DNA of 64,000 nucleotides from Cycloclasticus pugetii PS-1 (GTDB lineage Bacteria; Pseudomonadota; Gammaproteobacteria; Methylococcales; Cycloclasticaceae). A program made the position numbers and the translations under genes. Shown in pieces: positions 1 to 64,000 of this stretch. The stretch's first letter is position 1. Each line of letters starts with the position of its first letter. The DNA lies in contig NZ_ARVU01000001.1 in NCBI RefSeq assembly GCF_000384415.1, positions 558,001 to 622,000 of the forward strand, given 5' to 3'. A model generated the notes under the pieces. It was not told where the DNA came from, ran no database searches, and was given only the letters and a program-made list of their open reading frames with translations.

Positions 1-303
1 TGATTCGGGCATATATAAAATGTCTGTCGAATGAGCAAAAGCTATTTGATCAATTCTAGCTTAAAAATTAAAGAATTATTAGTGAATTGATGAAAACAAG
101 GTTCATTTTACATGGCTTTGAAAATGCATGGGAACTAGCGCTTCCTCAGGGGCTATTTCTCTTGTAAATAAACGATTATTTTGGCAGTATCAAGTAAGCT
201 ATATTTAAATGGCTAGGGCATCAAGGCTCAATAAAGGGCTTCATGGAGTAGGGTTACGTTATTTTATTTAAAATTCAACATACAATCTCAAAGAGGAAAT
301 CAA
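1..303. other. Intergenic region upstream of phbB
   Basis: No convincing gene is visible. A 25-residue ORF (90-167, +) lacks a ribosome binding site and any recognisable similarity. The stretch is AT-rich. A weak sigma70-like pair, TTGGCA (181-186) and TTTAAA (204-209) with a 17-base spacer, could serve phbB. The phbB ribosome binding site (AGAGGAA, about 291-297) lies at its end. Confidence 0.5.
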
Positions 304-1041
304 ATGAGTCAACGAGTTGCATTGGTTACAGGCGGTACAGGAGGTATTGGTGAAGCAGTATGTCAACGGTTTGTAAAAGATGGTTATAAGGTGGTGGCAG
401 CGTACAATAACAGGGAAAAAGCACAAGCTTGGCAGTTGGCTCAAAAAGAAGCCGGTTTTGATATTGAAATTGTTCATTGTCCCGTGACTGATTTTGAAGC
501 ATGTGGTGACGCCATTCAATGGGTTGAAAATAATGTCGGCCCTATTGATATTTTAGTTAATAATGCCGGCATTACTAAGGATGGCATGTTTAAAAAAATG
601 CCTAGAGAAAACTGGGATGCAGTGATTGATACTGATTTGAATAGTGTATTCAATATGACACGTCAAGTTTTTGAAGGGATGGTCGAACGTGGTTTTGGTC
701 GTATAATTAATGTGTCCTCGGTAAATGGTCAGTTGGGTCAAATAGGCCAAGTGAATTACTCAGCGGCTAAGGCTGGGGTGCATGGCTTCACTAAAGCGTT
801 AGCACGTGAAACAGCGCGTAAAGGCGTTACTGTTAATACTATTTCACCAGGGTATGTGGCAACGCCAATGGTGATGGCCATTGATGAGGAAGTACGTAAG
901 ATGATTGAGAGTAATATCCCGACTGGCCGTTTATGTCAGCCGGAAGAGGTCGCACATGGAGTATCCTTTTTGGCCAGTGACTTAGCGGCTTATACAACAG
1001 GTTCAGACTTGAGCATGAATGGTGGTTTATTTATGCATTAA
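304..1041 (+). CDS. phbB: Acetoacetyl-CoA reductase (SDR family)
   Basis: NADPH-dependent reduction of acetoacetyl-CoA to (R)-3-hydroxybutyryl-CoA, the second step of polyhydroxybutyrate synthesis; cytoplasmic. The 245-residue protein is a classical short-chain dehydrogenase: Rossmann motif TGGTGGIG at residues 9-16, NNAG at 86-89, and the catalytic Ser139/Tyr152/Lys156 arrangement (YSAAK). Its overall run, including GRIINVSSVNGQ and the C-terminal GLFMH, is typical of PhbB/PhaB rather than FabG. An AGAGGAA ribosome binding site precedes the ATG. phaC and phaA are not adjacent inside the window, so the PHB role rests on similarity. FabG is the main alternative. The following acs gene supplies acetyl-CoA, a plausible metabolic link. 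Confidence 0.85.
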   Translation: MSQRVALVTGGTGGIGEAVCQRFVKDGYKVVAAYNNREKAQAWQLAQKEAGFDIEIVHCPVTDFEACGDAIQWVENNVGPIDILVNNAGITKDGMFKKMPRENWDAVIDTDLNSVFNMTRQVFEGMVERGFGRIINVSSVNGQLGQIGQVNYSAAKAGVHGFTKALARETARKGVTVNTISPGYVATPMVMAIDEEVRKMIESNIPTGRLCQPEEVAHGVSFLASDLAAYTTGSDLSMNGGLFMH

Positions 1042-1108
1042 ACGATTAGATAAAGTCACTTTTAGATGGCTTTTATTTATTTAGATTAGACAAATTAGAG
1101 GAGAAGGA

Positions 1109-3049
1109 ATGTCGGACGTTCATATACACAAAGTACCCAAAGCGGTAGCTGATCATGCGCATATTAATAAGGAAGTATATGAAGCAGAGTATCAACGCTC
1201 AATTGAAGATACTAAGGGTTTTTGGGATGAAAAAGCGAGAGAGTTTTTAACTTGGTCAAAGCCATGGGATGTAACAGTAGAGCATGATTTTCCAAAAGGT
1301 GAGGTTAAATGGTTTACTGGAGGCAAGCTCAATGTAAGTGTGAATTGCTTGGATCGGCATCTTGAAACGCGTGGCGATCAGCCAGCTATTATTTGGGAAA
1401 GTGATGATCCGGCATTCGATAAAACATATACTTATAAAGAGCTTCATGCGGAGGTGTGTCGCTTTGCTAATGGTTTAAAAGCCGAGGGTGTAAAAAAAGG
1501 TGACCGTGTTTGTATTTATATGCCAATGGTTGCTGAAGCTGCCATTGCAATGCTTGCGTGCGCAAGAATTGGTGCGGTTCATCTAGTTGTTTTTGGTGGT
1601 TTTTCCCCTGATGCGTTAAAAGATAGGCTTCTTGATTCAGAAGCGGCGGTAATTATTGTCGCCGATGAAAGTGTTCGTGGAGGCAAAGCAGTACCGTTAA
1701 AGGCTAATGCGGATCAAGCCTTAAAAAGTTGCCCTTCAGTAAAATCAGTGGTGGTGGTTCAACGTACAGGTGGCAGTATAGATTGGACAGATGGTCGAGA
1801 TGTTTGGTATCACGATTTACTTGAGAATGCGTCAGATGATTGCCCAGCTGAAGAAATGGACTCTGAAGATCCCTTGTTTATCCTTTATACATCGGGCTCA
1901 ACAGGCAAACCAAAAGGTGTTTTACATACGACGGGTGGCTATTTGCTACATGCTGCGGTGTCGCACAAATATGTTTTTGACTATCACGATGGGGATGTTT
2001 ACTGGTGTACAGCGGATGTAGGCTGGGTAACGGGGCATACATACATTGTTTATGGGCCATTAGCGAATGGTGCGCAAACGTTGATGTTTGAAGGTGTGCC
2101 AACTTATCCTGATGCTTCGCGCTTTTGGAAAGTGGTGGAAAAGCATAAAGTTAATATTTTTTACACGGCACCTACGGCTATTCGTGCCTTGATGGCTAAA
2201 GGTGATGATTATGTAAAGACTTGCGACTTAAGTAGTCTAAGAGTTCTGGGTAGTGTGGGTGAGCCGATTAACCCAGAAGCTTGGGAGTGGTATCACAAGG
2301 TGATTGGCGGTGGTCGTTGCCCGATTGTGGATACTTGGTGGCAAACAGAAACGGGCGGGATTTTAATGACACCCCTTCCGGGAGCGACTGACCTGAAAGC
2401 CGGTTCGGCGATGCAGCCTTTCTTTGGTATAGAGTTTGGTTTGGTAGATAATGAAGGTAATGAAGTAACGGGAAATCCTGCCGAAGGGATTTTAGTGATT
2501 AAAAAACCATGGCCTGGGATGTTTAGAACATTGTTTGGTGATCATCAGCGTTATATTGATGCTTATTTTGCGAATTATCCTGGGATGTATTTTCCTGGTG
2601 ATGGTGCACGACGAGATAAAGATGGAGATTATTGGATTACCGGTAGGGTTGATGATGTGATTAATGTGTCTGGTCACAGGATGGGTACCGCAGAAGTTGA
2701 GAGCGCCTTAGTGCTTCATCCAGCAGTGGCTGAGGCGGCGGTTATTGGTTATCCTCATGATATAAAGGGGCAAGGTATTTATACTTTTGTGACCTTGATG
2801 GATGGGGTCGAAGCAACGGATGAATTACGTCAAGAGTTAGTGAACCATGTGCGTAAAGAGATAGGGCCAATAGCCTCGCCTGATGTTATTCAATGGGCGC
2901 CAGGCTTACCTAAAACACGCTCAGGTAAAATTATGCGTAGAATTTTACGTAAAATTTCTGAAAACTTGATTGATGAATTAGGCGATACATCGACCTTGGC
3001 TGATCCATCAGTCGTCGATGACCTTATCGCGAATCGCCCTAGTCAATAA
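1109..3049 (+). CDS. acs: Acetyl-coenzyme A synthetase
   Basis: Activates acetate to acetyl-CoA through an acetyl-adenylate; cytoplasmic. The 646-residue length is standard for Acs. The AMP-binding P-loop [11 protein letters not shown] lies near residues 258-268. The acetate-pocket segment WWQTETGG lies near 412-419. The C-terminal [11 protein letters not shown] carries the lysine that is acetylated to switch Acs off in characterised homologues. A GAGGAGAAGG ribosome binding site sits directly before the ATG. It lies 67 bases after phbB on the same strand, possibly co-transcribed, and ends at a strong bidirectional terminator shared with the convergent GAPDH-like gene. Confidence 0.97.
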
Positions 3050-3065
3050 TCGGTATTTCTAGGTA

Positions 3066-3097
3066 TAAAAAAGCCCGCTAAAATGCGGGCTTTTTTA
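3066..3097. terminator. Bidirectional terminator acs / gapdh-like gene
   Basis: Perfect 8-bp stem AAGCCCGC (3071-3078) and GCGGGCTT (3085-3092) with a 6-base loop. A-run and T-run flanks make it work as a rho-independent terminator on both strands, between two convergent genes. Confidence 0.92.
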
Positions 3098-3122
3098 TAC
3101 GATATGGTTAAAAGCGACTTAC

Positions 3123-4568
3123 TTAGTGTGGCAATGATGGAAAGTCTAAGCCAACCATTTTTTGCATCACGCGAACCACTTGGCAGCTATAACCAAACTC
3201 ATTGTCATACCAAAGGTAAAGAACGCAGGAATCACCTGTGGCAATGGTTGCTTTTGAGTCAATGGTGCAGGCTTTTCGAGCGCCCACTAAATCAGTTGAA
3301 ACGACTTCAGTAGACGTAGTGAAATCAATTTGCTCGCGCATAGGCGAGTGAAGAGCCGTTTCACGTAGGAAGTTATTTAGTGTCCGTTTATCGGTTTCCT
3401 TTTCTAAATTAAGATTCAAAATAGCCATAGAAACGTTGGGTGTTGGGACACGAATCGCATTACCGGTTAATTTGCCTTCAAGTTCAGGCAATGCTTTTGA
3501 AACAGCCTTGGCGGCACCTGTTTCAGTTAGCACCATATTTAAGGCGGCAGCACGCCCACGTCTTTCACCTTTATGATAATTGTCGATTAAATTTTGATCG
3601 TTGGTGTACGAATGAACCGTTTCAACATGGCCTTTAATAATGCCAAACTCATCATTTATTGCCTTCAAGGTAGGTGTGATAGCATTAGTGGTACAGCTGG
3701 CCGCAGAAATAATTTTGTCTTCTGGCTTGATGTCAGTTGTATTGACACCAAAAACAATGTTCTTAACGTCTTTACCGGGAGCGGTTAATAGCACTTTACT
3801 AGCGCCTTTTGATAAGAAGTGTTCACTCAGTTCTGCTTCATCGCGACGAATGCCCGTGTTGTCGACAATCAGCGCATCATTGATGCCATATTGAGTGTAA
3901 TCGATTTCTTTTGGATGGCTCGCATAGATGACTTGAATTAAATTACCATTGGCCATGATGGTGTTTTTTTCTTCATCGACCTTAATGGTGCCTTTGAACG
4001 AGCCATGTACAGAATCACGGCGCAACAAGCTGGCGCGTTTTTGTAAATCATTGTCGCCGCCTTTGCGAACAACAATGGCACGTAGGCGCATTTTATTTCC
4101 AGAGCCGGTGCGTTCTATAAGTAGGCGTGCTAACAAGCGACCGATGCGACCGAAGCCGTACAAAACCACGTCTCTTGGTTCAGAGGTGGATTGTTCGTGG
4201 ACCTGACGGATGCCTTCGCCTAGTTTTTCAGCAAGGAAGTCCTCAATGCCTAATCCACTAGTGTCGTTATTAAATTGAACCGCTAACAGTCCTAGGTCAA
4301 TACGGACAGGTCCTAATTTCATTTTTTCTAATGCGGTTAGTACTTTGAAGCTATCGTGGATGGAGAGCTCCACTTTTTCAAATTGGCGAACATAACGGTG
4401 CAATTTAAGTAGGGTGACCGGTGAAGCGTTAATGAGCGTTCTTCCGTAAATCTTAAGAACGACGCCATTGGCACGGTACATCTTACCGATGATAGGGATC
4501 ATGCTTTCAGCAATTTCTTGGCGGCTTTCCCACTCAGCTAAATATTGATCGTGTTGCTCTACACTCAT
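3123..4568 (-). CDS. Glyceraldehyde-3-phosphate dehydrogenase-like protein with N-terminal extension
   Basis: A 481-residue GAPDH homologue, about 145 residues longer than canonical GapA. The NAD-binding GFGRIGR begins near residue 138. The catalytic cysteine is Cys292 in SAASCTTNAITP. The C-terminal WYDNEFGYSCQVVRV is the family signature. Residues 1-130 form a charged, helical-looking extension with no motif I recognise. Long GAPDH-like proteins of this form occur in several gammaproteobacteria, but their physiological role is not settled as far as I know. The gene is monocistronic and faces acs. It most likely acts in the cytoplasm on glyceraldehyde-3-phosphate or a related sugar phosphate. 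Confidence 0.85.
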   Translation of the reverse strand: MSVEQHDQYLAEWESRQEIAESMIPIIGKMYRANGVVLKIYGRTLINASPVTLLKLHRYVRQFEKVELSIHDSFKVLTALEKMKLGPVRIDLGLLAVQFNNDTSGLGIEDFLAEKLGEGIRQVHEQSTSEPRDVVLYGFGRIGRLLARLLIERTGSGNKMRLRAIVVRKGGDNDLQKRASLLRRDSVHGSFKGTIKVDEEKNTIMANGNLIQVIYASHPKEIDYTQYGINDALIVDNTGIRRDEAELSEHFLSKGASKVLLTAPGKDVKNIVFGVNTTDIKPEDKIISAASCTTNAITPTLKAINDEFGIIKGHVETVHSYTNDQNLIDNYHKGERRGRAAALNMVLTETGAAKAVSKALPELEGKLTGNAIRVPTPNVSMAILNLNLEKETDKRTLNNFLRETALHSPMREQIDFTTSTEVVSTDLVGARKACTIDSKATIATGDSCVLYLWYDNEFGYSCQVVRVMQKMVGLDFPSLPH

Positions 4569-4698
4569 ATAAAAGATACCTGTATTTTTTTTAGGGTTGA
4601 AAGGAAATTATATCAAATATTAATGGCTAATAGTGCGGTGCAACTGGCGTTGCGATATTTTAAATTGTCGTTTTAAATTAACCTCAGCGCGTCTACTG

Positions 4699-5703
4699 CT
4701 AGTAGGAGCGTTGAATAGAAAATAGGGCCAGTTGCTCCATCGCGAGTTTGTAGTCGTTATCAGCAATATCGCGTAATGCATCAATAGCTTTTTGTGCCTC
4801 TTTGTCTGCGAACTCGGCAGTGTAGGCTAACGATCCTGTAGATTTTATAATCGAGAGGATATCCATATGAGCGGTGCGATTACCTTCTTTAATTGTTTTC
4901 TTAATAAAGTCGGCTTGTTCTTTTGTTCCTGTCGCCATGGCATGGATTAACGGTAAGGTTGGTTTGCCTTCGGCTAAATCATCACCCAGGTTTTTACCCA
5001 GTTTCTCTGCGTCGGCAGTGTAATCGAGCATGTCATCCATAATTTGAAAAGCGTTGCCCAAATGAAGGCCATATGCCGATAACGCTTTTTCAGTGTCCTC
5101 GCCTTTGTTTGCAAGTACAGCACCTAGTTGAGTACTGGCTTGAAAAAGTTTGGCGGTTTTTCTTCTAATAACTTCAAGGTATTGAAGCTCATTTGTATCG
5201 GGGTTGTTAATATTAAGTAATTGTAAAACTTCACCTTCGGCAATGGCATTGGTGGCGTGAGATAAAATATCCATAACGCGCATGTTACTGACACTGACCA
5301 TCATTTCGAATGAGCGTGAATGTAAAAAATCACCAACTAGAACACTGGCTGCATTACCCCAAATAGCATTGGCGGTATCGTCACCACGGCGTTTATCCGA
5401 TTCATCAACGACATCGTCATGCAAGAGGGTGGCGGTGTGAATAAACTCAATAACGGCGGCCAGTATAATATGATCTTTCCCTTCGTAACCTAACGCACAA
5501 GCTGATAGTGCAACGAGCATGGGTCTTAAACGTTTGCCGCCACTATTAACAATATGAAAACCAATTTGATTGATCAGAACAACATCCGAGTTTAGTTCTT
5601 GCAAAATTTGCTTGTCGACTTGATTCATGGCTGGGGCCATGAGCTGTTGAATTGCTTTAAAGTCTATTTTAGGCGTTGCTGAGGATGCGTTTGTGCTGCT
5701 CAT
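4699..5703 (-). CDS. ispB: Octaprenyl diphosphate synthase
   Basis: Chain-elongating trans-prenyltransferase that makes the side chain of ubiquinone from FPP and IPP. The 334-residue protein shows the first Asp-rich motif HDDVVDESDKRRG and the second DDMLDYTAD, both required for Mg-diphosphate binding, plus GGKRLRP near residue 55 for IPP binding. It lies divergently from rplU, the usual ispB/rplU arrangement in gammaproteobacteria. The ribosome binding site for the annotated ATG is weak. The N-terminal 15 residues (Ser/Ala-rich) are poorly conserved, so a slightly later start is possible. The exact chain length (C40 rather than C45) is assumed from the family. Confidence 0.92.
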   Translation of the reverse strand: MSSTNASSATPKIDFKAIQQLMAPAMNQVDKQILQELNSDVVLINQIGFHIVNSGGKRLRPMLVALSACALGYEGKDHIILAAVIEFIHTATLLHDDVVDESDKRRGDDTANAIWGNAASVLVGDFLHSRSFEMMVSVSNMRVMDILSHATNAIAEGEVLQLLNINNPDTNELQYLEVIRRKTAKLFQASTQLGAVLANKGEDTEKALSAYGLHLGNAFQIMDDMLDYTADAEKLGKNLGDDLAEGKPTLPLIHAMATGTKEQADFIKKTIKEGNRTAHMDILSIIKSTGSLAYTAEFADKEAQKAIDALRDIADNDYKLAMEQLALFSIQRSY

Positions 5704-5737
5704 TTTTGAGAATTAAGGTAAGGTAATTTAAATCAAT

Positions 5738-5763
5738 AGCGTATAATACCAAGTATTGACGCT
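5738..5763. promoter_or_regulatory. Imperfect dyad between ispB and rplU
   Basis: Arms AGCGTATAATAC (5738-5749) and GTATTGACGCT (5753-5763) are complementary apart from one bulge and flank a 3-base centre. It contains TATAAT-like and TTGAC-like hexamers and lies about 35-60 bases upstream of the ispB start. It may be an operator or part of the divergent promoters. This is sequence observation only; no regulator is identified. Confidence 0.3.
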
Positions 5764-5804
5764 TAAAAGCAGATAAGAAAATGCTTTTCCTTGTTTATTT
5801 GGGA

Positions 5805-5833
5805 TTGACCAACCGCCCACTAAAGGATAAAAT
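5805..5833 (+). promoter_or_regulatory. Sigma70 promoter of rplU-rpmA
   Basis: TTGACC (5805-5810), a 17-base spacer, then TAAAAT (5828-5833). This is close to consensus and correctly placed 46 bases before the rplU ATG. Confidence 0.75.
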
Positions 5834-5879
5834 TCGCCTCTTTTTAAAACCACCCACAACACTAGGGAGTCTCTAGACA

Positions 5880-6191
5880 ATGTACGCGGTAATTCAAACA
5901 GGCGGTAAACAATATAAAGTCGCCGAGGGTGATTTCCTTAAGATCGAAAAGTTAGACGTTGAAGAAGGTAACGAAGTTACGTTCGATTCAGTTTTATTAG
6001 TAAATGGTGAAGCAGGCCTGAAAATTGGCACACCAAATATTGATGGCGCAACGGTGACGGCAACAGTCAAATCTCAAGGTCGTCACAAAAAAGTGAATAT
6101 TATTAAATTCAAACGTAGAAAACACCATATGAAAAAGATGGGTCATCGTCAGTATTACACTGAAGTACTCATTACTGGTATTTCGGCTTAA
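5880..6191 (+). CDS. rplU: 50S ribosomal protein L21
   Basis: Large-subunit ribosomal protein bL21 that contacts 23S rRNA. The 103-residue length equals the E. coli protein. It begins [14 protein letters not shown] and contains the family signature [15 protein letters not shown] near the C terminus. It is the first gene of the conserved rplU-rpmA-obgE block, driven by a near-consensus promoter just upstream, and is followed 19 bases later by rpmA. Confidence 0.98.
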
Positions 6192-6210
6192 TTAAACAAA
6201 GGACAGATTC

Positions 6211-6468
6211 ATGGCACATAAGAAAGCAGGCGGTAGTACTAGAAACGGTCGCGATTCGGAGTCGAAACGACTTGGCGTTAAGCGGTATGGTGGTCAAAGT
6301 GTTCTGGCGGGAAATATTTTAGTTCGTCAAAGAGGAACACGTTTTCATGCAGGTGAAAATGTAGGCATGGGCAAAGATCACACATTATTTGCGACAGAAG
6401 AAGGTAAAGTTGTATTTGAAGTTAAAGGCCCAAAGCGTAAAAAATATATTCGTATCGAAACTGTTTAG
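6211..6468 (+). CDS. rpmA: 50S ribosomal protein L27
   Basis: Ribosomal protein bL27, whose N-terminal tail reaches toward the peptidyl transferase centre. It has 85 residues and starts [16 protein letters not shown], the usual form in proteobacteria; there is no Firmicutes-type cleaved leader. The GKDHTLFA segment in the core is typical. AAAGGAC upstream serves as ribosome binding site. A strong terminator follows, separating it from obgE. Confidence 0.98.
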
Positions 6469-6506
6469 TATAAACAGTGCGCTGCGGTTATAGCGGCAGG
6501 TACGTA

Positions 6507-6541
6507 TTAAAAAAACCCTGTCTAAGACAGGGTTTTTTATT
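6507..6541 (+). terminator. Rho-independent terminator after rpmA
   Basis: Stem CCCTGTC (6516-6522) / GACAGGG (6526-6532) with a 3-base loop, extended by flanking A and T runs and followed by TTTTTT. obgE begins 60 bases later, so it is at least partly uncoupled from the ribosomal genes. Confidence 0.9.
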
Positions 6542-6597
6542 GCGTTAAAAGATTAAGTCAAAGTAAGCGGCAAATAAGATAAAACATTGAGACATAA

Positions 6598-7656
<1,059 letters not shown>

Positions 7657-7665
7657 TTTATTCAA

Positions 7666-8790
7666 ATGAAATCAAGAGTCGATTTAAAACGGGCTAAATG
7701 CTGCGTTATAAAAATTGGTAGTGCCGTTTTAACAAATAATGGTCAAGGTTTAAATCGTTCGGCTATTAATCATTGGGTCGCGCAAATTAGCCAATTAAAA
7801 GCGCGCGGAATTGATGTAATTATTGTTTCATCAGGTTCAGTGGCAGAAGGAATGGTGAGATTAGGTTGGTCCGCTCGCCCGCATGCGCTTCAGGAGCTTC
7901 AAGCGGCTGCTTCAGTTGGTCAAATGGGGCTTATTCAGGCATATGAACAAAGCTTTCAAGCAGAAGGCTATAAAACGGCGCAGGTTTTGCTAACACATGA
8001 TGATCTGGCAAATAGAACGCGGTATTTAAATGCCAGAGCAACCATTAAGACCTTGTTAGATTTCTCGGTCGTACCGATTATTAATGAAAATGATGTGGTT
8101 GCAAATGAGGAATTACGTGTTGGTGATAACGATACGCTGGCGGCTATTATTGCTAATTTAATGAGCGCAGATTTGTTGATGATTCTCACAGACCAAGATG
8201 GTTTTTTCGATAGCGATCCAAGAGTCAATTCGGCTGCAGCCTTATTAAATGAAGTAGGTGTTGATGAAGAGTTTCTAGATCAAGCGGCTAGCGGTGGTTC
8301 TGGAACTTTGGGGCGTGGCGGTATGCAAACAAAGTTAACAGCAGCGCGAATCGCATCTCGTTCTGGAACGGCAACTATTATTGCTCCAGGGTTAAGGCAA
8401 AATGTTATTTTAAGTATTATTGATGGTCGGGCGATAGGGACCTTGCTAATACCTAATGAAGCCCCTGTTTCGGCGCGTAAACGGTGGTTAACAGCACATT
8501 TAGATGTCAAAGGTCGGGTTGTGCTAGATGTTGGAGCTGCGCAAGCAATAAAAAGGTCTGGGGTGAGTTTGCTGCCAATTGGAGTTGTTGCCGTTAATGG
8601 TGAGTTTGCTAGGGGCGAATTAGTTGTTTGTGTTAATGAAAGTGGTGAAGAATTGGCCCGTGGCTTAGTGAATTACAGCTCAACTGATATAGATAAAATT
8701 AAGCAAAACAATAGTTCTGAAATTGAACGGCTACTTGGTTATGTTGGTGAGTCAGAAGTTATTCATCGCGATAATTTGGTCTTGCTATAG
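7666..8790 (+). CDS. proB: Glutamate 5-kinase
   Basis: Phosphorylates L-glutamate, the first and proline-inhibited step of proline synthesis. The 374 residues comprise an amino-acid kinase domain (about 1-265; KIGSAVLTN near residue 17, and the GTGGMxTKL-type segment GTLGRGGMQTKLTAA near 210) and a C-terminal PUA domain (about 285-360). The obgE-proB order is common in gammaproteobacteria. It starts 9 bases after obgE and ends at a clear terminator. Confidence 0.96.
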   Translation: MKSRVDLKRAKCCVIKIGSAVLTNNGQGLNRSAINHWVAQISQLKARGIDVIIVSSGSVAEGMVRLGWSARPHALQELQAAASVGQMGLIQAYEQSFQAEGYKTAQVLLTHDDLANRTRYLNARATIKTLLDFSVVPIINENDVVANEELRVGDNDTLAAIIANLMSADLLMILTDQDGFFDSDPRVNSAAALLNEVGVDEEFLDQAASGGSGTLGRGGMQTKLTAARIASRSGTATIIAPGLRQNVILSIIDGRAIGTLLIPNEAPVSARKRWLTAHLDVKGRVVLDVGAAQAIKRSGVSLLPIGVVAVNGEFARGELVVCVNESGEELARGLVNYSSTDIDKIKQNNSSEIERLLGYVGESEVIHRDNLVLL

Positions 8791-8808
8791 GCCGGCAATT
8801 TACGGGCA

Positions 8809-8842
8809 ATAAAAAAGCCGACCATATGGTCGGCTTTTTTTA
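8809..8842. terminator. Terminator between proB and rpsT
   Basis: AGCCGACCAT (8816-8825) is directly followed by its reverse complement ATGGTCGGCT (8826-8835), flanked by an A-run and a T-run. It works in both directions between the convergent proB and rpsT genes. Confidence 0.9.
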
Positions 8843-8859
8843 TAAAACTTAATAACTAC

Positions 8860-9129
8860 TTATGCTTGCTTAAGTTTAACAATGCGAGCATTAAGGCGGC
8901 TCTTTAGGCGAGCAGCTTTGTTTTTATGGATAATGCCTTTAGTGACAGCGCCATCAATGTAAGGAACAGCTTCATGATAGGCGGCTTCTGTTACCTCAGC
9001 ATTACCTTCTTCCGCACTATACACAACACGCTTAATTTTTGTGCGTAATCGTGTACGCGCAGCCATGTTAGTTTGACGGTTTCTTTCTGATTGTTTGGCG
9101 CGTTTTAACGCTTGTGCACTGTTAGCCAA
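8860..9129 (-). CDS. rpsT: 30S ribosomal protein S20 (TTG start)
   Basis: Small-subunit protein bS20, which binds 16S rRNA. From a TTG codon at 9129-9127 the protein is 89 residues and begins (M)ANSAQALKRAKQSERNR, matching the family start MANxxSAxKR. Reading from the ATG at 9204 adds 25 unrelated residues. AGAGGAT upstream of the TTG is a suitable ribosome binding site. E. coli rpsT also uses a UUG start, linked to translational autocontrol by S20. It lies divergent to murJ-ribF-ileS-lspA, the usual gammaproteobacterial arrangement. Confidence 0.95.
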   Translation of the reverse strand: MANSAQALKRAKQSERNRQTNMAARTRLRTKIKRVVYSAEEGNAEVTEAAYHEAVPYIDGAVTKGIIHKNKAARLKSRLNARIVKLKQA

Positions 9130-9506
9130 GGTAAATCCTCTGGTGATGTAAAAAAGATTTCGCATTTTGCTTAAATATTCAAGCTTTGTCAAGCCTGAGG
9201 TCAAGATACATGATTAAACCTTGAATGAATTTGCTCGTTTGGCGCTTGAGTTCACGCTTTCAATGGATATTGCAAGGATTTGGAGTCTACTTTGTCGAGA
9301 GTGTTCTGCTTAATGTCCATATTAAATTAGTTTTTTGTTAATTGACGTATGCTTTATTGATAATAAAGTGCTGTTAAGTTCACTCTGGGGTGTGCCAGCT
9401 CCATGCATCCCTTATAATTAAGCGCTAGATAGGGGCTGGCAAATTTCATAAACGAAGGTTTTTTTGTCTGTGGGCAAAGCTTTTTAATAAAATAAGGGTA
9501 AAGACG
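9130..9506. other. Intergenic region between rpsT and murJ
   Basis: This 377-base divergent spacer holds the rpsT leader on one side and the murJ promoter region on the other. No additional gene, tRNA or repeat is evident. Candidate promoter elements facing murJ are TTGACG-16-TAAAGT (9342-9369) and an isolated TATAAT at 9413-9418. Confidence 0.6.
9342..9369 (+). promoter_or_regulatory. Candidate promoter for murJ-ribF-ileS-lspA
   Basis: TTGACG (9342-9347), a 16-base spacer and TAAAGT (9364-9369). A perfect TATAAT at 9413-9418 has only a weak -35 and could be a second start point. Confidence 0.4.
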
Positions 9507-11045
9507 CTGAGTAAAACATTAATAAAATCGACAGCGATTGTTGGTAGCATGACATTGATTTCGCGTGTTTTAGGCTTTGTACGAGATATTGTTATTGCAC
9601 GTTTTTTTGGCGCAAGCGAAGGGACAGATGCTTTTTTTGTAGCCTTTAAAATCCCCAATTTTATGCGCCGCTTGTTTGCTGAAGGCGCTTTTTCGCAAGC
9701 TTTTGTGCCGGTGCTGTCGGAATATAAAGAAACCCAATCAACCGAGGCATTAAAAGAGTTACTTGGGAAAACGGCAGGTACGCTGGCAACAGTGTTGTTT
9801 TTTATAACGTTACTGGGTGTTATTGGAGCGCCAGTTTTAATTTATATGTTTGCCCCGGGTTTTGACTCAACAGGCTCACGCTACGAGTTGGCCGTTGATA
9901 TGTTGAGGATAACATTTCCTTATCTATTTTTTATTTCACTGACAGCCATGGCCGGTGGTGTCTTAAACACCTACGGTAAGTTTGCAATTCCTGCGGTAAC
10001 GCCAGTGTTATTGAATTTATCATTTTTAGCGGCAATATGCTGGTTGTCTCCCTTGCTTGAAAGGCCAATTATGGCGTTAGCGTGGGCTGTTTTGTTGGCA
10101 GGAATCGCTCAACTTGCCTTTCAATTTCCTTACTTAAAACAGTTGGGTTTATTGCCTAGAATGTCATTTGATCGTGGACATGCAGGCGTTAAGAAAATTA
10201 TGAAGTTAATGTTACCAGCCTTATTTGGTGTGTCGGTAACGCAAATTAACTTGTTGGTAGATACTTTGCTGGCATCATTTTTAGTGGCTGGCAGTGTTTC
10301 ATGGCTTTATTTTTCTGATCGCTTAGTGGAATTTCCGCTCGGTATATTTGGTATTGCCTTGGCAACTGTCATTTTACCTAATTTATCTAAAAGCCACGCG
10401 GCAGGTAAGACTAAAGACTTTTCTGCAAGCCTGGACACAGGCTTACGTTGGGTGGTGTTTCTTGGTTTGCCAGCAGCAGCAGGTTTGTTTTTTCTAGCTC
10501 AGCCAATGTTAGCAACACTGTTTCAGTACGATGCGTTTACAAGTACTGATGTCGATAATGCATCGTTAAGTCTTATGGCTTACTCAATAGGCCTGCCTGC
10601 CTTTATCCTTGTTAAGGTATTGGTGCCGGGTTTTACCGCGAGGCAAGATATGAAAACGCCCGTTAAAATTGGTATTATTGCCGTGGTTTCAAATATGTTA
10701 ATGAGTGTTGTCTTAGTATTCTTTTTTCAACATGCAGGCCTGGCTTTGGCAACATCGTTAGCGGCTTTTGTTAATGCCGGTTTGTTATTTACTATTTTGA
10801 TAAAATCTGAAGCGTTCAAACCTCAACAAGGGTGGGTGAGTTTTGTTATAAAAGTGTTGATTGCCAACCTGGTTGTCGGTGTCATCTATGCCTATGATTA
10901 TTCGCCAGTTCAGTGGTATGAATGGGGTGCGTTTGACCGAGTTTTGCATTTAACGTTGGAAATACTCATGGTGGTTTTGTTGTATGTTACGACCGCGTTC
11001 TTAGTGGGTGTGCGTCCTCGGCATTTGTTACTTAAGGGCAAATAA
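9507..11045 (+). CDS. murJ: Lipid II flippase MurJ (probable CTG start)
   Basis: Polytopic inner-membrane flippase of the MATE/MVF superfamily that moves lipid II to the periplasm. Family proteins begin (M)SKxLLKSxxxVxxMTLxSRxLGFVRD. Here the matching run SKTLIKSTAIVGSMTLISRVLGF continues upstream of the first ATG (9549), and the codon where Met is expected is CTG at 9507. An AAGGG sequence (9494-9498) lies 8 bases before it, and no in-frame ATG, GTG or TTG fits better. This gives 512 residues, like E. coli MurJ (511). About 14 hydrophobic segments are visible. ribF follows 3 bases after the stop. Confidence 0.9.
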   Translation: MSKTLIKSTAIVGSMTLISRVLGFVRDIVIARFFGASEGTDAFFVAFKIPNFMRRLFAEGAFSQAFVPVLSEYKETQSTEALKELLGKTAGTLATVLFFITLLGVIGAPVLIYMFAPGFDSTGSRYELAVDMLRITFPYLFFISLTAMAGGVLNTYGKFAIPAVTPVLLNLSFLAAICWLSPLLERPIMALAWAVLLAGIAQLAFQFPYLKQLGLLPRMSFDRGHAGVKKIMKLMLPALFGVSVTQINLLVDTLLASFLVAGSVSWLYFSDRLVEFPLGIFGIALATVILPNLSKSHAAGKTKDFSASLDTGLRWVVFLGLPAAAGLFFLAQPMLATLFQYDAFTSTDVDNASLSLMAYSIGLPAFILVKVLVPGFTARQDMKTPVKIGIIAVVSNMLMSVVLVFFFQHAGLALATSLAAFVNAGLLFTILIKSEAFKPQQGWVSFVIKVLIANLVVGVIYAYDYSPVQWYEWGAFDRVLHLTLEILMVVLLYVTTAFLVGVRPRHLLLKGK

Positions 11046-11048
11046 TTT

Positions 11049-11987
11049 ATGAGATTAATTAGGTACTTGCCAGATGGGCAGGCTTTTCCAAATGGTAGCG
11101 TGTTAACTATCGGCAATTTTGATGGTGTTCATGTTGGACACCGGATGGTGTTGAGCGCCTTAATTGAACAGGCGAAAAGCTTAGGCTTGCAAGCAGTTGT
11201 TATGTGTTTTGAGCCACAACCTATTGAATATTTTCGGGCTGAGGCAGCCCCTGCACGTGTGTCGACTGCGAGAGATAAAATAGAGCAGTTGTCGGAAACC
11301 GGCGTTGATGCGCTTTATCTTGTGCGTTTTAATGACTTGTTGGCGAATATGTCTGCAGAGCAGTTTGTAGAAATGTTGGTTCAACGGCTTAATGTTCAAT
11401 TATTGATCGTGGGTGATGATTTTTGTTTTGGCAAAAATCGCCAAGGTAATTTTGAGTATTTAAAAGTCGCGGGAGAAAAATATGGTTTTTCCGTACAGCG
11501 CTCCCATTCTTTTAAAATTGAAAATGAGCGTGTTAGTAGTACATTAGTTCGACGTGCGTTGGAAAATGGGCGCCTAGATAAAGTGGCGGTTTATTTAAAT
11601 AGGCGCTTTAGTATGTCCGGTCGTGTTATGCATGGGCACAAACGAGGGCGAGAGTTGGGTTTTCCTACGGCTAACATCCGGGTGAAAAATAGAAAAACTC
11701 CGCTTAAAGGTGTTTTTGCCGTTACAATAACACTCGAATCGGGCGTGGTATATAAAGGGGTTGCGAACGTTGGAACGCGGCCTTCCATTGAAGAAGCAAC
11801 AGCGGTTTTATTAGAAGCACACCTATTTGAATTTTCTGGTGACTTATATGGTCAACGCGTTGTCGTTGCGTTTGCAAAAAAATTACGCGAAGAGAAAAAA
11901 TTTGAAAATTTAGAACAGTTAACGCAGCAAATTTTAATTGATTCTGAACAAGCTAAAACATACTTTAATCAGACATTAACATCCTAA
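11049..11987 (+). CDS. ribF: Bifunctional riboflavin kinase / FAD synthetase
   Basis: Converts riboflavin to FMN and then FAD. The 312 residues have an N-terminal nucleotidyltransferase domain ([13 protein letters not shown] at about residues 21-33; FCFGKNRQG near 128) and a C-terminal flavokinase domain (GFPTANI near 202; NVGTRPS near 241). Only 3 bases separate it from murJ and 7 from ileS, so it belongs to the murJ-ribF-ileS-lspA operon. Confidence 0.97.
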
Positions 11988-11994
11988 GAGCATC

Positions 11995-14808
11995 ATGGAT
12001 TACAAAACAACACTGAACTTGCCAAAAACCAGCTTTCCGATGAAGGCTAACCTTGCTAACCGCGAACCCAATGCGTTGAAACGTTGGCAGGAAATGGGGT
12101 TGTACCAGAAAATACGTGAAAAATTTGCTGGTCGTCCTCAATTTGTCCTACATGATGGACCGCCTTATGCAAATGGCCCTATTCATATTGGTCATGCGGT
12201 GAATAAAGTACTTAAGGATATGATTATAAAGAGTAAAACCCTGCAAGGTTTTGACTCGCCTTATGTGCCAGGTTGGGATTGTCATGGCCTGCCTATTGAA
12301 TTGATGGTGGAAAAGAAAATCGGCAAAGCAGGCGTGAAGGTGTCGGCAGCTGAGTTTCGTAAAGCCTGTAGAGCCTATGCGACCAAACAAGTAGCTATGC
12401 AGAAAGAAGAGTTTGTGCGTCTGGGTGTTTTTGGTGATTGGGAGCGTCCTTACCTGAGTATGGATTTTCAATTTGAGGCGGATATTGTTCGCTCACTAGG
12501 CCGTATTATTGAAAAAGGTCATTTGCATAAGGGATCAAAGCCTGTGCATTGGTGTACCGATTGTGGCTCTGCGTTAGCAGAAGCAGAAGTGGAATACGAA
12601 GATAAACGTTCACCAGCCATTGATGTGCGTTTTACGGTCAATGATGAGTCAAGGTTTTTACAACAACTCCACAGCAGTGATAATGCACCTGGGCACGGCC
12701 CTATCTCCGTCGTTATTTGGACGACTACACCGTGGACTTTACCGGCGAACCAAGCGGTTTCATTAAATCCTGAGTTTGATTATGTGTTGGTTCAAAGCGG
12801 TGATGAGCGCCTTGTTTTGGCGGAAAAGTTATTAAAAGATGCAATGTTACGTTATGGCATTGAAGATTACCGTGTGCTTGGGTATTGCAAAGGTAAAGAT
12901 TTGGAACATATGACGCTGAGTCACCCGTTTTATGATCGTGTTGTTCCTATTATTGTCGGTCATCATGTAACGGCTGAGGCAGGCACAGGTGCAGTGCACA
13001 CTGCGCCGGGCCATGGGCAGGACGATTATATTATTGGTCAGCAATATAAGTTACCAGTGGACAACCCTGTTGGCGATAATGGCGTGTTTTTAGCCAGTAC
13101 TCCTTTGTTTGCTGGTAAACATGTTTTCAATGCGAATGATGAGGTGATTGACGTTTTAAAAGAACGTGGTGCGCTCGTGCATTCAGAAGTGTTAAATCAC
13201 AGCTATCCACATTGCTGGCGACATAAAACGCCAATCATTTTTAGAGCAACACCGCAGTGGTTTATCTCGATGGATAAAAATAATCTGCGAGAAAAGGCAC
13301 TGGCAGAGATTAAGCAAGCCTCGTGGGTGCCAGAATGGGGTGAAGCGCGTATTAATAGCATGGTTGAGGGGCGGCCAGATTGGTGTATTTCTCGTCAGCG
13401 CAACTGGGGCGTGCCGATTGCTTTGTTTGTGCATAAAGAAACGGGTGAATTACACCCCAATACGGCTGGCTTGATTGAGCAAGTGGCGGTTCTTATAGAA
13501 GAGTCGGGTATTGAAGCCTGGTTTGATTTAGATGCTTCGACATTGCTAGGTGATGAAGCGGATGAGTACAGTAAAATTAATGATATTTTAGATGTATGGT
13601 TTGATTCTGGTGTAACGCATGCCTGTGTTTTAGAGCGGCGTGAAGCATTAACGTTTCCAGCGGATATGTATCTTGAAGGGTCAGACCAACATCGAGGTTG
13701 GTTTCAGTCATCTTTGCTGACATCGGTTGCCATGAATGACCAAGCGCCTTATAAGGCTGTTTTGACACATGGTTTTACCGTCGATGCGAAAGGTATGAAA
13801 ATGTCTAAGTCAAAAGGCAATGTTATTGCGCCTCAAAAGGTGATTAACTCCCTTGGAGCGGATGTTTTACGCCTTTGGGTTTCAGCTAATGATTACAGTG
13901 GCGAAATGACTGTCTCGGATGAGATTTTAAAACGAGCATCTGATGTTTATCGTCGATTGAGAAATACCGCACGTTATTTGTTATCAAATTTAAATGACTT
14001 TGATCCAGCAAAAGATATGGTAGCGTTTGCTGATATGTTGCCATTAGATCGTTGGGCGGTTGAAAAAACCCGTGATGTTCAAAAAGACGTATTGAAACAC
14101 TACGATCAATACCAGTTTTTACAAGTTCACCAAGGTATCCACCACTTTTGTTCTGTTGAAATGGGCAGCTTTTACTTAGATGTCATTAAAGACCGCCAAT
14201 ACACATTACAACAAAATAGCTTAGCAAGGCGTTCATCGCAAACGGCAATGTTCCATATTGCCGAAGCATTAGTGCGTTGGGTGGCACCAATACTCAGTTA
14301 TACAGCCGAGGAAATTTGGTCAGCAATGCCAGGTGAACGTGAAGAGTCAGTGTTTTTGGCCACTGCTTATGACGGTTTCCCGATTGAGGATACTGAAGTA
14401 AGTAATGAGTTGGCGTTTTGGAAGCCGGTGATAGAGACGCGTGAATTGGTTAGTAAAGAGCTGGAACGCGTCAGAGAAGAAGGTCTAATTGGTTCTGGCT
14501 TAGATGCAAGCGTCATCTTGTATTGTGAGGGTGAATTATATGAAACACTGGCTAAGATGAACGATGAACTACGTTTTATCTTTATTACCTCATATGCCGA
14601 AGTAAAACCTCTTGCAGACAAACCCGAGCAGGCAAAGGCAACGGATAATGCTCAGTTATTCATCACCGTTACTGCCAGTGAGCATGAAAAATGTATTCGT
14701 TGTTGGCATCACCGTCACGATGTGGGTGAATCTGAAACGCACCCTGAACTATGTGGGCGTTGCGTAGAAAATATAGAAGGCAGCGGTGAGCAAAGACTGT
14801 TCGCTTAG
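11995..14808 (+). CDS. ileS: Isoleucyl-tRNA synthetase
   Basis: Class I aminoacyl-tRNA synthetase that charges tRNA-Ile and edits valine. The 937-residue length matches E. coli IleS (938). HIGH is at residues 64-67 and the KMSKS loop at about 602-606. The editing (CP1) domain lies between, with [11 protein letters not shown] near 242. A C-terminal zinc site is seen as CIRCWHHR...CGRCVENI. The 3' end overlaps the lspA start by 23 bases, indicating translational coupling. Confidence 0.98.
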
Positions 14809-15292
14809 AGTAAGCCGTATGTTTAAGTGGTTAGGATTGTCACTGCTGGTTATAGTTCTGGATCAGGTCAGTAAACTTTGGGTGGTTGCATCTTTTAGCT
14901 TATACGAGTCTATTGATGTTATGCCGTTCGTGAATTTAACGTATGTGCATAATAAAGGCGCGGCGTTTAGTTTTTTAAGTACCGCCGGTGGTTGGCAACG
15001 TTGGTTCTTTGTCGCAATCGCATCGATTGCAACACTGATTTTGGTGATTTGGTTAAGCCGTTTGAAGCCGAAAGAAAAATGGATGGCCGTGAGCCTGTCA
15101 TTGATTTTGGGTGGTGCAATAGGTAATCTATATGATCGGGTTGCCTATGGTTATGTTATTGATTTTATAGACGTTTATTATAATTCTTACCACTGGCCCG
15201 TATTTAATATTGCTGATTCAGCCATTTCAATTGGCGTTGTAATGATGTTGATAGATATGTTCCGAGGCGAAGACTCAACGGCCAGTCAGTAG
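14786..15292 (+). CDS. lspA: Lipoprotein signal peptidase (signal peptidase II)
   Basis: Inner-membrane aspartyl protease that cleaves the signal peptide of prolipoproteins after diacylglyceryl transfer. The 168-residue protein has four hydrophobic segments and the catalytic aspartates in [10 protein letters not shown] and [10 protein letters not shown] keep the GTG at 14786 because AGAAGG precedes it at good spacing and the resulting N terminus resembles the E. coli length. The ATG at 14819 (MFKWLGLS) is the alternative. The start overlaps ileS and the 3' end overlaps ampD (opposite strand) by 18 bases. The usual next genes fkpB and ispH are absent here. Confidence 0.94.
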
Positions 15293-15838
15293 CGTCCTAA
15301 ATTTTTGCCAATCGAAGCTTTCGCCAGGGTCAGTTTTTCGGCCCGGAGAAACGTCACAATGACCAACGATGGTTTCTGTAGAAAGCTCAGGATAATGTTG
15401 TATCAAAGTTTGGCAGCAGCAACTAAGTGCTTGGTATTGTTTCTCTGTATAAGGGATATGGTCCGCACCTTCTAATTCTATGCCGATAGAAAAATCATTA
15501 CAGTTGTCCTCGCCGGCATACTGTGAAACACCAGCATGCCATGCACGTTCTTGAAACGGAACATATTGCGTCACGCTACCATCACGACGGATTAATAAAT
15601 GTGAAGACACTTTAAGAGTGCAAATCTCTTGAAAATACGGGTGTTGTTTAGGGTCTAATTGATTAAGAAAAAAATCATCAATCCAACCCGCTCCAAATTG
15701 ATCAGGGGGCAGGCTGATTCCATGCACAATAATTAACCGAATATCAAAAGGGTTTGGACGCTCGTTTTTATTCGGCGAGGCTTTAAATTCAGCAGTTTCT
15801 AGTAGACCTAGGCGAATATTTGTTGGTGTGTCAGGCAT
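15275..15838 (-). CDS. ampD: 1,6-anhydro-N-acetylmuramyl-L-alanine amidase
   Basis: Cytoplasmic zinc amidase that removes the peptide from 1,6-anhydro-MurNAc-peptides in peptidoglycan recycling, and so keeps AmpR-type inducers low. The 187 residues have the expected zinc ligands: His39 (IIVHG), His160 (VGHCDVSPGRKTDPG) and Asp170, with Glu121 in SIGIELEG. It is divergent from the DUF1631 gene, and its 3' end overlaps lspA by 18 bases on the opposite strand. No ampR or ampE is adjacent. Confidence 0.95.
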   Translation of the reverse strand: MPDTPTNIRLGLLETAEFKASPNKNERPNPFDIRLIIVHGISLPPDQFGAGWIDDFFLNQLDPKQHPYFQEICTLKVSSHLLIRRDGSVTQYVPFQERAWHAGVSQYAGEDNCNDFSIGIELEGADHIPYTEKQYQALSCCCQTLIQHYPELSTETIVGHCDVSPGRKTDPGESFDWQKFRTLLTGR

Positions 15839-15860
15839 ATAAAATGAGGGTATCTAAATA

Positions 15861-15901
15861 TGTGCTCTAGCGCACAACTTTATACATGAGCTGACTATAC
15901 T
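15861..15901 (+). promoter_or_regulatory. Near-palindrome and -10 box in the ampD / DUF1631 divergent region
   Basis: TGTGCTCTAGCGCACA (15861-15876) is palindromic except for one pair. It is followed by TATACT (15896-15901), a good -10 for the DUF1631 gene, without a convincing -35. The palindrome would overlap the -35 zone and may be an operator. This is inference only. Confidence 0.35.
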
Positions 15902-15934
15902 CTATGTATCCAGAATACAAAAAAATTTCAGTTT

Positions 15935-18226
15935 ATGGAAAAAGCACAATCACAGGCAAGGGTAGTTCCTATTCGCCAAAATAACAACCGTTCAACATCG
16001 AGGAACACTATGTCGGTAGAGAAGCAAAGGGTGATTAATGCATCAGTTAATTTATTGAAAAGTTATTTGCAAAAAATGCTGGTTATCCACTTGGAAAAGA
16101 GTGAACAGCAGTTGTTTGATGCGATAGATAGCAAAAAAATGGACGCTGCAACCGGCGATATTAAGGTGTTTCAAAAGGCCTCTTTGTACATTCCTTCGCT
16201 ATACATTGATAGTGTGATTAAAAACCTTTCTAGTTTTTCAGCGTCGCCTAATCCGACGGTTGGCGAAGCGTTTGCCTCATCAGTTGAAACCGAAGATTGG
16301 TCTGGTTTACAGTTATTGGGAACAGACGAAATTGAAGGCCAGTTACTAATCGATGGCTATATTGCTAACTGTGAAAGTGAGTTGGTTGATGTCTTGTATG
16401 CGCTAGCTCGTCGCATTGAATTTGTGTCGGGCACAGACGAACTTAAAGCGAGTAAAAACCCATTTGGCCCAGCCATTTTATTGAAGACTTATGTTGAGTT
16501 ATTGAAAGGCGAGTCGTTTTCAAAACAGGCTCATAACATTTTGTGTGAATCATTTTCACAAGAGGTTCTTACGAATTTAGGTGATGTTTTAGGGGAGATT
16601 AATGAGGTGTTTGTTCAAGCAGGCATCCTGCCAACATTACCGAAACCAAAAATCAAAAATACTAATGCAGCCGTTAAGCGGGCAGCACAATCATTTACTA
16701 ATGAAAAAGTAGCACATACGAACCACGAGCAGGCGCCGGTCACGGAGCAGCCTATCACGACAGCAAAAGTATCGATGGCTGAAATTGACCCTGCGCTATA
16801 TACGGGCTTGGTTGAAATGGCGCAGGTGTATCGTTCTCAGCAGGGTGATAGCATGGTGTCCGATGGGTTGACAGTGTCTGGACAGCAACTACCGACAACG
16901 GAGCTTGTTGATACACTGACTCATCTTCAAAAAGAAGGCGCAGTGGAGGGTATTGATATAGCTGAAAGTGTTCGCCTAAAAATTGGGGAAAGAATTCAAG
17001 TTGATGGTCAGCGCCAACCATATGCAGAACAAGATGACACATTAATTGATGTGGTTGCGATGTTTTTTGATGTGATTTTGCAAGATCGTCAATTGCCCGA
17101 TACGGTTCGGGCGATGATTGCTCAATTGCAAATTCCTATTTTAAAAGTGGCAATGATAGATAAGGAGTTTTTCGCCAAAAAAAGTCACCCAGCAAGAAAA
17201 TTTCTAAATGCCATGTCACAAGCAGGCTTGGGTGTGAGCGAAAAGAACCGACAAATTAGAAGTGCTGTGTTTGAAAAAATGGAAGAGTTAGTCGAGCGAG
17301 TACTGATGGAGTTCGATAATGACGTGGAGATATTTGCTGAACTTAATGAAGAATTTGATGTATTTATGGAGCAGCAGCAGCGTCAAATAGACGTGATAGA
17401 GGAACGCTCTCGCAAAGTGACTAAAAGTACCGAACAGCTTGAGTTAACAAAGCGTCAAGCTGCCTATGAAATTGCTTTGCGACTAAATGGTAAGTCAGTG
17501 CCTGAGTTCATTCAGTTATTTTTAGACGACGCATGGAAAGACGTGCTTGTATTAGCCTTATTAAGGCGCGAAAGGGAGCCACAAGAAACGCAGAAATGTA
17601 TTGAGGTAATTGATAGGCTAGTGGTCAGTGTTGTTGAGCCAGCGGATGACGCGGCTAGAGAATTGATTATAGAGGGGCTGGCTAGGTTGTTGAAAGACAT
17701 TAAAGTTGGACTGGAAAATATCTCATATGATTTTCATCAATCCGTTCCATTTTTTAAAGAGCTGGAGTCCTGGCATAAACAGTTATTGGTTATGAGGGTC
17801 GGCGAACAAGACAATATTCCAGTGGCTGAGAAGGTAGTTATGGTTGAGGTTAACGAAGACTTATGTGACAACCTCGAAGAGGATTTATTGCAAGAGCTTG
17901 AAAGCAAAAAAGCACAAATGCCAAACGATAAATTCAGCAAGTTGGCATCTAAAATAGATGTTGGTGATTGGGTTGAGTATACGGGGGAAGATGGTGGTGT
18001 TTTACGTGCCAAATTGTCTTGGAAAAGTTCGGTTACTATGCAATGTCTTTTTGTGAATGATTGCGGCGTTAAAGCAATGGATATTAGTCTGGATGATTTA
18101 GCAGAAGCGTTTAGGCAAAAACGAATGACTATTATTGGTCAAGAAAGGGCGCCGCTAGTAGACAGGGTGTTAGCGGGAATGAAGAGCCTAATGACATCAA
18201 AAAGTGCTGAACCTGGCTTGGCATGA
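15935..18226 (+). CDS. DUF1631 family protein
   Basis: A large cytoplasmic protein of 763 residues with no signal peptide or membrane segment. I recognise it as DUF1631 by overall pattern and by its place between ampD and nadC, an order also seen in Pseudomonas. Function is not established to my knowledge. The sequence is strongly helical and acidic. The C-terminal 110 residues (VGDWVEYTGEDGG...KLSWKSSVTMQCLFVNDCG) resemble the beta-rich, PilZ-like end of the family, suggesting nucleotide or protein binding, but no clear RxxxR motif is visible. Residues 470-500 look like a coiled coil. It ends at a rho-independent terminator. Confidence 0.75.
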   Translation: MEKAQSQARVVPIRQNNNRSTSRNTMSVEKQRVINASVNLLKSYLQKMLVIHLEKSEQQLFDAIDSKKMDAATGDIKVFQKASLYIPSLYIDSVIKNLSSFSASPNPTVGEAFASSVETEDWSGLQLLGTDEIEGQLLIDGYIANCESELVDVLYALARRIEFVSGTDELKASKNPFGPAILLKTYVELLKGESFSKQAHNILCESFSQEVLTNLGDVLGEINEVFVQAGILPTLPKPKIKNTNAAVKRAAQSFTNEKVAHTNHEQAPVTEQPITTAKVSMAEIDPALYTGLVEMAQVYRSQQGDSMVSDGLTVSGQQLPTTELVDTLTHLQKEGAVEGIDIAESVRLKIGERIQVDGQRQPYAEQDDTLIDVVAMFFDVILQDRQLPDTVRAMIAQLQIPILKVAMIDKEFFAKKSHPARKFLNAMSQAGLGVSEKNRQIRSAVFEKMEELVERVLMEFDNDVEIFAELNEEFDVFMEQQQRQIDVIEERSRKVTKSTEQLELTKRQAAYEIALRLNGKSVPEFIQLFLDDAWKDVLVLALLRREREPQETQKCIEVIDRLVVSVVEPADDAARELIIEGLARLLKDIKVGLENISYDFHQSVPFFKELESWHKQLLVMRVGEQDNIPVAEKVVMVEVNEDLCDNLEEDLLQELESKKAQMPNDKFSKLASKIDVGDWVEYTGEDGGVLRAKLSWKSSVTMQCLFVNDCGVKAMDISLDDLAEAFRQKRMTIIGQERAPLVDRVLAGMKSLMTSKSAEPGLA

Positions 18227-18256
18227 GATTCTTATTAGCATTAAATTATGTGATAA

Positions 18257-18290
18257 TAAAGAGCCTCTAACAAAGAGGCTTTTTTTATTT
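18257..18290 (+). terminator. Terminator after the DUF1631 gene
   Basis: AGCCTCT (18262-18268) / AGAGGCT (18274-18280), a 5-base loop, then a run of seven T. It lies between the DUF1631 gene and nadC, so nadC probably has its own promoter or relies on read-through. Confidence 0.9.
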
Positions 18291-18309
18291 TTCAGGTGAA
18301 TGGATTTTT

Positions 18310-19146
18310 ATGCTCGACCCCAAAATAATAGACGAAGATGTTTGTCGGTTTTTAGCAGAAGATGTTGGTAGTGGTGATTTAACCGCACTGGTCATTCCAG
18401 AAGAGAAATTAGCTAAAGCAACTATTCTAACGCGTGAAGCCATGTTGGTATGTGGCCAAGCATGGGTGAATGCGGTTTTTAAAAAGCTGGATGAAAAGGT
18501 TGTCATCGATTGGCAGTTTAAAGAAGGCGAGCAGGCATATGCTGGTGATACCTTGTGTTACCTATCAGGCTCTGCACGGGCTTTATTAACAGGAGAACGC
18601 GCAGCGTTAAATATGTTGCAGACCTTATCGGCAACAGCGTCACTTGCTAAGCAATTTGCGAAAGCAGTTGAAGGTACGTCAGCGACCGTATTAGATACGC
18701 GTAAAACAATCCCTGGCTTACGGTTGGCGCAAAAGTATGCAGTTCGCTGTGGCGGAGCGTCTAATCATAGGGTTGGCTTGTACGATGGTATGTTGATAAA
18801 GGAAAATCATATTATGGCGGCTGGTTCAATTGCAAAAGCGGTCGCTGCTGCTCGTCTAAGCAGTTCGCTGGTTGATGTTGAGGTAGAGGTTGAAAACTTA
18901 GACGAGGTGAAACAAGCACTTGAAGCGAAAGCGGACATCTTGTTATTAGACAACTTCACTTTAGAGCAATTGCGTGAAGCGGTTGAGCTTAATAAAGGCG
19001 TTGCGAAACTAGAGGCGTCGGGTAATGTTAATTTATCGACTATCCGAGATATTGCTAAAACAGGTGTGGATTTTATTTCGGTAGGCGCGTTAACAAAAAA
19101 TATTCAAGCTGTCGACTTATCAATGCGCGTGGACTTAGAAGCCTAA
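18310..19146 (+). CDS. nadC: Nicotinate-nucleotide pyrophosphorylase (carboxylating)
   Basis: Quinolinate phosphoribosyltransferase that makes nicotinate mononucleotide in de novo NAD synthesis. The 278 residues carry the family core DTRKTIPGLRLAQKYAVRCGG (about 135-155), the HRVGLYDGMLIKENH segment, and the C-terminal GVDFISVGALTKNI barrel end. nadA and nadB are not nearby. Its stop lies one base from the stop of the convergent universal stress protein gene. Confidence 0.97.
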   Translation: MLDPKIIDEDVCRFLAEDVGSGDLTALVIPEEKLAKATILTREAMLVCGQAWVNAVFKKLDEKVVIDWQFKEGEQAYAGDTLCYLSGSARALLTGERAALNMLQTLSATASLAKQFAKAVEGTSATVLDTRKTIPGLRLAQKYAVRCGGASNHRVGLYDGMLIKENHIMAAGSIAKAVAAARLSSSLVDVEVEVENLDEVKQALEAKADILLLDNFTLEQLREAVELNKGVAKLEASGNVNLSTIRDIAKTGVDFISVGALTKNIQAVDLSMRVDLEA

Positions 19147-19147
19147 G

Positions 19148-19594
19148 CTAGTCATTAACCCTAGCGGCTAATACATCACAGGTTGCACCGTGTAGGACGG
19201 CATTAGCGGTAGAGCCGAGTAATAAACTAAGTCCACGTCGTCCATGACTTCCCACCACAATAAGGTCGCATGGCAGGTCTTTGCTGAGCTGATGAATCGT
19301 ATCAGCGGGGCGGCCAATTTGGATTAATTGGTTTTCTTCTGCTAGGTCGATGGAAGCGGCGAGTTTACTGAGTTTCTTTTTTGCTGACGCTTCAATCTCA
19401 TCTTGAACCGGTAATAAATCAGTTGAGATAGTCCCATCAAATGCCAAATGTGAGGACTCTACAAGGGGTTCAATAACATGAATAGCTGATAATTTGGCGT
19501 GGTTTTGTTGAGCAAGCTCGTGCGCTTTTTTTAAAACAAATAAGGAATGTTCGCTGAGGTCTAGGGCTACTAAAATATGTTGGTAAGTCGTCAT
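19148..19594 (-). CDS. Universal stress protein (UspA family)
   Basis: Small cytoplasmic ATP-binding-type stress protein of 148 residues. It begins TTYQHILVALDLSEHS. The C-terminal nucleotide loop GSHGRRGLSLLLGSTANAVLHG fits the G-2x-G-9x-G(S/T) pattern of ATP-binding Usp proteins. It lies 68 bases downstream of the FAD-linked oxidase gene on the same strand and may be the last gene of that operon. The specific stress it serves cannot be read from sequence. Confidence 0.92.
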   Translation of the reverse strand: MTTYQHILVALDLSEHSLFVLKKAHELAQQNHAKLSAIHVIEPLVESSHLAFDGTISTDLLPVQDEIEASAKKKLSKLAASIDLAEENQLIQIGRPADTIHQLSKDLPCDLIVVGSHGRRGLSLLLGSTANAVLHGATCDVLAARVND

Positions 19595-19662
19595 GGTAAT
19601 TCCTTACTGTTTGCTTCCTTACTGTAAGAATAAGGGTTAGTCATCTGGTTTGGCAAGCCATT

Positions 19663-21045
19663 TTATGCGTCTATTGGAAATACCTTATCCGGATTTAATA
19701 GATTTTTGGGGTCAAATTGAGCCTTAATTTTTTTCATAATGCCGATAGCTGTGGCTTCTAGTTCTAAATTAATATAATCACGTTTTTCAAGCCCGATACC
19801 GTGCTCGCCAGATAGGCTGCCATTAAGTTGTATGACTAATTCAAATACCTCGGCTAAACATTCTTTTGCTCTATCTAGCTGCTCAAGCTGAACGAGAAGA
19901 TTAACATGAATGTTTCCATTTCCTGCATGACCAAAATTAACAATAGGGATTTGATAATGTTTAGATAGTGCCTGAAGGCCATTAATTAACTTAGGAATAT
20001 AGCTAACGGGAACAACCACGTCTTCATTTATTTTTTTTGGAGCGACTTTTCGAAGAGATGGAGAAAGGGCTTTTCTAGCAGACCAAAGCTGTTTAACTTG
20101 TTCAGCTGTATGGGCAATATGAATGTCGATGAGGCCATCGACCGATGCACTCGCTGCGACTTTATCTGCAATGGCATCCAGCCCAAATTGATCACCATCA
20201 ACCTCTATCATTAGTAAGGCTTGTGCATTATCAGGTAAATCTAATTGGGCGTCTTCTTTAACCAGTGAAATTGCGGTTCCATCCATAAACTCCAAGGCGC
20301 AAGGGGTGATTGGTTGTGCCATGATGCGTGCAATGGCATTAGCCGCGGCTTGAATAGAATCGTAAGTAGCTTGAAGTGTGCGTTTGCTTTCAGCCAAAGG
20401 TGTTAGTTTTAGGGTTGCTTGGCTAATAATGGCTAAGGTACCTTCAGAGCCAATAATGAGTCGAGTTAAGTCGTAGCCGACGACGCTTTTTGTGGTGTTT
20501 GCGCCGGTTTTTAAGGTTTCTCCACTGCCGGTAATACAGGTTAACCCTAATGTGTTCTCGCGTGGTGTGCCGTATTTCACAGCCCGTGGGCCAGCTGAGT
20601 TATAAGCAAGGTTTCCACCAACGGTGCAAATGCTTGCGCTGGTTGGGTCGGGAGGCCAAAAGAAACCATGTTCTGCCGCCGCTTGTTGAATGGCCTGATT
20701 AGTTACACCGGGTTCAACAATCATCATGCGGTTATCAGGGTCTATGCTGATGATATTATCCATTTTCTCGGTGGATAAGATAATTGCACCATTCGATGGT
20801 ACGCTAGCACCTGTTGTGCCGGTTCCGCTGCCACGTGCAGTGATGGCTATATTATGTGTGTTACATAATAGGACGGTATCAATTATTTGTTGATGAGAGC
20901 TAGGGAAAACAACAGCAAGGGGTTCTTTGTGTCGTCGGCTGTTATCATAGCCGTAACTCCAACAGTCAGCGGGGTCTAAGAAAAGTGATTTTTCGTGATA
21001 AAGCCCGGTTAACTGCTGTAAAAAGTCGTCATTTTTTTTTCTCAT
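19663..21045 (-). CDS. FAD-linked oxidase (GlcD / D-lactate dehydrogenase type)
   Basis: Flavoprotein of the vanillyl-alcohol-oxidase superfamily that oxidises a D-2-hydroxy acid such as glycolate or D-lactate. Its 460 residues comprise an FAD-binding-4 domain (about 40-175; ARGSGTGTTGASVP near 70, NLAYNSAGPRAVKYG near 145) and a C-terminal FAD-oxidase domain with NFGHAGNGNIHVN near 365 and GEHGIGLEKRDY near 413. No GlcE/GlcF or iron-sulfur partner is adjacent. Its start overlaps the dolP stop (TAATG), so it is coupled to the lpoA-yraN-diaA-dolP operon. The substrate cannot be assigned from sequence. Confidence 0.88.
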   Translation of the reverse strand: MRKKNDDFLQQLTGLYHEKSLFLDPADCWSYGYDNSRRHKEPLAVVFPSSHQQIIDTVLLCNTHNIAITARGSGTGTTGASVPSNGAIILSTEKMDNIISIDPDNRMMIVEPGVTNQAIQQAAAEHGFFWPPDPTSASICTVGGNLAYNSAGPRAVKYGTPRENTLGLTCITGSGETLKTGANTTKSVVGYDLTRLIIGSEGTLAIISQATLKLTPLAESKRTLQATYDSIQAAANAIARIMAQPITPCALEFMDGTAISLVKEDAQLDLPDNAQALLMIEVDGDQFGLDAIADKVAASASVDGLIDIHIAHTAEQVKQLWSARKALSPSLRKVAPKKINEDVVVPVSYIPKLINGLQALSKHYQIPIVNFGHAGNGNIHVNLLVQLEQLDRAKECLAEVFELVIQLNGSLSGEHGIGLEKRDYINLELEATAIGIMKKIKAQFDPKNLLNPDKVFPIDA

Positions 21046-21632
21046 TAGTCAGTAATTTCAAACAACTTCACTACACGTTGAACACCGCCTACCCGCCGAA
21101 CTGTTTCAATGACAGGGGTTACTTCGTGCTGTTTTAGAATACCTAATAAATAAACGACACCGTTTTCAGAAACAATTTTGACGCGAGTGGGATCAAACCC
21201 TTTTATTTTATTAAGGCTAAATAAAGCAACTTTAGCTTTGCTGGTAATCAGGCCGTCACTGCTACGAGAGACTAAGGAACTTGGCGCAGCGATTAGAATT
21301 TCATTATGTACTTTTCGGACTTTTGGTATTTTGCGCAATCTATTTGCAATATCGTTGCGCAGGCTTTCTGTTGGTGCTTCACCGGTTAGCAATAAGATAC
21401 CGTTATAGCAAGTAGCATTAACGTGTGTGTTTATACGAATATTATCTACGCCATATAAGACACCCAACGCTTTAAGTTCAATGGTTTGATCATCAATGAC
21501 GGTGCCAGTGGTGCGTCTGTCATGAACAACGGCAGCGCCTGTAGTGGCGGTTCCAACAGCAACAGCTGCACAGCCTGATAATAAAACGATGGACAGTAAA
21601 GCGGGTACTATAAAAGCTTTTTTAAAAAACAT
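21045..21632 (-). CDS. dolP: BON-domain outer-membrane lipoprotein DolP (YraP)
   Basis: Outer-membrane lipoprotein that in E. coli helps preserve envelope integrity and BAM function. The 195-residue precursor has a signal peptide with lipobox LSGC (Cys21). It is followed by two BON domains (about residues 45-115 and 120-190; RLRKIPKVRKVHNEI and the final GGVQRVVKLFEI are typical). It sits downstream of diaA as in E. coli and shares its last base with the start of the FAD oxidase gene. Confidence 0.92.
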   Translation of the reverse strand: MFFKKAFIVPALLSIVLLSGCAAVAVGTATTGAAVVHDRRTTGTVIDDQTIELKALGVLYGVDNIRINTHVNATCYNGILLLTGEAPTESLRNDIANRLRKIPKVRKVHNEILIAAPSSLVSRSSDGLITSKAKVALFSLNKIKGFDPTRVKIVSENGVVYLLGILKQHEVTPVIETVRRVGGVQRVVKLFEITD

Positions 21633-21637
21633 GTTGT

Positions 21638-22588
<951 letters not shown>

Positions 22589-22589
<1 letters not shown>

Positions 22590-24532
22590 TAAAGGGGGGC
22601 AGTATTAACTTGTTCGGTGTGTTGAGGAGAAGGCACTACTGATTGCATATTCATCGTGCGCTCAAGGTGAGGTGCCAGTCCTAATGATTTGACTTGACCG
22701 CGCTGGAATTGGCCGCAACTCAATTGCCTGTTAATGACGTTATTATTCATTGAAAGAATACCGGTTTTGCCATCAAGGCGAGCAAAATGGTTGGATTTCA
22801 AGTGTTCTAAATGTGGAATAAGTTGATACGCATCGTAACCAAAGGCAGTTAATCGACGGTGTAACCCACGAGTATTGGGCCATTGTTTTAGTGCCTGGTT
22901 GAGAGAGCCATTTTGTTGCTTATTAGGTTCGATAAGCCAGGGCATGTCACAGAAAAAAACGTCATCTAAATCACGGTTTGCCCCTTTGTTTTGCTCACCC
23001 TCGTAAATTTTGGAAGTACTAAAAATAGCAATGTCGGCAGCGCGGTGGAAACGTAATTGTGGCTTGATTAAGCGGCCTTCACGAGGGCTTGCCAATAAAA
23101 AGATAAAGTCTGCATCGTGACGACGTCTTTCTTCGAATTTGATGTTCAGGTTAAGGCGCTGACGAAGTTGTTTAAAGCGGTAAACACTGTCGTCAATTTG
23201 TAACAGGCTTTTAATGGCAGTGGAGTAGTCTGCTTGATTAGCTTCGTATGTTTGTACATCTAGAACTTGTCCACCAAGTTTTTGCCAAAGCGATGAAAAA
23301 TGACCGGCTAATCGTTCGCCACTGTTTGATTGAGGCGTTAAAATTAATGCTTTTTGGTGCCCTTTTAGCCAAGCAAAACTGAGTATTTGCGTAATATCTT
23401 CTTCGGGTGACAACGAGAACTCAACGTAATGAGGGCTATGATGACTACCATTTTTATTGAGCCCAATAACAGGGATGGGTAAATCAGGTAATAAGGCTAT
23501 TTTACTAAGGTTTATTTTGTCCAGTGGGCCAATAATGATGTTAACGCCATCGCTTATGGCTTGTTGATAAAGCGTTTCAACGGGTGCAGATGAGGTGTCG
23601 TAAAAATGAATATTCAGCGGCCATTTGTTGGCCATGGAGTATGCAGCAGCGGTGATGCCTTTACGAACACTAAAAGCAGCCTGTGAGAAAGGGCCTTGGC
23701 TTGGAAGGAAAACGCCTACTTTATTGGGTGCTATGAAGTTTTCTTGGGACTGTTTGGCCATGGTTAGAAGAAATGAACCATTCGCGGCGTGTGTGGGGTA
23801 TTGTTGTTTCCACGATTCAACATCAGAACTGTTTGGAATAAAGGTGACTTGTTGTTTTTTTATAATGGCAAGGTCTACCCAGCCAGCCATATTGTTGTCA
23901 GCTGTTGGTAATAAAGCACGTAGAGCGTGCTCGGACAATAAAGATAAAACATTCACTAAGTCCAATTGATTATTGAGCTTGCTAGTGGGCTCATTTATGA
24001 GTGCATCTAATATAATGCGTTCGCGGGCACTTTCGATTAAATTACCAGCTTGGAAGAAAGCAGAGCTAGTCAGTGTGTGAAGATCAATGCGTTGTTCGTT
24101 GTTTAAATTAAGCTCACTTACGCTCATTAATACGCTAATAGCGTCTTCGGCTTTACCTTGCTCAAGTAAGAGTGTTGCGAGGGATAGTTTATTATCACTG
24201 GTAAGCTGTGATGAACGTGTCAGTAAAGAGTCAATGAGCGAGTCAGCATTTGCTAGGTCGCCAGCATTAAAATAGGCCTCAATAGCAGATATTAGATATT
24301 GGTTTTTGAGAGGGGCCTGACTGTTTTTTGCCAGTTGTTTGAACAGCATTGCCGCACGAGAAAATTGTTGTTGAGACAAAGCTTCTTGGGCTTGAATTGC
24401 CAATGGGTTAGACTGTTCGACCGTGGGCGTTTCTATCGGTTCAAGAGCGCTACAATTTGCTAAAAGCAGTACGATAAACGCTATAACTACTAGTTTGAAA
24501 GGCGTAATTAAACTCTTTTTGTATGGACTCAT
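22589..24532 (-). CDS. lpoA: Penicillin-binding protein activator LpoA
   Basis: Outer-membrane lipoprotein that activates PBP1A from outside the peptidoglycan. The 647-residue precursor has lipobox LANC (Cys27). The N-terminal part is TPR-like helical repeats (about 45-270). The C-terminal part is a periplasmic-binding-protein-like domain beginning near residue 275 (KVGVFLPSQGPFSQAA). It is divergent from rsmI and first in lpoA-yraN-diaA-dolP, exactly as in E. coli. It is a little shorter than the E. coli protein (678). Confidence 0.94.
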
Positions 24533-24602
24533 AAACGAACGACTTAAACCGCAAAATTAAAAATGATCAAACCAGTGCTTAGTATCTTTTTCAGGGTCAA
24601 CG

Positions 24603-25460
24603 ATGTCAAACGATAAAGGCATACTTTATATTGTAGCCACACCTATTGGGAATTTATCAGATATCAGTTTACGTGCTTTAGAAGTGCTTAAGGCGGTTGA
24701 TGTGATTGCCGCCGAGGACACGCGTAATAGCAAAGTCTTGTTGAATAACTACTCGATAAACACAGCGATGACGGCCTACCATGAGCATAACGAAAACAAT
24801 AAGCGTCAGTTTTTATTAGAAAAGTTGAGCGCTGGCGAATCAATCGCGTTGATATCGGATGCGGGCACACCACTTATTAATGACCCAGGTTACTCCTTAG
24901 TTGAAGGGGTCAAGCAGGCTGGTTTTGAGGTGGTGCCGGTTCCCGGTGCTTGTGCGTTAATTGCGGCGCTTAGCGCATCTGGATTAGCAACAGATAGGTT
25001 TAGTTTCGAAGGCTTCTTGCCGCGAACATCGGCAGCGCGAAAAGCAATTTTTGAGATATATAAGGGTCGTCAAGGTACGCTCGTATTTTATGAATCGAGC
25101 CATCGCATTATTAAATGCATGGACGATATATTCGCTACGTATGACCCAACGCATAAGATATCGATTGCCCGTGAATTGACTAAAACATATGAAACAATTG
25201 CAACAGGGTCGGTTGCAGATATTTATCAATTACTTCAAGCAGATAGTAATATGCAGCGTGGTGAGTTTGTCGTATTGATAGAAGGCGTCAACAAAAAGCA
25301 GCATAAAAAGGATGAGCTGTCCGATGAAGACGTTAAGACCCTAGAAACTTTATTGCTAGAGTGTTCACTAAAAACGGCTGTTAAATTGGCAGTTCAATTG
25401 ACCGGTCAGCCAAAGAAAGCGCTGTATAAAAGAGCACTTGAAATACAAGCTGATGATTAA
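24603..25460 (+). CDS. rsmI: 16S rRNA (cytidine1402-2'-O)-methyltransferase
   Basis: SAM-dependent tetrapyrrole-methylase-fold enzyme that 2'-O-methylates C1402 in the decoding centre. The 285 residues begin with LYIVATPIGNLSDISLRAL and contain AAEDTRNSKVLL, ISDAGTPLINDPGY (about 82-95) and PGACALIAALSASGL, all family signatures. It is divergent from lpoA and followed by rnpB, a common gammaproteobacterial order. Confidence 0.97.
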   Translation: MSNDKGILYIVATPIGNLSDISLRALEVLKAVDVIAAEDTRNSKVLLNNYSINTAMTAYHEHNENNKRQFLLEKLSAGESIALISDAGTPLINDPGYSLVEGVKQAGFEVVPVPGACALIAALSASGLATDRFSFEGFLPRTSAARKAIFEIYKGRQGTLVFYESSHRIIKCMDDIFATYDPTHKISIARELTKTYETIATGSVADIYQLLQADSNMQRGEFVVLIEGVNKKQHKKDELSDEDVKTLETLLLECSLKTAVKLAVQLTGQPKKALYKRALEIQADD

Positions 25461-25632
25461 AAAAAGGACAAAAACTAGGGTGAGTTTGGTCTGCTTTAAT
25501 CAGGCTTCAAAACTTAATTTGCGTTGTTGCTTTAACAGAATGTTTTTATAAGGTTGCCTGGAGGTAGTGTTGAGCTTGCATGAGTAGAATGCTTGCCGTG
25601 TTAAGTAAAACTGTGTCAGTTGCCTTTTTACA

Positions 25633-25662
25633 TTAACAATAGCAATTAATTTTTATTGTTAA
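25633..25662. repeat. Inverted repeat upstream of the rnpB promoter
   Basis: TTAACAATA (25633-25641) and its perfect complement TATTGTTAA (25654-25662) are separated by 12 bases and end 5 bases before the -35 box of rnpB. Arm centres are 21 bases apart, two helical turns. It could be an UP-element-like or operator site, or a weak terminator of rsmI (no T-run follows). Confidence 0.4.
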
Positions 25663-25667
25663 TAAAA

Positions 25668-25702
25668 TTGATCGAAGAGGTATTAGTTTGTACACTGCAC
25701 GC
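25668..25702 (+). promoter_or_regulatory. Promoter of rnpB
   Basis: TTGATC (25668-25673), a 17-base spacer, and TACACT (25691-25696). The first paired base of the RNA (25703) lies 7 bases after the -10, exactly where transcription should begin. The upstream DNA is very AT-rich. Confidence 0.8.
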
Positions 25703-26064
<362 letters not shown>

Positions 26065-26087
26065 ACTTTTATAACGATTCTAACGCC

Positions 26088-26136
26088 TAAAAACAGCTCG
26101 CTTAAGTGCTAAAGGCATTGTTTTTTCATTGTTTGG
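26088..26136 (+). terminator. Possible terminator after rnpB
   Basis: An imperfect stem (AACGCCT ... AGGCATT with an inner AGC/GCT pairing) is followed by TTTTTT at about 26131-26136. It lies at a reasonable distance after rnpB but has mismatches. Confidence 0.35.
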
Positions 26137-26142
26137 CCTATG

Positions 26143-26171
26143 TTGCGTCGCGGTATTTTATGTAGTAAAAT
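26143..26171 (+). promoter_or_regulatory. Promoter of the tetR-RND efflux operon
   Basis: TTGCGT (26143-26148), a 17-base spacer, TAAAAT (26166-26171). Transcription would begin near 26178, inside the palindrome at 26176-26191, which lies just before the tetR start (26206). Confidence 0.7.
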
Positions 26172-26175
26172 TCGC

Positions 26176-26191
26176 CTTAACGAACGTTAAG
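26176..26191. promoter_or_regulatory. Palindromic operator for the TetR-type regulator
   Basis: CTTAACGAACGTTAAG is two perfect 7-base half-sites around AA. It covers the predicted transcription start, 5 bases after the -10 box and 15 bases before the tetR ATG. This is the classic position for autorepression, so I infer that the adjacent TetR-family protein binds here. Confidence 0.7.
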
Positions 26192-26205
26192 TAACCAGTT
26201 GGTAG

Positions 26206-26838
26206 ATGAACGCACAAAGCAAAGAAATAAATACACGCATTAACATACTGGATAAGGCCACACCGTTATTTGCCGCTAAAGGCTATAACGGCGTTTCTAT
26301 GCGTGAATTATCTAAATTGGTTGGCTTGAGTACCGCCGCAATTTACCATCACTTTCCCGATAAACACGCGCTATATTTTGAAGTGCTGAAACACTCATTT
26401 GTTGATAAGGCGACTGCCATAGCAGGCTCTGTTTCAAACACAGGGGCACCGCTAGAGCGACTTGAAAGTTTTATCGAGCGCTTTGCCTTGATGGTTAATG
26501 ACGATCAAAACGTTAGGGCGTTAGTCATGTGGGAGTTGCTGGATGGGGATGAGGCGAGGTTGAAGTTAGTGGCTGAAGAAGTGCTATTAGAGCCCTTTAA
26601 AATGGTTCTAGCCTTGGTTCAGGATATTGCCCCTGAGGCTGACCATTACATGTTAACCGTCTCCAGTATTTGGTTGGTGCTATCGCACTCAGCTACCAGA
26701 CCTATGTGTCAATACTTACCGGGATGGAAGACATCTTATAGTGACCCAAGTGTTATTTCGTCACACGTTATACAACTATTGAAAAACAATATTAATACCA
26801 TCAATACAGTGGCCGATGAGAGGGGCCCTAATACATGA
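26206..26838 (+). CDS. TetR/AcrR-family transcriptional regulator
   Basis: Probable local repressor of the efflux operon. Its 210 residues have an N-terminal helix-turn-helix (about residues 14-60; SMRELSKLVGLSTAAIYHHFPDKHALYFEVL is the classic TetR signature). The C-terminal ligand-binding part is divergent. Its stop overlaps the adaptor start (ATGA), so regulator and pump are one transcript. A perfect palindrome sits over the promoter, implying negative autoregulation relieved by a pump substrate. The ligand is unknown. Confidence 0.9.
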   Translation: MNAQSKEINTRINILDKATPLFAAKGYNGVSMRELSKLVGLSTAAIYHHFPDKHALYFEVLKHSFVDKATAIAGSVSNTGAPLERLESFIERFALMVNDDQNVRALVMWELLDGDEARLKLVAEEVLLEPFKMVLALVQDIAPEADHYMLTVSSIWLVLSHSATRPMCQYLPGWKTSYSDPSVISSHVIQLLKNNINTINTVADERGPNT

Positions 26839-27923
26839 GTTTTTTGAAAAAACAATTAACACTTATGCTGTCAATAGGTTTGCTGGTTAACCTATTAGGG
26901 TGTTCTGAGCAGCCTAAGGCTGAAAAAGCAGTGAAAGAACCTTGGGCACTGCAAACAGCACAGGTGCAAGTTGAGAGTCTACCAATAGTTTATCGAACAA
27001 CAGGCTCTATTGTTTCAGATCATCGTGTTGATGTTGCCTCTAGAAGCACGGGCTATATTAAGAAAATCTTGGTGCGTGAAGGTGATTCGGTGACGACCGG
27101 ACAAACATTAGTGGTATTGGATGGTGCGGATGTTGAAGGTGCTATTCGGCAAGTCACCGCGTCGGTGGATAAAGCAAAATCGGCATTAAAAGATGCGCAA
27201 ACCGATCTGGAAAGCTTCCAAGCATTATTTGAGCGTGGCAGCGTGTCTGAAAACAAACTCAGAAAAGTACGGTTGCAGCGGGATATCGCGCAAGACACAT
27301 TACGCGAAGCTAAAGCAGCGCTACAAACAACTCAGGCGCAGCGTCAATATACTCAAATTACAAGCCCAGTTAGTGGTGTGGTAGTGGGGCGGCATAAACG
27401 TGAAGGAGATTTGGCAGCACCTGCTATACCTTTACTAACAGTTGAGTCAGCTGACGGTTTGTTATTTGAAACGTATATTGGCGAGGGACAGTTAAAAAAT
27501 ATCAGTCGAGGAGAAACTGTTGAGCTGGTTATTGATGCGCTTGATGAATCGCTTCATGGCGTTATTGCTCGAGTTGTTCCATCGGCTGATCCGTTAACGC
27601 GTAAATCACAAGTAAAAGTCTCGTTACCGGATAACAGTAAGCTACGGCCAGGGATGTTTGGGCGAGCTCATTTTAAAGTAGGCGTTAAATCCTCGCCGGT
27701 TATTCGTGTTGAGTCCTTGATAAGCAGGGCGGGCTTAACCGGGGTATATATAGTTGACGAACAACAGCGCATTCATTTTCGCTGGCTACGCTTAGGGAAA
27801 ACAACCCGCGGAAAAATTGAAGTATTAGTCGGTTTAACGGGTGGCGAGCAAATTGTATCAGCCCCTACTGAGCGGTTGCGAGAGGGTGACTCTATTCAAG
27901 CAAGGGATGTAGTGGGTGGATAA
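26835..27923 (+). CDS. RND efflux periplasmic adaptor lipoprotein (membrane fusion protein)
   Basis: HlyD/AcrA-type adaptor linking the RND pump to the outer-membrane channel. The 362-residue protein has a lipoprotein signal with lipobox LLGC (Cys23). It then shows the half-lipoyl segment VREGDSVTTGQTLVVLDGADV, a coiled-coil hairpin (about 95-155), the second lipoyl half TSPVSGVVVGRHKREGDLA, and a beta-barrel region ending near residue 350. It overlaps tetR by 4 bases and the pump gene by 8. Confidence 0.93.
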   Translation: MSFLKKQLTLMLSIGLLVNLLGCSEQPKAEKAVKEPWALQTAQVQVESLPIVYRTTGSIVSDHRVDVASRSTGYIKKILVREGDSVTTGQTLVVLDGADVEGAIRQVTASVDKAKSALKDAQTDLESFQALFERGSVSENKLRKVRLQRDIAQDTLREAKAALQTTQAQRQYTQITSPVSGVVVGRHKREGDLAAPAIPLLTVESADGLLFETYIGEGQLKNISRGETVELVIDALDESLHGVIARVVPSADPLTRKSQVKVSLPDNSKLRPGMFGRAHFKVGVKSSPVIRVESLISRAGLTGVYIVDEQQRIHFRWLRLGKTTRGKIEVLVGLTGGEQIVSAPTERLREGDSIQARDVVGG

Positions 27924-30900
27924 TAAGCGATTAAATCCGGCGGGATGGGTTGCGCATGCTTTCGTTACCTCCAAGTTAACCGTGTTATTTATGCTCAGCT
28001 GTGTATTGCTGGGTATTATCGCTATTTTGTTAACGCCTCGTGAGGAAAACCCGCAAATTGTGGTGCCGGGCGCCGAAATTTTTGTCAGCATGCCGGGTGC
28101 AACACCAAGCGAAATAGAAGAACTGGTGATCAATCCATTAGAAGGCATTATTCGAGAAATACCTGGTGTTGATCATACCTATGCAACCGCACTGAACTCT
28201 ATGGGTGTGGTGAGTGTTCAGTTTAAAGTAGGGCTTGATAAGGAAGAATCGCTCGTGAAGCTTTACGACCGAGTTCTAGGAAAACAAGACCAATTACCTG
28301 CTGATGCTTCAGTTCCTTTAATTAGAAGTGTTGATGTTGATGATGTGCCAATTCTAACGGTTACCCTAGCCTCAGAAAAATATGATGATTACGCTTTAAA
28401 ACGCCTAGCAGACCATATGGTAGACCGTTTACGTAGTTTGAATGAAGTGTCGGTTGCCTACGTTAAAGGAGGGCGAGACAGAGAGGTTCGGGTCGAACTT
28501 GATCCTGAAAGGTTGTTGGGTTTTGGTATTACGCTAGACCAAATGCAGGCAGCATTGCAAGCTGGTAATGTATCGGCCCCGGTTGGCACACAAGCAATTC
28601 AAGGAAAGGTTAGTAACCTCTACTTAGATGGGTTTTTAACGTCTGCTGAACAAGTCAAAAAACTAATAATAGGTAGCTTTAATCAACAAGCTATTTACAT
28701 GGAAGATGTTGCAGACATCATTGATGGTCCTCGAGAAGAACGAGACAAACTTTCACGATTTGCTTATGGCCCAGCAGACCCAAGATTTGGTTCCACCGCT
28801 ACGGTAGAAATCCCCGCGGTTTCTATTGCCGTTGCAAAAAAAACCGGGACCAATGCGGTCTTCGTAGCGGATGATGTGCTAGATAGAATTGAGCGGATGA
28901 AAAACAGTTTTATTCCCGCCGGAGTAGAGGTCATTATTACGCGTAATGATGGCAAAAAGGCTGATGATGCGGTTAATAATTTGATTGAGCATCTGGGTAT
29001 CGCTATCATTTCTGTTTTTGTTGTTATTGTGCTTTTTCTTGGGTTTAAAGAAGCGCTCATCGTTGGGATTAGTGTGCCTTTTATTTTGGCTTTAACACTG
29101 GGTTCTGACTATATATTTGGAATCACCATCAATAGAGTCACTTTGTTCGGTTTAATTCTCTCTTTAGGGTTATTAGTGGATTCTTCAATTGTGGTGATTG
29201 AGAATATTCATAGGCATTATAAAAGCTTATGGTTAAAGGATAAGGTGGATGTCACCGTTGAGGCCACTAACGAAATTGGGAACCCAACCAATTTAGCGAC
29301 GTTTGCCGTTATGTTGGTGTTTGGTTCGTTGGTGGTGGTGACAGACATGGCAGGGCAATATTTTTTCCCCATCGCATTTAATGTGCCAATGGCCATGTTT
29401 GCGTCATTATTAGTGGCTTATATTGTTACACCTTGGGCTGCTAACCGTTGGCTCAAACCGGGTGAAGGGGAAGATTTAGAAACGCCCCATGACAATGATA
29501 AATTACATCAGTTTTACTACAACATTATTACGCCCTTATTAGCTCGTCGGCGTTATCGCTACATTACAATAGGCGTTATTGTCTTAGCTATTGTGTTATC
29601 CATGTTGCAACCAGCTTGGCAATTTATTCGCCCTGCGGGTGTGGGTGGCCCAGTGTCAGCGGGCGGTATTCCTTTAGTCTTTTTGCCGAAGGATAATAAA
29701 AACACCTTTAACATTACGATCGACATGCCTGAATTCACGCCGATAGAAGTGACCGATCAGATCACTCGCGAAGTGGGTGCTCTATTGCGTGAGCGTGATA
29801 ACGTGCTTAATTATCAAAGTTGGGTTGGGCAAACGGGCGTTATTGATTTTAATGGCTTGTTAAAGGGAGCGGGTAATAAAAAAGGTTCATTTGTTGCTGA
29901 AGTGAGAGTGAATTTAACGGATAAAAAAACGCGAGATATGAGTTCTATTGATTTAGTTGCTCAGCTGCGTCCTGCAATGGAAAAAATTCAGCAACGTTAC
30001 CCTGGCAGTGTTATTCAATTAGCAGAAGACTTACCCGGCCCGCCTTTACGGGCGACGGTTTTAGCTGAAATTTATGGTAAAGATCCGGAAAAGCTTCGTG
30101 AAATATCAGCCAAGGTGAGCAAGGTGTTTAAAGAGACTTACGGCGTTGTTGAGGTGCATGACTCTGAAGTGGCTGATGTGCCACAGTTTAGAGTGATTGT
30201 AGATAAAGAAAAAGCCGCTTTATCGGGTGTTTCAGTAGCGCAGGTTGTACAAGCATTGAGGCAAATGGTCAGTGGGACTGAGATGGGCCGTTTACATATT
30301 GCGTCAGAAAAAAAGATTGTGCCAATACGCTTACATATTCCTTATCAATACCAGATAGACCCAACGCTTTTATCGAGTATTTATTTAACGAACAGACAAG
30401 GGCAAAGAATACCGCTATCTGAATTGACTCGAGTGGTTAACGATATTCAAGACCGGCCAATTTTGCATAAGGATTATGAGCGCGTGACATTTGTAGGTGC
30501 AGAACTGAGCGATACCACACCGGTGTATGCAGTGATGGATATAGATCAACGATTAGACAATCTGTCATTGGGTGAAGGAGAGGTGTTAACAACGGGTAAT
30601 TTACAATTACAATCGGTTACCCCTGACACGATTGATGGATACCAATTGCTATGGGATGGCGAGATTCGTTTAACCTTAGATGTTTTTCGCGACATGTTAG
30701 GTGCGCTTGGTATTGCATTGGTTTTTATCTATCTATTATTGGTCGGTTATTATGCCTCGTTTAAAATACCACTGATAGCCATGTCGGCTATTCCACTTGG
30801 GCTGATTGGTGTGTTTCCTGGGCACTGGATAGTTGGTGAACCTTTCACCTCAACGTCGATGATTGGAGTAATAGCATTAGCGGGTGTGGTGGTTCGTAAC

Positions 30901-31191
30901 TCATTGTTAATTATTGATTTTGTAGTGGACTATATGAAAAAAGGTATGTCTGCACATGAAGCGGTTAGAGAGGCAGGGGCTGTTCGGTTACGGCCAATTT
31001 TATTGACAGCATTGGCGATTGTTTTGGGCTCTGCGGTGATGTTATCTGACCCTGTTTTTGGTGGGCTGGCGATCTCATTAATCTTCGGTACGATTGTGTC
31101 AACGGCGTTGACACTGGTTGTGGTACCGATGTTGCTGTATTCAATGTTAACACGTCAGTCGCTTCATACTGGTTCAACAGGAGAAGACTAA
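27916..31191 (+). CDS. RND-family efflux pump, inner-membrane subunit
   Basis: Proton-driven inner-membrane exporter of the AcrB/HAE1-like group, 1091 residues from a GTG start that overlaps the adaptor. It has the usual twofold plan: TM1 near 20-38, porter domain, TM2-6 (about 350-510), TM7 near 560, second porter domain, TM8-12 (about 925-1075). In TM4 the paired aspartates of AcrB (Asp407-Asp408) are Asp422-Ser423 (GLLVDSSIVVIEN). In TM10 the AcrB Lys940 position appears to be Arg (VVVRNSLLIIDF). Substrate cannot be assigned; hydrophobic toxicants are plausible. Confidence 0.93.
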   Translation: MDNKRLNPAGWVAHAFVTSKLTVLFMLSCVLLGIIAILLTPREENPQIVVPGAEIFVSMPGATPSEIEELVINPLEGIIREIPGVDHTYATALNSMGVVSVQFKVGLDKEESLVKLYDRVLGKQDQLPADASVPLIRSVDVDDVPILTVTLASEKYDDYALKRLADHMVDRLRSLNEVSVAYVKGGRDREVRVELDPERLLGFGITLDQMQAALQAGNVSAPVGTQAIQGKVSNLYLDGFLTSAEQVKKLIIGSFNQQAIYMEDVADIIDGPREERDKLSRFAYGPADPRFGSTATVEIPAVSIAVAKKTGTNAVFVADDVLDRIERMKNSFIPAGVEVIITRNDGKKADDAVNNLIEHLGIAIISVFVVIVLFLGFKEALIVGISVPFILALTLGSDYIFGITINRVTLFGLILSLGLLVDSSIVVIENIHRHYKSLWLKDKVDVTVEATNEIGNPTNLATFAVMLVFGSLVVVTDMAGQYFFPIAFNVPMAMFASLLVAYIVTPWAANRWLKPGEGEDLETPHDNDKLHQFYYNIITPLLARRRYRYITIGVIVLAIVLSMLQPAWQFIRPAGVGGPVSAGGIPLVFLPKDNKNTFNITIDMPEFTPIEVTDQITREVGALLRERDNVLNYQSWVGQTGVIDFNGLLKGAGNKKGSFVAEVRVNLTDKKTRDMSSIDLVAQLRPAMEKIQQRYPGSVIQLAEDLPGPPLRATVLAEIYGKDPEKLREISAKVSKVFKETYGVVEVHDSEVADVPQFRVIVDKEKAALSGVSVAQVVQALRQMVSGTEMGRLHIASEKKIVPIRLHIPYQYQIDPTLLSSIYLTNRQGQRIPLSELTRVVNDIQDRPILHKDYERVTFVGAELSDTTPVYAVMDIDQRLDNLSLGEGEVLTTGNLQLQSVTPDTIDGYQLLWDGEIRLTLDVFRDMLGALGIALVFIYLLLVGYYASFKIPLIAMSAIPLGLIGVFPGHWIVGEPFTSTSMIGVIALAGVVVRNSLLIIDFVVDYMKKGMSAHEAVREAGAVRLRPILLTALAIVLGSAVMLSDPVFGGLAISLIFGTIVSTALTLVVVPMLLYSMLTRQSLHTGSTGED

Positions 31192-32480
31192 TGTTGTTTA
31201 AAAAGAACCAACTTTTTGCTCTTGTACTTTTGTTTGGCTGCGTGCTTCCCATGGCTTTAGAAGCAGAAACACTCGAGCAGGCATGGGATATTGCCATCAA
31301 GTATGACCATAGTCTTCAAGCGGTGCGTGAAAATACACAAGCTAGTCAATACCAGCTAGAGGCAGCAAAGGCAGCCCGTTTGCCTAATGTCACTGTTGGG
31401 GCAGGGTATAGCATGATGGAGAATGACCCAGAAGCAAAAGTAGATTTTGCGGGTGTATCAACACAATTCCCATTGGCTGAACGAGAAAGTTATTCGTACA
31501 AAGCGATGACGGTATTACCTATTTACACCGGTGGAAAAATTAGTCGTGGTATCGATGCGGCAACCTCTTCGTTAGAAGCTTCAAAAAAGTTTGAGGCGGG
31601 TAAAGTGCTAGACTTGAAGCTGAAAGTGGCTGAAGCCTACATCGCGGTGTTGCGATTAAGTAAAGCACTTGAGGTGGCAAATAGTCATGTGGTCAGCCTA
31701 TCCTCGCATAAGGCAGATGTTGAAAACCTATATCAGCAGGGGATGGTATCAAGAAATGATTTATTAGCCGCGAAAGTTGCTTTGGCCGATGCAGTGCAGT
31801 CATCTATGCAGGTTGAAAATAGGCTTGATATTAGTCAATCTGCCTATAATCGTTTACTGGGGCGAGATTTTCAAACAGCGGTCTTATTGAAAGAATTAGA
31901 GCCGCAAAGAGTAGACCTTTCGTTGGATATGTTATTGGCTCAAGCGATTAAGCAACGTTACGAATTGCGTGTTTTAAAAGAACAAGCCGACGCACTTAAA
32001 TCCAAAGCAAAGGCTGTTCGAGCAGGTAATGCGCCACAAGTTGCTTTAACGGGCGGTTATGATTTTCAAGAAAACGAGTATCAGGCACATGAGGGTCAAT
32101 GGTTAGTAGGTGTCGGTGTGAAATGGACGTTGTTCGATGCAGGCCTAATTCGTCATCAATCGTCAGCAATGGCTCGTCAAGCGCGTTCACTTGAAAAACA
32201 ATATGATGAAGTATTAAGCCTTGTTAAACTGCAAGTAAGGCAATATTGGCTAGACGTACAAGAAACACGTAAACGTCTTGGCGTAACCGAGCAATCTATT
32301 GATCAGGCAGAAGAAAACCTAAAGGTTAATCGTGATCGGTATGAGCATGGCTTATCAACCAATACCGATGTGCTTAGTGCCGAAGCACTACGGAAAAACA
32401 GCCAGAATAACCATGCAAATGCTGTTTATGATGCGGTCTTAGCAAGCATTAGGTTAAAAAGGGCTATCAGTGATTTATAA
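31191..32480 (+). CDS. TolC-family outer-membrane efflux protein
   Basis: Outer-membrane channel completing the tripartite pump. The 429-residue precursor has a Sec signal peptide (about residues 1-25, ending ALEAE). Two repeated OEP domains of long helices follow, e.g. QAVRENTQASQYQLEAAKAARLPNVTVGAGYS and the second copy ALKSKAKAVRAGNAPQVALTGGY. Its ATG shares one base with the pump stop (TAATG). It completes a tetR-adaptor-pump-channel operon with all junctions overlapping. Confidence 0.93.
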   Translation: MLFKKNQLFALVLLFGCVLPMALEAETLEQAWDIAIKYDHSLQAVRENTQASQYQLEAAKAARLPNVTVGAGYSMMENDPEAKVDFAGVSTQFPLAERESYSYKAMTVLPIYTGGKISRGIDAATSSLEASKKFEAGKVLDLKLKVAEAYIAVLRLSKALEVANSHVVSLSSHKADVENLYQQGMVSRNDLLAAKVALADAVQSSMQVENRLDISQSAYNRLLGRDFQTAVLLKELEPQRVDLSLDMLLAQAIKQRYELRVLKEQADALKSKAKAVRAGNAPQVALTGGYDFQENEYQAHEGQWLVGVGVKWTLFDAGLIRHQSSAMARQARSLEKQYDEVLSLVKLQVRQYWLDVQETRKRLGVTEQSIDQAEENLKVNRDRYEHGLSTNTDVLSAEALRKNSQNNHANAVYDAVLASIRLKRAISDL

Positions 32481-32517
32481 GCGCTCTATCAACTTACATA
32501 AAGAATTTTAATCAAGT

Positions 32518-32901
32518 ATGGAACTATCGACCCCCGCCTTATTATTTCCCGCTATTTCATTGTTACTACTTGCCTATACGAATCGCTTTTTGGGCTTGGC
32601 AAACGTTATCCGCGGTTTACATCAGCAAATTAATGAGACGAATAAGCAGCTTATTGCACGTCAGATTATCAGTTTGCAGTTGCGTATAAAGTTAATCATC
32701 TGGATGCAAATTTTGGGGGTACTAAGCATTAGTTTTTGCGTAGCTGCGATGTTCCTATTATTTTTAGCGGCTGGTGATTTCGGTCAATGGGCTTTTACTA
32801 TCAGTTTAGTACTCATGATGCTGTCGCTGGTTGTTTCACTATACGAGCTGATTATTTCAGGCCATGCACTTAATATAGAACTTGAAGATATCGATTGTTA
32901 G
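32518..32901 (+). CDS. DUF2721 family membrane protein
   Basis: Small inner-membrane protein of 127 residues with three hydrophobic segments (about residues 5-22, 58-83 and 88-112). I recognise the LLLLAYTNRFLGLANVIRGLH start and the RQIISLQLRIKLI segment of DUF2721. No function is known to me. It starts 37 bases after the TolC gene on the same strand, so it could be transcribed with the efflux operon, but the family is not normally linked to RND pumps. Confidence 0.75.
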   Translation: MELSTPALLFPAISLLLLAYTNRFLGLANVIRGLHQQINETNKQLIARQIISLQLRIKLIIWMQILGVLSISFCVAAMFLLFLAAGDFGQWAFTISLVLMMLSLVVSLYELIISGHALNIELEDIDC

Positions 32902-32930
32902 CCAATAAATGGTAGTCAGTAATACGACTG

Positions 32931-33539
32931 TTACCCGTGAGTGATAGGCGTATTAGTAATATCTTTTAGAATACCGTTCTTAATATTGTAAACCCAGCCG
33001 TGTACCGATAAGTCAGCACCACTTTTCCAAGCATTCTTGACGATAGTGGTGTCACAAACATTAGCTACTTGCTCAATCACGTTTAATTCACATAAACGGT
33101 GTTCCATTTCTTCCTGATCAGTAATTGCATTTAACTCAGTTGCGTGAAGGCGATGTACATCTTTAATGTGCCCAAGCCAATTATCAATAAGCCCATGGTC
33201 AACGTCCTCCAGTGAGGCTTTGATACCGCCGCAACCATAATGGCCGCAAACGATAATATGCTTAACTTTAAGTACTTCAATGGCAAACTGCATAACCGAC
33301 AAGCAGTTTAGATCACTGTGGATAACCATATTAGCAATGTTACGATGAACAAAGACCTCACCTGGGGCAAGATTCAGTAGCTGATTGGACGGTACTCGGC
33401 TATCAGAGCAGCCAATCCAAAGGTACTCGGGTGATTGCAGTTTAGATAAATTTTTAAAAAAGTTTGGGTCTTCGTCTGTAATGGACTGAGCCCACTCTTT
33501 ATTTTGTTTAAAAAGATGTTCCAGCTTTTTCATATTCAT
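32931..33539 (-). CDS. can: Beta-class carbonic anhydrase
   Basis: Zinc enzyme interconverting CO2 and bicarbonate; cytoplasmic. The 202 residues show Cys44-x-Asp46-x-Arg48 (GCSDSRVP) and His100-x-x-Cys103 (CGHYGCGG), giving the full beta-class zinc site. The length and the run FVHRNIANMVIHSDLNCLSVMQFA match the E. coli Can type. It is monocistronic and convergent with the DUF2721 gene. Confidence 0.96.
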   Translation of the reverse strand: MNMKKLEHLFKQNKEWAQSITDEDPNFFKNLSKLQSPEYLWIGCSDSRVPSNQLLNLAPGEVFVHRNIANMVIHSDLNCLSVMQFAIEVLKVKHIIVCGHYGCGGIKASLEDVDHGLIDNWLGHIKDVHRLHATELNAITDQEEMEHRLCELNVIEQVANVCDTTIVKNAWKSGADLSVHGWVYNIKNGILKDITNTPITHG

Positions 33540-33692
33540 TTGCCACGATGATTTTTAATGGTGATTAAATTTTACATGAATTTGGGTCACTATCTCACCG
33601 ATCTTTAGGTCAAATGAATCGATTGCTAAATAATTGTCGGTTCCGACTTAAAGGTATATGCTAAAAGTACCAACAAATGATAGGAGGATAAG

Positions 33693-33902
33693 ATGAGTCA
33701 TCATACCTATAAATATATTGAGCTAACGGGTAGTTCAGAAGTCAGCTCGGACGATGCAATAAAAAATGCCATTGAAGCTGCGGCTAAAACAACCCGTAAT
33801 ATGGATTGGTTTGAAGTGATAGAAACGCGCGGTCACCTAGCCCAAGGGCAAATTAAACATTGGCAAGTAACCGTTAAAATAGGCTTCCGGTTAGAAGACT
33901 AA
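33693..33902 (+). CDS. Dodecin (flavin-binding protein)
   Basis: Small dodecameric protein that stores or buffers FMN/FAD or its breakdown products. The 69-residue length is typical. The pattern YKYIELTGSSEVSSDDAIKNAIEAAAKT, then Trp39 (stacks on the flavin in homologues), RGHL, and WQVTVKIGFRLED at the end are diagnostic. A strong AGGAGGA ribosome binding site precedes the ATG. cbpA begins 20 bases downstream, so the two are probably co-transcribed. Confidence 0.95.
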   Translation: MSHHTYKYIELTGSSEVSSDDAIKNAIEAAAKTTRNMDWFEVIETRGHLAQGQIKHWQVTVKIGFRLED

Positions 33903-33922
33903 GGAGTAAAGCGGGGTAGCAG

Positions 33923-34870
33923 ATGGATTATAAAGATTATTACACCATTATGGGTGTTGAGCGCGATGCTAAACAAGATGAGATAAAACGCGCGTATAAG
34001 AAGTTAGCACGTAAATACCACCCTGATGTAAATATAGCCGAGGATGCAGAAGCCCGTTTTAAAGAGCTTGGTGAAGCCTACGATGTACTAAAAGACCCAG
34101 AAAAGCGTGCGGCCTACGATCAGTTGGGTGCTAATTGGAAAGCTGGTCAAGACTTTAACCCACCACCAAATTGGGACGAGGGTTATGAATTTAGTGGTGG
34201 TTACAGCGATGGCGATGGTGCGGATTATAGTGATTTTTTTGAATCTTTATTTGGCCAGCAGTTTAACCAAGGGCGGTCAACTCGTCAGCAAACCGGTTTT
34301 AATGCGCGAGGGCAAGATCATCATGCCAAAGTAAGCATAGAACTCATGGATGCCTACCAAGGTGCCACGCATAGTATTACCCTTAACGCTGCAGAGTTGG
34401 ACGCTAACGGGCAAGTAGTTACTAAACAGCGAACCTTAAAGGTAAGAATTCCTAAAGGGGTTAAAAAAGGCCAGCGTATCCGTTTGGCTGGGCAGGGCTC
34501 AGCGGGTATGGGGCAAGGCGGCAAAGGTGATTTATATCTAGAAATTGATTTTAAAGCACACCCTTTTTACCGTGTTGATGGGCATGATGTGTATCTAGAT
34601 TTACCCATTACTCCATGGGAGGCAGCCTTAGGCGCGAGCATTAAAGTACCAACGCCCGATGGGCCGGTCGATATGAAAATACCAGCGGGCACAAAAGGTG
34701 GCGGAAAAATGCGATTAAAAGGGCGGGGTATACCTAGCACACCACCGGGCGATTTATACGTAGTACCACAAATTACCCTGCCAGCAGCGGATACTGAAGA
34801 GGCAAAAGCGTTGTACCAGCAAATGGAACAAACTTTAGGTTATAACCCACGTAGTAAATTGGGAGTGTAA
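33923..34870 (+). CDS. cbpA: Curved-DNA-binding J-domain protein CbpA
   Basis: DnaJ-type co-chaperone that in E. coli also binds curved DNA in the nucleoid. The 315 residues have a J domain (1-70, HPD at 33-35), a Gly/Asp/Phe linker (about 75-115), and two C-terminal substrate domains without the zinc centre of DnaJ. The next gene encodes its modulator CbpM, overlapping TAATG, as in E. coli cbpAM. Here dodecin precedes and a DCC thiol protein follows. Confidence 0.95.
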   Translation: MDYKDYYTIMGVERDAKQDEIKRAYKKLARKYHPDVNIAEDAEARFKELGEAYDVLKDPEKRAAYDQLGANWKAGQDFNPPPNWDEGYEFSGGYSDGDGADYSDFFESLFGQQFNQGRSTRQQTGFNARGQDHHAKVSIELMDAYQGATHSITLNAAELDANGQVVTKQRTLKVRIPKGVKKGQRIRLAGQGSAGMGQGGKGDLYLEIDFKAHPFYRVDGHDVYLDLPITPWEAALGASIKVPTPDGPVDMKIPAGTKGGGKMRLKGRGIPSTPPGDLYVVPQITLPAADTEEAKALYQQMEQTLGYNPRSKLGV

Positions 34871-35190
34871 TGACGATGAACGATAAAATACTTAAAGGAC
34901 TCCTGCTAGATGAAGCAACGGTACTGTCTTTAGATGACTTATGCCAAGCGTGTTCAAGCAGTAATGAATGGGTAATTGAATTGGTGCAGGAGGGTATATT
35001 GGAACCTCAGGGGCAGCGGCAAACGCAGTGGCAGTTTAGTGCTCGTTGTCTGCAAAAAGCACACGCAGCCATGCGCTTGCAGCGTGACCTAGATATCAAT
35101 CTATCCGGTATTGCCTTGGCGTTGGATTTACTCGATGAAATTGACAGCCTAAAATCACGCCTATTGCAGTTAGAGCAAGCGGCAAAATGA
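34870..35190 (+). CDS. cbpM: Chaperone modulatory protein CbpM
   Basis: Small MerR-like protein (106 residues) that binds the CbpA J domain and blocks its activity. The N-terminal half has the winged-helix-like LSLDDLCQACSSSNEWVIELVQEGILEPQG; the C-terminal half is a helix rich in Leu and Glu. It overlaps cbpA (TAATG) and the next gene (ATGA). A second in-frame ATG at 34876 is an alternative start. Confidence 0.93.
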   Translation: MTMNDKILKGLLLDEATVLSLDDLCQACSSSNEWVIELVQEGILEPQGQRQTQWQFSARCLQKAHAAMRLQRDLDINLSGIALALDLLDEIDSLKSRLLQLEQAAK

Positions 35191-35570
35191 CTAAAGCATC
35201 GGTTGTTGATCGCGCTCAAATCACCGTTTTTTATGATCAATCCTGTCCCAGCTGCGTTAAAGATCGTGCGTTATTTGAGCGGCTAGCCGGTCAGCGGTCG
35301 GCTTTATTTAGTTGGTTTGATATCACCAGTCAAGACCAAGCCTTGAGGCAACGTGGGATAGACCCGTTCAAAGCCTTGCGTGAATTACACATAGAAGATG
35401 CTCATGGGGTTATCCATTCAGAAATGGATGCCTACAGCATTATGATGAAGCAAGTGCCACTATTAATGCCACTGGGTGTGCTTATCTGCTTGCCGGGTAT
35501 CAAACCCGTACTCAGCTATTTTTACCGACGCATGGTTGATAAGCGTTTGGCTTGCGAAGGCCGCTTATAA
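35187..35570 (+). CDS. DCC-family thiol-disulfide oxidoreductase-like protein (DUF393)
   Basis: Thioredoxin-fold-like protein of 127 residues. The family motif Asp17-x-x-Cys20-Pro-Ser-Cys23 (FYDQSCPSC) is intact, suggesting redox activity, though no substrate is known. A hydrophobic stretch at about 90-112 (VPLLMPLGVLICLPGIKPVLSYFY) is typical of the family. Its ATG overlaps the cbpM stop by 4 bases, so it is translationally coupled to the co-chaperone pair. Functional linkage to CbpA/CbpM is inference. Confidence 0.85.
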   Translation: MTKASVVDRAQITVFYDQSCPSCVKDRALFERLAGQRSALFSWFDITSQDQALRQRGIDPFKALRELHIEDAHGVIHSEMDAYSIMMKQVPLLMPLGVLICLPGIKPVLSYFYRRMVDKRLACEGRL

Positions 35571-35635
35571 GTTGGGTAACCATTTGCAAACAAGTTGAGC
35601 CGCTTTGTATTGGTGCTAAGTTAATGGTGAACTCG

Positions 35636-36112
35636 CTACAGCAACAAATCCTCATCAATCGGGTGAAAAACGCTAGCCGCATCAATCAGAGACTTTGCCG
35701 TTAACGCCGGTACACCATAAACTTCCGTTCTTACGCCATACTGCAGGTTTATTTTCTCCAGCAATAGATCAAAATCTCCATCACCCGACAGTAAAATTAC
35801 ACGATCCACCTCTTTGGCTGCGTCTAGCACGTCAATTGTAATGCCTACGTCCCAGTCGCCTTTAGCGCTGCCATCAATACGTTGAATAAATGGCTTCAGC
35901 TTAACGCTAAAGCCCATGTGTTTAAGTGCCGATTGAAACTTATGCTGGCCATCGTCATCGTCACGCTGGGTGGCATACGCAGTAGCCTGTGTAATCGTGC
36001 CTTGCTGACTAATAATTTGCCATAACTTACGGTAATTAAACTGGCGACCATAGGCCTGCCGAGTGGTGTAGTAGATGTTTTGTACATCAACAAAAAGAGC
36101 TATTTTATCCAT
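35636..36112 (-). CDS. NYN-domain (LabA/DUF88-type) protein
   Basis: PIN-like nuclease-fold protein of 158 residues, probably acting on RNA. Acidic residues form the expected metal site: Asp9 (LFVDVQNIYY), Asp86/Asp88/Asp94 (KGDWDVGITIDVL) and Asp111/Asp113/Asp115 (LSGDGDFDLLLEK). It is complete and single-domain; no LabA-type C-terminal extension is present. It stands alone on the minus strand, convergent with the dodecin-cbpA cluster. Substrate unknown. Confidence 0.9.
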   Translation of the reverse strand: MDKIALFVDVQNIYYTTRQAYGRQFNYRKLWQIISQQGTITQATAYATQRDDDDGQHKFQSALKHMGFSVKLKPFIQRIDGSAKGDWDVGITIDVLDAAKEVDRVILLSGDGDFDLLLEKINLQYGVRTEVYGVPALTAKSLIDAASVFHPIDEDLLL

Positions 36113-36341
36113 AAGACAGTCTCAGTAGGGCCGGTTTGGTTAAGCTTGAAAATGAGTGCGTTAGGCTAGCATATGTAGTGCTTAAAGCGTGTAAAGGGTT
36201 GAAGAAAACAGAAATAGTAAATTATTGGGGAAGGCATTTTTGTCATCAGCTAGTTAATGAAATTTTAGCGCATATGACTCGCGCTTATTTTTTTGATTTA
36301 ATGGCTTGGCTAAAATACCGACGTGAATAAAGTCTTTTATT

Positions 36342-36370
36342 ACCCCTGAGCGCATCAGGGGTTATTTAAT
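36342..36370. terminator. Possible terminator near the 3' end of tesA
   Basis: ACCCCTGA (36342-36349) / TCAGGGGT (36355-36362) with a 5-base loop. The T-rich side (TTATTTAATT) lies on the plus strand, the opposite of tesA. On the minus strand only AATAAAAG follows. It may end minus-strand tesA imperfectly or mark an unknown plus-strand transcript. Confidence 0.5.
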
Positions 36371-36974
36371 TAGTCTGTAAAATGGGTTCCAAGTGGTCCC
36401 AAATCTTTTGTGCAATAATTGGCTGGGCTTTTTCATTTGGATGTAATTGATCGGCTTGCATCATGTCGGGTTCGAGTGCGACATCCTCTAAAATAAACGG
36501 TACAAAAGGAACGTCCATTTCTTCGGCCAACTCTGGGTAGTTGTTGTAGAACATTTCGGTGTAGCGTTGCCCATAATTTGATGGAATACGCATGCTAAGC
36601 AAGAGGGTTTGCGCACCGTTGGCTTTGATTCGTTTGACGAGTTCTCGTAAATTTTTCTTGATTAAGGTGGGAGGCATTCCACGCAAGCCATCATTTGCAC
36701 CTAATTCTAATAGAACTATTTCGGGTGTATGTTGTTCTAAGGCTTGGTCAATTCGGGCAAGCCCGCCTGCGGTGGTGTCACCACTAATACTTTTATTTAT
36801 AAGTGTGTAGGGCTTGTTTTGTTCGTTAAGTGTTTGTTGTAATAGGTTAACCCAGCCTTTTTCTATAGGCATTCCGTAGCCTGCACTTATACTATCGCCC
36901 AGGACCACGATGGTCTTAGCGAAAGGTGCGGACGAAAACAATGCAAAAACTAACAGTAAATATATTCTAATCAT
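36366..36974 (-). CDS. tesA: Multifunctional acyl-CoA thioesterase I / lysophospholipase L1
   Basis: Periplasmic SGNH hydrolase with thioesterase, protease and lysophospholipase activities in E. coli. From the ATG at 36974 it has 202 residues with a short Sec signal peptide (about 1-19, [19 protein letters not shown]). Block I is VVLGDSISAGYG with nucleophile Ser28; block III is LELGANDGLRG; block V is DQLHPNEKA. Reading from 37181 adds 69 residues that are only the complement of ybbA. The start codon overlaps the ybbA ATG in a shared CATG. Confidence 0.93.
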   Translation of the reverse strand: MIRIYLLLVFALFSSAPFAKTIVVLGDSISAGYGMPIEKGWVNLLQQTLNEQNKPYTLINKSISGDTTAGGLARIDQALEQHTPEIVLLELGANDGLRGMPPTLIKKNLRELVKRIKANGAQTLLLSMRIPSNYGQRYTEMFYNNYPELAEEMDVPFVPFILEDVALEPDMMQADQLHPNEKAQPIIAQKIWDHLEPILQTN

Positions 36975-37650
36975 GTTGAAAACCAGTAATCCTATTATTG
37001 AAACAAAAAATCTAAATAAAACTGTACCTGTTGCCGATGGTGACTTGACTATTTTATCAGCCGTAAACTTAACTGTTGATGAAGGAGAAAGTATAGCGAT
37101 TGTAGGAGCATCTGGCTCAGGTAAATCGACGCTGTTGGGGTTGCTGGCAGGTTTAGATAGCCCAACTGGCGGTACTGTCATACTAAATGGCGAAGAATTA
37201 ACGGCGTTAGACGAGGATGGTCGAGCGGGTATACGAAATAAGTTGGTGGGATTTGTTTTTCAGTCGTTTCAATTGATGCCGCGTTTGAGTGCCTTAGAAA
37301 ACGTCATGCTGCCTTTGGAATTACGTGGCGATAAACAAGCAAAAAAAACTGCAACGGCTTTATTGAAACGAGTTGGGTTAGGTCATCGTTTAGAGCATAC
37401 GCCAATGAAACTATCAGGCGGAGAGCAGCAACGAGTGGCGTTGGCACGTGCTTTTGTGACGAGGCCGGCAATTTTATTTGCTGATGAGCCTACGGGCAAT
37501 TTAGACAGTAAAACGGGCGATCAGATTATTGAGCTGTTGTTTGAATTAAATCAAGAGCAAAAGACAACGCTGGTGCTAGTGACTCATGATATGGCGTTGG
37601 CTTCTCGATGTCAGCGTAGTGTGCATATTGAAGCGGGGCAAGTTATATGA
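36973..37650 (+). CDS. ybbA: ABC transporter ATP-binding protein YbbA
   Basis: ATPase of a type VII (MacB/LolD-like) ABC system, paired with YbbP. The 225 residues have Walker [10 protein letters not shown], signature [14 protein letters not shown] and Walker [13 protein letters not shown]. The ATG at 36973 is chosen because the following [12 protein letters not shown] aligns with the E. coli N terminus. It lacks a clear ribosome binding site, and an upstream ATG at 36910 lies inside tesA. The stop overlaps the ybbP start (ATGA). Divergent tesA and ybbA-ybbP is the E. coli order. Confidence 0.92.
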
Positions 37651-40127
37651 ACCGATTGAGTTTAGCCTTTCGTTTGTTAAGCCGAGATTTTCGTAGTGGT
37701 GAATTAACATTATTAGCGTTGGCTTTGGTGATTGCTGTGACAAGCTCTACGGCCATTAGTTTATTTGCTGATCGCTTACATCGTACGATGAACTCACAAG
37801 CAGCAGAATTTTTGGCGGCTGATTTGGTGGTCAGTAGCTCTGATATCATCCCCAATACATGGTTAGATGAAGCAAAGCGGCTAGGATTAAAGCAAGCAAG
37901 AACGACTGAGTTTTCGACGGTCGTCATCGAAAATGATGAGCTGCTGTTGGTGGGGGTAAAGGCGGTTAGTAACGCCTATCCGTTACGAGGGCACTTAAAA
38001 ACAAGGGCAATGCTTGATGCGGTAGAAACCGTTCATAAGCAAGGGCCAGAGGCTGGTAATGTTTGGGTTGATAGCCGTGTTTTGTCTACCTTAAAACTAC
38101 AAGTGGGTGATGTTTTAACCGTTGGGGATCAGTCTTTGACGGTCAGTCATGTGCTTAGTTATGAGCCCGATAAGCGGGGTGATATTTATAGTTTATCACC
38201 AAGGGTTATGATGAATCAGTTAGACCTACAGGCCACCAATGTTATACAGCCGGGTAGTCGTGTCCATTATTTCTTTCAGTTTAGTGGAGAAGCTAATGCG
38301 ATTAAACGCTTTAATGCGTGGGTAAAGCCTTTGTTATCGGCTTCACAAAGATTAATGGACGTGCAAGATGACCGGCCCGAACTAGGAAATGCGTTGTCTC
38401 GAGCTGAGCGTTATTTGGGGCTCTCGAGTATTTTGGTTATTTTAATTGCTGGTGTTGCTATTGCCATGTCTAGTCGCCGATATAGTGAGCGACATTTTAA
38501 TTCTACCGCGGTGCTGCGTTGCTTGGGGTGTAAGCAGAATGATATTTTGTTGATATTCCTATATCAGTTTTTTTTAATAGGTGCCGTGGCTTGTTCGGCT
38601 GGACTATTATTTGGCTGGTTGACACAAGAAGCACTGTTTCATCTATTGCGTAATTTATTACCCGCTATGGTGTCAGATCCAAGCCTTATTGCTGTGATGT
38701 TTGGTTTTATGACGGGGTTTGCCATTTTGATTGGTTTTGCCTTGCCACCTTTGCTAAGGCTCAAACGGGTTTCGCCCTTACGGGTTTTACGCCGAGAGCT
38801 CGAACCGTTGAATAGTAGCGCCTGGTTGGTTTATGGTTTAGCGCTTACTTTGATTAGTGGGCTTATTTATCGATACACCGATGATTTAATGCTGTTGTTT
38901 TCAATAATGGGTGGCGGCTTATTGGCGGTAATTTTTTCAGCAGGCTTGTTGTACGTGCTTTTATTGCAAGGTCGCAAGTTATTACCGCATGTTGGCTTAG
39001 CTGGACGCTTGGGTTTGCAAGGCGTGTTAAGAGACCCCAAGGCCAGTGTGACCCAAGTCTTAGCGTTTAGCATCACGATTTTGGCTATGTTACTGAGTTT
39101 TACGGTGAGGAATGATTTGTTAACCGATTGGCAACAGCAAATACCTGATGAGGCACCGAATTATTTTGCGATTAATATTTTTCCTGACCAAGTGGCTAAC
39201 TTCGATAATATATTGAGTCGCCAGGGTGTTCCCGCTGCTAGTTTTCACCCAGTTGTACGTGGACGTTTAGTGGCTATTAATGGAACGCCGGTGCAAAAAA
39301 TTGTTAGCAAAGACTCCCAAGGAGAGCGTGCAACACATCGTGATTTAAGCCTGACATGGAATAAGGAGCTGCCGCTAGATAATAAAACTCTAGCTGGACA
39401 CTGGAGCGGGACGAAAAAAGGCGAAGTGTCTATTGAAAGTAAGTTGGCTGAAAGTTTGCAGGTGAAGCTAGGCGATCAGCTGACCTTTAGTATTGGTAGT
39501 GAGCAAATTAACGCCAAAATAACGCACCTGCGGAGCGTGCAATGGGACACGATGAAACCTAATTTTTACATGGTGTTTTCTGAAGAAACCTTGGCTAACT
39601 TTCCAACCACATACATCACGAGTTTTTATTTATCAGAAAATAATAAAACGCTCTTAAATGATCTGGTCAGGCAATTTCCAGCGATGACCTTGTTGGAAGT
39701 GGATGCCATGTTGAAACAAATAAAACTGATTTTATCGCAACTCACTAGTGCGATTAATTACTTATTATATTTTGCTTTGTTAGCTGGTTTTACCGTACTG
39801 CTGTCGTCGATATATTCAACATTGGATACTCGAATTTCAGAAGGTGCTTTGATGCGAACATTGGGTGCTCATCGCAGGCTATTACGCAATGCCCATTTGA
39901 TTGAGTTTGCTGCAATTGGGGTCATGTCGGGGTTAGTTGCGGTGTTTATTTTCAACTGGGTGTTGTTTGGTTTATATCGCTATGTGCTTCACTTGGATTT
40001 TTATTTTAATTGGGTATTGTGTCTTGTAGTACCCATTATTAGTGCTGGCTGCGTTGTCTTGGCTGGTTTCTGGGGTGTTAAAGATGTGGTTAATAAGTCA
40101 CCTGTGCATATGCTTCGAGGGACGTAA
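37647..40127 (+). CDS. ybbP: FtsX-like ABC transporter permease YbbP
   Basis: Large inner-membrane permease of 826 residues, partner of YbbA. The arrangement is typical: TM1 near 18-38, a periplasmic domain, a middle set of FtsX-type segments (about 250-460), a second periplasmic domain, and three C-terminal segments (about 690-815; GALMRTLGAHRRLLRNAHLIEF is the FtsX motif). The system probably extracts or moves a lipophilic molecule or protein in the envelope; the substrate is not established. Translationally coupled to ybbA. Confidence 0.92.
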   Translation: MNRLSLAFRLLSRDFRSGELTLLALALVIAVTSSTAISLFADRLHRTMNSQAAEFLAADLVVSSSDIIPNTWLDEAKRLGLKQARTTEFSTVVIENDELLLVGVKAVSNAYPLRGHLKTRAMLDAVETVHKQGPEAGNVWVDSRVLSTLKLQVGDVLTVGDQSLTVSHVLSYEPDKRGDIYSLSPRVMMNQLDLQATNVIQPGSRVHYFFQFSGEANAIKRFNAWVKPLLSASQRLMDVQDDRPELGNALSRAERYLGLSSILVILIAGVAIAMSSRRYSERHFNSTAVLRCLGCKQNDILLIFLYQFFLIGAVACSAGLLFGWLTQEALFHLLRNLLPAMVSDPSLIAVMFGFMTGFAILIGFALPPLLRLKRVSPLRVLRRELEPLNSSAWLVYGLALTLISGLIYRYTDDLMLLFSIMGGGLLAVIFSAGLLYVLLLQGRKLLPHVGLAGRLGLQGVLRDPKASVTQVLAFSITILAMLLSFTVRNDLLTDWQQQIPDEAPNYFAINIFPDQVANFDNILSRQGVPAASFHPVVRGRLVAINGTPVQKIVSKDSQGERATHRDLSLTWNKELPLDNKTLAGHWSGTKKGEVSIESKLAESLQVKLGDQLTFSIGSEQINAKITHLRSVQWDTMKPNFYMVFSEETLANFPTTYITSFYLSENNKTLLNDLVRQFPAMTLLEVDAMLKQIKLILSQLTSAINYLLYFALLAGFTVLLSSIYSTLDTRISEGALMRTLGAHRRLLRNAHLIEFAAIGVMSGLVAVFIFNWVLFGLYRYVLHLDFYFNWVLCLVVPIISAGCVVLAGFWGVKDVVNKSPVHMLRGT

Positions 40128-40173
40128 GCAACGTGTATTATTTGTATGAACGATAAAGGTTAAAATATATATT

Positions 40174-40713
40174 ATGAAAAATATTTCCCTACAAGACCAA
40201 TTGCTAAAGGCTGGCTTGACCAGTAAGTCGAAAGCGCATAAAGCTAAAACGCAAAAGCATAAACAAATTAAACAGAAACAAAAAAATAAAATTCAGGTGG
40301 TTGATCAAGCGGCCGTGTTGGCTGAGGAAGCTAAGCTAAAACAGCAAGAAAAGGATCGTTTGCTTAATGAGAAACGCAATCAACAAGCTGAGCAGAAACA
40401 AATTGCCGGACAAATTAACCAACTTATCTCGCTTAATAAATTAGATAAAGACGAAGAGGGTGCCCCGTTTAATTTTACTCACGATAATAAAGTAAAAGCC
40501 ATTTATATAGATGAAGCTTTGCGACAACGTATTGTTGCAGGCACGGCGGTGATTGTTCAGCTAGGTAAAACCTACGAAGTCGTGCCTATTGGGGTTGCTG
40601 AAAAAATTGCACAGCGCGATAAAGAGCGTGTGATTTATTTAGAAGATGTTTCACCTATTTCATCGGATGATGCCTATGCTGATTACGCTGTGCCGGATGA
40701 TTTGATGTGGTAA
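40174..40713 (+). CDS. DUF2058 family protein (YaiL-like)
   Basis: A 179-residue nucleoprotein-like protein of unknown function. The first 85 residues are extremely rich in Lys and Gln (KAHKAKTQKHKQIKQKQKNK) and likely a charged coiled coil. The C-terminal half (LRQRIVAGTAVIVQLGKTYEVVPIGVAEKIAQRD) is the conserved globular part of DUF2058. The start MKNISLQDQLLKAGLTSKSKA is the family signature. It overlaps the next gene by 7 bases. Confidence 0.88.
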   Translation: MKNISLQDQLLKAGLTSKSKAHKAKTQKHKQIKQKQKNKIQVVDQAAVLAEEAKLKQQEKDRLLNEKRNQQAEQKQIAGQINQLISLNKLDKDEEGAPFNFTHDNKVKAIYIDEALRQRIVAGTAVIVQLGKTYEVVPIGVAEKIAQRDKERVIYLEDVSPISSDDAYADYAVPDDLMW

Positions 40714-41261
40714 GGGCAGCTGACGAAAGGGTCATAGAGAGTTGTCGCCAATGGGTTGAGACAGTTATTATTGCGTTGAATTTTTGCCCGTTTGCAAAAC
40801 CTGTTGTTAATGCGGGGCGCGTTGACTACAAGGTGATTAATGAGCGCGGTGTTGAGCAAGGTTTAATGGCGCTTAGTGATCAGCTCAGTTACCTTGCCAA
40901 CAACGATCATGTCGAAACGAGCTTATTGATTTACCCACAGGGCTTAGAATCATTCGATGACTATCTTGATTTTGCTGCGATAGCCGATGATTTATTGCTT
41001 GAGGAGGGATATGAAGGTGTATTTCAAATAGCTACGTTTCACCCAGACTATTGTTTTGAAGGCCAGCAGCAAGATGATGCATCTAATTATACAAATCGTT
41101 CGCCATATCCAATATTACATATTTTACGAGAAGCAAGCATAGAAGCAGCGTTAGAGGGTGTATCAAGCCCCGATAAAATACCAAGCAGAAATATTGAGTT
41201 GGCCAGAGCAAAAGGTTTGGAAGGCATGCAAGCGTTGCTGACGGCGTGCCAATCAACATAA
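40707..41261 (+). CDS. DUF1415 family protein
   Basis: A 184-residue cytoplasmic protein of unknown function, recognised from VIALNFCPFAKPV near the N terminus, LLIYPQGLESFDDYLDF, and the central QIATFHPDYCFEGQQQDDASNYTNRSPYPILHILRE. The conserved Cys, His and Asp suggest an enzyme or metal site, but none is proven. Translation begins at GTG 40707, inside the end of the DUF2058 gene. It ends at a bidirectional terminator. Confidence 0.88.
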   Translation: MVRAADERVIESCRQWVETVIIALNFCPFAKPVVNAGRVDYKVINERGVEQGLMALSDQLSYLANNDHVETSLLIYPQGLESFDDYLDFAAIADDLLLEEGYEGVFQIATFHPDYCFEGQQQDDASNYTNRSPYPILHILREASIEAALEGVSSPDKIPSRNIELARAKGLEGMQALLTACQST

Positions 41262-41296
41262 AAAAGCCCGCTTTAGTATTCAAGCGGGCTTTTTTG
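41262..41296. terminator. Bidirectional terminator DUF1415 gene / ybiT
   Basis: AAGCCCGCTT (41264-41273) pairs perfectly with AAGCGGGCTT (41282-41291) around an 8-base loop. A-rich and T-rich flanks end both convergent genes. Confidence 0.92.
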
Positions 41297-41315
41297 TAAC
41301 GATATGACGGTGTCT

Positions 41316-42926
41316 TTAACGGGTGCCCGTTTTGACGTTTTCAATATCTTGGCTTTTAAGATATTCATCATAGGTGCCATGGAAATCAACAATGCCATTA
41401 GGTGTTATTTCAACAATGCGGTTGGCAAGTGAAGAGACGAATTCGCGGTCATGACTTACAAAAATTAATGTGCCATCATAATTATCCAAAGCTAAGTTTA
41501 AGGCTTCGATAGACTCCATATCTAAATGGTTTGTTGGTTCGTCCATTAACATGACATTGGTTTCGCCCAAGGTTAGTTTGCCAAACAGTAGACGGTTTTT
41601 CTCACCACCGGAACACACAGCAACTTTTTTATTAAAATCATCGGATGAAAAGAGCAAACGCCCCAAGGTCATGCGGACTACTTGGTCATTATGACTTGGT
41701 TTTCGCCACTGACTCATCCAGTCGAATAAGGTCATGTCGACATTAAAATCGTCGCTAGCATCTTGCGGGCAATAGCCAAGAGTGGCATTTTCTGCCCATT
41801 GAATAGTACCCTTGTTAGGACTTATTTCATTCATGAGGCAACGCAAGAAAGTCGTTTTACCGGCACCATTTTCGCCAATAACAGCTAAGCGTGTACCGGC
41901 TTGTAAAATCATGCTGGTGTTTGTAAATAAAGTTTCATCAAAACCATGCTCAAGGTTTTCAATGGTGACGGCTTCACGATGAAGTTTTTTAATTTGATTG
42001 AAGCGGATAAATGGGCTCACACGTGATGAGGGTTTAATATCGGCCAGTTCAATTTTTTCTAATTTCTTAGCTCGTGATGTTGCTTGTTTGGCTTTAGACG
42101 CATTGGCAGAAAAGCGACTAACAAATTGTTGCAGTTCAGCCATTTGAGTTTTCTTCTTGGCATTCTCTGATTGAAGTAACTCGCGCGCTTGGGTTGATGC
42201 GATCATGAAATCATCGTAGTTGCCCGGGTATATACGCAGTTCGCCGTAGTCAATATCTGCCATGTGCGTGCAAACGGCATTTAAGAAATGTCGATCATGC
42301 GAGATGATGATCATGGTGCTTTTTGACTGATTGATAATCCCTTCAAGCCAGCGAATCGTATTAATGTCCAAGTTGTTGGTGGGCTCATCGAGAAGTAATA
42401 CGTCAGGCTCTGAAAAGAGTGCTTGGGCTAATAAAACACGCAGTTTCCAGCCCGGAGCAACGTTACTCATTAGGCCGTAATGGAATTCTTGTTCAATCCC
42501 CGCACTCATGAGTAGTTCTTCTGCACGACTTTCAGCGCTGTAGCCATCCATTTCAGCAAACTCAACTTCTAATTCGGCAACCCGCATGCCTTCTTCTTCG
42601 GTCATTTCAGCTAATGAATAGATACGTTCACGTTCTTGTTTTACCTTCCAGAGTTCATCGTGTCCCATGATGACGGTATCAACAACGGTGTGTTCTTCAA
42701 AGGCAAATTGGTCTTGGCCTAATTTACCGATACGTTCTCCTGGGTCTTTTGATACGTTGCCGGATGTAGGCTCTAAATCGCCTCCTAATATTTTCATATA
42801 GGTTGATTTGCCACAACCGTTTGCGCCGATAAGCCCGTAACGGTTGCCGTTGCCAAACTTGGCTGAAACGTTTTCAAAAAGTGGCTTAGAGCCAAACTGC
42901 ATGGTGATGTTTGCGCTAATTAACAT
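41316..42926 (-). CDS. ybiT: ABC-F family ATPase YbiT
   Basis: Soluble ribosome-associated ABC-F protein with two ATPase domains and no membrane part. The 536 residues closely follow E. coli YbiT: start [19 protein letters not shown], first Walker [10 protein letters not shown] near 35, [11 protein letters not shown] near 185, the linker [22 protein letters not shown], second Walker [10 protein letters not shown], and [14 protein letters not shown]. It probably helps stalled or starting ribosomes. It is downstream of rhlE on the same strand, 39 bases apart. Confidence 0.95.
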
Positions 42927-42965
42927 AGTGATTGCTCGTTATAAATGTGTTGTTTAAAAGTGTGG

Positions 42966-44294
42966 TTACCGATTTCCAAAATTATCAGGTCGGTTGGTAG
43001 GTTTATTTTGAGTATTGCGCTTTTTTGCACGAGTGGAGCCATTCGGTTTAGCACCGGTGTTTGTTTTAGGTTTGGCAGGTGAATGGTTTTTGGGTGTTGA
43101 TTTTCTAGGGCGTTGATTATTACGGCCATTTTGAATCGGTTCTGGTTTGATGCTTAGATCAGGTTCATAACCTTCAAAAGTAACTTTTTTGATATCGGTT
43201 TTAATCAGGCGCTCAATACCTTTTAGTAGTTTTAATTCATCAACACAAACTAGAGACATGGCTTCACCTTCGCTGCCTGCTCGGCCAGTACGACCGATGC
43301 GGTGTACATAATCTTCAGGCACATTAGGCAGTTCAAAATTAACCACATGGGGAAGCTGGTCAATGTCTAGGCCACGAGCGGCGATGTCTGTGGCGACCAG
43401 TACACGAATATCGTTGGATTTAAAGTTTGCTAATGCTTTAGTGCGAGCCCCTTGGCTTTTATTACCATGAATAGCGGCTGCAGTAATACCATCTTTATTG
43501 AGTTGCTCGGATAATTTGTTGGCGCCATGTTTAGTGCGTGTAAACACCAGGACTTGTTTCCAGTCATTTGAGCCAATAAGAAAAGATAATAATTCACGTT
43601 TGCGTTTTTTATCAACAGGGTGAACGACTTGGGAGATCAGCTCCGATGCAGAATTCTCTTTGGCGACTTCTACTAACGCAGGGTTATGTAACAGGCTGCT
43701 CGTTAGTTTCTTAATTTCGTTTGAGAAGGTGGCTGAAAACAGTAGTGTTTGTTTTTGCTGAGGTAGTAAAGCTAAAACCTTTCTAATGTCTCGAATAAAG
43801 CCCATATCAAGCATACGATCGGCCTCATCGAGTACGAGGATTTCGACGGATGATAGGTCAACAGTATTTTGGCTGACATGATCGAGAAGACGGCCTGGCG
43901 TTGCGACTAAAATATCAACACCCTTACGCAATTTTTGCTTTTGTGGATTAATGTTTACACCACCAAATATAACAAACGATGATAAGGGTAAATGTTGACC
44001 ATAATCTCTGACGCTCTCAGCAACTTGTGCCGCTAGTTCGCGCGTTGGTGTTAATACTAAGGCGCGAACTTTGCCCGCCTTTGGTTTCGCGTCGCCAGAT
44101 TCCATAAGGCGTTGTAAAACAGGTAACGTGAAACTGGCTGTTTTTCCGGTGCCAGTTTGTGCGCCGCCCATTAGGTCTCGTCCTTCTAGGATGAGTGGAA
44201 TGGATTGGGCTTGGATTGAGGTGGGTTCGGTGTAGCCTTTTTTAGATACAGCGGTGATTAATTCAGCTCTGAGGCCGAGTGAGTCGAACGACAT
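42966..44294 (-). CDS. rhlE: ATP-dependent RNA helicase RhlE
   Basis: DEAD-box helicase acting on rRNA or mRNA structure. From the ATG at 44294 it has 442 residues and starts [34 protein letters not shown] directly upstream decides this start over the ATG at 44354. Helicase motifs: [28 protein letters not shown], and [10 protein letters not shown]. The C-terminal 60 residues are a basic, Asn/Pro/Lys-rich tail likely to bind RNA. The leader holds two inverted repeats, and cspA is divergent. Confidence 0.95.
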
Positions 44295-44318
44295 ATAGTT
44301 TTCTCCGTGAGTCCATCC

Positions 44319-44335
44319 GCCATTTAATAAATGGC
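44319..44335 (-). promoter_or_regulatory. Perfect inverted repeat in the rhlE leader
   Basis: GCCATTTAATAAATGGC has 8-base arms and a single central base, 25 bases upstream of the rhlE ATG. It could be a repressor operator, or an RNA hairpin affecting ribosome access. Confidence 0.5.
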
Positions 44336-44369
44336 ACGGTCGAGGTGGAAGCAATGTTTAGTTACGGCG

Positions 44370-44389
44370 GGCAGTATTTTAATATTGCC
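44370..44389 (-). repeat. Second inverted repeat upstream of rhlE
   Basis: GGCAGTATT and AATATTGCC (44370-44389) pair over 9 positions, with one wobble, around TT. Together with the repeat at 44319-44335 it gives the rhlE leader two possible hairpins. Confidence 0.4.
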
Positions 44390-44628
44390 ACGTTTTGAGG
44401 TGGGTGCAGACCGATCAGCACAACCATTTTGAGGGGCTTATTGTACCTGATCGCTAAAGAATATAGTGATATATGTCAGTAAAGGTTGAGAAAAAGCTGT
44501 TTTTCTAAAGAAAGTACGTTAGAATTAATCTCGCTACATTCTCTACTGGTTTTTGTAAGATCTGCTCTTGTTAATTTCCTTGTAAGATTTGTAACATTTT
44601 TTAATTTTAATTTTATTGAGGTATTATC

Positions 44629-44829
44629 ATGGCAACAGGAACAGTTAAGTGGTTCAACGAATCTAAAGGCTTCGGCTTTATTACTCCAGAAGATGGCAGC
44701 AAAGATGTATTCGTACATTTCTCAGCTATCGCTAGCGAAGGTTTTCGTACGTTAAACGAAGGTCAGCAAGTGAACTTCGACGTAGAGAATGGCCCTAAAG
44801 GCCCACAAGCTGTAAACGTAACAGCTTAA
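44629..44829 (+). CDS. cspA: Cold-shock protein (CspA family)
   Basis: Single-stranded nucleic-acid chaperone of 66 residues. RNP1 is KGFGFITPE (about 14-22) and RNP2 is VFVHFSAI (about 29-36). A GAGG ribosome binding site lies 7 bases before the ATG. A long AT-rich leader precedes it and a strong terminator follows. Whether it is cold-induced or constitutive (CspE/CspC type) cannot be told from the protein. Confidence 0.96.
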
Positions 44830-44845
44830 GTTTCTATTCGTATGA

Positions 44846-44877
44846 AAAAGCCTCGCTTAATGCGGGGCTTTTTTTTG
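44846..44877 (+). terminator. Terminator after cspA
   Basis: AAGCCTCGC (44848-44856) / GCGGGGCTT (44862-44870) with one G-T pair and a 5-base loop, followed by eight T. Confidence 0.92.
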
Positions 44878-44942
44878 TCTACACACTTTGTAGGTGTTTT
44901 TTAAGGTATGATTGATTTGAGGTATATTAAGGGTTAGAGGTA

Positions 44943-45893
44943 ATGGCTGAGATATTTGATCAAGTTAATGCGGCACTGCTACCAAGTGCATTTATTATAT
45001 TAATGGGTGTTTTGCTGAGGTATTGGGAGCCTGCGGGTCTTACATTACATGAAACTCGGCGTGTCATCAGTACCTTGGTGATTAATCTGTTTTACCCGGC
45101 ACTTATTTTTTCTGTTATTCCTAATGTGACCCTATCGGGAGACATTTTTAGTGCTCCGATGGTATCAAATGTAGGTATTGTTGTTGGCATGCTTGCGTGT
45201 TGGGTTTTCTACCCTTGGTTAAAACGTCAAGGTTTGGGTAAACCTGAACTGGGCGCGTTAATGTTGGTTTGTGGTTTAGGGAATATTATTTCTCTGGGAG
45301 TGCCGTTACTACAGGCGATGCAAGGTGACGAGGCCGCAAGGTTCGCTATTTATGTCGATATTATGGCCATTACACCAATGTTGTGGATTGTTGGTTTGTG
45401 GATAGCGATAGAATGGGGTGATAATAACGAGCAAAAGCAAACTCCGTTAAGGTTTATTAAATCATTATTAAGCCTGCCGCCCATATGGGCCTTTGTTGTT
45501 GCAATTTTGATGAATATTTATGACATTAGTTTGCCGCTGTTTCTTCAAAAGGGCACCACGATGCTGGGAAATATTACGATGTCGGGTATGTTGTTGGTCG
45601 TGGGGATGTCGCTCTCATTTGGTAGCCTAAGGAAGCACAAAGGCATTGCTATTTTGGCGTCAGCAGTAAAGCTACTTGTCGTCCCAGCGGTCGTTTACTT
45701 TACAGCAAATGCAACCATGACAGATGTTAAAACAATACATGCGACGGTCTTGGTAGCAGCTACGCCGTCGATGATGGCAACAATGATTTTAAGCGAGCGT
45801 TATGGTTTGAATACGGAGCTATTGTCTACTGTATTAGTGGCAAGTACGGCATTATTTTTTATTACTTTGCCGATTTGGTTGGTGGTGCTGTAG
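44943..45893 (+). CDS. AEC-family transporter (auxin efflux carrier-like)
   Basis: Inner-membrane transporter of 316 residues with about ten hydrophobic segments in two repeats. The pattern TLVINLFYPALIFSVIPNV, GLGNIISLGVPLLQAM and the C-terminal ATPSMMATMILSERYGLNTELLSTVLVASTALF matches the bacterial AEC/BASS-type fold. Such carriers move organic anions such as malate or amino acid derivatives; the substrate here is unknown. Its 3' end overlaps tatB on the other strand by 32 bases. Confidence 0.9.
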   Translation: MAEIFDQVNAALLPSAFIILMGVLLRYWEPAGLTLHETRRVISTLVINLFYPALIFSVIPNVTLSGDIFSAPMVSNVGIVVGMLACWVFYPWLKRQGLGKPELGALMLVCGLGNIISLGVPLLQAMQGDEAARFAIYVDIMAITPMLWIVGLWIAIEWGDNNEQKQTPLRFIKSLLSLPPIWAFVVAILMNIYDISLPLFLQKGTTMLGNITMSGMLLVVGMSLSFGSLRKHKGIAILASAVKLLVVPAVVYFTANATMTDVKTIHATVLVAATPSMMATMILSERYGLNTELLSTVLVASTALFFITLPIWLVVL

Positions 45894-46191
45894 GTTTTTT
45901 TTCGCTAGGGTCTTTGAGTTGATTTTGTAATTCATCCAGAGATGATTCAACCTCTTTAATGGGGGCGGAAATACTGTTATCGAGGGTGTTTTTAGCACGT
46001 TCCACGGATTGTTTTAATTCTTCGACACGAATTTGTTCGTCAATTTCATATTTAACTGTTTTTACCATACCGCGTGCCTTACCGAGCCATAAGCCTGTGG
46101 TACGTGCTACACGTGGAAGCTTCTCTGGGCCTATGACCAGTAGTGCGATAATACCAATGAGGCAGATTTCAAAAAAACCGATATCAAACAT
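45862..46191 (-). CDS. tatB: Sec-independent translocase protein TatB
   Basis: TatB recognises twin-arginine signal peptides with TatC. From the ATG at 46191 it has 109 residues: FDIGFFEICLIGIIALLVIGPEKLP is the transmembrane segment and hinge, and KLPRVARTTGLWLGKARGMVKTVKYEIDEQI the amphipathic helix characteristic of TatB rather than TatA. It is shorter than E. coli TatB (171), with a brief C-terminal tail. Neither tatA nor tatC is adjacent, which is unusual. Starting at 46254 would add 21 unrelated residues. Confidence 0.9.
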   Translation of the reverse strand: MFDIGFFEICLIGIIALLVIGPEKLPRVARTTGLWLGKARGMVKTVKYEIDEQIRVEELKQSVERAKNTLDNSISAPIKEVESSLDELQNQLKDPSEKKPTAPPTKSAK

Positions 46192-46481
46192 GCTTTTTAG
46201 TGTTAAGAGTGGCTGTTTATTAGAAGAGTTATAGGGGCAGTATAAGATAAACAACAGAGGTTAACCAAGAGTCATCAATCTTAGGTGATAGATTTCCCTT
46301 AAAAAAATGATCATGTAGAATGCTGTCTAATGAAAGAATTAGCTTTAATGGGCTTATTGATAGGTTGCTATATAGTGTAAGCCGTATCGTTGAATGCCTT
46401 ATTATGAGTTGTCGGTAAAGGAACCTATTTGTAGTTATAAACTCAAAGGGGTGGTAAGTATTTATTAATATTGAGGAAAAT

Positions 46482-46811
46482 ATGTCTGTTACATTAACTG
46501 AAAACGCTGCAATGCAAGTGCAGGATCAATTGAATAAACGGGGTAAAGGGTTGGGCTTACGATTGGGTGTTCGTGAGTCTGGTTGCTCGGGTTACTCTTA
46601 TGTCATTGATTTTGCAGATGAAGTTGAGTCTAAGGATACTGTTTTCGAAATGCATGGTGTTAAAGTCATCATCAATGAAGACTCGTTGAGTTTTTTAGAT
46701 GGGATGGAGTTGGATTTTGCAAGAGAAGGTATTAATTCTGCCTTCAAGTTCAATAACCCAAATGTGAAAGATGCGTGTGGCTGCGGTGAAAGTTTTACCG
46801 TTGAGCCATAA
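46482..46811 (+). CDS. iscA: A-type iron-sulfur carrier protein IscA
   Basis: Scaffold or carrier for Fe-S clusters. The 109 residues carry Cys35 (SGCSGYSY), Cys99 and Cys101 (ACGCGESF), the three cluster-binding cysteines. The sequence ([29 protein letters not shown]) is closest to IscA; ErpA is an alternative. It is a single gene: iscS, iscU, hscA/B and fdx are not beside it, although ndk, usually found downstream of the isc operon in Pseudomonas-like genomes, follows 177 bases later. Confidence 0.88.
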
Positions 46812-46906
46812 TTTTTTTCCTGTGCATAATTTAGTCTTCGTGATAGTTTTTACGGCTTATTAGCTGATTGCTAGAAAGGGCCGTAATCTGTAGACTACAC
46901 ACATTG

Positions 46907-46955
46907 TGACAGTTCGCTGTCAGATAACCTAATACCGTGAATTTACACGGGTTTT
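46907..46955 (+). promoter_or_regulatory. Two small hairpins in the ndk leader
   Basis: TGACAGTTCGCTGTCA (46907-46922) is a 6-base stem capped by TTCG. CCGTG (46935-46939) / CACGG (46946-46950) follows and runs into GTTTTTCT. The second resembles a weak terminator or attenuator before ndk (46989). Confidence 0.4.
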
Positions 46956-46988
46956 TCTAAAATTAATTTTTATTGTTGGAGTAATACT

Positions 46989-47420
46989 ATGGCGCTTGAG
47001 CGTACTTTTTCTATTGTAAAACCGGATGCAGTTGCAAAAAATGTAATTGGACAAATTTATGCTCGCTTTGAAGAAGCGGGATTAAAAATTGTAGCGTCTA
47101 AAATGTTGCAACTTTCTCGTGAGCAAGCAGAAGGCTTCTATGCTGTGCATAAAGAGCGTCCTTTTTATAATGACTTGGTTTCATTTATGATCTCTGGCCC
47201 TGTCATGGTTCAAGTGCTTGAGGGTGAAAATGCTATTTTGAAAAACCGTGAAGTGATGGGTGCAACAAACCCAGCTGAAGCCGAAGCAGGTACTATTCGT
47301 AAAGACTTTGCAGATAGCATTGATGAAAATGCAGTTCATGGCTCAGATGCGCCTGAAACAGCGGCTGAAGAAATTAAGTTCTTCTTTAATGATGATGAAC
47401 TGTGCGAACGTCTTCGTTAA
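46989..47420 (+). CDS. ndk: Nucleoside diphosphate kinase
   Basis: Transfers phosphate between nucleoside tri- and diphosphates via a phospho-histidine. The 143 residues match the bacterial enzyme ([20 protein letters not shown]), with the active-site histidine in [12 protein letters not shown]. It heads the run ndk-rlmN-pilF-hisS-yfgM-bamB-der and is 6 bases from rlmN. Confidence 0.98.
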
Positions 47421-47426
47421 ACACTG

Positions 47427-48506
47427 ATGAACTCAAAACAAAACTTGTTGAATTTAGATCGTAAGGGTCTGGAAACATTTTTTACTGAAATAGGTGAAAA
47501 ACCATTTCGTGCGAAACAAGTTTTGAAATGGATTCATCAAGAAGGCATTTCTGATTTTGAGCTAATGACGAATATCAGCAAGGGGTTGCGAACACACCTT
47601 GCTGATATTGCTGAGGTACGCGTACCTGAGATAGTCTTCGAACAAAAATCTGATGATGGAACCTATAAATGGGTGCTTGAGTTAGATGGGCAAAACCGTA
47701 TCGAAACAGTTTTTATTCCTGAAGAAGGTCGCGGTACCTTATGCGTGTCATCACAAGTAGGTTGTGCGCTTGAGTGCACTTTTTGCTCTACGGCGACACA
47801 AGGTTTCAATCGTAACTTATCTGTTGCTGAAATTATTGGGCAGGTATGGGTGGCGGTTAAGGCGCTAAAAGGTAAAGCCAATCTAACAAATGTTGTGATG
47901 ATGGGAATGGGCGAGCCGCTACTTAACTTCAACAATACCGTTACGGCCTTAAACTTAATGATGGACGATTTTGCATACGGCTTAGCCAAACGTCGTGTCA
48001 CAGTCAGCACCTCTGGTGTTGTGCCAGCGATGTATCGTTTGGCCGAAGTAAGTGATGCGAGCCTGGCAGTTTCTCTTCATGCGCCGAACGACGAATTAAG
48101 AAACGAATTAGTACCAATTAATAAAAAATATCCAATTGCTGAGTTGTTAGAAGCCTGTAAGTATTATATTAAAGGCGAAAAACGCCGAAAAATAACCTTT
48201 GAATACGTGATGTTAAGCGGCGTAAATGATTCGGTTGAGCAAGCGCATGAATTAAAGCGCTTATTGGCTGATGTGCCGTCCAAAGTGAATTTGATTCCTT
48301 TTAACCCCTTTCCTAATACACACTACAAACGCTCTAGTAATAATGCGATCCACCGGTTTACCAATGTCTTGAAAGAGGCTGGACTGATAACAACAACACG
48401 TAAAACACGTGGAGACGATATTGATGCTGCTTGTGGGCAATTGGTTGGCAAGGTGAAAGATAAAACAAAACGACAGCTAAAGAACCAGAGGGTAACCGCG
48501 GTATGA
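47427..48506 (+). CDS. rlmN: Dual-specificity 23S rRNA A2503 / tRNA A37 methyltransferase RlmN
   Basis: Radical-SAM enzyme that C2-methylates A2503 of 23S rRNA and A37 of some tRNAs. The 359 residues have the 4Fe-4S cysteines Cys113, Cys117 and Cys120 ([12 protein letters not shown]) and the resolving cysteine in [11 protein letters not shown] near the C terminus. Its stop overlaps the pilF start by 4 bases. Confidence 0.97.
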
Positions 48507-49282
48507 ATAAATGGATTATTCAAATAATAATGCTGTGTTTTTTGGCTACCCTTGTAGCTTGCCAGCCGCAACACGTTAAAGAAAATAGCGCCTCATCTAT
48601 CCAAGGCACAGAAAAAAGCCCTGCTGATGTTTATGTATCCCTTGGTGTGGAATATATGAAAAGAGGGATGAATGAAGTGGCGTTAGAAAAACTAAAGAAG
48701 GCAATAGATGTTGACCCTTTTTCCAGTAACGCACATAACGTTCTAGCCGTACTCTACGACCGCTTAGGCGAAAAATCATTAGCCGGTGAACATTATAAAA
48801 AAGCAGTGACTCTAAGCCCAAGGAACTCAAGTGCACAAAATAATTATGCACGCTATCTATGTAGCATGAATGAATTTGAGTTGGCAGATCAACACTTTAA
48901 TATAGCAGTTAAAAACCCATTGTATCGGTCTGCGGTGGCGGCGTTAACGAACGCAGGAACGTGTGCATGGAAAGCGGGGCAATTAGATAAAGCGGAAAGC
49001 TATTATCGTACGGCCTTACAGCGAAATAACCGTTCGGCTGTGACATTATTACAAATGGCCAAATTAAAATTTGAAATGCAGAACTACTTATCCGTACGGG
49101 CTTATCTGCAGCGCTTTAAAGAAGTAAGCAAGCATACACCAGCCTCTTTATGGTTAGGTATTCAAGCAGAAGATAAGCTGGGTGATAGCGATAGTGTTGC
49201 CAGTTATATTCTTCAATTAAAACGACTTTATCCAGACTCGCACGAAATGGGCTTGTTAGAAAAAAGTAAGTTCAACCGTTAA
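48503..49282 (+). CDS. pilF: Type IV pilus biogenesis lipoprotein PilF (PilW)
   Basis: Outer-membrane lipoprotein needed for PilQ secretin assembly. The 259-residue precursor has lipobox LVAC (Cys20) and about six TPR motifs from residue 43 ([30 protein letters not shown]). In most relatives rodZ and ispG come next; here hisS follows after 16 bases. No other pilus gene is in the window. Confidence 0.92.
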
Positions 49283-49298
49283 CAATAACACAAGGCCA

Positions 49299-50564
49299 AT
49301 GAGTAAAAAGTTACAAGCCATTCGTGGTATGCATGATATTTTGCCCGATAAAACACCATTGTGGCAGCGATTAGAAAAAGCGATGTCAACAGTGTGTCAA
49401 CAATACGGTTATTCAGAAATACGCATGCCGTTAGTTGAAAGTACGGATTTGTTTTGTCGCTCGATCGGTGAAGTGACCGATATCGTTGAAAAAGAAATGT
49501 ACACATTCGATGATCGCAATGGAGACTCACTGAGCTTGCGGCCAGAAGGAACAGCAAGTTGCGTAAGAGCTGGTTTAGAGCATGGTTTGTTTTATAACCA
49601 AATTCAACGTTTATGGTATCAAGGCCCTATGTTTCGTCATGAACGTCCGCAAAAAGGGCGTTATCGACAGTTTCATCAAATTGGTATTGAATGTTTTGGT
49701 ATGTCGGGCGCAGAGATTGAAGCTGAAGTCATTCTTATGTCGTATAGACTCTGGAAAAACCTTGGTTTAGCAAGCGAATTAACCTTAGAGATTAATACAT
49801 TGGGTACGCTCGAAGAGCGGACAGCCTATAAAGATATTTTGGTGGCGTACTTTAAGCAACATTTAGAACAATTAGATGAAGATAGCACACGTCGATTAGC
49901 CACGAACCCACTGCGTATATTGGACAGCAAAAACCCAGCCATGCAAACATTAATCGAATCAGCGCCACAATTAATAGATTCTTTAGGTGAGCAGTCCACG
50001 CAACATTTTGAAACGTTGCAAGGCTATTTGATGGATGCAGGTATTCGATTTAAACATAACCCACGGTTGGTTCGAGGTTTAGATTATTATTCACACACGG
50101 TGTTTGAATGGACCACTACATCACTAGGTGCACAAGGAACTGTTTGTGCTGGTGGTCGTTACGACGGTTTGATCGACCAACTGGGTGGTAAGCAAACCCC
50201 TGCTGTTGGTTTGGCAATGGGCGTTGAACGTTTGGTACTGCTGTTGGAGCAGCGTGAATGGCCTGAAGCAACACCCTTGGCTTATATCGTTTATCAAGGT
50301 GAGCCGGCTAGAAAAGAAGCGATACAATTGGCTGAACGTTTACGGGATCAATTGCCAGAAGAAGGCATTGTTCTTCATTGTGGCAATGGTAGCTTAAAAA
50401 GTCAGTTTAAAAAGGCAGACAAGGTTGGTGCCAAGTTCGCGCTCATTCTAGGTGAAGCAGAAATTGAAGAAAATAAAGTGAGTATTAAGTTTTTACGTGA
50501 CAGACAAGAACAACAACAAGTGCCGAATAATCAAATAGACGCATTTTTAAAAAATAACAGTTAA
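49299..50564 (+). CDS. hisS: Histidyl-tRNA synthetase
   Basis: Class II aminoacyl-tRNA synthetase charging tRNA-His. The 421 residues show motif 1 around residues 40-65, motif 2 ([17 protein letters not shown] and [19 protein letters not shown]) and the histidine A loop [12 protein letters not shown]. Length matches E. coli HisS (424). It is within the ndk-to-der cluster and 10 bases before yfgM. Confidence 0.97.
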
Positions 50565-50574
50565 AACGGAAAAG

Positions 50575-51264
50575 ATGATGGACACTTATCAAACAGAAGA
50601 AGAACAGGTTGAACGGATCAAAAAATGGTGGGCAGATAACTCTCGTTCACTTATTGCTGGAGTCGTGTTGGGTTTAATAGGCCTTTTTGGTTGGCAAAGT
50701 TGGCAGGGCCAGCAGCAAAACCATGCGCTGGAAGCTTCAGATGCCTACCAGCAATTGGCCCAATCAATGGAAAGTTCAACGTTTGAAGCGGCAATTGTCT
50801 TGGCTGAAGAAATTGATAAAACCTATAGCGATACACCTTATGCAGCGTTGGCTGGCTTGCAAAAAGCCAAAGCACAACTTGAAACTGGTGATCGTAAAGC
50901 GGCAGTTGAATCACTAGAAAAAGTGGCTGATTTGGATGGCAATAAAGCCCTTCAACATATTGCGCGTATACGTGCGTTTAGAATTAGACTGGCTGATGGT
51001 GATGCGAATGGCGTTGTGAGTGATCTTGAATCAGTGATTTCGGGAGAAAACGGGATTAACCCAGGACAATTTATTGGCCAATACGAGGCATTAAAAGGTG
51101 ATGCATATCGCCAGTTGGGTAATGTAGAAAAAGCTAGATCTGGCTATATGGCAGCATTGAGAGACGCAACATTAGATAGCCAGTTGATCCAGTTAAAACT
51201 GGATGATCTAGGACCGCCGACTATTGTTGACGGTACAGAAACTGTACAAGAGATAGAAAAATGA
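50575..51264 (+). CDS. yfgM: YfgM family protein (ancillary SecYEG / TPR protein)
   Basis: Inner-membrane protein with a periplasmic TPR domain that in E. coli associates with SecYEG and PpiD. The 229 residues start MMDTYQTEEEQVERIKKWWADN, followed by one transmembrane helix (about 26-44, LIAGVVLGLIGLFGWQSW) and repeats to the C terminus. The second ATG (50578) is equally possible. Its stop overlaps bamB by 4 bases, preserving the yfgM-bamB-der order. Confidence 0.94.
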   Translation: MMDTYQTEEEQVERIKKWWADNSRSLIAGVVLGLIGLFGWQSWQGQQQNHALEASDAYQQLAQSMESSTFEAAIVLAEEIDKTYSDTPYAALAGLQKAKAQLETGDRKAAVESLEKVADLDGNKALQHIARIRAFRIRLADGDANGVVSDLESVISGENGINPGQFIGQYEALKGDAYRQLGNVEKARSGYMAALRDATLDSQLIQLKLDDLGPPTIVDGTETVQEIEK

Positions 51265-52487
51265 GTCGGTTAAGCCTAGTTATTTTGCTGCTTTTTTTAG
51301 CAGGTTGTGCGGGAATCGTAGAAAAAACCAAATCGGCCGGTAAGAGCTTGGAAAGTGGCATTATCGATATGATGAGCACATCCGAAGAAGATGAGTCTGC
51401 ACCTCCACGTGAATTGGCTGAAATTGTTGAGGAAGTTAGCCTTACACCTGTCTGGCAGCAAAAAGCAAGTGAAGGCAAAGGCTCTAAATACCTGAAGCTT
51501 GAAATGGTCGTGTCAGATGGCAAGCTTTTCGTAGCGGATTTAAAAGGCAAGGTCCTTGCAATAGATCAAATGACGGGTGAACTAATATGGGAAGTCAAAA
51601 CTGAACTTCCGATCTCAGGTGGCTTAGAGGTGGGTTATGAACATGTCTTCTTTGGCACCACAGATGCTGATGTTGTTGCACTAAAATTAAATGATGGTGA
51701 TACAGCATGGACTTCACAAGTCTCTAGTGAAGTATTGTCAACACCGAGGTTTTCAGATGGGCTTCTTGTGGTTCGTAGTGTTGATGGCGCAGTGAATACA
51801 CTGGATGCTGCAAACGGTGAAGAGCGTTGGTCGTATATTCGCGATGTACCAGCATTAAGTTTACGTGGTACCAGTTCTCCGGTTGTTAAAAGTGGAGGTG
51901 TTATCTGTGGCTATGCTAATGGTAAATTGGTGGTGTTGCGATTAAAAGATGGTCTGCAGATCTGGGAAACAAGTGTTGCCGTAGCGAGAGGCCGTGGTGC
52001 ACTATCACGGATGGTAGATGTGGATTCAGATCCATTAGCAGGAGAGCGTTATATTTATGCAGCCACCTTCAATGGCGGGGTTGTAGCCGTTGATGTAAGG
52101 TCTGGCCAAATTGTGTGGCGTCGCTCAGAAATGTCGTCATATAAGAAAATGATTGCAGACTGGGTGTCCATTTATGTTGTTGATGTGAATAACCACCTAT
52201 GGTCTGCTGACCAAAATGATGGCAGCATTAATTGGCTACAGGATAGTTTAGAGCACCGCCAATTAACACCCCTTACTCAAGCTGGAGATTATTTGTTAAC
52301 GGCTGATTACGAAGGCTATCTTCATGTGATAAATAGCACGGATGGCGCGTTGGTTGGACGTTTAAGAGTGAGTGATGTCGCGATTTCTACAGCGCCTATT
52401 ATTGATGATGGCTTGATTTATGTGCAAGACATAGAAGGTGTTATAACGGCCTTACGAATGGACACTCTGTCGGTCACGGAAGAGTAA
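51261..52487 (+). CDS. bamB: Outer-membrane protein assembly factor BamB
   Basis: Lipoprotein of the BAM complex that supports insertion of outer-membrane beta-barrels. The 408-residue precursor has lipobox LAGC (Cys16) and an eight-bladed PQQ-type propeller, seen as repeats such as VLAIDQMTGELIWEVKTE, VVALKLNDGDTAWTSQV and VVAVDVRSGQIVWRRS. Coupled to yfgM and 3 bases before der. Confidence 0.95.
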   Translation: MSRLSLVILLLFLAGCAGIVEKTKSAGKSLESGIIDMMSTSEEDESAPPRELAEIVEEVSLTPVWQQKASEGKGSKYLKLEMVVSDGKLFVADLKGKVLAIDQMTGELIWEVKTELPISGGLEVGYEHVFFGTTDADVVALKLNDGDTAWTSQVSSEVLSTPRFSDGLLVVRSVDGAVNTLDAANGEERWSYIRDVPALSLRGTSSPVVKSGGVICGYANGKLVVLRLKDGLQIWETSVAVARGRGALSRMVDVDSDPLAGERYIYAATFNGGVVAVDVRSGQIVWRRSEMSSYKKMIADWVSIYVVDVNNHLWSADQNDGSINWLQDSLEHRQLTPLTQAGDYLLTADYEGYLHVINSTDGALVGRLRVSDVAISTAPIIDDGLIYVQDIEGVITALRMDTLSVTEE

Positions 52488-52490
52488 ACG

Positions 52491-53897
52491 ATGCTACCTG
52501 TTATTGCCTTAGTTGGCCGACCTAATGTCGGTAAATCAACATTATTTAATTACTTAACGCGTACACGTGATGCATTAGTTGCTGATTACCCAGGGCTTAC
52601 CCGTGATCGACAATATGGGTTAGTAAAACGTGCAGATATCAAATCTCTAGTGGTTGATACGGGTGGAATTACGGCAACTGCAGACGGCATTGATGGCGTT
52701 GCTGTAGAGCAGGTCGAGCGAGCACTTGAAGAAGCTGATGTGGTTTTATTTTTGGTTGATACGCGCCATGGTATTCACCCTATTGATGAAGAAATAGGGC
52801 AAAATTTACGAAAACTTGGCAAACAAATCGTACTTGTTGCAAATAAAACTGATGGTTTAGATGCTAATACACATATCGCAGAATTTCATAAAATGGGCTT
52901 CGATAAACCATGGCCGATTGCAGCAACACATGGGCGAGGTGTGGTTGAGCTCTTAAGGCATGTATCAAACATTTTGCCGAAAATAGAGTCATTTGATGAC
53001 ACATTGGCAGGAGAAGGAATCAGGGTTGCTGTCATTGGGCGACCTAATGTAGGCAAATCGACACTGATTAATCGCTTGCTGGGTGAGGAGCGGGTCGTCG
53101 TTTTTGATCAGCCCGGCACTACGCGTGATAGTGTTTTTATCCCTTTTGAACGTGATGGCAAACAATATACATTGATTGATACGGCTGGTGTTCGTCGTCG
53201 TTCAAAAGTATCAGAAGCCGTTGAGAAATTTAGCATTGTGCAAACACTACGTGCAATTGATGACACGCACGTGGTCATTTACATGATTGATGCGAGTGAA
53301 GGGGTGACCGATCAGGATGCGAGTTTGCTCGGAATGGTACTGGAATCAGGACGAGCATTGGTTATTGGTTTAAATAAATGGGATGGCTTGTCGGAAGATC
53401 AACGAGAAAAAGTGAAGCGTCAAATTGATGTGAAATTAAGTTTTCTTGAGTATGCGGAACGTTACTTTATTTCTGCGTTGCATGGCAGTGGTGTCGGTAA
53501 GTTATTTGAATCAATTGGGGCGTTATATCGATCTGCGATGATTGATATGTCAACACCACGGTTAACCGAAATTCTTGAAAATGCGATCAAAGCTCACCAA
53601 CCCCCATTGGTAGGTGGTCGTCGGATTAAACTTAAATTTGCACACCAAGGTGGGCAAAACCCACCTGTCATCATCATTCATGGTAACCAAACGGTGTCGG
53701 TTCCTGGTAGTTATAAGCGATATTTAATGAATGCCTTTAGAGAAAAGCTAGGGTTAGTGGGAACACCGGTAAGGATAGAGTTTAAATCGCCGGATAATCC
53801 TTATGCTAAAAAAACAAGGAAGTCGGCGACAAATATCGAAAAAGGCAAAGTCAGTAAATTAAAAGAGAAAAGAAAAAGCAAACCTAAACATCGATAA
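52491..53897 (+). CDS. der: Ribosome biogenesis GTPase Der (EngA)
   Basis: Essential double GTPase for 50S assembly. The 468 residues contain G domain 1 (GRPNVGKST at 8-16, NKTD near 120), G domain 2 (GRPNVGKST near 183, [13 protein letters not shown]), a KH-like domain (about 365-440), and a Lys-rich tail. It is the last gene of the ndk-to-der run and convergent with the zinc-ribbon gene. Confidence 0.98.
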
Positions 53898-53908
53898 CTA
53901 AACCCTTC

Positions 53909-54169
53909 TTAGGCCGTAGGGTCACTCGCTTTTTCCTGAATTTTAATACCCTGGCCTTCGTGTTTGAGGTTTAAAAGCTCAGGATATTTTTTAGTACGTT
54001 TCTTTAAGCTGTGCCGAATTGAACGAATGAGGTACCTGGTGTTAGTGTCCCAAGGTAAGTCAAATTCATTTTTACAGTGTGTGCAGGTAAAAGTGGCTGT
54101 TTCACCATCATGGATAATAGTGGTGATTGTCCAATGGTCGCATTTAGTGCAAAGGTCTTTGATATGCAT
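53909..54169 (-). CDS. Small zinc-ribbon protein
   Basis: Hypothetical protein of 86 residues. Cys7-x-x-Cys10 (LCTKC) and Cys29-x-x-Cys32 (CTHC) form an apparent zinc ribbon, followed by a basic helix (RSIRHSLKKRTKKYPELLNL). It resembles nucleic-acid-binding or small regulator proteins but I do not recognise a family. It lies 8 bases downstream of the M23 peptidase gene on the same strand, so the two are likely co-transcribed. Confidence 0.7.
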   Translation of the reverse strand: MHIKDLCTKCDHWTITTIIHDGETATFTCTHCKNEFDLPWDTNTRYLIRSIRHSLKKRTKKYPELLNLKHEGQGIKIQEKASDPTA

Positions 54170-54177
54170 AGTGATGA

Positions 54178-55020
54178 TTACTTGTTTTTGCTAAGTTTGT
54201 GTATATGGTCGCTAATAAAAAATGCAGGGTCAACCTTGCTTTTATTAAGATAAATATTCCAATGCAAGTGAGCACCTGTTACTCGACCGGTGGTGCCAAT
54301 TTCGGCTATTTTTTGCCCTTGTTTAACAGTGTCTCCTGTGCTGACAAAGGTTTTGTTTAAATGGAAGTAGCCGCTAATCAACCCCTGTCCATGATCAACC
54401 AATACTGTGTTGCCGTTAAAAAAATAATCCCCGACGTCTAGAATAGTGCCTGCAGCTGGTGAGGTAACAGGGGTGCCCGTAGGCGCTGCGATATCTAAGC
54501 CGCTATGTGGTTTTCTCGGTTGATTATTAAAAAAACGTTTTAAGCCAAACGGACTGCTGAGTCGGCCATGCGTTGGTAAGCTAAACTCAACTTGTGGGGT
54601 CGTGTCAGACCAAGTAGATAAAGCTTTAGAGAGTGTTTTTTTCTCGCGATTGATACGCTCCATATCCATTTTATTTGGGTTGATCATGCGTTTATTTTTA
54701 GGCGTTTTTTTTAAAGTAATGTATTGAGCTGGGTAGGTTTTATCGCTAACTTCAAATGTCGTGACTTGAGCCGTTTGTTGATCTAGCAATTTATGAGTGC
54801 CAGATTTTGCTGACAAGGGAATTCCAACAATAGCCACCCATTGATTATTTTTAAGTAGGGTTAACACTTTATTATTTTGATAATAGAGGGCCGGCTGTGT
54901 TTGAGACTTCAGTGGAATAACGGCAATACCACCGGGTACGGGATGATGTTGAGGGAAAGCGTGAGCCGTTTGCATAAACAAAAGGCTAATAGCGAGTACA
55001 TAAGCGTTAAGTGTTTTCAT
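54178..55020 (-). CDS. M23-family metallopeptidase (LytM domain)
   Basis: Periplasmic peptidoglycan endopeptidase or a LytM-type regulator. The 280-residue precursor has a signal peptide (about 1-21, ending AHA). The C-terminal M23 domain keeps the zinc ligands His and Asp (HSGLDIAAPTGTPV) and His-Leu-His (HLHWN), so it is likely catalytic. The N-terminal region (about 25-145) resembles the PA-type domain of the Pseudomonas/Vibrio homologues. It overlaps xseA by 14 bases, on the same strand. Confidence 0.9.
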   Translation of the reverse strand: MKTLNAYVLAISLLFMQTAHAFPQHHPVPGGIAVIPLKSQTQPALYYQNNKVLTLLKNNQWVAIVGIPLSAKSGTHKLLDQQTAQVTTFEVSDKTYPAQYITLKKTPKNKRMINPNKMDMERINREKKTLSKALSTWSDTTPQVEFSLPTHGRLSSPFGLKRFFNNQPRKPHSGLDIAAPTGTPVTSPAAGTILDVGDYFFNGNTVLVDHGQGLISGYFHLNKTFVSTGDTVKQGQKIAEIGTTGRVTGAHLHWNIYLNKSKVDPAFFISDHIHKLSKNK

Positions 55021-56353
55021 GGATACTTTCTATATTGGTTTTCAATACCCCATTCGTTAATTGAATATTGATTTTTTCACCTAAAACAACCTGATGAATA
55101 TTTTTCACGATTGTACCATCAGCCTCACGCTTGCTGATGCTATAGCCTCGCGCTAAAGTAGCTAAGGGGCTGAGTGTCTCAAGCCCTTTGTTACAGTCGG
55201 TAAAACGTAAGCGTGCTTGTTGTAAGTTCAGTTGTATTGGTTTAGGTAAGCGTTGTTGAAGACGTATTAGCCGTTGTTCTAAAGCGTGTGCCTGATGACT
55301 AGGGTTATTGTTTAAGAGGCGGGCGCTTAGTTCGGATAGGCGGAGTTTTCGCTGTTGTAAAACACGTTGAGGTGTTTGCATTAAACGAGCATGGTAATCA
55401 TCTAAGCGCTGGGCATGAGCTTGCAATTGTGCGCCTGGGTGGGAACGCTTTAATCGGTGGTGGAGGTGATTTAAGGTTTGTTTTTTATCTGATAAATGAC
55501 TCGATAATGTATTTGTTAACTGCTTAGCTAAATAATTAAAATGACTCAGCCATTGGTGTTGGTCAGGGCTGACCCGTTCGGCTGCTGCGGAGGGTGTGGC
55601 GGCGCGATGATCCGCAACAAAGTCAGCGATGGTAAAGTCTACTTCATGACCAATGGCGCTAATAATCGGTATAGATGAGTGATAAATTGCTCGTGCAACA
55701 ATTTCTTCATTAAAGGCCCATAAATCCTCTAATGAACCACCGCCACGAGCGAGAATAAGAACGTCACAATCTTTACGCTCATTAGCCAACTTGATGGCAC
55801 TTACAATTTCGTTTTTAGCACCATCGCCTTGCACGGTAACGGGGTAAATCAGCACAGGTAAGGCGGGGAAACGGTTATTTAATACGGTTAAAATATCATG
55901 AATAGCCGCCCCGCTGGATGAGGTGATAACGCCGACTTTTTTGGCTAATTCAGGCAGTGGTTTTTTATGTTGCTCATCATAAAGCCCTTCGAGTGACAGT
56001 TTGTTTTTTAACATCTCAAACTGTTGTCGAAGAGCGCCTTCGCCAGCAGCTTCCATGTGTTCAGCAATTAACTGGAAATTGCCACGAGCCTCATAAAGGC
56101 TAACCCGAGCTTTTAAGGTAATGCGCATGCCGTTGTCTGGTTTGAAACCTACTTTGCGAAGTTGGGCGCGAAACATGGCACATTGCACTTGGGCTTTATC
56201 GTCTTTTAAGGTGAAGTAAATATGCCCGGACACAGGACGAGATAAGTTAGATATTTCACCTTCGATGCAGAGTGTTAAAAATGTTCCCTCAAGCAAAATT
56301 CGTGTTTCCCGACACAACTCGGAGACGGTATAAATGTGTGTATTGTCGCGCAT
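55007..56353 (-). CDS. xseA: Exodeoxyribonuclease VII large subunit
   Basis: Degrades single-stranded DNA from both ends with XseB, in mismatch repair and stress. The 448 residues have the N-terminal OB domain (GEISNLSRPVSGHIYFTLKDDKAQVQCAMFR), the catalytic core (GVITSSSGAAIHDIL, ILARGGGSLEDLWAFNEE, SAIGHEVDFTIADFVADHRAATPSAAAE) and a long helical C-terminal region. xseB is not adjacent. Divergent from guaB, a common gammaproteobacterial order. Confidence 0.96.
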   Translation of the reverse strand: MRDNTHIYTVSELCRETRILLEGTFLTLCIEGEISNLSRPVSGHIYFTLKDDKAQVQCAMFRAQLRKVGFKPDNGMRITLKARVSLYEARGNFQLIAEHMEAAGEGALRQQFEMLKNKLSLEGLYDEQHKKPLPELAKKVGVITSSSGAAIHDILTVLNNRFPALPVLIYPVTVQGDGAKNEIVSAIKLANERKDCDVLILARGGGSLEDLWAFNEEIVARAIYHSSIPIISAIGHEVDFTIADFVADHRAATPSAAAERVSPDQHQWLSHFNYLAKQLTNTLSSHLSDKKQTLNHLHHRLKRSHPGAQLQAHAQRLDDYHARLMQTPQRVLQQRKLRLSELSARLLNNNPSHQAHALEQRLIRLQQRLPKPIQLNLQQARLRFTDCNKGLETLSPLATLARGYSISKREADGTIVKNIHQVVLGEKINIQLTNGVLKTNIESIHENT

Positions 56354-56376
56354 AATGTCGGAAAGCTATCTATTAG

Positions 56377-57905
<1,529 letters not shown>

Positions 57906-57919
57906 TAAAGAGGTTTAGT

Positions 57920-59509
57920 TTGAATACACAGCAACACGAAGATATCCATTCTCATAAAATTCTAATTTTAGATTTTGGTTCGCAATACACACAGTTAATT
58001 GCTCGACGCATACGCGAAATAGGCGTGTATTGTGAAATTTATCCATACGATGTTGAATCGCAATCGATTAGCGATTTTAAGGCGAATGGCATCATTTTGT
58101 CGGGTGGCCCCGAAACTGTTACAAATGGTGATGCGCCCCAAGCGCCCAGCATTGTTTTTGAATTATCTGTGCCTGTCTTAGGTATTTGTTATGGCATGCA
58201 GACAATGGCGGCTCAAATGGGTGGTCGTGTTGAAGCATCTGAGGTTAAAGAATTCGGTTATGCCAGTATTCGAGCACGTGGACATACAGAGTTATTAAGA
58301 GATATTGAAGACCATACCACGCCAGAGGGTTATGGCATGTTGGATGTGTGGATGAGCCACGGCGACAAAGTGGTTGAGCTGCCTGAAGGTTTCAAATTGA
58401 TGGCAAGCACCGAAAGCGCTCCTATCGCAGGTATGGCTGATGAGGATAAACATTTTTACGGCCTACAGTTTCACCCGGAAGTAACGCATACAAAACAAGG
58501 AGGGCGAATTTTAAGTCGCTTTGTTTTGGATATTTGTCAGTGTGAGGCATTGTGGACGTCAAAAAACATTATTGACAGTAGTATTGAATCTGTTCGCGAA
58601 CAAGTTGGTAACGAACAAGTGGTGTTAGGTTTATCGGGTGGTGTTGACTCTTCTGTTGTTGCTGCGTTATTGCATAAGGCGATTGGTCAACAGCTGATCT
58701 GTGTATTTGTTGATACGGGTTTGCTTCGTTTAAACGAAGGGGATCAAGTAATGGCCATGTTTGCTGAACACATGGGGGTTAATGTTATACGTGTTAATGC
58801 CGAACAACGCTACCTTGATAAATTAAAAGGTGTTTCTGACCCTGAAGAGAAAAGAATTATTATTGGTAATCTATTTGTTGAAATTTTTGATGAAGAATCA
58901 GCAAAGTTAACCAATGCAAAATGGTTGGCCCAAGGCACCATTTACCCGGATGTTATTGAGTCAGCAGGGGCTAAAACAGGTAAGGCGCATCTTATCAAGT
59001 CACACCATAATGTAGGTGGCTTACCAAAAGACATGAAGTTAAAGCTGGTTGAACCTTTACGTGAGCTTTTTAAAGATGAAGTTCGGCAAATTGGGGTGGA
59101 GCTTGGCTTACCATCGGATATGGTCTATCGTCACCCGTTTCCCGGTCCAGGCCTTGGCGTAAGAATATTAGGTGAAGTAAAAAAAGAATACGCAGATTTA
59201 TTGCGTCTGGCCGATGACATCTTTATTAGCGAATTATATAAACACGACTTGTATCATAAAACTAGTCAGGCATTTGCTGTGTTTTTACCGGTTAAATCAG
59301 TGGGTGTTACTGGTGATGGTCGGCGCTATGAATATGTTATTGCATTACGTGCAGTTGAAACGATCGACTTTATGACAGCGCGTTGGGCGCAGCTTCCTTA
59401 TGACTTTTTAGGACATGTGTCGAACCGTATTATTAATGAAATATCAGGTATTTCCCGTGTTACCTACGATATTTCAGGAAAGCCACCTGCCACGATAGAG
59501 TGGGAATAA
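57920..59509 (+). CDS. guaA: GMP synthase (glutamine-hydrolysing), TTG start
   Basis: Converts XMP to GMP using glutamine and ATP. The 529 residues have a class I amidotransferase domain (nucleophile Cys90 in [15 protein letters not shown]) and an ATP-pyrophosphatase domain ([16 protein letters not shown]) with the C-terminal dimer domain. There is no ATG before the conserved [19 protein letters not shown]. The TTG at 57920, preceded by AAAGAGG, is the best start. A long hairpin terminator follows. Confidence 0.97.
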
Positions 59510-59520
59510 CTCCAGAAAAT

Positions 59521-59575
59521 AGGTAACAGGCTGAATGAGTTTAAAATATTCAGCTTGTTACCTTTACTTCTTGTG
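59521..59575 (+). terminator. Strong terminator after guaA
   Basis: AGGTAACAGGCTGAAT (59521-59536) pairs with ATTCAGCTTGTTACCT (59548-59563) over 16 positions, one a G-T pair, around an 11-base loop. It is followed by T-rich TTACTTCTTGTGCTATT. Confidence 0.85.
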
Positions 59576-59651
59576 CTATTAAGCTGTGTTAGGCAAATTC
59601 TTTCAACACTATAATTCGTGATACTCTTGTCCTTAAGTTAGGGGGTGAATA

Positions 59652-59708
59652 ATGCCTATGCCGTGTCAAAAGTGCTATACAGGGCACAAAAAATCGACAA
59701 CTCCCTAA
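59652..59708 (+). CDS. Possible 18-residue CxxC peptide
   Basis: A short ORF begins ATG 59652 directly after GGGGGTGAATA, a strong Shine-Dalgarno-like run, and encodes MPMPCQKCYTGHKKSTTP. It contains one CxxC. It could be a leader peptide or chance. No family is recognised, and it sits between the guaA terminator and the yhiI promoter candidate. Confidence 0.2.
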   Translation: MPMPCQKCYTGHKKSTTP

Positions 59709-59742
59709 TATTATTTAAAGCGTGTGGCAAAAAAATGCTATT

Positions 59743-59770
59743 TTGACCATAGCTACACCCTCATTGTATT
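59743..59770 (+). promoter_or_regulatory. Candidate promoter of the yhiI-rbbA-yhhJ operon
   Basis: TTGACC (59743-59748), a 16-base spacer and TGTATT (59765-59770), about 110 bases before the yhiI start. The -10 is only four of six. Confidence 0.35.
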
Positions 59771-59880
59771 GAACAGCACTACATAAGCGAGGGTTGGCAG
59801 AAAGCTTTATATATGCAGGCCTTTATGGAAGCTATGTGAAGTAACACCAACATGCCACAAGATCAGCAGGAGTTTTAAAG

Positions 59881-60984
59881 ATGAGTAATAAGGCCAGCCA
59901 TAAACCAAGCTTGAAATGGCCCGTAAGAGTAAGAATTTTGCAGGCCCTTGTTGTTACGGTTGTTATTGGCCTAGCTGCTTGGCTGTGGTGGCTTGCACAA
60001 GCAAAGGGTTTGCCAGAAGGTTTTGCTGCAGGTAATGGGCGGATCGAAGCGGTAGAGATAGACGTTGCGGCTAAGACCGCAGGTCGGGTCAAGGATATTT
60101 TGGCTAACGAAGGTGATTTTGTCCAAGCTGGGCAGCAACTGGCAAGGATGGATGTGGCGGTTCTAGAGGCGCAACTGCGCGAGGAAGAAGCGCAACTGAG
60201 ACGTGCACTTATCGGCATTGAAACCGCACAAAGCCACGTAACCCAGCGTGAAGCTGAGAAGCGGGCAAACGAAGCATTGATTGCTCAGAGGAAGGCTGAG
60301 CTTGATGCCGCGAAGAAACGCCTTATCCGTTCGCAAGAGTTAGTATTGAAAGGGGCTGGGCCTGTATCACAGCAAGATGATGACCGCGCCGCTTTTCAGG
60401 CCGCGAAGGCCGCCGTAAGTGCTGCTGAGGCTCAGGCGGCTGCCGCACAAGCTGCTATAGGACGAGCTAAATCTGATGTTATTGGAGCAGAAGCTTCTGT
60501 GGAAGCGGTACGAGCGGGCATCCAGCGCATTCAAGCAGATATCGAAGACAGCGTCCTGAAGTCGCCGCGTGATGGCCGTATCCAATACCGTGTTGCACAG
60601 CCGGGCGAGGTGCTTTCTCCGGGGGGCGTGGTGCTGAACATGGTCGATCTAGCAGATGTTTATATGACTTTCTTTTTACCGACCGAGCAAGCTGGACGTG
60701 TCGCTTTAGGTGCCGAGGCTAGGCTCGTACTAGATGCAGCTTTGCAATATGTTGTTCCAGCCAAGATTTCCTTTGTTGCCGATGTGGCGCAGTTCACTCC
60801 CAAGGCAGTAGAAACGGAAGAAGAGCGTCAGAAGCTAATGTTCAGAATTAAGGCGCAGATTGACCCGCAACTGCTCAGGAAACATCTTTACCAAGTCAAA
60901 ACCGGCCTTCCCGGTATGGCTTATGTACGGCTCGATTCGCAGGCAGGCTGGCCCCCTGAGCTGCAAGTCAAGCTGCCAAAATGA
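59881..60984 (+). CDS. yhiI: HlyD-family membrane fusion protein (YhiI-like)
   Basis: Adaptor subunit of an ABC-2 export system. The 367 residues have one N-terminal transmembrane helix (about 19-38, [20 protein letters not shown]). A lipoyl half follows ([24 protein letters not shown]), then a long Ala/Glu-rich coiled coil (about 85-220), the second half [22 protein letters not shown], and a beta barrel. AGGAG precedes the ATG. It is followed by rbbA with a 4-base overlap (ATGA), as in the E. coli yhiI-rbbA-yhhJ locus. Codon and base composition differ from upstream genes. Confidence 0.93.
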
Positions 60985-63770
60985 ATCAAAATAACAGCGA
61001 AAAGACGAATAAGCACGATCAGTTAGCTATGCCGGTTGCCCGCTTGCAAGCCGTCACCTTACGATACAAGAAGGCGCATGCGCTTGACGGCATTAACCTT
61101 GATATTCCAGCCGGTTGTATGGCTGGGTTGATTGGCCCAGATGGAGTTGGTAAATCGAGCTTGTTGGCGCAGATTGCCGGCGCTCGCGCAGTTCAAGATG
61201 GTAAGGTCGAGGTACTTAGCGGTGATATGGCGAATGCGCGCCACCGACGCAGCGTGGGGCCGCGGGTTGCTTATATGCCACAGGGCCTAGGGCGCAACCT
61301 CTATGCGACACTGTCAGTACGTGAGAACCTCGACTTCTTTGGTCGTCTGTTTGGGCATGACGGTGACGAAAGGGCGCGTCGAATCGAGGCGTTAACCGAA
61401 GCCACAGGGTTAAAGTCGTTTCTCGATAGAGCGGCAGGTAAACTTTCAGGTGGAATGAAGCAGAAGTTAGGCCTTTGTTGTGCATTGATTCACGACCCAG
61501 ATCTCCTGATTCTTGACGAGCCGACTACCGGTGTCGATCCGCTCTCACGACGCCAGTTCTGGGAGTTGATTGACAGAATCCGTTTCTCTCGCCCCGGCAT
61601 GAGTGTGCTAGTGGCAACCGCCTATATGGAGGAGGCAGCTCGCTTCGACTGGCTAGCCGCGATGTATGGTGGCCAGGTATTGGCTTGTGATAGCCCCGAA
61701 GGCTTGTTACAGGGTCAAGGAGTGGATTCGTTAGAGGCGGCCTTTATCCAGTTGTTGCCAGAAGACAAACGACGAAACTATCGTGCTGTGGACATACCTC
61801 CGCGACTGAAAGATGGTGCGGATACTGCGATTGAGGCGCAAGATTTGACCATGCGATTTGGTGACTTTAATGCGGTAGACCATGTCAACCTGCGTGTCCC
61901 ACGAGGTGAGATTTTCGGCTTCCTAGGTTCGAATGGTTGCGGCAAGACCACGACCATGAAGATGTTGACAGGTCTTTTACCGCCGAGCGAAGGCCGGGCT
62001 TGGCTGTTTGGACAGGAGGTGGACCCACACGATCTTGCAACGCGCCGCCGCGTTGGTTATATGTCACAGTTCTTTTCGCTGTACACGGAGCTGACGGTAC
62101 GACAGAACTTAGCGCTGCATGCCCGGCTGTTTCATGTGCCCGCCGCTGATATTTCGCGACGTGTGGAAGACATGATTGAGCGTTTTGACCTAGCCACCGT
62201 AGTGGATAGTTTGCCGGGTGGATTGCCTGTTGGTCTTAGGCAACGTTTATCGCTAGCGGTGGCGATGATCCACAAGCCAGAAATGTTAATCCTCGATGAG
62301 CCGACTTCGGGCGTCGACCCAGTTGCGCGCGATGCTTTTTGGCGTATGTTGGTTGAGCTGTCGCGTGATGATGGTGTGACTATTTTTATTTCTACCCATT
62401 TTATGAACGAAGCTGAACGTTGTGACCGTATTTCGCTGATGCATGCAGGTCAGGTGCTGGTAACTGACACGCCTGATGCTTTGATCAGGCAGCGGGGAGT
62501 GGAGACATTGGAAGAGGCGTTTGTGGCGCATTTAGAAGAAGCATCGGAGACAGGAATTGCTGAAAAACAAGCAGATGAGAGAGCGTCGCTCGATTCAATA
62601 AATGCCTCGACAGCTCACGTTGAGTCGAAGGGTTGGCGGCGCTGGTTCGACTCTCGACGGATGATCAGTTATGCCCGACGAGAAGGGTTGGAGCTGCGCC
62701 GTGATCCGATACGGCTGACCTTAGCATTGGTCGGTAGCGTGATATTAATGTTCGTGATGGGCTACGGCATCAGCCTAGACGTGGAGGACCTTACGTTTGC
62801 GGTGCTAGATCGAGACCAGACGACCATGAGTCGCGACTATACACTTAATCTTGCCGGCTCACGCTACTTCATTGAGCAAGCCCCCATTACCAATGTTGCC
62901 GATTTGGATCGGCGAATGCGCGAAGGCGATATCAGTTTGGCCATTGAAATTCCGCAGGGCTTCGCGCGCGACATCGCCAGGGGGCGACAGGTCGAGATTG
63001 GTGCCTGGATTGATGGCGCGATGCCATCACGAGGTGAGACTACTCGAGGTTATGTGCAAGGGATTCATGCCCAGTGGCTCGCGACCAAGGCGCGTGAAGC
63101 CGGCTACGCTGAGGCTTTGGCAGGTCTCGTTAATATTGAGACTCGGTTCCGTTATAACCCAGATGTTAAAAGCCTAGTTGCTATGGTGCCGGCTGTTATT
63201 CCGCTTTTGTTGATGTTGATTCCGGCGATGCTCGCGGCGCTCAGCGTGGTCCGGGAGAAGGAGCTTGGCTCGATTACCAATTTTTATGTTACCCCAACAA
63301 CGCGGCTCGAATTTCTGCTGGGTAAGCAGCTGCCTTATGTGATGCTATCTTTTTTGAGTTTTTTATTGCTGACACTGCTTGCGGTGACTGTTTTCGGTGT
63401 GCCGCTGAAGGGTAGCTTTCTGACCTTAGCAATAGGGGCATTGCTTTATGTTGGTTGCGCAACTGCGGTGGGTTTGCTGATCTCTACTTTCATGCGCAGC
63501 CAGATTGCGGCAATCTTCGGTACTGCGGTATTGACGATCCTGCCAGCAGCCAATTTCTCGGGCATGATTGATCCAGTGTCGTCTTTAGAAGGAATGGGGC
63601 GGATGATTGGTGAGGTTTACCCAACGACTCATTTTTTAACAATCGCACGGGGTACTTTCTCAAAGGCGTTGAACTTTTCCGACCTGCATGCGTCTTTCCT
63701 TCCGTTGGTATTGGCTGTGCCGGTGTTGATCGGCTTGTCTGCCGTAATGCTTAAGAAGCAGGAGCGGTAG
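60981..63770 (+). CDS. rbbA: Ribosome-associated ATPase / ABC transporter fusion RbbA
   Basis: Fusion of two ABC ATPase domains with an ABC-2 membrane domain; the E. coli homologue (911 residues) associates with ribosomes. The 929 residues contain Walker [10 protein letters not shown] near 50, [32 protein letters not shown], second Walker [10 protein letters not shown] near 318, and [21 protein letters not shown] segments lie at about 575-595 and four to five between 735 and 925. The second domain has [18 protein letters not shown] instead of the LSGG signature, as in E. coli. Rows counted here are about 57-60% G+C. Confidence 0.96.
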
Positions 63771-63773
63771 TCC

Positions 63774-64000
63774 ATGCGTCTTGCTAATATTTTCCACATT
63801 GGTGTTAAGGAGTTGCGCAGTGTCGTGCGTGATCCGATTATGCTTGTGTTGATCGTTTATGCCTTTACCGTTTCAGTTTACACGGCCGCTACGGCCATGC
63901 CAGAGAGTCTCAACAAGGCGCCGATTGCGGTTGTAAACGAGGATCGCTCTCCGCTGTCATGGCGTATTGTTAGTGCTTTTTACCCACCGTATTTTGTTCC
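63774..64000 (+). CDS. yhhJ: ABC-2 type permease YhhJ, partial (3' end outside window)
   Basis: The visible 75 codons begin MRLANIFHIGVKELRSVVRDP, then a hydrophobic segment (LVLIVYAFTVSVYTAAT) and APIAVVNEDRSPLSWRIVSAFYPPYF, which follow E. coli YhhJ closely. It would be the second membrane subunit of the yhiI-rbbA-yhhJ exporter. The start lies 3 bases after the rbbA stop; TAAGAAGCAGGAGCGG upstream includes an AGGAG ribosome binding site. The rest is cut off by the window edge. Confidence 0.9.
   Translation, partial: MRLANIFHIGVKELRSVVRDPIMLVLIVYAFTVSVYTAATAMPESLNKAPIAVVNEDRSPLSWRIVSAFYPPYFV

Follow-up and report, generated by a model that had tools for sequence, protein, structure and literature searches.

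The DNA in front of a tetR gene of Cycloclasticus pugetii PS-1 raises the question whether a short inverted repeat, which overlaps the predicted tetR promoter, is the operator through which the TetR-family protein controls its own gene and the RND efflux pump encoded behind it. A first-pass annotation of the window (the whole stretch of 64,000 nucleotides analysed here) had read the repeat as an autorepressor operator. From the sequence comparisons described below we consider it highly probable that the TetR-family repressor encoded next to the site uses it as its operator and thereby controls both tetR itself and the pump. The features of the locus are as follows.

25703 to 26064, plus strand: RNase P RNA gene (rnpB; Rfam RF00010, 329.6 bits), context outside the switch
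26143 to 26148, plus strand: -35-like hexamer TTGCGT; TTG with a 17-bp spacer occurs in 5/5 Cycloclasticus copies examined
26166 to 26171, plus strand: -10-like hexamer TAAAAT, ending 4 bp before the putative operator
26176 to 26191, no strand assigned: 7-AA-7 interrupted palindrome of the first-pass annotation
26176 to 26195, no strand assigned: putative operator, a conserved element of about 20 bp (consensus CYTAACRAACGTTMRGTARG; window copy CTTAACGAACGTTAAGTAAC; footprint over 44 and 46 sites)
26206 to 26838, plus strand: tetR, TetR-family repressor of 210 aa (Pfam PF00440, E 1.3e-14, 54.1 bits against a cut-off of 24)
26835 to 27923, plus strand: MFP, periplasmic adaptor of 362 aa (PF16576; RND_mfp TIGR01730, 199 bits against a cut-off of 94.9), overlapping tetR by 4 bases
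27916 to 31191, plus strand: RND permease (ACR_tran, PF00873) of 1091 aa with a GTG start, overlapping the MFP gene by 8 bases
31191 to 32480, plus strand: OMF, outer-membrane efflux protein (OEP/TolC-like, PF02321) of 429 aa, overlapping the RND gene by 1 base
32518 to 32901, plus strand: DUF2721 gene, separated from the OMF gene by 37 bases

As the coordinates confirm, the four genes tetR, MFP, RND and OMF are all joined by overlaps, and from these overlaps we infer that one site would control all four. The DUF2721 gene is a possible fifth cistron of the operon; a homologue (88-92% identity) lies at the corresponding place in three relatives (L040, L041 and L163). The adaptor is encoded together with an AcrB-type permease and a TolC-type channel, the combination that makes up an RND tripartite pump. 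The permease could not be assigned to a named multidrug RND subfamily, as RND_permease_2 gave 419.5 bits against a cut-off of 1250 and the other 12 listed models also stayed below their cut-offs. Likewise, none of the 18 listed NCBIfam models for named TetR subfamilies (AcrR, MtrR, RutR, BetI and others) reached its cut-off (best 50.8 against 150 bits). An AlphaFold2 model of the TetR protein (pLDDT 89.9) showed ten helical elements in an all-helical TetR fold, in which the HTH helices are predicted to span residues 32-39 and 43-49; its best listed structural matches were TetR-family regulators. The nearest solved fold was PhlH (7e1n; TM-score 0.75), with RutR, Rv0078 and FadR also near; at 14-22% sequence identity among the 50 matches listed, their ligand specificity is not transferable.

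AcrR, MtrR, MexL and NalC are repressors of RND pumps, and the window's TetR resembles them as a TetR-fold protein tied to such a pump. MexL and NalC structures appeared among its structural matches, and the AcrR and MtrR models among the NCBIfam models listed for it. It differs in that it scores far below the cut-off of every listed NCBIfam regulator model. Moreover, acrR and mtrR are transcribed divergently from the respective pump genes, while the window's tetR is the first cistron of its operon.

The inverted repeat itself, CTTAACGAACGTTAAG, is the 16-mer at 26176-26191 of the window. It had been described as a perfect palindrome with 7-base half-sites. The arms CTTAACG and CGTTAAG are indeed exact inverse complements, but the AA between them is not palindromic, so that the site is a 7-2-7 interrupted palindrome. 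When the genome of 2,383,924 bases (2.38 Mb) was searched for the same 16-mer, one copy was found, the one before tetR. The symmetry alone proves little, because 7-2-7 repeats are expected by chance: the 64-kb window contains six of them, and 68 when spacers of 0-8 are allowed. We therefore rejected symmetry as evidence and took conservation as the evidence instead.

The exact 16-mer was found in 6 of the 311 genomes of the order, once in each and always directly 5′ of a tetR orthologue. In a set of 61 genomes (the own genome and its relatives) it was present in the same six, which are those with the closest tetR (52-100% identity). All six sites have the same orientation relative to tetR and are followed by TAA. 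The DNA further upstream varies: the window and genome G017 have rnpB there, G008 and G004 have another RND permease gene, and G003 and G029 have other sequence.

More distant copies were collected in a protein-based scan, in which the best 80 of 299 loci were taken. Of these, 46 (L040-L085, 33-78% identity) were taken as the same TetR group and the 34 others (L086-L119) as comparison TetRs; together with the window and G008, the 46 loci give 48 tetR copies. The window's own 19-mer was present with at most 4 mismatches within 260 bp upstream of 36/48 copies from these best 80 loci, compared to 0/2638 background segments and 2/34 comparison TetRs. With the consensus and at most 3 mismatches the numbers were 44/48 copies (again from the best 80 of 299), 0/898 background segments and 3/55 comparison TetRs, a partly circular test since the consensus was derived from the sites themselves. 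The 55 comparison TetRs are the 34 and 21 further ones; L022, with too little upstream DNA, was left out. The copy counts are not independent, as many sites come from related Methylococcaceae and 32/46 lie in one orientation.

Within 400 bp upstream, a related site (at most 3 mismatches to the consensus) preceded 46 of the 48 tetR copies drawn from the best 80 of 299 loci; none was seen before L083, nor before L068, where 187 bp of upstream DNA were covered. According to the first-pass annotation, an autorepressor operator would be refuted if orthologous tetR genes lacked the palindrome in their upstream DNA; the site proved to be kept there, in exact form in the 6/311 genomes and in related form in these 46/48 copies. 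A search of 369 genomes of the class with an 18-base consensus, blind to tetR, returned two matches, the window and G649, and both lie before tetR orthologues; the reversed-pattern control returned none. In G649, the site closely precedes a tetR that shares 45% identity with that of the window, and an MFP-like gene comes next. The frequency of such repeats in the window would fit an inverted repeat that arose by chance and has no function, but conservation far above background and co-occurrence with tetR have already refuted this explanation, to which we give practically no credence.

The conservation covers positions 1-20 of the element and thus extends 4 bases past the palindrome of the first-pass annotation. 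Over 46 sites, it was most symmetric about an AAC/GTT axis (r 0.91, compared to 0.60 about the axis annotated earlier, 0.83 at 7.0 and 0.81 at 11.0). Across ten base pairs, 68% paired about the AAC/GTT axis and 61% about the 7-AA-7 axis, whereas in the window's own copy 6/10 pairs match about the former and 7/8 about the latter. The dyad axis is therefore likely to lie between 26185 and 26186, 2 bp to the right of the 7-AA-7 axis; the data favour this position but are not decisive. Thus, the location given earlier was right, while the element measures about 20 bp instead of 16 and its centre probably lies 2 bp further right. The 46 sites occur in both orientations (14 plus, 32 minus), as expected of a dimer site.

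The promoter hexamers TTGCGT and TAAAAT, their 17-bp spacer and the palindrome behind them were found as annotated. Judged from the -10 hexamer, transcription would start at about 26177-26179, and the site would lie across this presumed start point. The window's -35 hexamer matches TTGACA at 3/6 bases and its promoter scores 8 of 12; no promoter was called within 25450-26900 by a standard scan. The distance from the end of the best -10-like hexamer to the site is 0-5 bp in 38/46 copies, and a best promoter score of at least 9 of 12 was reached by 48% of the 46 copies compared to 9% of shuffles. This pattern across the copies supports the window's predicted promoter despite its weak -35. No intrinsic terminator was found in 25450-26900, including the gap between rnpB and the tetR promoter (26064-26143), and the predicted fold of the 76 nt after rnpB did not surpass those of shuffled sequences. 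Transcription may read through from rnpB into the pump operon.

An inverted repeat that lies at the presumed start of a transcript, or close to it, could also act as RNA, as a hairpin in the 5′ leader. We rejected this explanation and consider it extremely improbable. The loop would have 2 bases, and the fold predicted for 26170-26215 is not that of the palindrome and does not outperform shuffled sequences (z -0.02). Furthermore, the element occurs in both orientations and has conserved letters outside the palindrome.

Two loci separate the site from the pump. Genome G009 has the orthologous pump (L162, G009:C4, 3492-9134) with 59%, 75% and 59% identity to the window's MFP, RND and OMF, respectively. 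In the 11 kb around it there is no tetR match and no site better than 4 mismatches; the pump has lost tetR and operator here, or never had them. Conversely, L044 (in G029) has tetR and the full 19-mer, and no pump gene was found within 10.7 kb. Its downstream neighbours encode a patatin, a DUF6781 protein and an ABC1 protein, its upstream neighbours an alpha/beta hydrolase, an SDR, an AmoC-like protein and a MoaF-like protein. Pump without tetR and site in one case, and tetR and site without pump in the other, point to tetR as the partner of the site. L044 is the single clean case of its kind. L046 and L052 have no RND pump downstream of tetR, but were rejected as pump-less cases, as RND-like fragments lie near the L046 tetR and a divergent HlyD-ABC pair lies in L052. 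The AmoC-like protein (ammonia/methane monooxygenase subunit C family) is encoded at 1839-2417 of L044, upstream of the pump-less tetR.

The genes downstream of the 46 loci (from the best 80 of 299) varied. A pump like the window's was found in 9 and an OMF-MFP-RND set as in Methylovulum in 22; the remainder had an MMPL protein (4 loci, in 3 of them with a LolA-like protein), another RND pump (3) or no such pump found downstream (8, of which L070 and L085 cover less than 1 kb). Hence, one regulator-operator pair precedes different transporters. In L052 (1-2470), tetR and operator face the divergent HlyD-ABC transporter pair, and the same operator may control this exporter.

Another regulator might bind the site in place of the adjacent TetR, since the own genome lists 4 TetR-like matches, and a related site lies close to oxygenase genes, where the neighbours that were scanned included no TetR. 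We regard this as very unlikely, because the presence of the site tracks this tetR across genomes and the conserved recognition helix SxAAxYHHF accompanies it. S42, A44, A45, Y47, H48, H49 and F50, in or beside this helix, are invariant in the 27 aligned copies of 48, an invariance that is partly by construction, as the peptide patterns that found the loci select a conserved helix.

The adjacent TetR protein as autorepressor would work as follows. In the absence of ligand, a TetR dimer would bind the element of about 20 bp at 26176-26195 and bar RNA polymerase from the tetR-MFP-RND-OMF promoter; it would act as a repressor rather than as an activator. Repression would cover both tetR and the pump, and a ligand, probably a pump substrate, would release TetR. 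Such an autorepressor operator is an ordinary kind of switch and is well supported here.

The eefR gene of E. coli belongs with the eefABC RND pump. EefR is a TetR regulator reported to control its own gene; gel shifts demonstrated its 18-bp palindrome, located upstream of eefR (PMC12482432). The authors report that their scan of upstream regions gave no similar repeat elsewhere (PMC12482432). The window has the same kind of arrangement, a palindrome upstream of the TetR regulator's own gene. However, the operators are unrelated (TGAGAACGATCATTCTCA versus TTAACGAACGTTAAGTAA), binding is a prediction in our case, and a possible second target exists for the window's TetR. The operator sequence was not found in print when six operator-like strings were searched in open-licence papers. 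With it, an unnamed TetR clade, whose operator occurs in Gammaproteobacteria and Desulfobulbaceae-type MAGs, would gain a defined operator sequence, which allows prediction of its regulon in any genome, and one regulator-operator pair appears coupled to several transporter sets.

The possible second target is a weaker copy, TCTAACGAACGTTAATTAG, at 2299606-2299624 of the genome, with 2 mismatches. It lies between divergent genes, with a ring-hydroxylating oxygenase on one side and, on the other, a quinone reductase (Flavodoxin_2) that has an SDR gene behind it. Among the 18 genomes of the genus that were searched, a version of this site was found in 5/5 that hold the oxygenase (E ≤ 1e-60), while the intergenic DNA around it is otherwise largely diverged. 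The five copies each differ from the consensus at two or three positions. With a score of 20.6, the copy in the own genome falls within the range of true sites (19.9-30.8), and 0.125 such matches are expected per genome-sized random sequence. The copies of G017 and G008 are degraded and were located by position, as their score of about 15 is reached about ten times by chance. Nearby are further genes of aromatic-metabolism type (LigB, SDRs, GST and a second oxygenase). Of the 21 ORFs listed there, 10 neighbours were scanned, and none of these encodes a TetR.

It is thus a tentative possibility that the repressor also acts in trans on this aromatic-degradation locus; another protein may bind the site there. 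Cycloclasticus is a genus known for degrading aromatic hydrocarbons at sea. If the repressor does act on both loci, efflux and aromatic-compound oxidation would share one sensor, and the site points to a testable link between the two in this genus. G001, which has the oxygenase site and no tetR, was considered as a counter-example and rejected, since the contig that carries its pump breaks off where the RND gene starts, and its tetR would therefore fall outside the assembled contig. A further 2-mismatch site at genome position 759170 was also rejected, as it runs across the end of a coding frame and proved not to be conserved in 7 aligned relatives, out of 16 other genomes in which there was a match. 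We dismissed a wider regulon within the genome as well, with 9 matches of at most 3 mismatches compared to 12 in the reversed-pattern control.

Related sites were also seen outside the Gammaproteobacteria. In L048-L051, which belong to MAGs of Desulfobulbaceae and Desulfuromonadaceae, the same tetR (40-42% identity) occurs with the operator, located 157-382 bp upstream of the match start and away from the start codon. A pump resembling that of the window (RND 53-63%) is present in three of the four; L049 has a weak MFP fragment. This suggests horizontal transfer. In MAGs of Acidobacteria and Actinobacteria, the more distant TetRs L087, L088 and L094 are preceded by a site of similar form (that of L088 is CCTACCAACCGTTCGGTAA), which differs from the consensus at 2-3 positions.
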